From positions 1 through 30,678 of the IMG/VR virus record IMGVR_UViG_3300046724_000158: 30,678 nt of DNA. One strand, given 5' to 3'. This DNA comes from a virus. The number at the start of each line of letters is the position of its first letter. Positions within the stretch are counted from its first letter, which is position 1. The notes under the pieces were generated by a model. It searched no databases and had not been told where the DNA came from. It saw only the letters and a program-made list of their open reading frames with translations. This document shows positions 1 to 30,678 of the stretch, piece by piece. Position numbers and translations under genes: made by a program.

Positions 1-1
1 A

Positions 2-553
2 CAGGGTATTTCGATCGATATGCCCAATCAGGTGGTGACGGTGGCGGGCGGTATCATTTCAGGAGCGGCAATCGTCACCGGAGGCACCGGGTATGTGCTG
101 AACGATACGCTTAATGATGCCTTTGGCGGGCGCTATCAGGCCACTGGCGTGACGGCGGGCGTGATTACCGCGCTGACCATCATCAAGCCAGGGGTTTCAC
201 CGTCGCCACCTGCCCAGCCCCCGGCTTCGGTGTTGACCAACGGGAGCAAGACGACCGCATCCAACCAGACCGGCTCGGGCTGCACCGTCACCCTCCCGTG
301 GTCAACCGGCGGCACGGTCAAGGCGATCCAACTCAACCCATCAGCCAACGATGTGATCGCAGGCAGCGGCACCACCTCGAATGCCGCCACGGTCGGGTTC
401 CTCGGCCTGCCGGGCACACCGGGCGTGCCGACAGGTGCCCCGGCCAACGCGGCGCTGGCGCCCATGCTGGCATACAACAAAGGAACCAACACGCTGAACG
501 TCTACAACGGCAGTGGGTGGTTCCACGTCACGCTGACCGCGGGAGCGGCCTGA
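2..553 (+). CDS. Tail-appendage-like protein, 5'-truncated by the window edge
   Basis: The frame is open from the first bases of the window. The first ATG (position 20) has no ribosome site, so this is most likely the C-terminal part of a longer gene. The N-terminal visible part contains a GGTGYVLNDTL segment followed by Gly/Val/Thr-rich beta sequence, a pattern common in phage tail and fibre proteins. The C-terminus has AYNKGTNTLNVYNGSGWF, resembling the 'Y-N-T-NTL-VYNGS-W' strand motif often seen in receptor-binding or fibre proteins. A short Gly-Pro stretch (LPGTPGVPTGAP) lies between them. The stop overlaps the next start (TGATG). A structural role at the tail tip is inferred from motif style and operon position; the exact family is not recognised. 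Confidence 0.6.
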   Translation, partial: QGISIDMPNQVVTVAGGIISGAAIVTGGTGYVLNDTLNDAFGGRYQATGVTAGVITALTIIKPGVSPSPPAQPPASVLTNGSKTTASNQTGSGCTVTLPWSTGGTVKAIQLNPSANDVIAGSGTTSNAATVGFLGLPGTPGVPTGAPANAALAPMLAYNKGTNTLNVYNGSGWFHVTLTAGAA

Positions 554-780
554 TGGACATGCAGCAGCCACCACTCCGGCTCGATCCTGATCAGCTGGTG
601 ACGGCACGCCTCGCCGTGCAGGACTGGAACATCGTGCTGACGGCGTTGAACGAAGTGCCGATGCCGCAACGCCTGACCCGTCCGGTCACCGACAACCTCA
701 TACAGCAGTTGCGTTTACAACAATCCGCCACCCTGGCCGGTGCCGAGGCAGTCGGGCGCGCTGTCCCGGACGGCTCATGA
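553..780 (+). CDS. Small helical protein of unknown function (75 aa)
   Basis: The ATG lies within the TGATG overlap with the preceding stop, which indicates translational coupling and supports this start. The product is mostly helical and Leu/Gln-rich (for example VTARLAVQDWNIVLTAL and NLIQQLRLQQSATLAGAEAV), with no membrane segment, cysteine or recognisable motif. Small helical proteins of this size often follow tail-appendage genes in phage operons. It also lies where a terminase small subunit could sit, two genes before the large subunit, but I see no helix-turn-helix that would support that. Function unknown. Confidence 0.65.
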   Translation: MDMQQPPLRLDPDQLVTARLAVQDWNIVLTALNEVPMPQRLTRPVTDNLIQQLRLQQSATLAGAEAVGRAVPDGS

Positions 781-796
781 AGAGGATCTGACCATC

Positions 797-1168
797 ATGG
801 CTCTCGCACCCGCGCCTCATCCGCCGCCTGTGTTCCGCGTCCTCAAACAGGCGTGGCGGGACTATCTGGCCACCAACACCGCGCTGCTGTTGACGATCAA
901 CAACCCGCCCAATCAAGCAGCGACGGCGGCCACACCGGCGTCAGGAACGGTGACGGCCGATCCCAGCGTGCCGCAACCCGTTCAGGTGTCGGTCGTGCTG
1001 TCCCAGAGCGGCACGCCCAAGGCGACGCAGGTGGTGACGGCCGACGCCATCACGGGTGCTTTCACCACGACGTTTCCCGCCAACACGCTGGTCGCCGGCT
1101 CGGCCTCCGCGTCAGCCAGCGCCGCCTACGCGGCCACCGTGATCTCGAACAACTTCACCATCACCTGA
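797..1168 (+). CDS. Small Ig-like/beta-rich protein (123 aa)
   Basis: The ATG at 797 follows an AGAGGA ribosome site at 781-786. The first 40 residues are helical (FRVLKQAWRDYLATNTALLLT). The remainder is Ala/Thr/Val/Ser-rich with regular strand spacing (VQVSVVLSQSG, ITGAFTTTFPANTLVAGSA, AATVISNNFTIT), typical of an immunoglobulin-like fold found as decoration or adhesion domains on phage structural proteins. No catalytic residues are evident. Being placed between tail-appendage and packaging genes is consistent with a minor virion protein. The Ig-like assignment is inferred from composition and strand periodicity only. Confidence 0.6.
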   Translation: MALAPAPHPPPVFRVLKQAWRDYLATNTALLLTINNPPNQAATAATPASGTVTADPSVPQPVQVSVVLSQSGTPKATQVVTADAITGAFTTTFPANTLVAGSASASASAAYAATVISNNFTIT

Positions 1169-1186
1169 CCGAAAGGATATCTTTCG

Positions 1187-1567
1187 ATGGCATCTTCCCC
1201 GACACCGACGCCGACACCCGCGCCGACGCCTGCCCCGGCGGCAAAGCGTTCGCCCGTGGTGGATGACCCGCCTGGCAAAGACGGTTACCAGGGTGTTCGT
1301 GCTGACGCCGAGGCGCCACCGGTCCCCGAGTATGAGGCCGGGACCAACCCGCCGGGGACCAATCCGCCGTTCCCGCCCGCTCAGGACCCGGCGGTCACGC
1401 CCATACCCGGTTCGATCCCTGGCGTGCTTCCCGAGGACTATCCGAAAGCCGGCAAACAGCCCGTCAACCAGCACGAGGAAGAGCGTCAGAAAGAGCGTCA
1501 GCAGGCGCAACAGGCGACCCACACGGCGAACACGCCCCCGGCGACCCCGCCGCCGCCGCATAAATGA
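1187..1567 (+). CDS. Proline-rich disordered protein (126 aa)
   Basis: The ATG at 1187 has an AAAGGA ribosome site about 11 nt upstream. The product is disordered: an N-terminal Pro-Thr run (residues 2-17), many PP pairs, then a charged segment near residues 95-110 (HEEERQKERQQAQQ) likely to form a short helix, and a Pro-rich end. It overlaps the terminase start by 4 nt (ATGA), so it is translated with terL. No family recognised. Its position directly before terL is where a small terminase subunit often lies, but the sequence has no DNA-binding motif that would justify that name. Confidence 0.6.
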   Translation: MASSPTPTPTPAPTPAPAAKRSPVVDDPPGKDGYQGVRADAEAPPVPEYEAGTNPPGTNPPFPPAQDPAVTPIPGSIPGVLPEDYPKAGKQPVNQHEEERQKERQQAQQATHTANTPPATPPPPHK

Positions 1568-3156
1568 CCTCTGACGACGTTGCCCGTTACGAACTTGTTC
1601 TGAAGCGCCTGATCGCCATCATGGACGCCGAAGCGTCCATGCTGGCGTTTACCCGCCTGATGATGCCCTCGCCCAGATATCCCGACGATCCGGATCACTC
1701 GCGCTATGAAGTGCAGCGGTTCCACCAGGTCATCTGCGCGGCCCTGGAAGAACTCGCCGCCGGCCGTATCAAGCGCCTGATCATCAATCTGCCGCCGCGC
1801 CATGGTAAGACCCAGCTCGCCAGCAAGATGTTCATCGCCTGGTTCGTCGGCCTGCACCCCGAACTCAGCACCATCTTCGGCACCTACAACGAGAAATTCT
1901 CGCAGGACATCGGTCGCGCGGTGCGCGATATCATGCTGTCGCCGGCCTACGCCCAGGTGTTCCCCGACGTGGTCCTGAAGGACGACAGCCAGGCATCGGA
2001 TCGCCTCGAAACCGTCCAGGGCGGCATCCTGGCCTTCGTGGGGCGCGGCGGGACCACCACCGGCCGCGGCGGCGATCTCCTGTGTATCGATGATCCGATC
2101 AAGGACCGCATGGAGGCGGACTCTCCCACGATCCGCGACACCCTCTGGACCTGGTTCTCCCAGGTCATCGCCACAAGGCTGATGGACGAGACCGGCAAGA
2201 TCCTGCTCATCCAGACCCGCTGGCATCAGGATGATCTGATCGGACGCCTCACCGACCCGCACAACTCCTACTATGACCCGGAAGAGGCCGCCGAGTGGCA
2301 CATCATCGATCTGCCGGCCCTCGCCTTTGACGACGGCAAGGACCCGCTGCACCGCCAGGTGGATGAACCCCTGTGGCCTGGCCGGTTCGGCAGGACCTAC
2401 CTCAAGTCGCTGCAGCGGCGGGACCATCGGGGGTTCAGCGCGCTCTATCAGGGCCGGCCCTCACCCGCCGGCGGCACCTTTTTCAGCGTTGACTGGCTGC
2501 ACACTTACAAGCCCAACGATCTGCCCGCGAACCTCCGCTGTTACGCCGCCTCCGACCACGCGGTGGCGCTGAAACAAGGCAGCGACAAGACCTGCCTTCT
2601 GGTCATCGGCGTCGACAAGGATGACACCATCTGGGTCCTCCCGGACCTCGTCTGGCGGCAGATGACCGCCGAACAGACGGTCGAGAGCATGCTGCGCATG
2701 ATGAAGCTGCATAAGCCCTTATTCTGGTGGGCGGAACGCAGTCACATCAGCAAATCCATCGGGCCTTTTCTGCGCAAGCGGATGCTGGAGACGCATACCT
2801 TCTGTTCGCTGATCGAGATGCAACCGATCGCGGATAAACAGACCCGGGCACAGAGCATCCAGGGGCGCCTCGCCATGAACCGCGTGCGCTTCCCGGAACG
2901 CGCCCCCTGGTGGCCGGCGGCGCGGGACCAGATGCTGAAGTTCCCGTACGACGCGCACGACGACTTTGTAGATACACTTGCCTATATCGGCCTCGGCCTC
3001 ACGCTGCAGGTGCCGGCGGGCGCCCTTCGTAAGGATGATGACCCGGACGGTGGTTATCGCGGCGCCGGCGAGGAACGCACGTTTGGCTGGCTCAAGCTGC
3101 AGCGGGATCAGGCCGAACGCAGCGTGAAACTCGGCTATGCCGGGGGAGGTTGGTGA
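1564..3156 (+). CDS. terL: Terminase large subunit (packaging ATPase-nuclease)
   Basis: This is the DNA-packaging motor: it cleaves concatemers and uses ATP to drive DNA through the portal. The ATPase domain shows a Walker A PPRHGKT at residues 77-83, a Walker B LLCIDDP at 172-178, and the IQTRWHQDDLIGRL segment (217-230) characteristic of this phage terminase branch. The C-terminal RNase H-like nuclease shows candidate metal ligands D331 (ASDHAVA), E391 (WAERS) and the D466/D467/D470 cluster (HDDFVDTLAY). The length of 530 aa is normal and both domains look intact. The start overlaps the upstream stop as ATGA. The portal gene lies two small genes downstream, the usual packaging-module order. 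Confidence 0.95.
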   Translation: MTSDDVARYELVLKRLIAIMDAEASMLAFTRLMMPSPRYPDDPDHSRYEVQRFHQVICAALEELAAGRIKRLIINLPPRHGKTQLASKMFIAWFVGLHPELSTIFGTYNEKFSQDIGRAVRDIMLSPAYAQVFPDVVLKDDSQASDRLETVQGGILAFVGRGGTTTGRGGDLLCIDDPIKDRMEADSPTIRDTLWTWFSQVIATRLMDETGKILLIQTRWHQDDLIGRLTDPHNSYYDPEEAAEWHIIDLPALAFDDGKDPLHRQVDEPLWPGRFGRTYLKSLQRRDHRGFSALYQGRPSPAGGTFFSVDWLHTYKPNDLPANLRCYAASDHAVALKQGSDKTCLLVIGVDKDDTIWVLPDLVWRQMTAEQTVESMLRMMKLHKPLFWWAERSHISKSIGPFLRKRMLETHTFCSLIEMQPIADKQTRAQSIQGRLAMNRVRFPERAPWWPAARDQMLKFPYDAHDDFVDTLAYIGLGLTLQVPAGALRKDDDPDGGYRGAGEERTFGWLKLQRDQAERSVKLGYAGGGW

Positions 3157-3401
3157 TGTGCTTCTCGATCCTCTGGCTCGTCCAGACGCTGGTCTGGCTG
3201 GTGGTTGTCTGCGGCATCGTGGCGATCCTGATGATCCTGCTGCCCATTGTCCTGGGCTGGCTGGGCTGGGCCGGCGGGGTCGCCATGCAGATCATCCGGA
3301 TCATCGTCGCGGTGATCGTGATCATCGCTTTGATCTGGTTTTGTTATGATCTTTACGTGTGTGCTGTGGGCGACGGCATGCTGAGGACCCCGGCTCGATG
3401 A
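3156..3401 (+). CDS. Small multi-helix membrane protein (81 aa)
   Basis: The ATG at 3156 overlaps the terL stop (TGATG) and has a strong GGGGGAGG site at 3142-3149. In-frame TTG and GTG codons just upstream are less likely starts. The product is almost entirely hydrophobic, with three likely membrane segments at roughly residues 4-20, 20-38 and 45-65 (SILWLVQTLVWLVVV, AILMILLPIVLGWLGW, IRIIVAVIVIIALIWF), and ends in a short polar tail. It is the first of two consecutive membrane genes placed between terminase and portal. It could be a holin-like protein or a membrane-targeted early-infection factor; nothing in the sequence decides this. Confidence 0.75.
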   Translation: MCFSILWLVQTLVWLVVVCGIVAILMILLPIVLGWLGWAGGVAMQIIRIIVAVIVIIALIWFCYDLYVCAVGDGMLRTPAR

Positions 3402-3568
3402 ACCTGATCATCGTCATCATTGTCCTGCTGGTGCTGTTCGGCGGCTTCGGCGGCGGATACTACGGCTACCAGGCCGGACATTACGGGGGCCAGGCGTTCG
3501 GCGGCATCGGTCTGATCGTGCTGATCCTGCTGTTGCTCATCCTGTTCGGCGGCGGGAGGTTCTGGTGA
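3398..3568 (+). CDS. Small Gly-rich membrane protein, DUF3309-like (56 aa)
   Basis: The ATG at 3398 overlaps the preceding stop (ATGA). The layout is hydrophobic helix (LIIVIIVLLVLF), a Gly/Tyr-rich turn (GGFGGGYYGYQAGHYGGQ), a second hydrophobic helix (IGLIVLILLLLILF), then GGGRFW. This helix-Gly/Tyr-helix layout strongly resembles the small bacterial DUF3309 membrane peptides, which are common in proteobacterial chromosomes and have no known function. That match is from memory of the pattern, not a search. It overlaps the portal start, so it is co-translated with head genes. The gene may have been acquired from a host. Confidence 0.7.
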   Translation: MNLIIVIIVLLVLFGGFGGGYYGYQAGHYGGQAFGGIGLIVLILLLLILFGGGRFW

Positions 3569-5931
3569 GCGATTTCATGGGACCAGCCCTCGGCGCGGGA
3601 CCTCCTGGGATGGTCCCCCCGGCGATGGGACCTGCTTCAGCTCAATCAGACCCTATGATGAGCCAGGTCCCCGGCACGGACCAGGCCACCATGGTCCCGC
3701 GTGATCGGCCCAACCCGGATGATCCCCGGCGTAAACTCGTCAACCGCTGGCAGGACCGCGTCAAACGCGCTAAGCGGCACTGGCGCGTGCAGTTCAAGCG
3801 CATGCGCGAAAACATGGAGTTCGTCGAAGGCCGCCAGTGGCCTGATCTCTCCAAGGAGATTGGCAAGCGCGATGATCGCTATGTGGCGAATATCTGCATC
3901 CGGCATGTCCTGCAGCGCACCGCGGAACTCTACCCCAACAACCCGACCATGCAGGCGAAGACCAAGACCAAGCTGATCGCGCAGGTCTGGGACGGCAGCG
4001 AGCAGCAGCTCCAGCAGGCGCAGCAGTCCGCCATGGCGGCGGCGCAGGTCGGCATGCCGCCCGATCCCAACAGCATGGCGATCCTGCAGGACGCGGCGCA
4101 GGTCAAGCAGTTCGACGCGATCATGCAGAAGATCGGCAAGACCCTGGAGCTGCTCTACGAATACAACATCCAGGAACAGACGCACTCGTTCAAGTCGTCC
4201 ATGAAAATGTCGATACGCCGGTCCATCGTGACCGGTGTCGGCTACGTCAAGCTGGGGTTTCAGCGGGCGATGAAGATGGCGCCCGAGATCGAACATCGCA
4301 TCGCCGACATGAGCGAGCGCCTGGCCCATATCGAGCGCCTCGCCGCGGACCTGTCGGACCGCGAGATCGAGCCGGACAGCGCCGACGCCGAGGAATTGAA
4401 ACTGGCGATCCGTAGCCTCACCGCCGAGGGCCAGCTGGTGGTGCGCGAGGGCCTGTCGTTCGACTACCCGGACAGCACGGCGATCATTCCGGATACGCGG
4501 TGCCGTTCATTACGCGGTTTCCTGGGCGCCAACTGGGTGGCGCAGGAATACCTGCTGACCCCCGACGAGATCGAAGAGATCTACATGGTCGACGTCGGCA
4601 GCAGCTACACCGCCTACAACGAGGACGGCAACTCGACCGGCCACGAGCCGACCGGCGAGCAGCACTATCAGGCCGGCTACGGTAGCAACGCCGATGACGG
4701 TCCCGACATGCCGCTGGCCTGCGTCTGGGAGATATACAACCGCAAGGACGGCACGGTGTATGTCGTGTGCGACGGTTATCCCGAGTTTCTGCAGGAGCCG
4801 ACCACGCCGGAAGCCGAGATCACCCGGTTCTGGCCCTGGTTCGCCATCGTGCTGAACGAGGGCTACGACGAAAAGACCCTGTATCCCCAGTCCGACATCG
4901 ACCTGATCCGCGACATGCAGTTGGAACTCAACCGGTCCCGCCAGGGGCTGCGCGAGCATCGCCGCGCCAACCGGCCGAAGACCGCGGTGGCGGCGGGTTT
5001 GCTGGAAGAGCCTGACCTGGAGAAGCTGCGCACCCATCCGGCGAACGCGCTGTTGGAACTCAACGCTCTGGCCCCCGGCCAGAAAATCGATGACGTCCTG
5101 CAGGTCATCAAGATGCCGCCGATCGACGCCGCGGTGTATGACACCTCGCCGGTGTTCGAGGACGTCCTGCGTGTCCTTGGCTCAGACCAGGCGGACCAGG
5201 GGACCACATCGGGCAGCGCCACGGCGACCGAGGTGTCGGTGGCGCAGTTCTCGCAGAACACCGACGTCACCTCCACGGTCGACGACATCAACGACACGAT
5301 GACTGAGCTGGCGCAGGCCGCCTCGCAGATCCTCGTCCTCAACGTGTCGCCGCAGACCGTGACCAAGGTGGTGGGACCAGGCGCGGTGTGGCCGGCGCTC
5401 GATCCCCAGTCGGTGGCGGACAACGTCTGGCTGGAGGTGGACGTTGGCGCCAATGGCCCGCCTAATCGCCAGGAAGACGTCCAGATCCTCACCCAGCTGG
5501 TGCCTCTGCTGCAGCGCATTCCCGGCATCTCGCCGGAGTGGCTGGCGCGGCAACTGATCCGCCGCATGGGTGATGACGTGGATCTGACCCAGGCGTTCGC
5601 CGAGGGCACCCCCAGCATCGAGGCGCTGAACCAGCTGATGGGACGTCCCCAGGCCCCGCCAGGGGCGCCAGGACAAGGCCAGGGACAGCGGGACGAGGAC
5701 CCGGGACCAACTGGCGCCGGCCGGGGACCACCCAGACCCCCAGGTCCTGGCCAGGACCCGACCGCGCAGGGACCGGTCGGCATGGCCAACGCGATGACGG
5801 GACCGGGCACCCAGGGTCCTCTCGGGCCGCACGTGCCGCCGCTGCAGGTCTACGGCGCCAACGGCAACCGTCCGGGGACCGGTGGTCCCGCCCGCGTGCC
5901 GGGGCGCAGCCAGGGCATGCCGACGCCATGA
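3565..5931 (+). CDS. Portal protein with Gly/Pro-rich C-terminal tail
   Basis: This is the dodecameric head vertex protein through which DNA is packaged and ejected. The GTG at 3565 overlaps the previous stop and has GGGAGG at 3554-3559; an ATG lies four codons later. After a disordered N-terminus, the core has the features of podovirus-type portals: an early RWQDRVKRAKRHWRVQFKRM helix, RYVANICIRHVLQRTAELYPNNP, and the SDIDLIRDMQLELNRSRQ / HRRANRPKTAVAAGLLEEPD region near residues 440-485, followed by a helical stem. Residues after about 692 are a low-complexity Gly/Pro/Gln tail, unusually long for a portal. The nucleotide motif GGGACC is dense in both disordered ends. Terminase upstream and scaffold/capsid downstream support the call. 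Confidence 0.9.
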   Translation: MSDFMGPALGAGPPGMVPPAMGPASAQSDPMMSQVPGTDQATMVPRDRPNPDDPRRKLVNRWQDRVKRAKRHWRVQFKRMRENMEFVEGRQWPDLSKEIGKRDDRYVANICIRHVLQRTAELYPNNPTMQAKTKTKLIAQVWDGSEQQLQQAQQSAMAAAQVGMPPDPNSMAILQDAAQVKQFDAIMQKIGKTLELLYEYNIQEQTHSFKSSMKMSIRRSIVTGVGYVKLGFQRAMKMAPEIEHRIADMSERLAHIERLAADLSDREIEPDSADAEELKLAIRSLTAEGQLVVREGLSFDYPDSTAIIPDTRCRSLRGFLGANWVAQEYLLTPDEIEEIYMVDVGSSYTAYNEDGNSTGHEPTGEQHYQAGYGSNADDGPDMPLACVWEIYNRKDGTVYVVCDGYPEFLQEPTTPEAEITRFWPWFAIVLNEGYDEKTLYPQSDIDLIRDMQLELNRSRQGLREHRRANRPKTAVAAGLLEEPDLEKLRTHPANALLELNALAPGQKIDDVLQVIKMPPIDAAVYDTSPVFEDVLRVLGSDQADQGTTSGSATATEVSVAQFSQNTDVTSTVDDINDTMTELAQAASQILVLNVSPQTVTKVVGPGAVWPALDPQSVADNVWLEVDVGANGPPNRQEDVQILTQLVPLLQRIPGISPEWLARQLIRRMGDDVDLTQAFAEGTPSIEALNQLMGRPQAPPGAPGQGQGQRDEDPGPTGAGRGPPRPPGPGQDPTAQGPVGMANAMTGPGTQGPLGPHVPPLQVYGANGNRPGTGGPARVPGRSQGMPTP

Positions 5932-5939
5932 ACCCGTAA

Positions 5940-5960
5940 GTCACGCGAATATCGCGTGAC
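5940..5960. promoter_or_regulatory. Perfect 9-bp hairpin after portal gene
   Basis: The arm GTCACGCGA (5940-5948) and its exact complement TCGCGTGAC (5952-5960) flank a 3-nt ATA loop. A further GTGAC follows at 5964-5968. There is no T-run, so it is not a classical intrinsic terminator. It sits in the 85-nt gap between portal and the repeat protein and could stabilise mRNA, attenuate read-through or bind a protein. Confidence 0.55.
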
Positions 5961-6016
5961 GACGTGACACAACAGGCGTAGCTCGCAGGACACGCGAACG
6001 ACACAGGAGCTACACA

Positions 6017-6586
6017 ATGCCATTCGTTCAGGGTTTTCTGCGTATCCGCAGGGGCGGTCACCCGGATCAGGGTCTGCCTGGCGGTGAGGGTCCGGTTGAT
6101 CCGGATTATGGCATCGATGAGGGCGCCGGCATCGATAACAGCCTGCCGGGGCTGCCGCCTTATCCCGACCAGGGTCTTCCGAGACCGCCCGCCGGTGTAT
6201 GGCCGCCGCTCACGCCATCACACCCAATCCAGCCCGCGCCGCCGGGCACGCCGCCCGGGACCATCTGGCCCCCGGTGTGGCCTGTCGATCCGGGCTACGG
6301 GCGGCCGATCGGCGGCCACCCGGATCAAGGTCTGCCGCCGACAGGCGGCCACCCGGATCAGGGACTTCCCGGTGCCCCGGCGCACCCGGATCAGGGTCTG
6401 CCAGACGCACCACCCACCGTCGACAATACACTGCCGGGTGGACCAGTGAGACCTGACCAGGGCCTGCCCAAGCCGCAGGTTTATTACGTTGTCTGCGGGA
6501 TACCTGGCGTCGGCTGGCGGTATATCGCCGTCGATCCGACATTGCGGCCAAGCCATCCGATTGCGCCGTATCCACAGCCGAAGTGA
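6017..6586 (+). CDS. PDQGLP-repeat protein (189 aa)
   Basis: The ATG at 6017 has an AGGAG site at 6005-6009. The hallmark is a degenerate repeat: PDQGLP at residues 16-21, 50-55, 102-107, 112-117, 124-129 and 146-151, plus the variants IDNSLPG (39-45) and VDNTLPG (135-141). Between them lie Pro-rich segments. The C-terminal 35 residues (VYYVVCGIPGVGWRYIAVDP) look like a small folded domain. I recall PDQGLP/PDNSLP repeats from other proteobacterial phage proteins of unknown function. Lying between portal and scaffold suggests a head-associated protein. No enzymatic motif is seen. Confidence 0.8.
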   Translation: MPFVQGFLRIRRGGHPDQGLPGGEGPVDPDYGIDEGAGIDNSLPGLPPYPDQGLPRPPAGVWPPLTPSHPIQPAPPGTPPGTIWPPVWPVDPGYGRPIGGHPDQGLPPTGGHPDQGLPGAPAHPDQGLPDAPPTVDNTLPGGPVRPDQGLPKPQVYYVVCGIPGVGWRYIAVDPTLRPSHPIAPYPQPK

Positions 6587-6792
6587 CCAACGGCGGCGGC
6601 AACGGTCATGGCGGGATGCTGGCCTCGGTCAGTGAGAAACTCGTCAAGGCGTTGCCGCCCGCCATGTTGCTGCTCGTCGTGTTTAACGTGCTGACGTTGG
6701 GGGCGATGCTTTACGTGGTGCAGCACAACATGACGGCGCGAAACGAGATGATCCAGCAGATCGTCAAGTCGTGCCTGCGTCCGCAGCCATAG
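6583..6792 (+). CDS. Single-helix membrane protein (69 aa)
   Basis: The GTG at 6583 overlaps the upstream stop (GTGA). The product has a short Gly-rich head, an amphipathic segment (SVSEKLVKALP), one strong membrane helix (AMLLLVVFNVLTLGAMLYVV, about residues 27-46) and a short polar tail with MIQQIVKSCLRP. The one-helix topology with short soluble ends fits a small holin or an inner-membrane accessory protein. No lysin gene adjoins it, so a lysis role is only a possibility. It is the last gene before a hairpin-rich spacer. Confidence 0.7.
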   Translation: MTNGGGNGHGGMLASVSEKLVKALPPAMLLLVVFNVLTLGAMLYVVQHNMTARNEMIQQIVKSCLRPQP

Positions 6793-6806
6793 TTTCTTCG
6801 GGGGAA

Positions 6807-6838
6807 GGCGCCGCCAAGGGGTGACCCTTGACGGCACC
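6807..6838 (-). terminator. 14-bp hairpin downstream of the micro-ORF
   Basis: Arms 6807-6820 and 6825-6838 enclose a 4-nt loop. On the minus-strand transcript every position pairs, two of them as G-U wobbles. On the plus-strand transcript the same two positions become C-A mismatches. This asymmetry suggests the structure is maintained in leftward RNA, directly after the stop of the minus-strand micro-ORF. The following U-run is weak, so termination is plausible but not certain. Confidence 0.5.
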
Positions 6839-6842
6839 CGCC

Positions 6843-6917
6843 CTACCGCTGGATGATCTTGATCTTGATGCTGATCAAGATCACTATCAGCGGCAGGAAC
6901 TTCGCGATCTTGACCAT
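6843..6917 (-). CDS. Minus-strand hydrophobic micro-protein (24 aa)
   Basis: This ORF is too short for standard gene finding. The minus-strand ATG (6917) is preceded by a near-ideal GGAGGAG ribosome site (plus 6925-6931) at 7-nt spacing. The peptide starts MVKIAKFLPLIVILISIKIK and ends IIQR: a basic start, a 12-residue hydrophobic core, then alternating Ile/Lys, as in small membrane peptides or type I toxins. It lies opposite to all surrounding genes and between two strong hairpins, like an independent cassette (moron). The 40-codon plus-strand ORF over the same bases lacks a ribosome site. Expression and function are inferred. Confidence 0.5.
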   Translation of the reverse strand: MVKIAKFLPLIVILISIKIKIIQR

Positions 6918-6933
6918 CGCTAGGCTCCTCCGA

Positions 6934-6965
6934 AACGCCGGCCAGGCTCATTTCTGGCCGGCGTT
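6934..6965. terminator. Perfect 12-bp hairpin, probable terminator
   Basis: The arm AACGCCGGCCAG (6934-6945) is exactly complementary to CTGGCCGGCGTT (6954-6965), with an 8-nt loop. On the plus strand a mixed GTCGTTAT follows. As a perfect palindrome it would fold on either strand. It likely terminates or attenuates rightward transcription after 6792, and on the minus strand it sits 2 nt before the micro-ORF ribosome site. Confidence 0.6.
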
Positions 6966-7102
6966 GTCGTTATAGCGGGGTTTTCTGTAGTCCTGGCAAC
7001 CAGGCTGGGTGTCGTGTCAGTGTCTTGAGGACAAACGCTGGACACAAACACAACACAGGGGCATAACCCTTTGCTGATCCAGCGAGATCGGCAAGCCCCT
7101 GG

Positions 7103-8242
7103 ATGTCAGAGACCACTTCGATCCCTTCGGACGCCGCTACCCCTTCAGACGCGCCCTCGTCCAGCGTCGTCGATACCCCGAGCGCGGCCAGCACACCGGC
7201 GGCGCCCGCCGACAGTTCGACGCCCTCGTCAGGCACAGACAGCACAGCGCCCTCGTCAGGCGACAGCCGCCAGTCAGACCGTGATGGACTGCTTGCCGCA
7301 GTCCGCAAGGTCGTGGAGACCAAGCCCGAGCCAGGCGCCACCCCCTCGCAGACCGACGCGGGTGATCCTGCTCAGGACCAGACCTCCCGGGACCAGGCAG
7401 CGGCTACGGGAAAGCCGGGAGAAGCAACTCCTGGTGCCACCGAACCGTCCAAACCCGATCCGACCGAAGCCGATCCGACCGAAGCCGAACTCAAGAAGCT
7501 TCGTCCGGAGACGCGTCGCCGGTTCGAGCGTCTGCTATCGCAGCGTAATGAAGCCCGTCAGAACCTGGATGCTTTGCAGCCGGAGATCGCACAACACCGG
7601 CAGCTACAGGGGTATCTACAGCAGCACCAGTTGGCGCCGGATGACGTCAACATGCTGCTGGGTGTCGGGGCATCGCTGCGACGTGGCGACTACAAGGCTT
7701 TTCTCGACGGCGTGACGCCCTACGTCATGGTCGCTCAGGAAGCCCTTGGCCTGCGTGTCAGCCCGGATCTGCAAAAACAGGTCGACGAAGGGCTGATCGA
7801 CGATGCGACGGCGCGGGAACTCACCCGCACGCGGCATCGTGCCGTGCAGGCGGAAGCCAAACTGCAGGACGTCAACAAGACGGTTACGGCTGACCGACAG
7901 ATCCAGCAGGTGGAGAAAGTCCGCTCTGCGGTGGATGTGTGGGAAGAAGGCATCCGGCGACGCGATCCTGACTACGCCCACATGCAGGGTGCTGTGCGTC
8001 GCTATGCCCAGGGTCTGTTGCAAGAGCGCGGTTCGCCGCGCTCAGAGCAAGAGGCGGTGGCACTGGTGCAGGCGGCCTATGACGAGGTGAAAGCCACGTT
8101 CGCCCAGGCGCGTCCCGCGCCACGGCCGACGCGGCCCGCTCCGTCCAGCATCCATGTCGCAACCGGCACGTCGATGCCCGAGCCGCGCACGATGAAGGAC
8201 GCAGTCCTTGCGGCGCTGGCAAATGCGCGGCGTGCCTCCTGA
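7103..8242 (+). CDS. Capsid scaffolding protein
   Basis: The product guides capsid assembly and is expelled on maturation. Residues 1-130 are acidic, Ser/Thr/Pro/Asp-rich and disordered, including a tandem DPTEA duplication. Residues 130-330 are charged, Gln/Glu/Arg-rich and helical (coiled-coil-like), with LKKLRPETRRRFERLLSQRN and the LLQERGSPRSEQEAVALVQAAYDEVKA segment. A short basic C-terminus (MKDAVLAALANARRAS) resembles the coat-binding tail of scaffolds. No enzymatic motif is present. The position directly before the major capsid gene, 14 nt away, and the 379-residue length fit a podovirus scaffold. The ribosome site is weak; the start is the first ATG after the leader. Confidence 0.85.
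   Translation: MSETTSIPSDAATPSDAPSSSVVDTPSAASTPAAPADSSTPSSGTDSTAPSSGDSRQSDRDGLLAAVRKVVETKPEPGATPSQTDAGDPAQDQTSRDQAAATGKPGEATPGATEPSKPDPTEADPTEAELKKLRPETRRRFERLLSQRNEARQNLDALQPEIAQHRQLQGYLQQHQLAPDDVNMLLGVGASLRRGDYKAFLDGVTPYVMVAQEALGLRVSPDLQKQVDEGLIDDATARELTRTRHRAVQAEAKLQDVNKTVTADRQIQQVEKVRSAVDVWEEGIRRRDPDYAHMQGAVRRYAQGLLQERGSPRSEQEAVALVQAAYDEVKATFAQARPAPRPTRPAPSSIHVATGTSMPEPRTMKDAVLAALANARRAS
7457..7486 (+). repeat. Exact 15-nt tandem duplication in scaffold gene
   Basis: GATCCGACCGAAGCC occurs twice in direct succession (7457-7471, 7472-7486), adding DPTEA twice to the disordered scaffold N-terminus. Identity at the nucleotide level indicates a recent slippage event. Confidence 0.85.
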
Positions 8243-8256
8243 CATGGTAAAGCACA

Positions 8257-9336
8257 ATGGCCTTCACGGCAGGAGAAATCACCAATATCGCCAACGCGGC
8301 GTTGGATTTTTACTACAACAAGGGAGACACCTTCAAACAGTCGATCCAGGCGAAACCCTTACTTCGTCTGATGGAGAGCAGCGCCAAATCCTTCCCCGGT
8401 GGCAAGGGTAATATCTCGCTCGCGGTGAAGGGTGACTATGGTGCCGGTGGCGTCAACGATCACGTGGTCGGCTACACCCACAACGACACGGTGAACTTCT
8501 ATACCCCGGCCAACATCAAGCGGGTGAACTACCCGTGGCGCGAGCATCACATCGGTCTCACGCTGACCCACACGGAACTCAAGATCGACGGCATCAGCGT
8601 CACCGACGACAGCGGTGACGGCAGCTCGCTGAGCAATCACTCGGACCGTGACGTCACGGTGCTGGTGAACCTGCTGCAGGACAAGCTGGAGGATTTCGGC
8701 GAGCAGTATGCCCGCAGCATGAATGCACTGCTGTGGGGCGACGGCACGGCCGACGCCAAGGCGCTGGCCGGCATTCAGTCGATCATCGTTGACGTGCCGA
8801 ACGCGGGCACGTTGGGCGGCTTGGCCCGCACCAACACCTGGTGGCAGAACCGGTCAGCGACCCCGGCATTCGGCACCGCGGGCGGTCGCGGCGCGGTGAC
8901 GTCGGCAACCACTAATGGCGGTGCCCTGTTACAGTTCCTGCAGCAGGAATACCGTCAGTTGATCCGCTACGGCGGCCGGCCCTCGAAGTTCCTGGCCGGC
9001 AGCGCGTTCATCTCCGCGATGGAAATCGAGCTGCGCGCCAACGGCAACTACACGATGACTGGTTTCACGGGTCCCCAGGACGGCAGCATGGGGTCGCTGA
9101 AATTCATGAACTGCACCATCGAATATGACCCGACGCTAGACGATCTTGGTCGATCAAAGTTCGCCTATTGGTGGGACCCCAGGCATATTTACCTAATGAA
9201 GCAGGATGGCGAGTGGGACCACAAGTTCACCCCGTCACGTCCTTACAATCAGTTTGTCGTCTATAAAAGTATGACTCACACGGGGCAAATGGTAGCCCAG
9301 CAAGTTAACTCCGCATTGGTCGTCGCTATAGCATAA
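8257..9336 (+). CDS. Major capsid protein (HK97-fold type)
   Basis: This is the main shell protein. It begins MAFTAGEITNIANAALDFYY and has the typical order: N-arm helices, an early beta region (KGNISLAVKGDYG), an E-loop-like segment, the long spine helix region (DVTVLVNLLQDKLEDFGEQYARSMNALLWGDG), an A-domain (GGALLQFLQQEYRQLIRYGGRPSKFLAGSAFISAME) and a beta-rich end (YWWDPRHIYLMK...MVAQQVNSALVV). The 359 aa length is normal. It follows the scaffold directly; the ribosome site is modest (GGTAAAG). The last 200 nt or so are visibly poorer in GC3 than the rest, continuing into the endonuclease remnant downstream, which suggests a recombination tract rather than a different gene. Confidence 0.92.
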   Translation: MAFTAGEITNIANAALDFYYNKGDTFKQSIQAKPLLRLMESSAKSFPGGKGNISLAVKGDYGAGGVNDHVVGYTHNDTVNFYTPANIKRVNYPWREHHIGLTLTHTELKIDGISVTDDSGDGSSLSNHSDRDVTVLVNLLQDKLEDFGEQYARSMNALLWGDGTADAKALAGIQSIIVDVPNAGTLGGLARTNTWWQNRSATPAFGTAGGRGAVTSATTNGGALLQFLQQEYRQLIRYGGRPSKFLAGSAFISAMEIELRANGNYTMTGFTGPQDGSMGSLKFMNCTIEYDPTLDDLGRSKFAYWWDPRHIYLMKQDGEWDHKFTPSRPYNQFVVYKSMTHTGQMVAQQVNSALVVAIA

Positions 9337-9356
9337 GAGCAAGAACGGGTCAATGT

Positions 9357-9590
9357 TCAGCGTTTTACATACTTCGTTCTCTGGTAGCACGCTGTGCATT
9401 GACCTTTCGACAAATGCTTCCGGACAGTAGAATGGCAGGTAATACATTGCGAATGTTTGACCGACCATCGACTACCCAGAGAGATATGTTTCCTAATATG
9501 CTCTCCACCGGGCAAGACGACAAGGTTGTCCGGTCGGTTATCGAGTGGGTTCCCCACACTTAGGAGAAAGCAAATGCCTTCTGTAAGCCG
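9357..9590 (-). pseudogene. HNH homing-endonuclease remnant, N-terminus lost
   Basis: The minus frame is open from 9590 to the stop at 9357. A GTG at 9557 is the only plausible start and would begin inside the HNH motif. The visible part reads GNPLDNRPDNLVVLPGGEHI (the second half of a 'HHxDGNPLDN.P.NL..L...EH' HNH motif), then two CxxC pairs (CITC and CTAC) like the zinc-binding tail of phage HNH endonucleases. The upstream codons lack the catalytic HH, so the gene is truncated. It fills the spacer between capsid gene and next head gene on the opposite strand, with lower GC than its surroundings: a remnant of a mobile endonuclease. Confidence 0.65.
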
Positions 9591-9741
9591 TCAACAAAGC
9601 AAGCTGATGCACGGCGTCGCCAGCGGCAGCATCAAAGGCTCCGGTGTGCCGTCGAAGGTCGCCCGCGAGTTCGTCGCCGCCGATAAGGGCAAGAGCCAGG
9701 CCAAACTGCCGCAGCGCAAAACCGCGCCACGGAGGCGCTGA
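9574..9741 (+). CDS. Small basic phage protein, MPSVS family (55 aa)
   Basis: The ATG at 9574 has a TAGGAGAAAG ribosome site at 9561-9570; a longer in-frame reading upstream is antisense to the HNH remnant. The sequence begins MPSVSRQQSKLMHG, continues GVPSKVAREFVAADKGKSQAKLP and ends in a basic RRR tail. This pattern (MPSVSxxQxxLM ... VAxEFVxADKG) recurs as a short protein in many phage head regions. Its function is unknown; a DNA- or capsid-associated role is inferred from the basic charge. The stop overlaps the next start (TGATG). Confidence 0.75.
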   Translation: MPSVSRQQSKLMHGVASGSIKGSGVPSKVAREFVAADKGKSQAKLPQRKTAPRRR

Positions 9742-10415
9742 TGCCCGCGTTTCATCTGTTGCGTTGCCTGGTCGCCCTCGGCGGGGACCAGGGCAACCAG
9801 GTCTACCGGCATCGGTCGCGTCCGATCGTGTTTCCCGAGCTGCCGATCTTGCAGTTCATCCACGGCGAGGAAGCGATCACTGAGATCTATGTGGTTGGCA
9901 CCTGGGAGGCGACCAACGACGAAGTGCTGACCCGGCTGCAGACGATCTATCAGCCGGAGACGATACAGGCGGTCTATCCGGGCAACCGGCCGCGGCTGCC
10001 GTTGTCGGACGCCTCGATCCCGCGCTGCACGTTGCCGATTTATAAGCCTCGCCCCACCCGGCCGGACAGTCCCGATCCGAAGCTACGGCCGCTCGACCAG
10101 TTCACTCAGACGTCGGACATGCCGGTGCTGGATGCGCCGGAGCTGCCGCCGGAGAGCGAACCGACGCCGGAGGAAATCGCGGCGCACGTTCAGGACGAGG
10201 AAGATGCCATCGAGCTGGGCCTGGATGGGCCACGGCGGATACGCCCGGAGGAGCTGCAGCATATCGTGCGGGATACCAGCGGCCGCGGCGTGTCGCGCGC
10301 GGGACCACTGGATCAGCTGCCGGATGTGAATGCCGGCGGCAGCCACTCGCCGAACTTCAAGCCGAAGTCAGGCGGTGGCGCGGCCTTAGCCAACCGAGCG
10401 GCCCGTGGCGCCTAA
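9741..10415 (+). CDS. Conserved-style head/neck protein of unknown function (224 aa)
   Basis: The ATG at 9741 lies in the TGATG overlap and has GGAGG at 9731-9735. The N-terminal 90 residues look folded (FHLLRCLVALGGDQGNQVY, LPILQFIHGEEAITEIYVVG, VLTRLQTIYQPETIQAVYPG). After about residue 95 it becomes Pro/Asp-rich and disordered, with a helical patch (EEIAAHVQDEEDAIELGLDG) and a Gly/Ala-rich end. The 'VLQFxHGEEAI' style is one I associate with a small protein often found between capsid and adaptor genes in this podovirus group, but no function is known. No catalytic motif is seen. Confidence 0.75.
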   Translation: MPAFHLLRCLVALGGDQGNQVYRHRSRPIVFPELPILQFIHGEEAITEIYVVGTWEATNDEVLTRLQTIYQPETIQAVYPGNRPRLPLSDASIPRCTLPIYKPRPTRPDSPDPKLRPLDQFTQTSDMPVLDAPELPPESEPTPEEIAAHVQDEEDAIELGLDGPRRIRPEELQHIVRDTSGRGVSRAGPLDQLPDVNAGGSHSPNFKPKSGGGAALANRAARGA

Positions 10416-10416
10416 G

Positions 10417-10444
10417 CTTCCTTCGCTCGCGCTCGCTCAGGAAG
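10417..10444 (+). promoter_or_regulatory. Stem that includes the adaptor ribosome site
   Basis: CTTCCT (10417-10422) pairs exactly with AGGAAG (10439-10444), enclosing a 16-nt TCGC-rich loop. The right arm is the purine-rich Shine-Dalgarno region of the adaptor gene (ATG 10454). Folding would mask it, so translation may depend on unfolding by upstream ribosomes. Six base pairs is weak; suggestive only. Confidence 0.35.
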
Positions 10445-10453
10445 GACCCCAGA

Positions 10454-11203
10454 ATGGCTGGTAAGCAGCTGCGCGACATGCTGACCGACCTCCGCGCCGA
10501 GGTCGGTCACTCGACCAATGTCGCGCACGGCATCAACGACCGCGACACGCTGCTTTACTATCTGAACCGCACGCAGATCCAGTTGTATCAGGACTATGAC
10601 TGGCCGCAGCTGATCATCGACCGTGACATCACGCTGGTCGACGGCGGGCGTTACTATGCCTATCCGATCGACCTGGCGTTCGACGACATCACCAACATCT
10701 GGGTGCTGATCAACACGGTATACAACGAGCTGGCCTACGGCATTGGCCCCTACGAGATGGTGCTGTGGAACTCGGATAACGGGTTCAAGGCGTGGCCCAC
10801 CCGCAAGTGGATGCACAACGCCGACAGCAACATGATCGAGTTGTGGCCGGTCCCCGATGCGAGTGCGGCGAGCGCCAACGCCATCATCCGGGTGCGCGGG
10901 ACCAGGACCGTCACCAAGATGATCAACGACGACGACGTCAGCACGCTGCCGGACAACCTCATCGTGCTGTTCTCCGCGGTCGAGATCCTGCAGCGCGACG
11001 GTGCCAAGGACGCCACGCTCAAGCTTAACAAGGCGAATGAGGCGATGCGCCGACACAGAGTGAGGCAGTTCTCGCACAAGAAGGTGCGTCCCATCGTGAT
11101 CGGCGGTGGCGGTGGCGACGCCCAGTCGCGGCCCGGGCACCAGCCGGTGCTGGGCCTGGATTACATCCCGCCCGGGTATAACAGCGGGCCGCACACTGGA
11201 TGA
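10454..11203 (+). CDS. Head-to-tail adaptor (tail tubular protein A-like)
   Basis: The product forms the ring beneath the portal that connects head and short tail, comparable to T7 gp11 / P22 gp4-type adaptors. Supporting features are the N-terminal helices (LRDMLTDLRAEVGHSTN, RDTLLYYLNRTQIQLYQDYDWPQL), the insertion beta domain (DITLVDGGRYYAYPIDL), and the C-terminal helix region (PDNLIVLFSAVEILQRDGAKDATLKLNKANEAMRRHR), all in the usual order. The 249 aa length is in the normal range. A Gly/Pro tail with GGGGGD near the end is an extension. The next two genes, HNH and nozzle, follow without gaps. Confidence 0.87.
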   Translation: MAGKQLRDMLTDLRAEVGHSTNVAHGINDRDTLLYYLNRTQIQLYQDYDWPQLIIDRDITLVDGGRYYAYPIDLAFDDITNIWVLINTVYNELAYGIGPYEMVLWNSDNGFKAWPTRKWMHNADSNMIELWPVPDASAASANAIIRVRGTRTVTKMINDDDVSTLPDNLIVLFSAVEILQRDGAKDATLKLNKANEAMRRHRVRQFSHKKVRPIVIGGGGGDAQSRPGHQPVLGLDYIPPGYNSGPHTG

Positions 11204-11622
11204 CCCCGCAAGCTCGATATAATCGATCGCCAAAAGGCAAGCTCGCAGTGGTGCGTGCCAAAGCACGTTATCGGGAAAGCCAGCACGGCAAAGCCCACGA
11301 ACAAGCATACAAGCAGGAGCATCGCGCCCGTGAAAACGAGCTGGCTCGTGTTCGAGCCAAACTGCCGGACAACCTGGCGAAGCAGGCGCTCCGTCAAAAG
11401 AGACGGCGCGCGGCGCTTATCCCTCGTGCGCATCCCAGCCACCGTGAGAAGATCGATGAGGTATATGCGATGGCGACGTCATTGGGCATGACGGTTGACC
11501 ATATCGTTCCGCTTTATGGTGAGAACGTCTGGGGACTGCACGCCCCACAAAATCTGCAGATCTTGACGCGTGCGGAGAACAGCCGAAAGCGGGACCAGTT
11601 GCTTGGTCCCGGACCACATTAA
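11200..11622 (+). CDS. HNH endonuclease (140 aa)
   Basis: This is a probable free-standing homing endonuclease. The first 75 residues are highly basic and helical (repeated RAKARYRES, RQKRRRAAL), consistent with DNA binding. The HNH core is in the C-terminal half: VDHIVPLYGENVWGLHAPQNLQILTRAENSRKRD, given here in pieces: DH-I-P-L, GLH, NLQ, and the final N-x-x-K. It starts at an ATGA overlap with the adaptor stop and ends at the nozzle start, so it was inserted between two tail genes without disrupting them. The ribosome site is weak, which would keep expression low. It appears intact, unlike the minus-strand HNH remnant after the capsid gene. Confidence 0.85.
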   Translation: MTPQARYNRSPKGKLAVVRAKARYRESQHGKAHEQAYKQEHRARENELARVRAKLPDNLAKQALRQKRRRAALIPRAHPSHREKIDEVYAMATSLGMTVDHIVPLYGENVWGLHAPQNLQILTRAENSRKRDQLLGPGPH

Positions 11623-13044
11623 ATGGCGGGGAGCGGCAACAAGGTCTTCTCGATCACTGACTTCAAGGAGGGCCTTGACGTCCGCAAGACGCCGTTGACC
11701 GCACCCGGTGGCTCGCTGCGCATCCTGGAAAACGCGGTGATCAACAACGGCGGCGAGATCGAGAAGCGCAAAGCCTTCGTGCCGATGACCACGATGCCGG
11801 CGGGCTGGATGTATCTGATCGGCCAGGCCGGCAGCCTGCACGCGTTCTGCATCGGCACCGCCGCGGCGATCCCGGGAGGTTCACTGCCGGTGTCGATTGT
11901 GGGGCATTATCTGGAAGATCCGGGAGAGACGATTACCTGGCTGGCGGACATCGAAGCGTTCGGCACCTCGTTCTATGTCTGCGGCTTCAGCGCCACGCGC
12001 TGGTATTGCTGGTATAACGATGTGCTGGTGCATGAAGCGGACGGCAGCCTGAGCAGCGGTCAATATGCCCGCACCTGGAAGTCCAAAATGTATCGGGTTG
12101 ACTTTGATTATCTGCGTTTCTCCGGCGTGAACAACCCGGCGCAGAACGATCCGGCCTCGGTGACTGAGCCAGGTGCTGGCTTTATCAATCTGGCTCTCAA
12201 CGATCCGGACGCCGAAGGTCTGGTCAGCATGGAGGTTTACTATAACCAGATGGCGGTGGCCGCGCGGCTGCAAACCCAGGTGTGGACGCTAGATCCCGAT
12301 CCGAGCAACGACACGCTGGCACAACTGCTGCGCATTGGCTGCGCCGCGCCTCGCTCGATGGTGCAGTTCGGAACGGGAGATGTCCTGTTCCTGTCCGACA
12401 GCGGTGTGCGCAGCCTGAAGGCGCTCTATGTCAACCTGGCTGCCAGCGTGTCGGACGTTGGTTCGGCGATTGATCCTTTGTTGATCGAGGCGCTTCGCCT
12501 GCGCCCTGAATATTTCAGCTGGTCGGACGCCGTGGTGCAGCCAATTCAGGGACGTTATTGGCTGTCTTATGAGAACACGATCTATGTGCTGTCCTATTTC
12601 CCCGCGGGCAGTATTACCGCCTGGTCCACGTTCGACCCCGGTTTTCTGGTGAAGAACTTCGCGTTGGTCAGCAACCGGCTGTTTGTGCATGACAGCAACG
12701 GCAACATTTATCTCTATGGCGGCGTCACTGGCAACGAATATGACAGCACGCTGGTCACCGTCCGCACGCCGCACCTGAGCGCCGATAGCCCGACCGAGAA
12801 CAAGCGCATCAAGAGCATGGACGTGATGTGCCAGGGCCAGTGGTCGATCAGCATCGGCATGCTGCCCAACAACACCGACGCGTTCGAGCTGTGCGCCACG
12901 GTGCAGGACAACACTTACGGGCTGATGAGCATCCCGTTTGCTGGTTACGGCACCCATTTTGGCCTGCACATGACGCACCAGGCGCCTGGTCCCGCGACCC
13001 TCTCGGCGGTGCATCTGAACCTGCAGGAGGGGGTCACCAAGTGA
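11623..13044 (+). CDS. Tail nozzle protein (tail tubular protein B / gp10-like)
   Basis: The product forms the nozzle below the adaptor ring. The N-terminus has the family-typical ITDFKEGLDVRKTPLTAPGGSL followed by LENAVINNGGEIEKRKAFV, as in T7 gp12/P22 gp10-type proteins whose first module records 'genome-wide' strands of a beta-propeller. The rest alternates strand pairs and aromatic-rich turns (TWLADIEAFGTSFYVCGF, GDVLFLSDSGVRSLKALY, NIYLYGGVTG) typical of propeller blades. The 473 aa length is somewhat shorter than T7 gp12. It is followed, with a GTGA overlap, by the gp13-like gene. No enzymatic motif is visible. Confidence 0.85.
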   Translation: MAGSGNKVFSITDFKEGLDVRKTPLTAPGGSLRILENAVINNGGEIEKRKAFVPMTTMPAGWMYLIGQAGSLHAFCIGTAAAIPGGSLPVSIVGHYLEDPGETITWLADIEAFGTSFYVCGFSATRWYCWYNDVLVHEADGSLSSGQYARTWKSKMYRVDFDYLRFSGVNNPAQNDPASVTEPGAGFINLALNDPDAEGLVSMEVYYNQMAVAARLQTQVWTLDPDPSNDTLAQLLRIGCAAPRSMVQFGTGDVLFLSDSGVRSLKALYVNLAASVSDVGSAIDPLLIEALRLRPEYFSWSDAVVQPIQGRYWLSYENTIYVLSYFPAGSITAWSTFDPGFLVKNFALVSNRLFVHDSNGNIYLYGGVTGNEYDSTLVTVRTPHLSADSPTENKRIKSMDVMCQGQWSISIGMLPNNTDAFELCATVQDNTYGLMSIPFAGYGTHFGLHMTHQAPGPATLSAVHLNLQEGVTK

Positions 13045-13577
13045 GCGTCACGATCCCCGGACCCGAGCAGGATCACATGATCCGCATGCACACGGCCACG
13101 CGTGAGGGCATCACCCATATCGTGCGCAACCTGCGCGACCGTGACCGGCGTGAGATCTTCGCGCTGCGCTGGGACGACGACGAGGACGCGCTGATCGACA
13201 ACGTGACCCACAATGCGGGACCGTTGTGGCGGGTGTGGTCCTGGGACAGCGAGCCGGTCGCGGTCAGCGGCGTGGTCCCGGTGCGGCCCGGCGTGGTGAT
13301 CTGCGGCGCGTTCGGCACCGACAACTACCGCAAGGCACTGCGCCCGATCGTGCATTGGGCGCGCAACTTCATAATTCCCGCGCTACAGCGATCGAACTAC
13401 CACCGGGCGGAAGCCTACGCGCTGGCGACGAACACTGATGGGCGGGCGTTCATCGAGCTGATCGGCGGCGAGGTCGAGGCCCTGCTGCAGGGCTATGGCC
13501 GCAATCGCGAGGACTTCCTGCTCTACACCTGGGACCTGACCCAGCCCACTGGCCGGAGGGTAAGACATTGTGCATAG
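13041..13577 (+). CDS. Phage gp13-like protein (DUF2833, acetyltransferase fold)
   Basis: The GTG at 13041 overlaps the nozzle stop and has AGGAGG at 13025-13030. Longer upstream readings are out-of-frame shadows of the nozzle gene. The order of segments matches T7 gp13-type (DUF2833) proteins: an initial helix pair (HIVRNLRDRDRREIFALRW), the strand pair around PLWRVWSWDSEPVAVSGVVP, CGAFGTDNYRKALRPIVHWARNFIIP, and YHRAEAYALATNTDGRAFIELIGGE. These proteins have a GNAT-like fold but often lack obvious acetyl-CoA binding residues; here no clear R/Q-x-x-G-x-G/A is seen. In T7 gp13 is needed for assembly of the internal virion core, and the neighbouring genes suit that role. Confidence 0.75.
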   Translation: MSVTIPGPEQDHMIRMHTATREGITHIVRNLRDRDRREIFALRWDDDEDALIDNVTHNAGPLWRVWSWDSEPVAVSGVVPVRPGVVICGAFGTDNYRKALRPIVHWARNFIIPALQRSNYHRAEAYALATNTDGRAFIELIGGEVEALLQGYGRNREDFLLYTWDLTQPTGRRVRHCA

Positions 13578-14524
13578 GGGGTGGAGGCGGCGGCGGCAGC
13601 AACAACCCGCCCAAACAGTTCATGTTCAACAACACCTCGGGTCAGTGGGTCACCGCTGATCCGGGTATTCCGCAGGACTATATCGACAAGGGCGCCACCA
13701 CGACTGCGGCCTACCAGACCATGGCCAGTCAGGATCTGAGCGATAAGCAGATCGCGGCGCAGCAGAAGATCGCCGACCAGCAGCAGGCGTTCAACCAGCA
13801 GCAGGCGGATCAGCAAAAGGCCCAATACGACCAGCAGATCAAGCAGGCCCAGGACCAGGCCACCCGGCAGAGCGCGTATGACACCGGGCGCGCCAATCTG
13901 CTGGGCGAGGGGACCAACCAGATCAACGACGCGTTCAGCAAGTTCAGTCCGGATTATTTCAACCAGTATGCCAAGGACTATATGTCCAAGGCGCAGGACG
14001 ATATTACCTATCAGCGCAATATCGCCGAGAAGAACCTGGGGTTTCAGCTGGCGCGGCAGGGTATTTCCTCCAGCCAGGCCGGGGTCAACCAGCAGGGCCT
14101 GATCGATGAAAGCGCCGGTCGCGCCACCGCGCTGCAGACCGCCAACGCCCAGTCCGCCGAGAACACGCTGCAGGGCAATGTCGCCGCCGCCAAGCAGAAC
14201 CTGCTGGGTCAGGTGACATCCTCGGAAAGCATCGGCTCACCCATCGCGGGGTCATCCGAGCAGGACGTCAACGCGGCGCTGAACACCCAGAAGTCGGCGA
14301 TCTCCGGCATCACCAGCAGTGCTGGCGACGTCACCTCGTCACTGCAGGGCGTGCCTACGGTGTCGCCCTTGTCGAACATCTTCGCCAATGTGCTGGGCAG
14401 TGCCGGGAGTTATCTGGGCGGGCTGCAGTCGAACGTCGCGCTGGGTGCCTACCAGCGGGCTGCGGCGGGGGGTGGTCCCGCCGCGCCAGGGCCTAATACC
14501 GGCAGCACCAAGACCACGCCATGA
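13568..14524 (+). CDS. Gln-rich internal virion protein starting MC (318 aa)
   Basis: The start is a TTG at 13568 with GGAGGG at 13555-13560, giving MCIGGGGGGGSNN. A Met-Cys-Gly-rich start is typical of many podovirus proteins at this locus (T7 gp14 begins MCW), which supports this rare start codon. A coiled-coil with many QQQ and AQQ units (residues 60-105) follows, then further Ala/Gln/Ser-rich helices and a disordered Gly/Pro end. No TM helix is strong except a mildly hydrophobic stretch near LSNIFANVLGSAGSYLGGL. It is likely an ejection/internal core protein; the assignment rests on position and composition. Confidence 0.7.
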   Translation: MCIGGGGGGGSNNPPKQFMFNNTSGQWVTADPGIPQDYIDKGATTTAAYQTMASQDLSDKQIAAQQKIADQQQAFNQQQADQQKAQYDQQIKQAQDQATRQSAYDTGRANLLGEGTNQINDAFSKFSPDYFNQYAKDYMSKAQDDITYQRNIAEKNLGFQLARQGISSSQAGVNQQGLIDESAGRATALQTANAQSAENTLQGNVAAAKQNLLGQVTSSESIGSPIAGSSEQDVNAALNTQKSAISGITSSAGDVTSSLQGVPTVSPLSNIFANVLGSAGSYLGGLQSNVALGAYQRAAAGGGPAAPGPNTGSTKTTP

Positions 14525-15573
14525 CGGCGCCATTCGTCATCTTCTCGTTGCCGCGCAGCCGGTCCCGCTGGCTGTCGTGTTGGCTGAACTATGGCGACTG
14601 GCAGTGCGGTCACGACGAGATCCGCCACTGTCGCTCGCTGGACGATGTCAAATCCTGGCTGGCGCAGCCTTGCACGGGTTCGGTGGAGACAGGTGCTGCG
14701 CCATTCTGGCGGCTGTTGCTGCACTATCGGCCCGACGTGCGGATCGTCACGATCCGGCGTCCGGTCGAGGACGTTGTGCATTCGCTCGTGGCTACCGGCG
14801 TCACATTCGATGCCACGCTAGAGCCGTTGATCCACAGACTTAACCACAAGCTGGATCAGATCGAGCAGCGGATCCCTGGCGTGCGATCGTTCACCTATGA
14901 CGAGCTGCGCACCGAAGACGCGTGCGCCGTTCTGTTCGAGCATTGCCTACCCTATCGGCATGATCACGCGCGGTGGCAGACCTTCGACCGAACCAACATG
15001 CAGATCAACCTCGCGCACATGATGCGCTATTTCATCGCGCACCGGCCGCAGTTGGAGAAGATCGCCAAGCAGGCCAAACATCGCATGCTCAGTCTCATGT
15101 GTCGGCCACCGGAGATCGAGGGTGTCACATTTCAGCAGGAGACCATGGCGTCCTACGACGAGGCGATACCGTTGTTCCGGGAACATGCGGTTATCACCGA
15201 CCGGTCCCCCGATGCGTATCAGTCGGTTAACGTCCCGCTCATGCAGAAACTCGACGAGATGGGCGCCTTGCAGATCATCTCGGCACGCAGTAACGGCCGG
15301 CTGTTCGGCTATCTGATGTCAGTGATCGGACCGTCACTGGAAGCGGAAGACCAGCTGACCGCGTGCCACACCGCATTCTTTGCCTCTCCCGCGATCAGGA
15401 ACCTCGGCATGAAACTGCAGTATGTGGCCGCCGAGACGCTGCGGGAAAGGGGCGTCAGCGATGTGCAGATGCGCGCCGGGGTGGTTGGCGCGGGACCAAA
15501 ACTCGGCACGTTCTATCGTCGGATGGGCGCGGAAGAATACGGCCAGCTGTATCGACTGAGCCTGGAGGATTGA
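14521..15573 (+). CDS. Sulfotransferase-like / GNAT acetyltransferase fusion (350 aa)
   Basis: The ATG overlaps the upstream stop. N-terminal domain (about 1-170): FSLPRSRSRWLS at 8-19 matches the PAPS 5'-phosphosulfate-binding loop, and IRRPVEDVVHS (78-88) matches the 3'-phosphate-binding segment of sulfotransferases. The rest (FTYDEL, LFEHCLPY) follows the same family style. C-terminal domain (about 195-350): GALQIISARSNGRLFGYLM, AFFASPAIRNLGMKLQYVAAETLRERGV and FYRRMGAEEYGQLYRL follow GNAT order (strands, CoA-binding helix, C-terminal wedge). So two transfer-enzyme folds are joined. It is flanked by internal virion genes, so it may modify or be part of the ejected core, or may alter host surface. 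Substrates are unknown. Confidence 0.75.
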   Translation: MTAPFVIFSLPRSRSRWLSCWLNYGDWQCGHDEIRHCRSLDDVKSWLAQPCTGSVETGAAPFWRLLLHYRPDVRIVTIRRPVEDVVHSLVATGVTFDATLEPLIHRLNHKLDQIEQRIPGVRSFTYDELRTEDACAVLFEHCLPYRHDHARWQTFDRTNMQINLAHMMRYFIAHRPQLEKIAKQAKHRMLSLMCRPPEIEGVTFQQETMASYDEAIPLFREHAVITDRSPDAYQSVNVPLMQKLDEMGALQIISARSNGRLFGYLMSVIGPSLEAEDQLTACHTAFFASPAIRNLGMKLQYVAAETLRERGVSDVQMRAGVVGAGPKLGTFYRRMGAEEYGQLYRLSLED

Positions 15574-15576
15574 ACC

Positions 15577-16641
15577 ATGGGCATTACAGCCGGAACAGCA
15601 GCAGCGATCTCGGCGGCAGCAGCTGCCGTGGGCACCGGGGCCTCGCTCTATGGTGCGACCCAGTCGTCGGCGGCGCAGAGCCGTGCGGCCGATGCGATCC
15701 GGCAACAGAACCAGGCCACCTCGGAAGCCCAGCAGGCAGCGTTCAATCAGCGCCTGCAAGCCAGCCTGGCGCAGACCGCCGGCCAGACCTCGGCCATGGA
15801 GCAGACGTTCCAGGACCAGCAGGATGCAGCCCGTCAGACCGGGGCGGCCCAGCTGGGCGCGCTGAAGTCCACCCAGGACGTATTGAACACCGAGAACGTC
15901 CAGGCGGAGAAGCTGCGCCAGACCGGGGACCTACAGGCGCAGGACCTGCTGGCCCGGACCAATGCGCCCGCGCTGGCGAAAGCCCAGCAGGACCAGAGGG
16001 ACCAGGCCGCGGCACTCCTGGCGGCCAACATGCCGCCCGCGCCAGCGGGACCTCAGCCGACCGACCCGAGCGGCGGGACCAATGCGGTGGCCAACGACCC
16101 GGCCAACCGGGCCGCCGGGGCACGCCGCACCGCCGAAGCCGCCACCAACATCCGGGATTACGGCTCCAAGATCGGCGCGCTCAGCGCCTACGACGCGCCC
16201 GTCAATGCGGTGAACCTGGCGGTGTCAGCGAACAAGACCGGCATCATGCCCGCGGAGACCGCGGACTACCTCTTACGATCCGGCAGCAACGTGCGTCTGC
16301 TGCCGTCCCAGGTGGCCTACGGCGCCGCCACGGGCGAGGGGCAGACCCAGCTGGGCCTGATCGGTTCCCGCGGCCAGAACGCCCTGGACGCCGCCGGGTT
16401 GAGCTACGGCAACGCCATTGACATCGCCAACCTGGGGCAGAGCGACGCCACCACCCTGGCGGCGAACAAGGCGGCCCAGGCCAAGCAGGACGCCGCCTAC
16501 CAGCAGAGCCTGGGCGGCATCGTCTCGGGGATCGGCAACCTGGGACTGTATGGCGCCGCGATGTATGGCGGCCTCGGCAAGAGCCTGCTGCCTGGTCAAC
16601 CTGCCTACGTGCCGACCGCGGCCGATAACAAGCTGTTCTGA
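15577..16641 (+). CDS. Ala/Gln-rich internal virion protein (354 aa)
   Basis: The ATG at 15577 has GGAGG at 15564-15568. The first 27 residues are hydrophobic and Ala/Gly-rich (AGTAAAISAAAAAVGTGASLYG), like a membrane-inserting or signal-like helix. Then comes a long Gln/Ala helical segment (residues 30-155) rich in AQQ and QDQ, a disordered Pro/Asn piece, a folded middle (NIRDYGSKIGALSAYDAPVNAVNLAVSANKTGIMPAETADYLLRSG) and a Gly-rich hydrophobic end (GGIVSGIGNLGLYGAAMYGGLG). The architecture of hydrophobic start, coiled coil and hydrophobic end is typical of ejection proteins that form the trans-envelope channel in podoviruses. No enzymatic motif is visible. Confidence 0.7.
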   Translation: MGITAGTAAAISAAAAAVGTGASLYGATQSSAAQSRAADAIRQQNQATSEAQQAAFNQRLQASLAQTAGQTSAMEQTFQDQQDAARQTGAAQLGALKSTQDVLNTENVQAEKLRQTGDLQAQDLLARTNAPALAKAQQDQRDQAAALLAANMPPAPAGPQPTDPSGGTNAVANDPANRAAGARRTAEAATNIRDYGSKIGALSAYDAPVNAVNLAVSANKTGIMPAETADYLLRSGSNVRLLPSQVAYGAATGEGQTQLGLIGSRGQNALDAAGLSYGNAIDIANLGQSDATTLAANKAAQAKQDAAYQQSLGGIVSGIGNLGLYGAAMYGGLGKSLLPGQPAYVPTAADNKLF

Positions 16642-16654
16642 CAGGTGCGCTGAC

Positions 16655-18625
16655 ATGCCTTACAACACGAGTGGCGGACCATCGATCAACACCGGCAATG
16701 CGGCGTGGGACCAGGGCCTTGGGTCGATTTTCAGTGCTTTCGATCCAAGCAAGATCGCTCAGGCGGGTTACTACGGTGCCGACCAGCGATACAGGCAGTT
16801 GCAAAGCTCTCAGTTACAGGAGCAGATCGCCGCGGGGCATCAGTTCCTGGGCATGACGACCGGGCAGATGCCAGGACGGCCTCAGTATCGGACTGACCCG
16901 GCGACGGGACAGAATATCCTGGCTGATACGGCCGCTGTATGGGCGCCTCCCGCGTCGTCCGCGCCTGGATCTGGTCCGACACCTGCGCCCGCGGCGCCGC
17001 CCATCTCATCGGTTGTGACGGGACCTGCACCTGGTCCTGCACCTGGTCTCGCGCCCGCCCCGGCGCCGAGTTTTCAGGGCGGCGGTGAGGGCGGCGGTGC
17101 TGGTCCTGCGGCAATTTCAAACCTGATCGCTGACAGCGTGAGTAACGCATCCACCTCGAACGCGGGACCGCCGTTGCCGCAAGCGTCGCCCCCGGCGCCG
17201 AGCGCGCCCCCGGCGCCGAACACCACGACAACGGACGGCAAAACTCCAGCGGACAACGGCGCCGGCATCCTGCATCCCGGCAGTTTCACGCCTCCGGGCG
17301 GCGGGGTGAAGATGTCAGGGTCTGCGGCGCCGGACGGCTCGCCCGCCCCGGTGGCTTTCAACCTGGGGCAGTTCGTCGCCCTCGGTGTCATGAAGGGCAT
17401 GCCGGCGGCCGATGCGATGACGGTGGCGCGCGGTGTGGTCACGAACTGGGTCAAGACCGGTCAGATGGATCAGCAGCACGCCGACGACATGCTGGCCGAT
17501 CTGGGCGAGACGGCGATGCGGGTGGCGAACCTCAACAATGCGGGTGCCTTGCAGCGTCAGGGCATGATCGAAGAAGGTGCGGACCGGCGCCTCCCGCCGA
17601 CGTTCATCCCCGACGAAGGTCATCCTGGTTCTGGCACATTTGTGTCCCCGGTCGGTGGAGATTTCCGGAAACCAGGGGGTATGCGGGGCGGCAGTCCCAC
17701 ACCGCTCAGCACGGACCAGAACACTGCCGCGCTTCAGCAGCAGATCACGAACGAACCCGACCCGGCGAAACGCGCGCAGTTGGTCCAGCGCCTGCAACAG
17801 GCCAGCCCGCGGCCACCGCCGGACGAGAAGGAAGTCTATGCGGCTCGCGCGATGAACTACCAGTCCGACAACGAAGCCTACCCGACGCCGCAGAAGCCCC
17901 CGGTGGCGTTCCACATCACCGCGCCGATCGCGTTGCGTGGCGACGCCCAGGCCGCGGTCGATCGTCGCGTGCAGGAGCTGATGGACCAGAACCGTCGTCT
18001 GGATCTGGCCACGGCGCACCAGCAGGCGGTCTATCAGCTGCAGGACGAGGGTGTGCTGTATTCGCCGGATGAAGTCACCGCGATGCGTCAGGGCACCGCG
18101 GCGAACCTGTATGGTCGTTACGACGCGCAGATCCAGAATTACGCGCCACCAGGGGGCAAGCCGAGCGAACACCTGATGATCGGGCTGAAGCCGAAAGGAC
18201 AGCAGGGACAACAGCAGCAGCAACCGGCGCAGACATCGCCACCGCCCACCGCGACAACCACGCCACCGCCGCCGTCGCCTGCGGCCACGCCGCCCGGACC
18301 GCCTTACCGTCCTATGCAGGACATCTTCGGCGGCAGCGGGGGGTCGTCAGGGGCGCCACCGGTCCCGTTCTGGCAGTCATACCTGAACCGGCCCGCCGCC
18401 AGTGGTCCTGCCCCGCTGACCACGCAACAAATGTATGGCGGCGTCTCGACTGTGCCCGCTGCGCCAGCAGCATCAACGCCCGCAGCGAACCAGCCGATCG
18501 GCAAAGCGGCGCCGAACGCGCAGGAGGGCAGCATTGCTTATCTTAACGGCCGACCGGTCGGTATCGTGCGCGGCGGTGCGGTCTACCCGATGCCGGCCGA
18601 AACAGGACCGGGCGGCGGGGGCTGA
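16655..18625 (+). CDS. Large disordered virion protein (656 aa)
   Basis: I chose the ATG at 16655 (MPYNTSGGPSINTG) because the upstream in-frame reading overlaps the previous gene out of frame; the ribosome site is weak (CAGGTG). It is rich in Pro, Ala, Gly and Gln throughout, with low-complexity runs (APAPAPS, QQQQQ, PPPPSP). Short folded helices occur at about residues 220-300 (FNLGQFVALGVMKGMPAADAMTVARGVV; MDQQHADDMLADLGETAMRVANL) and 425-480 (AQAAVDRRVQELMDQNRRLDLATAHQQ). The C-terminus has a compact beta motif (EGSIAYLNGRPVGIVRGGAVYPM). No enzyme domain is seen. It sits between internal virion proteins and the lysozyme-like gene, so it is probably an ejected or core-associated protein. 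Confidence 0.65.
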   Translation: MPYNTSGGPSINTGNAAWDQGLGSIFSAFDPSKIAQAGYYGADQRYRQLQSSQLQEQIAAGHQFLGMTTGQMPGRPQYRTDPATGQNILADTAAVWAPPASSAPGSGPTPAPAAPPISSVVTGPAPGPAPGLAPAPAPSFQGGGEGGGAGPAAISNLIADSVSNASTSNAGPPLPQASPPAPSAPPAPNTTTTDGKTPADNGAGILHPGSFTPPGGGVKMSGSAAPDGSPAPVAFNLGQFVALGVMKGMPAADAMTVARGVVTNWVKTGQMDQQHADDMLADLGETAMRVANLNNAGALQRQGMIEEGADRRLPPTFIPDEGHPGSGTFVSPVGGDFRKPGGMRGGSPTPLSTDQNTAALQQQITNEPDPAKRAQLVQRLQQASPRPPPDEKEVYAARAMNYQSDNEAYPTPQKPPVAFHITAPIALRGDAQAAVDRRVQELMDQNRRLDLATAHQQAVYQLQDEGVLYSPDEVTAMRQGTAANLYGRYDAQIQNYAPPGGKPSEHLMIGLKPKGQQGQQQQQPAQTSPPPTATTTPPPPSPAATPPGPPYRPMQDIFGGSGGSSGAPPVPFWQSYLNRPAASGPAPLTTQQMYGGVSTVPAAPAASTPAANQPIGKAAPNAQEGSIAYLNGRPVGIVRGGAVYPMPAETGPGGGG

Positions 18626-18628
18626 GCC

Positions 18629-19147
18629 ATGGCGTTCCAGTCCCTCGCTGATCTGGTCAAACACTTCGAAAGCGGCGGCAACTACACCGCGGTGAACCCG
18701 TCCTCGGGCGCCGCGGGCGCCTACCAGTTCGTGCCCTCGACCTGGCGCCAGTATGGCTCGCAGCTGGGCATCGACACCTCGGCCTACCCCACCGCCGCGG
18801 TGGCGCCCCCGGAGGTGCAGGATGCGGTATTCAAGCAGGCGGTGGCCAAGCGGGGCCTCGGTGACTGGACCTGTCCGGGATGTAATCCTGCGCTGTCCAG
18901 CTACATCGCGGCCAACCCGGACGACGCCAAGCTGGCGGCGTTCGGGCCACCCCCTGCGGCGTCACCTGCGGCCCCGGCCCCAGCGGCTGCACCAGCGCCG
19001 CAACAGGCCCAGGGCACCGATCCGATGCTGCTGGCCTCGCTGATGAATGCGGCCGGCGGTGGCGGTGGTCTCTCGGCGGCGGTGACCCGCGCCATGCAGC
19101 CGATGCAGGACTACAACCAGCGTTTCTTCGGGACCGGCAATGCCTGA
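18629..19147 (+). CDS. Virion lysozyme-like (transglycosylase) protein
   Basis: The ATG is 4 nt after the preceding stop. Residues 1-95 form a small lysozyme-fold domain: LVKHFESGGNYTAVNPSSGAAGAYQFVPSTWRQY, with the candidate catalytic glutamate E14 in FESGG and the GAYQF signature found in transglycosylase/Rpf-like domains, followed by AQ-type helices, two cysteines (DWTCPGCNPA) and YIAAN. Residues 105-130 are an Ala/Pro linker, then a Gly-rich helical tail. The protein likely opens peptidoglycan locally during DNA ejection rather than lysing the cell, since it lies among internal virion genes. In T7 the equivalent activity is fused in gp16; here it is separate and overlaps the giant gene by 8 nt. 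Confidence 0.8.
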   Translation: MAFQSLADLVKHFESGGNYTAVNPSSGAAGAYQFVPSTWRQYGSQLGIDTSAYPTAAVAPPEVQDAVFKQAVAKRGLGDWTCPGCNPALSSYIAANPDDAKLAAFGPPPAASPAAPAPAAAPAPQQAQGTDPMLLASLMNAAGGGGGLSAAVTRAMQPMQDYNQRFFGTGNA

Positions 19148-22100
19148 CGGCAGCAACCTCTCCAGCATTCTGGGCGCGCTGCCACAGACTTATAGCACGC
19201 CGGAGGAAAGCCTGGCGGCGGCCCGACCCTCGCCTGCGGCACCTCCGGCGGCACCCTCGCTGGACGCCCTGCCGCAAACCTACAGCACGCCAGAGGAAAG
19301 CCTGGCGGCGCCGCCTGCGCCCACACCTACGGCGACACTCGCGCAACCTGCCGCGGTCACGTCCCTGGACGCCCTGCCGCAGACCTACAGCACGCCGGAG
19401 GAAAGCCTGGCCGCGGGGCAAGCTCCCGCGCCATCAGCGGCGGCACCCGCACAGCCTGGCGAGGCACAGCCGCCACAGGAAACCGGGTTCTTCAGCGGCT
19501 TGATCTCGGGCGTCGGCGCGTCCGGCCGAGAGGCGGCACAGCTCGCCACGGGGAACGCCTTCACCACCGATCCGAACGCCCAGCCGGAACCGACCCGCGG
19601 GTGGTTCAACGAGCTGGGCTACGGCATCGGGCACTCGGTTCCCGTGATTGGCGGTGGTCTCGCCGGGGGTGCGGCCGGCGGTGCCGTGGGTGGTCCCGTG
19701 GGCGCGACCATAGGCGCCGCGCTGGGCGTCGGCGGGACCAGCCTGCTGCAGGACCTGGTGCCGACCTACCAGTCCGCGGTGCAGGGCGGCATGAGCCACG
19801 ACGAGGCGGTGGATTATTCCGTCAAGCATGCCCTGGCGACCGGCGCGATCGGTGCCGCCACGGCGCCCCTGTTCGAGCTGGCGCCCTTTAAGAGCGCGAT
19901 CGGCAAGATCCTATTCCAGTCACTTGCAACGCAACCCGCCGTGGGTGCGGCCGGACGCGTCGGCGTGCCGCTGGTGATGGGCGAGCCATTGCCCTCTGCC
20001 GAAGACCTGGTCCGCGGGGCGGGCCAGGATATCGCCACCGGCGCCGCCTTTGGTGTGGGTCATCAGGTGGGTGGGCGCGTCGTCGAAGCCATCAGGCCCC
20101 GTCCAGGCCCAGTCGGCGAAGCGCCTCCGGTCAGTGAACCACCACCCGGTCCTGCAGTTGTCCCGCCAGCGCCAGTGCCTGACGTATCAACGCCGGCGGC
20201 AATACCCCGTGATACTGCTCCAGCCACTGAGTCAGTGCCGGGGCCAGCGCCCGAAAGAACGACTGAGCCAGTTCCGGTGCCACCTCCGGCGGAGGTTCCG
20301 GTAGCCCAGGCTGCGCCAGCCACGCCTGCATCTGAAACACCAGTGCCGTCAGAAACGGTTCCAACCCCGCCGGTCCAGGCTCCGCCAGCTCGAACTGAAA
20401 ACGAAACTCCATCATCGCCTGACCCTGCTAAACTGGATGCCATCAACGAGCATATCGCTGCGGGGAAATCGCTTGCTTATACGACCCAGGGCGACGGCAC
20501 GATAACTGTCGGTCCGAGCTTGGATACGGAAACTCATGTGCCGGTCACCCTTACCGCCGGCGAGCAGCGGGCTTTTCGTAACGCTGATCTCGACGCCGAA
20601 AGCACGGACCCGCAAGAACGAGCGGCGGGTAAAGCTCAAGTTCAGGAGATTTTGAAAACTGCGGTCCAGCGCGTTACGCTGCCGCCGGATGACGGACGTA
20701 GCATTCCCGCAGGACCCGAACCAACAACTGGCGTGGGCGAGGCAGGTGCTGCGCGACTTCCCGCCGAACAGCCAGGCGGTGTCCGCCCCGGCGATACGGC
20801 GGTGGGCGCTCCAGATACTCAGGCAGCACCGCCGACAGACCAAGGGCAAACTGGTCAAACTCCACCACCCTTCGAAACTGGTCCCACCAGCGGCGTAGCG
20901 CCCGGGGTATTTGGCCCACCAAAAGAAGCTCAGGTTCCAACTCTGGCGCCAGCGCCAGGACCAGTGCCGGAGACTGGTCCTGGGACCAGCCAGACACCGC
21001 AGACGCGTGGGGACCAATACCGTGCCGCAGTGGCCGAACTCGACGCGCGCAACGCGCCTGACAGCGACTACCGCTCGATCTTATCAACCGGCGCCAAAAA
21101 CCCGCTCCGTAAAGGCGAAACCTGGCGTGGTCGGGTGCTGGACTTCGCGCGCCAGGCCGATGCAGAGGGTGTTGGTCCTGAGACCACTGGTCCCACTCCG
21201 AACCGGTTCGCCGACCTCGACCGGCAGATCGCCGCGCGTGATGCGCTCGCGGCTCAGGCTCCTGGGTTGGGTGGCGCCAACGAAGCCCGGGTCGTGCGGC
21301 TCGATAAACAAATCGCCGCGCACGAGCAGGCTCTTCAGGCCAGCGATCCGCAGCTCACCAAGCTCCGGGCCACGCGTGACGCGCTGACGGCGCAGCCCGT
21401 TGGATTGGGCGGGACCAACGAAGCCCGTGTGGCGCAGCTCGACAAACAGATCGCCGCGCGTGAACGAACCCTCCAGGCCAAGGTCCGTCAGACCCCGGGT
21501 GGTCCCCGCGTCGGCGGGCGCAAACAACCTTTCACGGGACCGCCCGAGGTCGGCGCGTCAAAGGGCCTGAATGATTACAAATTCAACAACGGCACCAGTG
21601 TCTGGCAATCAGTGCTGGATGAGGCCGGGCATAGCGCCGACCTGGCGATCAACAAGCCGGTCGCCTGGCAGGTCAAGGTGCTGACCGACCACATGAAGAA
21701 TAAGTTTGGGTTCCGCGGCGTGGAGGTGGTGGGGCGACAGGGAAAGGACGCCACCCCGGTGGACCAGAAGGTCGCCCGGGATGCGATGCTGGACATGACG
21801 CGCTCAATCACCGATGGCATGGCGACACTGGGTGAGCCATACGCGGCTGCCAGCAACAACGGCCAGGTCAAGCTGGTCCTCGAACCGCGGGGTTCAACAG
21901 GCTATCACGGCGTTTACAGCACCGCCGGCGAGATCCGCATCGTGGGCGGCGCCAATAGTTTCGGCCATGAGTGGACCCACGCGATCGATCACACCGTCGC
22001 TGAGCGGTTGACCGGCAATCCAGCCCAGATGAATAAGCTGCTCTCACAGTATGCCCGCGATGGCGTGCTGAACCCGCGCGACGGCGTGCAGGCAGCCATG

Positions 22101-25100
22101 GCTAAGCTGATCAACATACACTTCTATAAACGCGAGGCGCAGGCAGCACGGCAGCTGGCACTGGAAATCACGGCGGCGAAGACTGACCGGCTGGGACAGC
22201 CCACCCAGGGCGCTTTAGAGGCTCAACGGCAGCTGGATCTGCTGGAACGCGGCGGCTCACTGCTGCACATCGAACCGAGTGCGTTTCGTGAAGCAAGCAT
22301 GGACTTTCATCCGCCGAAGAGAGGCTACTACGGCAGCATCATGGAGCTGCTTGGGCGCAGCCATGAAGCTTACCTTGCGCGTGAGATGCAGAACGCTGGG
22401 GTCGATCCGCGTGGCTTCGTGATGCCGGACGAAGCCTACATCAACGAGACCGATCGCGCGCTGAAGATGCTCTACCCCAAAGCCGACGATCGTTCAGACA
22501 TCTTCGCGGGATGGGCCGAGTTCCATCGGCAGATGCGCAACGAGATGGTGCTGAGCCAGGGCAAGCCGCCGGGGGCGTTCTCCGATCTTGGTATCTCGGA
22601 CCCGTCGCGTCTCTCGGTGACGGCGCCCATGTCCGGCGGCACGGCCCTGGCCGGCTGGCTTAGGGAAGAGGCCAACCGTTACGCCAACTTCACCAAGAAC
22701 CTGGCGGGCGTCGGATTGTATGATAAGTCCCGGCCAGATCCTGGCGACAAAACCCTGACACGACGCATCGCCGACACCTTCCGCGCTGTCGGGTTCGCAT
22801 CGCACAGCATGGCTGAAACCATCATCAAGCGCGCACCGGAGGGTGCCAGACCCTATCTCAGGGAAATCATGGACCGCTGGACGCCGGCCCCGGGCGAGGG
22901 TCGCTACACCGGCGCCAGCCTGGAGGAGGCCCGCCAGAACCGCGAGACCGAGTGGCTGCGCCGCTACGGCAACATCCTGAATAAGCACGGGCTTGACCCG
23001 CGCACGATGACCAACGAGGAAAACGACATGATCCGGCATGTCATGACCACCGGGGAAGACCGTTTTCCGACCGATCCGCTTGACCCGAACTCACCGACCA
23101 AACCGATCCCGGCGAACCTGATCAGAGTGGCGGGCAAGGACGGCCTGCGGCCCCTGTTGGACGAGGGCTGGGCTACCAGCGATGCCGCGGGCCTGGACAC
23201 TGGCTACGCCAAGAGCGGATATTTTCCCCGCCTGTGGGACATCGCGAAAATCTTCGCCAACCCGGCACGGTTCCGCGAAGCTGCGGGCAAGCTGCACGCG
23301 CTGATATTCGACCAAGAGGTGGGCGCGCCTGGGAAAGACCCGACCGCGTTGCTGGAAAAATGGACCACGCTGTCAGGCACCGATCGCGACAACGCGCCGG
23401 CGGAACTGGCCACCCAAATGGAGCAGCTGGCCAAGAGCATGCGTCGGCAGCGGCAGATCGAGGAGCAGCTGAACACGCCGTTCTCATCGGGAAACCCAGT
23501 CACGCTGCGTGCCGAGCTGGCCGCGTTAAAAACCGAAATTCAGCAACAGGCCGAGGCCGCGCATGCGTTGCTGCGGGACCACATCGCGGAGACCGCGTCC
23601 GGCAACTGGTTCGCCCGGTTGATGCGGGCAGGGCACCATGATTTCGACACCGTGGGACCATCGGGCAAATACCTCAACGCCCGCGTGCTGCCGCCGGAGA
23701 CCGACACTATTATGCGGGAGTTCCTGCGCACCAACATCAACGATGCGATCCCCAATTACCTGATCGCGGTGGCGCGGCGCACCGCCGACGCCGAACGCTT
23801 CGGCGCGCACGGCGAGGACCTGGACCGGTTGCTGGATGCCGCGGCACGCGTGCCCGGCATGGACGGCAATGACCTGATCCAGTTCGAGAACCTGACCAAC
23901 AACGTCAGGGGCCGGATCAGCTATCGGAACCTGGGACCCCTGCAGAAGATCCACAACGCGATACAGACCTACGGTGCGGTCGTGACCATGCCGCGTGCCC
24001 TGTGGGCGTCGCTGGCCGAGCCGATGAACGGGGGGCTGGCCACCGGTGAAATGCGCGTCCCCTTCAAGATCTTCGCCAGCCAGTTCGGCCAGCTGATGCG
24101 CACGGCCTCGTCGCGTGAACGCAGCGAGCTGGCCGATTTCCTCAACGTCACCACGTCACCGATGCACGACACCGTCATGCTGTCCCGCATGAGCGCGGAC
24201 TATTCCGACAGCCCGCTGCTGAACCGGCTGATGGGCTGGTATTACCGGGTGACCGGACTGACCCAGCTGACCAACTCGCAACGCATTGGCGCCACCGCGG
24301 GAGGTGACTGGTTCCTGAACAAGCTGGCGCAGCACTATCAGGACGAGGGGACCGACACAGCCGCGGTGAACCGCAGGGACAACGCCACGCGCTGGTTCCG
24401 CGAGCTGGGCCTGAATGATCCGATCCACGCCGATTTCGCCAAGTGGATGACCGACAAGAACGGTGCGCTGCCCAGTCCGCACCAGCTGCTGACCGACGCC
24501 ACGGGCATGGCCGGGGCCTATGGCCTGGCGATGCGCCGACTGGTCAACCGCATCATCCAGCAGCCGACCGCGGCGGATCGGCCGATGATGGCGCGGGTGC
24601 CGATCATCGGGCTGGCGTATCAGCTGATGCACTTCAACTACCAGTTCGCCCGCAACGTGCTGAACCCGGCGATCGGGCAAGTGGAACACGCCTACAGCCG
24701 CGCCAGGGCGCAGGGCAGCGGACGCTTGGGCGCCACGGCGGTGGGGGCCGGCGCCGCGGTGCATGCCGCCTCGATGGCCGGGGCCATGGTCGGCGTCGGC
24801 CTGATGACCACCATGGTGCGGCAGGCGCTGTTCGCCCCCGACCAGTGGAAGAAGCACGAGGAGGACGGCGACCTGTGGGACTACCTGCTGGGGCTGGCGA
24901 TGCAGCGGTCCGGCCTCAACGGCACGCTCGACCCGATCATCCAGGTGGCCACCAACCTGCGCTATAACGCGGACCTGAGTTCCCTGCTGGATGGCGCGTC
25001 GATGAACTGGATCGCGAAGAATGCGCAGGACGTGATCCAGCCGTTAGTAAGCGCCAACGACAGCCCTAACACGAACACAAGATATTTCAATGCCGCGCGG

Positions 25101-25604
25101 GGTGCGTTCAACCTGATCGGTGTGCCGGCCGCGGCGATCGGACTGACCACGTTGGGCGCGGTGGGTGGACCGATCTCGCGCGCCGTCGCCGGGGCGGCTC
25201 TGCAGTATGGCACCTCACCAGCGTCGGCGTCGGGGTTCGCCGGGATGGTGGCCGGCGAGAAGGGCGCCCAGCTGCCAAAGGAGACCAAGCCTGGCGAGTT
25301 ACCTGAACTACCAGGACCAGCGAGCTTGCCGAGCCTGCCCAGCCTTAGCAGCGAGCAGGATCAATCCGCGCAGGACCAGGGCGCCGGAGGTGGCTTGCTG
25401 CCATGGGGCCTGATGGACGATGTCGCGGTGCCGGCCTGGCGCGTGGCTGCGCCGATGCTGTCGCGCCTGCCAGGTCCGGTGAAGGCGGGTGCCCTAGGGC
25501 TGGGGGCGCTGACCGGGGCCAAGAGTTTCCTCGACACCACGGCACCCTGGCGCGGCGAAGACGCACGCCCGCCGAAGGCGGCCGAACAGGCGGCGCAGCC
25601 ATGA
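19140..25604 (+). CDS. Giant ejection protein with HEWTH metalloprotease-like domain (2154 aa)
   Basis: The ATG overlaps the lysozyme-like gene. Order of parts: three LPQTYSTPEESLAA repeats (residues 14-92); a Gly-rich hydrophobic segment (about 165-210, GGGLAGGAAGGAVGGPVGATIG); a disordered Pro/Glu linker (310-600); a coiled coil with a 35-residue duplication (700-780); a domain with FGHEWTHAIDH, where HEWTH (943-947) is an HExxH zinc-metalloprotease motif, followed by a FRE/SHEAYLAREM segment that recalls the polyvalent-protein-associated metalloprotease domains (LPD1 type); then about 900 helical residues with a Gly/Ala hydrophobic patch (AVGAGAAVHAASMAGAMVGVGLM). It is comparable in position and size class to T7 gp16-type internal proteins. 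It is probably injected with DNA. The protease function is inferred from the motif only. Confidence 0.8.
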   Translation: MPDGSNLSSILGALPQTYSTPEESLAAARPSPAAPPAAPSLDALPQTYSTPEESLAAPPAPTPTATLAQPAAVTSLDALPQTYSTPEESLAAGQAPAPSAAAPAQPGEAQPPQETGFFSGLISGVGASGREAAQLATGNAFTTDPNAQPEPTRGWFNELGYGIGHSVPVIGGGLAGGAAGGAVGGPVGATIGAALGVGGTSLLQDLVPTYQSAVQGGMSHDEAVDYSVKHALATGAIGAATAPLFELAPFKSAIGKILFQSLATQPAVGAAGRVGVPLVMGEPLPSAEDLVRGAGQDIATGAAFGVGHQVGGRVVEAIRPRPGPVGEAPPVSEPPPGPAVVPPAPVPDVSTPAAIPRDTAPATESVPGPAPERTTEPVPVPPPAEVPVAQAAPATPASETPVPSETVPTPPVQAPPARTENETPSSPDPAKLDAINEHIAAGKSLAYTTQGDGTITVGPSLDTETHVPVTLTAGEQRAFRNADLDAESTDPQERAAGKAQVQEILKTAVQRVTLPPDDGRSIPAGPEPTTGVGEAGAARLPAEQPGGVRPGDTAVGAPDTQAAPPTDQGQTGQTPPPFETGPTSGVAPGVFGPPKEAQVPTLAPAPGPVPETGPGTSQTPQTRGDQYRAAVAELDARNAPDSDYRSILSTGAKNPLRKGETWRGRVLDFARQADAEGVGPETTGPTPNRFADLDRQIAARDALAAQAPGLGGANEARVVRLDKQIAAHEQALQASDPQLTKLRATRDALTAQPVGLGGTNEARVAQLDKQIAARERTLQAKVRQTPGGPRVGGRKQPFTGPPEVGASKGLNDYKFNNGTSVWQSVLDEAGHSADLAINKPVAWQVKVLTDHMKNKFGFRGVEVVGRQGKDATPVDQKVARDAMLDMTRSITDGMATLGEPYAAASNNGQVKLVLEPRGSTGYHGVYSTAGEIRIVGGANSFGHEWTHAIDHTVAERLTGNPAQMNKLLSQYARDGVLNPRDGVQAAMAKLINIHFYKREAQAARQLALEITAAKTDRLGQPTQGALEAQRQLDLLERGGSLLHIEPSAFREASMDFHPPKRGYYGSIMELLGRSHEAYLAREMQNAGVDPRGFVMPDEAYINETDRALKMLYPKADDRSDIFAGWAEFHRQMRNEMVLSQGKPPGAFSDLGISDPSRLSVTAPMSGGTALAGWLREEANRYANFTKNLAGVGLYDKSRPDPGDKTLTRRIADTFRAVGFASHSMAETIIKRAPEGARPYLREIMDRWTPAPGEGRYTGASLEEARQNRETEWLRRYGNILNKHGLDPRTMTNEENDMIRHVMTTGEDRFPTDPLDPNSPTKPIPANLIRVAGKDGLRPLLDEGWATSDAAGLDTGYAKSGYFPRLWDIAKIFANPARFREAAGKLHALIFDQEVGAPGKDPTALLEKWTTLSGTDRDNAPAELATQMEQLAKSMRRQRQIEEQLNTPFSSGNPVTLRAELAALKTEIQQQAEAAHALLRDHIAETASGNWFARLMRAGHHDFDTVGPSGKYLNARVLPPETDTIMREFLRTNINDAIPNYLIAVARRTADAERFGAHGEDLDRLLDAAARVPGMDGNDLIQFENLTNNVRGRISYRNLGPLQKIHNAIQTYGAVVTMPRALWASLAEPMNGGLATGEMRVPFKIFASQFGQLMRTASSRERSELADFLNVTTSPMHDTVMLSRMSADYSDSPLLNRLMGWYYRVTGLTQLTNSQRIGATAGGDWFLNKLAQHYQDEGTDTAAVNRRDNATRWFRELGLNDPIHADFAKWMTDKNGALPSPHQLLTDATGMAGAYGLAMRRLVNRIIQQPTAADRPMMARVPIIGLAYQLMHFNYQFARNVLNPAIGQVEHAYSRARAQGSGRLGATAVGAGAAVHAASMAGAMVGVGLMTTMVRQALFAPDQWKKHEEDGDLWDYLLGLAMQRSGLNGTLDPIIQVATNLRYNADLSSLLDGASMNWIAKNAQDVIQPLVSANDSPNTNTRYFNAARGAFNLIGVPAAAIGLTTLGAVGGPISRAVAGAALQYGTSPASASGFAGMVAGEKGAQLPKETKPGELPELPGPASLPSLPSLSSEQDQSAQDQGAGGGLLPWGLMDDVAVPAWRVAAPMLSRLPGPVKAGALGLGALTGAKSFLDTTAPWRGEDARPPKAAEQAAQP
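19179..19415 (+). repeat. Three copies of a 42-nt coding repeat in the giant gene
   Basis: Copies at 19179-19220, 19269-19310 and 19374-19415 each encode LPQTYSTPEESLAA and differ by only a few synonymous bases. They are separated by Ala/Pro-rich linkers of different length. Strict protein identity with synonymous drift suggests selection on the peptide, such as a binding epitope displayed three times. Confidence 0.9.
21237..21479 (+). repeat. Imperfect 105-nt duplication in the giant gene
   Basis: Copies 21237-21341 and 21375-21479 encode 35-residue units with the pattern RDALxAQxxGLGGxNEARVxxLDKQIAAxExxLQA. An 11-codon spacer separates them. Both lie in the predicted coiled-coil part before the protease-like domain. 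Confidence 0.85.
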
Positions 25605-25771
25605 GTTGGTTCGTCGTGTCTGGCGCCAGACAAACAGCCGAAAATACCCGTCGCGTTGTCTCTTGTGTTTTGTGTGCGAATTACACACACAGTCTAAACG
25701 ACACAGAAAACACTCATAATATCAATGGCTTATACCTGGTTTGTCGCCCTACAAACCCCTCTGAAAAGTAA
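25601..25771 (+). CDS. Doubtful 56-aa ORF after the giant gene
   Basis: An ATG overlaps the giant gene stop (ATGA), which is the operon's usual arrangement, and the frame stays open for 56 codons (MSWFVVSGARQTAENTRR...). Against it: no ribosome site, poor codon usage with low GC3, and three inverted repeats that run through it. It may be a decayed gene or a chance frame read into a regulatory spacer. Confidence 0.3.
   Translation: MSWFVVSGARQTAENTRRVVSCVLCANYTHSLNDTENTHNINGLYLVCRPTNPSEK
25617..25757. repeat. Cluster of three short inverted repeats
   Basis: Three dyads lie in 140 nt: a perfect 16-nt palindrome TGTCTGGC-GCCAGACA (25617-25632); TGTGTG / CACACA with a 7-nt loop (25671-25689); and GGTTTGT / ACAAACC with a 6-nt loop (25738-25757). 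They may act as RNA hairpins at the 3' end of the virion transcript or as protein-binding sites. Confidence 0.6.
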
Positions 25772-26137
25772 AGCCCTGGACAAATATACACTAATGATTT
25801 CAATGACTTAGCCGACGTTGTTGTGTGTAGTGTTGTGCGATATTTGGCGGTTGATGTGTGAATTGCGCAGGAGGCGGTGATGTCGTGGGTGGCGTGGGGG
25901 GCAATACTGGTGGTGATGGTGGCGGGTCCGGTATTGGCGTGGACGGTGATCCGCCTGCCGCCGGAGGATTGATTGCCGGCAATGGATATACCCCCTCAAG
26001 GTATCCGGCCATAAAGTCGCCGTGTGTCCTGGTTCGCACACAAGACACGACAGATCGTGCCAGACATGGATCGAAAACATGCTGATTATATCTGGTAAAT
26101 TCTGTGTAAGCAGGCCACGACAAACCAGTGTGCGAAT
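25670..26137. repeat. Dispersed TTCGCACAC-type motif, three copies
   Basis: TTGTGTGCGAA occurs at 25670-25680, its exact reverse complement at 26033-26043, and GTGTGCGAAT again at 26128-26137. Next to the last copy, CGACAAACCAG (26118-26128) is the exact reverse complement of 25736-25746. The copies therefore form a degenerate composite element in both orientations within the convergence zone. Confidence 0.5.
25880..25972 (+). CDS. Small one-helix membrane protein (30 aa)
   Basis: This micro-ORF is too short for standard gene finding. The ATG at 25880 follows AGGAGG (25869-25874) at 5-nt spacing, the best ribosome site in the convergence zone. Codons are GC3-rich (tgg, gtg, gcg, ctg), in contrast to the surrounding AT-richer spacer, which supports real coding. 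The peptide starts MSWVAWGAILVVMVAGPVLA and ends WTVIRLPPED: one membrane helix with a short acidic tail. It is the last rightward gene before the polymerase terminus. A lysis accessory or membrane-depolarising role is possible; there is no direct evidence. Confidence 0.55.
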   Translation: MSWVAWGAILVVMVAGPVLAWTVIRLPPED

Positions 26138-26162
26138 GATTTTCAAACGCCACCAGACAAAG

Positions 26163-28070
26163 TCAGCCCTTCTGGTAACGCCGCACGACAAAGCCCGCCG
26201 CATTGATCGGCAGACCGGGCGCCCAACCTGGGGTCCGGCGCATCACCTTGAGCATCAAATCCAGGGTCGGCTCGGCGTCGGTCTCGGGGACTTCCGCGAT
26301 CAGCTCGTCGTGGATGGTGGCGATCAGCGGTTGCTGCACCAGGGTCAACATCGCCTCGACCATCACGTCGCGGGCCACCGCTTGCGTAACATTTTCCGCG
26401 ACCTTGCCCGGCCACGATCTCAGTCTGAGCCAGTTGCCACCCAGCGAGCCGAGATAGGTGAACTCGTCGAAGCCCTTGTCGTTCTGCTCGATCCGCGGGT
26501 GCCTGTAGACCAGATGCCGGCCGCTCGGCAGGCGGATCAGCAGCCGGCGAGGACGATGGATGAACGTCAGGAAACCTAACCGTTCCGAGGCGCCAGGACC
26601 GGCCCGCAACACCCGCATCAAGGTGCGGTGCCCCTCCCACCACAACGTCACGATGTGAGCGTTCAGGGCACGCCACGCCATGACCGCGTCCATCGCCTCG
26701 ATCTCGCTAAGGACCACGTTGTAAGAGAGCGCGGTCTGCCGGAACCGCTCGGCACCCATACCGAACCCCGCGGCCAAAACTAACACTTTGCCCAGCTGTC
26801 TGTTAGTGGAGCCGATGGCGTTGGCGGTGGCCGTGTAGATGTCCTTACCGGCAGCGAACACCGTCAGGGCGTCCTGCTGGCCAGCCAGCCAGGCCAGCAC
26901 GCGGGCCTCGATCTGCGACAGGTCGGCGACCACCAGCCGGTGCAAGGGCGCCGCCATGATGGTGGAGCGCAGGCAGCTGGCGACCACGCCCAGGGCGCTG
27001 TCCTCGAACAGCATGGCGAGGTCGTCGGGGGTGGCGCCTGAGCGGATCGCGCGGATCGCCGCGGGCACGTCCCTGATCGATCCCCGGAACAGGTTCTGCG
27101 GCTGGAACCGCCGACCGGCCCAGCGTCCAGTGCGGCCGGCGCCGTAGAATTGAAAAGCACCCTTTACGCGGCCGTCCAGGGACCGTGCGGCGGCGATGGC
27201 GGCCAATTTGGCGGTTGACGCCCGGGAGGCGTCCAGACGGGCCTGGAGGACCTTCCTGGGGCCGTCCGGCAGGCCAGGGTCCGCGAGCCAAGCTTTCACC
27301 GTGTCACGCTTAAGGTCGGGCATGTCGACGCCCTGGAAGAACAGCCAGGTGCGCAGCTGCGCTACCTGGTTCAGTGAGGTGACCTGGCCGTTGGTGAGCC
27401 GCACTACGTCACGGCCCAACTGGTCCCGCGCCCGCTCGGTCAGCGTCGCCAGGTCCTGCACGAGCGAGTAGTCGATGCCGAGACCACGCTGGTTGATGTG
27501 GTGGTCCAGCTCGAATACCTGGCGCTCGCGCGGGGAGAGTTCAGGCAGGCGGCTGTCCAGCTCACGCTCGGCGAGGACGTCTTGAGCGCAGTATTCGCAG
27601 AGCTTCTGGAACCGACCGGGGTCGGTCTCGTGCCACCAGGTGGTCGGGTTCAAGGACCGTGGCCGGGCGAACCGCAGCATCAAGTCTCGCGCGGTTGGAT
27701 CTTTGCGGAACCGCAGACCTATGGCTCGGCCGCCCACGTCCAGGCTCGCCGGATAGCCGGCGACCAAACTTCGGGCCATGGTGCAGGACCACTGGGGCAG
27801 CGGAACTACAGGCCAGCCATGAGGGACCAGTTTGGCGAAATACATTGCGTGTTCAAACATATAATTATGCGCAACGACGATGGCCCCGGATTGAACCGCA
27901 TTTACGAAACAAGCAGGCGGCGGCCCGGTTAGCCAGGTCTCGACCGGTCCCGCATCAATCGTGAAGCAAGCCACGGTGATCCGCGTGGACAGATGCTCGG
28001 CATAAGCATGGGCGCCGGTGCGGCGTAAATCGGCGAGACTTGTAGTTTCAAGATCAAGAATTATGCGCAC
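26163..28070 (-). CDS. Family A DNA polymerase with 3'-5' exonuclease
   Basis: This is the replicative phage polymerase. The start must be the GTG at 28070 because a stop lies two codons upstream; no ribosome site is seen. Exonuclease domain: Exo I LDLETT with D6/E8, Exo II AHNYMFEHAMY (67-77), Exo III YCAQDV with D164. Polymerase domain: FYGAGRTGRWAGRRFQPQNL (308-327) of the template/primer-binding region, motif A VVADLSQIEAR (380-390, D383), motif B RQLGKVLVLAAGFGMG (424-439) and motif C IHDEL (586-590, D588/E589). All catalytic residues are present. The 635 aa length fits phage-type polymerases lacking the 5' nuclease. It is the last gene of the leftward block. Confidence 0.95.
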   Translation of the reverse strand: MRIILDLETTSLADLRRTGAHAYAEHLSTRITVACFTIDAGPVETWLTGPPPACFVNAVQSGAIVVAHNYMFEHAMYFAKLVPHGWPVVPLPQWSCTMARSLVAGYPASLDVGGRAIGLRFRKDPTARDLMLRFARPRSLNPTTWWHETDPGRFQKLCEYCAQDVLAERELDSRLPELSPRERQVFELDHHINQRGLGIDYSLVQDLATLTERARDQLGRDVVRLTNGQVTSLNQVAQLRTWLFFQGVDMPDLKRDTVKAWLADPGLPDGPRKVLQARLDASRASTAKLAAIAAARSLDGRVKGAFQFYGAGRTGRWAGRRFQPQNLFRGSIRDVPAAIRAIRSGATPDDLAMLFEDSALGVVASCLRSTIMAAPLHRLVVADLSQIEARVLAWLAGQQDALTVFAAGKDIYTATANAIGSTNRQLGKVLVLAAGFGMGAERFRQTALSYNVVLSEIEAMDAVMAWRALNAHIVTLWWEGHRTLMRVLRAGPGASERLGFLTFIHRPRRLLIRLPSGRHLVYRHPRIEQNDKGFDEFTYLGSLGGNWLRLRSWPGKVAENVTQAVARDVMVEAMLTLVQQPLIATIHDELIAEVPETDAEPTLDLMLKVMRRTPGWAPGLPINAAGFVVRRYQKG

Positions 28071-28080
28071 GGATCAGAAC

Positions 28081-28140
28081 GCTGCGTTGAGAGGCGACGC
28101 GTTGCGCAGCGTAACGTAGCGGGGCCGCGCGGGGCGCGAG
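28081..28140. repeat. Pentanucleotide-phased tract 1a (12 units)
   Basis: Reading in 5-nt steps from 28081, 11 of 12 units start with G and 9 of 12 end in GC (for example gctgc, gaggc, gacgc, gttgc). Consensus on the plus strand is G-N-N-G-C. It lies directly upstream of the polymerase start on the transcribed strand, and is separated from tract 1b by the dyad operators. Confidence 0.75.
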
Positions 28141-28142
28141 AC

Positions 28143-28167
28143 GGACAAAGTGTCGGACATTTTGTCC
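28143..28167. promoter_or_regulatory. Two tandem 12-bp operator-like dyads upstream of polymerase
   Basis: GGACAAAGTGTC (28143-28154) is followed immediately by GGACATTTTGTC (28155-28166) and C. Each has the form GGACA-N3-TGTC, and the second extends to a perfect GGACA/TGTCC dyad. The outer arms also pair (GGACAAA with TTTGTCC), so the whole could form one hairpin in RNA. This AT-richer island cleanly interrupts the pentanucleotide tract. It looks like a paired binding site for a dimeric regulator controlling the polymerase gene. Confidence 0.5.
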
Positions 28168-28190
28168 GGTGAACCAAACTAGAACACGTT

Positions 28191-28330
28191 GCGGTGTGCT
28201 GCGGCGCAGAACGTCGTGACGCGGTGCAGCACTGCAGAGCGCGGCAAGGCGTTGCGCGGCGCAGCAGAGCGAAGCGCCGCGAAGCGCGACGAGGCAGAGC
28301 GTTGTGTGGCGTGGCGCGGCGCAGCGGAGG
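28191..28330. repeat. Pentanucleotide-phased tract 1b (28 units)
   Basis: Reading in 5-nt steps from 28191, all 28 units begin with a purine and 19 end in GC (for example gcagc, gaagc, gccgc, gaggc). The tract ends 2 nt before the stop of the next leftward gene at 28333, so it fills the intergenic space. The only ORF through it translates the repeat as Arg/Ala/Pro-rich sequence and is not a gene. Confidence 0.8.
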
Positions 28331-28332
28331 TT

Positions 28333-28839
28333 TCACTTGCCAGGACGAGGCAGCAACTTGAGCTGATCTGCCACGGCTAACATTACCTGCCCCACCGGTA
28401 ACGGCTTCACATCGTCAGGCACGCTGCGGACAACTCGCTCGGTGGTGAGGTGCTGGATCATGCCCAGCACAGACAGCTCACGGGTGGCAGCGAGCAGCGC
28501 ATCATTGGGCATGGCGTTGGCGGTTTCCAACGCACGGCCCATGGTTGTGCTGGCGCGGCGGGCGGTGCTGCGGATGCGCTTGCGGGCGTGACCACCGAAG
28601 GACGCAGCCTGTTCGGCCGGCAGACGCTTGTAGCCAGTGCGGTAAACACACTGAAACAGGGCACCTGCTTCGCGGTTCGCGAGTTTGATGGCGCGCATGA
28701 TGAGATACCGCCGCTGCAAGATGTCCACACCGATGGTCGCGGACAGCGCGGTATATGTGGCAGTCTCACCGATCGTCGTGGCCAGGAGACGATCGGTCAG
28801 CCGGCGGATGTCCGGCGAGGATTTACGAAGCGTGAACAC
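28333..28839 (-). CDS. Small wHTH-like protein of the replication block (168 aa)
   Basis: I chose the GTG at 28839: a GAAAGGA ribosome site lies about 9 nt upstream, and the longer reading runs into the pentanucleotide tract. The region TATYTALSATIGVDILQRRYLIMRAIKLANRE looks like a helix-turn-helix, followed by a beta hairpin-like LFQCVYRTGYKRL, suggesting a winged-helix DNA-binding fold. A basic segment (HARKRIRSTARRASTTMGRAL) comes next, then a helical C-terminus (ATRELSVLGMIQHL). The family is not recognised by name. Its place between polymerase and the RAMP-like gene suggests a DNA-binding regulator or replication accessory protein, possibly acting at the dyads upstream of the polymerase. 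Confidence 0.75.
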   Translation of the reverse strand: MFTLRKSSPDIRRLTDRLLATTIGETATYTALSATIGVDILQRRYLIMRAIKLANREAGALFQCVYRTGYKRLPAEQAASFGGHARKRIRSTARRASTTMGRALETANAMPNDALLAATRELSVLGMIQHLTTERVVRSVPDDVKPLPVGQVMLAVADQLKLLPRPGK

Positions 28840-28861
28840 GGTGTGACGTCCTTTCGTTGGA

Positions 28862-28991
28862 ATAGCGTTGCGTTGCGCGGTGCAGCGCAGCATCGCGCGG
28901 CGGTGCGGGACAGTGCGTTGTGTTGAGTAGCGGGGCGTTGCACCGCAATGCAACGCAAGGCGGAGCGTGGCGAGGCGCGGCGCCGTGATGT
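28862..28991. repeat. Pentanucleotide-phased tract 2 (26 units)
   Basis: In 5-nt steps from 28862 all 26 units start with a purine (19 G, 7 A) and 20 end in GC (gttgc, gcagc, aatgc, aacgc, ggagc). This is the cleanest of the tracts. It begins just after the ribosome-site region of the 28839 gene and runs exactly to the stop of the next gene at 28991. Confidence 0.85.
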
Positions 28992-29587
28992 CAAGCAGCG
29001 AGCAGTTCGCGATTGTTCTGCCACACGAGCTTGTCCAGTGCGAACCGTCCGTTGATACCGCCTTTTTCGGGGCGGAACCGACCGACGCCGATATAGAGAC
29101 CCGCCAACTCCAGCATCTCGCGGAACACCGGCTCGGTGATGATCGGGTCCAGTATGTGAATGTCAAAGGTCGTGGACCACTCCGGCATGATTGGAAAGCG
29201 ACGCGTCACCCGCTTGCCGGAGCCTCGCACACCATCTGCGTTGGCAGAAATCGTGACCGAGACCACTGTTGCGGGGTCAATGTTGAGGCTCGGGTCTTCC
29301 AGCAGGAAAATCCCGGCAGTAAACTTGGCCGTCCAGGTCGCCTTACCTTGTCCTGGGATCTGACGCTTGGAGTATTTGGCGGCAGCCGCCAGGGCCTGTT
29401 GAAAACCATGTGCCGGTAACACGACAGTCAGTTTGCCGTCACGCACGGCGGTGTTGAGTTTGGACCGCCAGGTGCGAGCGTCATAGGCGTCAGGGCTTTC
29501 GCTTTCCAGGCGTGGTTCGTCATGCTGGTGCGACTGCGACAGGGGTGAGATGCCACGGAGTGTGACTGTTGCGATGGAGGATTTCAT
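28991..29587 (-). CDS. Replication-block protein with RAMP-like Gly-rich motif (198 aa)
   Basis: The ATG at 29587 has an AGGA site about 8 nt upstream; the longer reading crosses tract 3 and is rejected. The N-terminus IATVTLRGISPLSQSHQHDE and the DAYDARTWRSKL segment are followed by FQQALAAAAKYSKRQI, FTAGIFLLEDPSL and, near the C-terminus, ELAGLYIGVGRFRPEKGGINGRF. The order 'TLxGxSPLSxS ... VFxxxLExAGxxxGxGRFRPxxGGxxGRF' is one I recall from uncharacterised phage proteins. The glycine-rich GxGRFRPxxGG loop is reminiscent of the G-loop of RAMP/Cas7-like RNA-binding proteins. That similarity is by eye and unproven. It lies beside the SSB and polymerase genes, so a nucleic-acid-binding role is reasonable. 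Confidence 0.75.
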   Translation of the reverse strand: MKSSIATVTLRGISPLSQSHQHDEPRLESESPDAYDARTWRSKLNTAVRDGKLTVVLPAHGFQQALAAAAKYSKRQIPGQGKATWTAKFTAGIFLLEDPSLNIDPATVVSVTISANADGVRGSGKRVTRRFPIMPEWSTTFDIHILDPIITEPVFREMLELAGLYIGVGRFRPEKGGINGRFALDKLVWQNNRELLAA

Positions 29588-29606
29588 GGTCAGGTTCCTG
29601 TTTGCG

Positions 29607-29772
29607 GTTGCGTTACGATGATAGCGCGTTGCGTTGCAGGGAGTCGCGGAGCGCCGCACTACGGAGCGCCACGAAGAGTAGCGGGAAGAGGCGGGGCGCT
29701 GCGGAACAGTGCGATGCGTTGCGGGGAGGAGCGATACGCCGCGAGACGGGGTGATGCGTAGCGATGCGTCGG
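29607..29772. repeat. Pentanucleotide-phased tract 3 (about 33 units, one phase slip)
   Basis: A short run from 29607 (gttgc, gttac, gatga) is followed by a 1-nt phase slip. From 29628, 29 units run in perfect 5-nt phase: all 29 start with a purine and 18 end in GC (gtcgc, ggagc, gccgc, gatgc, gtagc). It fills the spacer between the RAMP-like gene start and the SSB stop at 29784. It is strongly purine-rich on the plus strand. Confidence 0.8.
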
Positions 29773-29783
29773 CGCGACAGAAA

Positions 29784-30365
29784 TCAGAACGGTGGATCGT
29801 CATCGTCGACACCTGCCGACGCCATCGCGCCGGGGCCGCTATATTCATCAAAATCATCAGGCGCGGCCTTGCGACCATCGATCCGCTTGGTGTCGGTCCT
29901 ACAAATTTGCAGGTTGTTCAGGGCGAACGAGACACCTTTGTTACCAGCTTGATTATAAGTAAAAGGTGCCACCGTGGCGCGGGCCATCTGACCGGCCCAG
30001 ATGTCTTCCGGGACAGTGATCTCAACCCGCCGTGCATCCACCAGACCCGGACGTGATTTAGACCACGGACTAATGTATGTTCCGCCCGGAATGTCGTAGC
30101 CGGCGTAGGATTTCTCACTGCACTTGCGGAACGGCAAACGGATGCTCTGGATAAAGGCTTTGTCCCGGGACTTGCCTTGTCCCCACTCTTCATCGATCGC
30201 TTCCATCACCGCTGTGCGCAGATCGTTGTAGGCGGGATCACGCTGCGCGGTCTGATCGAACAGCAGCGACACCTGATACACCGGATCGCCGCCCGGGGCG
30301 CGGGGGCGCGGCGAGAACAGCACGGGAAAGCTCAAGATGCCGATGGGCGTGCGGATGGAACTCAT
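29784..30365 (-). CDS. Single-stranded DNA-binding protein (DUF2815 / gp2.5-like)
   Basis: This coats single-stranded DNA during replication. The ATG at 30365 has a GGGAGA site about 10 nt upstream and overlaps the stop of the preceding gene (ATGA). The body follows the DUF2815 pattern: SFPVLFSPRPRAPGGDPVYQVSLLFD, LRTAVMEAIDEEWGQG, RLPFRKCSEKSYAGYDIPGGTYI, PGLVDARRVEI, IWAGQMARATVAPFTYNQAGNKGVSFALNNLQICR and GRKAAPDDFDEY. The C-terminus DDDDPPF is an acidic tail with terminal aromatic residue, as in T7 gp2.5 and bacterial SSB, which use it to contact polymerase and helicase. The 193 aa length fits. Co-expression with the polymerase in the same operon supports the role. Confidence 0.88.
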   Translation of the reverse strand: MSSIRTPIGILSFPVLFSPRPRAPGGDPVYQVSLLFDQTAQRDPAYNDLRTAVMEAIDEEWGQGKSRDKAFIQSIRLPFRKCSEKSYAGYDIPGGTYISPWSKSRPGLVDARRVEITVPEDIWAGQMARATVAPFTYNQAGNKGVSFALNNLQICRTDTKRIDGRKAAPDDFDEYSGPGAMASAGVDDDDPPF

Positions 30366-30565
30366 GGTGAAGGGTCTCCCAGGATAAAGTCGATGGTATA
30401 TTTGAGCGACAGGATGACGTCGGTGATCTGGTCCTGCACCGTGCGCAGATCCCGCAGATCACGCACATTCTCCAGGTCGAGTATGCAATCGGATATACGC
30501 TGACGTCCCAACGTGATGCACTGCTTGAGCGCCATGAGGTGGGCGTCGGCTTCAGTAAGACCCAA
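30362..30565 (-). CDS. Small helical protein upstream of SSB (67 aa)
   Basis: The stop overlaps the SSB start (ATGA), which indicates an operon partner. The best start is a TTG at 30565 with a perfect GAGGAGG site (plus 30571-30577) at 5-nt spacing. ATGs further upstream at 30664 and 30643 have no ribosome site, and the codons between are poor. The product is helical and charged ([47 protein letters not shown]) and looks like a short coiled coil. No family recognised. A partner of the SSB or a replication accessory factor is possible. Confidence 0.6.
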
Positions 30566-30678
30566 TGTGGCCTCCTCTGTGCTGAAGCTTGTGACATGGT
30601 GTGCAGAGCCATTTGACCTGCAATGGCTGACTGTAGTCAGCATGATGCGCTTCTGCGGGAACATCAGAACATTGCTCG
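30566..30678. other. Right edge, leader with 7-bp inverted repeat
   Basis: The last 113 nt hold the ribosome site of the 30565 gene and a tight inverted repeat, GCTGACT-GT-AGTCAGC (30626-30641). It could be an operator or hairpin in the leader of the leftward operon. If the upstream ATG at 30664 were used instead, this region would be coding, so the assignment is tentative. Confidence 0.4.

What the first reader, a model, noticed from the sequence alone, without database searches (positions are those of the whole stretch)
28081..29772. Pentanucleotide-phased RNNGC arrays fill every spacer of the polymerase operon
The three spacers between the last four leftward genes (28071-28332, 28840-28990, 29588-29783) are almost fully made of 5-nt-phased degenerate units, R-N-N-G-C on the plus strand (GCNNY in the transcript). 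In hand alignment of the three main tracts (28191-28330, 28862-28991, 29628-29772) all 83 units start with a purine and 57 end in GC. The period of 5 is not a codon period, so these are not genes, and the two middle bases vary freely, so they are not simple microsatellites. The tracts begin and end at gene boundaries. They could be structured mRNA leaders, a protein-coated array, helically phased DNA (5 bp is half a turn), or processing/replication elements. I know of no description of such arrays.
Basis: seen in the sequence. Interest (0 to 1): 0.9.

Follow-up and report, generated by a model that had tools for sequence, protein, structure and literature searches.

The report
VIPR guide-RNA arrays aimed at sister phages
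The strange five-letter rhythm between this phage's replication genes is a set of guide-RNA arrays of a recently described CRISPR-like phage weapon called VIPR, and two of its guides spell out the DNA polymerase and single-strand-binding-protein genes of the phage's closest rivals while mismatching its own copies.

Summary
In detail: lag-5 identity exceeds dinucleotide shuffles by 4.4-7.9 SD in all three spacers, and the 83-unit count reproduces exactly. It is not an undescribed array. The gene between the first two arrays (28991-29587) is a Vipr RAMP protein (profile match to PDB 36pp, 'SUSP1 Vipr protein', E=4e-40; predicted Csm3/Cas7-like fold). The next gene (28333-28842) is vap-like. The arrays are therefore vrRNA guides of a VIPR system (bioRxiv 2026, PMC13142463), here with transcript motif YGC/NN instead of the characterised GGY/NN. 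Among 232 IMG/VR loci fetched only by array DNA patterns, 159 carry vipr; 317 kb of control contigs have no arrays. Relatives with 70-95% identical ssb and pol lack arrays and both genes, except one with GGY arrays around its own vipr. Decoding with the published 1-nt-skip rule gives two natural targets. Guide A2 (9 units) matches 18/18 the polA of five sister phages, its only exact matches in all of IMG/VR; the own pol matches 16/18. Guide C1 matches 17/18 the sisters' ssb (own 14/18). Both guides are 9 units long and end at a shared tail motif. Guides B1, B2, C2 and A1 have no known target.

The parts
28991..29587 (-). vipr gene (198 aa RAMP protein, PHROG 4652)
   Evidence: profile of 82 homologues vs PDB: 36pp 'SUSP1 Vipr protein' E 4.2e-40, only hit; AlphaFold2 pLDDT 94.6; Foldseek best hits are Cas7-type subunits of type VII and type III CRISPR complexes
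28333..28842 (-). vap-like gene (169 aa, GTG start, predicted winged-helix-type DNA-binding protein)
   Evidence: homologues beside vipr in many array loci; AlphaFold2 pLDDT 91.4 with a winged-helix-like N-terminus; Foldseek hits only weak, several of them wHTH regulators
29729..29773 (-). vrRNA guide C1 (9 units: GA AT TA AT CC CT GG AT TC), target: ssb of sister phages
   Evidence: 17/18 match with 1-nt skip to antisense of ssb in five relatives, own ssb 14/18
29711..29728 (-). tail of C1 (CTCCCCGCAACGCATCGC)
   Evidence: tail motif found 4 times in the window, all in arrays, all on the transcript strand
29644..29688 (-). vrRNA guide C2 (CC TA TT GG TC AG GG TC GA), target unknown
   Evidence: tail-defined; 0 hits in the four named alphaproteobacterial genomes with this Vipr clade at up to 2 mismatches
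29626..29643 (-). tail of C2 (CTCCCTGCAACGCAACGC)
28933..28977 (-). vrRNA guide B1 (CT CA TC CT GT AT GG AA CC), assignment tentative, target unknown
   Evidence: 9 units before a degenerate tail CGCTACTCAACACAACG
28883..28927 (-). vrRNA guide B2 (AA AA AC CC AC CG GA TG TG), overlaps the B1 tail, target unknown
   Evidence: tail-defined
28865..28882 (-). tail of B2 (CACCGCGCAACGCAACGC)
28187..28326 (-). array A1, about 28 YGCNN units without a clear internal tail
28154..28168 (-). perfect 6-bp hairpin CGGACA-AAA-TGTCCG separating A1 from A2
   Evidence: sequence read directly
28097..28141 (-). vrRNA guide A2 (CG CC GC CC TA TA TG AA GT), target: polA of sister phages
   Evidence: 18/18 match with 1-nt skip; 5 exact hits in all of IMG/VR, all polA of the closest relatives
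28079..28096 (-). tail of A2 (CGCCTCTCAACGCAGCGT)
27133..27158 (+). the phage's own counterpart of the A2 target, in pol: 16/18 (two guide bases mismatched)
30070..30095 (+). the phage's own counterpart of the C1 target, in ssb: 14/18 (four guide bases mismatched)
29784..30365 (-). gp2.5-like ssDNA-binding protein gene flanking the cassette
   Evidence: PHROG 112, E 1.1e-28
26163..28070 (-). family A DNA polymerase gene flanking the cassette
   Evidence: PHROG 17, E 2.6e-89; Pfam DNA_pol_A

Best explanation
A VIPR cassette (vrRNA array, vipr, vrRNA array, vap, vrRNA arrays) sits between ssb and pol in this phage. Shown by sequence: the Vipr RAMP protein, a vap-like neighbour, tandem YGC/NN repeats, 9-unit guides with a shared tail, and two guides whose free dinucleotides, read with a one-base skip, spell polA and ssb of sister phages that lack the cassette, while mismatching the phage's own copies. 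Inferred by analogy to the SUSP1 system: the arrays are transcribed with the operon and processed to vrRNAs; Vipr subunits coat them, one per 5-nt repeat, holding YGC in the protein and presenting NN; the complex binds double-stranded DNA of a co-infecting sister phage at pol and ssb and blocks their transcription, giving the carrier a replication advantage. Two to four guide mismatches spare its own genes.
For: Vipr identity. Array-vipr association: 159 of 232 loci fetched only by array DNA patterns carry vipr, 158 of 165 vipr genes have an array within 2.5 kb, 0 arrays in 317 kb of control contigs; motif units run in the vipr sense in 152 of 162 loci. Relatives without vipr lack arrays. Targets: guide A2 18/18 and guide C1 17/18 with skip 1; other skips reach at most 14 and 15; 0 of 200 unit shuffles reach (17,17) for the two best arrays. 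The exact A2 pattern in 2.9 million viral contigs hits 5 contigs, all the polA of the closest relatives. The skipped base is the codon wobble base, and the relatives differ there synonymously while keeping all 18 read bases. Blind test: of 106 tail-defined YGC guides against 5.0 Mb, the skip-1 hits of 17/18 or better are the window's C1 and A2 on these relatives plus one chance-like hit; skips 0 and 2 give one each, skip 3 none (loci L270-L275 were fetched by the C1 pattern and do not count). Both matched stretches are the 9 units between array start and tail.
Against: No expression or binding data. Guides C2, B1, B2 and array A1 have no target in the sequences searched. Guide C1 has one mismatch to ssb, and its exact 18-nt pattern occurs in unrelated viral genes by chance, so C1 alone would be weak. 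The 9-unit and tail boundaries rest on four tails. The 1-nt-skip rule was measured for GGY arrays, not YGC arrays.
Confidence: 0.93

Rival explanations
1. It is a VIPR cassette, but the pol and ssb guides serve to regulate the phage's own replication genes (autoregulation with tolerated mismatches) and not to attack sisters.
For: The best match of each guide in the phage's own genome is the homologous site in its own pol (16/18) and ssb (14/18), and the genes flank the cassette.
Against: The match is perfect or nearly so in the sisters and worse in self; a self-regulator should match self best.
Confidence: 0.1
2. The cassette is VIPR but the two target matches are chance.
For: 18-base gapped patterns do hit unrelated genes in IMG/VR.
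Against: All five exact hits of A2 in 2.9 million contigs are the same gene of the window's nearest relatives; shuffles never reach the observed pair of scores; only the published skip rule gives them.
Confidence: 0.03
3. The phased tracts are cis-acting elements of the operon: structured leaders, 5-bp-phased DNA, or replication or processing sites.
For: They lie in intergenic spacers upstream of genes.
Against: Sister phages with the same operon lack them; elsewhere the arrays follow the vipr gene in unrelated phages and not polymerase operons.
Confidence: 0.02
4. Degenerate microsatellite expansion without function.
For: A few loci fetched by pattern are plain repeats (L154, L188).
Against: The two free positions carry 1.92 and 1.97 bits while three positions are constrained; orientation follows vipr in 152 of 162 loci; guides decode to targets.
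Confidence: 0.01

Closest known systems
VIPR (Viral Interference Programmable Repeat), as in Escherichia phage SUSP1 and a Pseudomonas fulva prophage; PMC13142463, PDB 36pp
   Same: Vipr RAMP protein, vap neighbour, intergenic arrays of pentanucleotides with 3 constrained and 2 free positions, at least 9 repeats, 3' tail, 1-nt-skip targets with the skip at the codon wobble base, targets in competing phages
   Different: constrained triplet is YGC and not GGY (the preprint mentions 'a related consensus' in fig. S17, which could not be read); guides of 9 units with a short tail; arrays embedded in a replication operon; targets are homologues of the two flanking genes in sister phages and not satellites or prophages
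Class 1 CRISPR-Cas effectors (Csm3/Cas7 backbone, types III and VII)
   Same: RAMP fold of the backbone protein; RNA filament with periodic interruption of base pairing
   Different: no repeat-spacer array, no cas1, cas10 or cas5 in the cassette; 5-nt and not 6-nt period; guide information is noncontiguous

Membership tests
VIPR | Vipr: small RAMP protein with G-loop, related to SUSP1 Vipr | tested here: met
   36pp E 4.2e-40 by profile; RAMP fold; G-rich C-terminal loop conserved
VIPR | vap gene next to vipr | tested here: met
   vap-like gene adjacent, homologues co-occur with vipr in about 60 loci; not compared directly with the six published vap families
VIPR | vrRNA: tandem pentanucleotides, GGY/NN or a related consensus, flanking vipr | tested here: met
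   YGC/NN in all three spacers; strict GGY/NN is not met in the window but is in relative L011 and in most vipr loci
VIPR | 9-16 repeats followed by an invariant 3' tail | tested here: met
   9-unit guides then a tail ending YKCAACGCANCG, 4 copies; no conserved tail fold was tested
VIPR | target recognition by NN with a 1-nt skip | tested here: met
   (computational)
VIPR | vrRNAs expressed and bound by Vipr; transcriptional repression of targets | not testable with these tools
   needs experiments
CRISPR-Cas | array of identical repeats with unique spacers and cas genes | tested here: not met
   no long repeat unit; neighbours are ssb, vipr, vap, pol only
Rfam RNA families | match to a curated covariance model | tested here: not met
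   0 matches in the window

The most novel reading that the evidence does not exclude
A VIPR lineage with its own repeat dialect (YGC/NN, co-inherited with its Vipr clade) acts as an accessory weapon in the replication operon that aims at the essential replication genes of cassette-free sister phages, with the carrier's own genes diverged at guide-read bases: a self/non-self discrimination by allele between sister phages.
Probability: 0.6. Interest if true: 0.8.

Novelty: new member of a known kind. Interest (0 to 1): 0.68.

Why it matters
The finding independently recovers VIPR from raw sequence. It extends the published noncontiguous code to a different repeat dialect (YGC/NN) and gives natural targets in the closest kin of the carrier: their polA and ssb, with the carrier's own alleles mismatched. 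That makes 'what is VIPR for?' and 'how does a carrier avoid hitting itself?' directly testable with one guide, two 26-bp sites and a reporter. It also suggests names for two families of unknown function, PHROG 4652 (Vipr) and, more tentatively, PHROG 5926 (vap-like).

Tried and rejected
Pfam and PADLOC on the Vipr family: nothing of weight. Local target search with all arrays of all loci by total score: uninformative for long arrays. The 3' block of array C against IMG/VR: only baseplate-like genes of unrelated phages, chance; an apparent match of that block to the vipr G-loop of L210 was dropped because it reads into the tail. Exact C1 pattern in IMG/VR: unrelated genes, chance. Guide B1 in 299 genomes of the order of the Roseomonas MAG: 0 hits. 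Guide C2 in the four named genomes with the clade: 0. Arrays A1 and B against full relative contigs: nothing above chance. Profile alignment A1 was too diverse for locus searches.

Full report
Observation. The three spacers show a strong excess of identity at lag 5 and its multiples over dinucleotide-preserving shuffles (z 6.9, 7.9 and 4.4), and they hold the top-scoring segments of the window. In the transcript the units are Y-G-C-N-N; the two free positions are nearly random (1.92 and 1.97 bits, all 16 dinucleotides present) and the other three are constrained (0.79-0.98 bits).

Context. The window is an incomplete phage record (IMG/VR-type; terminase, portal, major head protein, polymerase and gp2.5-like SSB). 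The leftward operon reads ssb, array C, a 198-aa gene, array B, a 169-aa gene, array A, pol. In close relatives (pol 70-85%, SSB 68-95% identical) the slot between ssb and pol holds other small genes or nothing, and the arrays and both genes are absent. The exception is L011 (pol 72%), which carries a divergent homologue of the 198-aa gene flanked by arrays of a different dialect, GGY-NN. Two other contigs in the collection carry a DNA-identical cassette region.

Arrays and gene go together everywhere. Genes lying between neighbouring arrays in these loci repeatedly resembled the two cassette genes. An iterated profile search found the 198-aa family in 159 of the 232 loci fetched by pattern alone; of the 64 with an array but no such gene, 41 have the array within 1.5 kb of the end of the fetched stretch. 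Of 165 family members 158 have an array within 2.5 kb, and the motif units run in the gene's sense in 152 of 162. The array detector gave no hit in 317 kb of control contigs.

Identity. A profile of 82 family members matches exactly one entry of the PDB sequence set: 36pp, 'SUSP1 Vipr protein', E 4.2e-40. The predicted structure (pLDDT 94.6) matches Cas7-type RAMP subunits of type VII and type III CRISPR complexes. The literature search gave one paper: PMC13142463, which describes VIPR: a phage-encoded RAMP protein, a vap gene, and vrRNAs of 9-16 GGY/NN repeats plus a 3' tail that bind double-stranded DNA through their NN bases with a one-base skip, repress transcription, and target competing phages. 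The window's gene set and arrays meet these features, with YGC in place of GGY. The preprint says that other types use 'a related consensus' (fig. S17), which could not be read here. The 169-aa gene is taken as a vap: it co-occurs with vipr and its predicted fold contains a winged-helix-like domain.

Repeat dialects. Across the loci three dialects appear in the vipr sense: GGY (120 loci), YGC (25) and GYA/GCA (11). On a FastTree tree of 145 Vipr proteins they need 9 changes against 28.5 in shuffles, and the window lies inside a well-supported set of 16 rows that are all YGC. The dialect therefore largely tracks the protein lineage. The dialect sample is biased by the two patterns used to collect it. 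Members of the window's clade with named hosts are in alphaproteobacterial genomes (Roseomonas MAG 71%, Paracoccus, Rhizorhabdus MAG, Devosia), with the same kind of arrays and tails.

Guides and targets. A motif YKCAACGCANCG occurs four times in the window, always on the transcript strand and always in an array. Nine units stand between it (plus one unit) and the array start in C1 and A2. Reading the NN bases with a one-base skip, guide A2 (CG CC GC CC TA TA TG AA GT) matches 18 of 18 bases on the antisense strand of polA in five relatives, at the conserved peptide GTFQYYGA; guide C1 (GA AT TA AT CC CT GG AT TC) matches 17 of 18 on the antisense strand of ssb in the same relatives. The match stops at exactly the ninth unit in both. 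The skipped base is the codon wobble base, and the relatives differ there by synonymous changes while all read bases stay the same. The phage's own pol and ssb are the best sites in its own genome but mismatch at two and four read bases. In all of IMG/VR the exact A2 pattern has five hits, all of them this gene in these relatives. Unit shuffles never reached the observed pair of scores (0 of 200), and skips of 0, 2, 3 and 4 gave at most 14 and 15 for the two arrays. In a blind test of 106 tail-defined YGC guides, the skip-1 hits of 17/18 or better on contigs not fetched by these patterns were the window's two guides on its relatives, plus one hit of L151 at the level seen for the wrong skips.

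Limits. The C1 match alone would be weak, because gapped 18-base patterns also hit unrelated viral genes by chance. No targets were found for the other guides. That the arrays are expressed, processed and used against sister phages is inferred from the SUSP1 work, not shown here.

Conclusion. The finding is a real and functional-looking feature, but of a kind that has just been described. What this work adds is a member with the YGC/NN dialect, its natural targets in sister phages, and the mismatch with self.

Noticed in passing
L150, L166, L198, L211, L219, L223 (arrays as): A third repeat dialect, GCA/NN, often in many short guide-tail units; in L223 each guide is followed by a T-rich tail, in L211 and L198 by a repeated tail sequence.
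   Followed up: partly
L011:4672-5689: The same ssb-pol slot in a phage with 72% identical polymerase holds a divergent vipr with GGY/NN arrays, so cassettes of two dialects occupy one locus.
   Followed up: partly
ssb-pol slot in L006-L010, L012, L013, L019-L022: The slot between ssb and pol is an accessory-gene hot spot: different small genes or nothing in the various relatives.
   Followed up: no
OQ594955, AY772740, OP820472, MW534375: Hypothetical proteins of Pseudomonas phage LESphi2, Listonella phage phiHSIC and Gordonia phages Ecliptus and ODay match the window's Vipr weakly by tblastn (E 6e-5 to 8e-3); candidate Vipr proteins.
   Followed up: no
window 7401-7580: Weak lag-5 signal inside a coding region, from a short repeat (CCGATCCGACCGAAG); not an array.
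   Followed up: yes
window 19140-25604: A 2154-aa reading frame without any PHROG match.
   Followed up: no
L151:6301-6980 and 7451-7815: A long YGC array with several guides separated by a repeated tail GCAACGCAACGATTCATTTATGGCATTTC, a good system for defining guide boundaries.
   Followed up: partly
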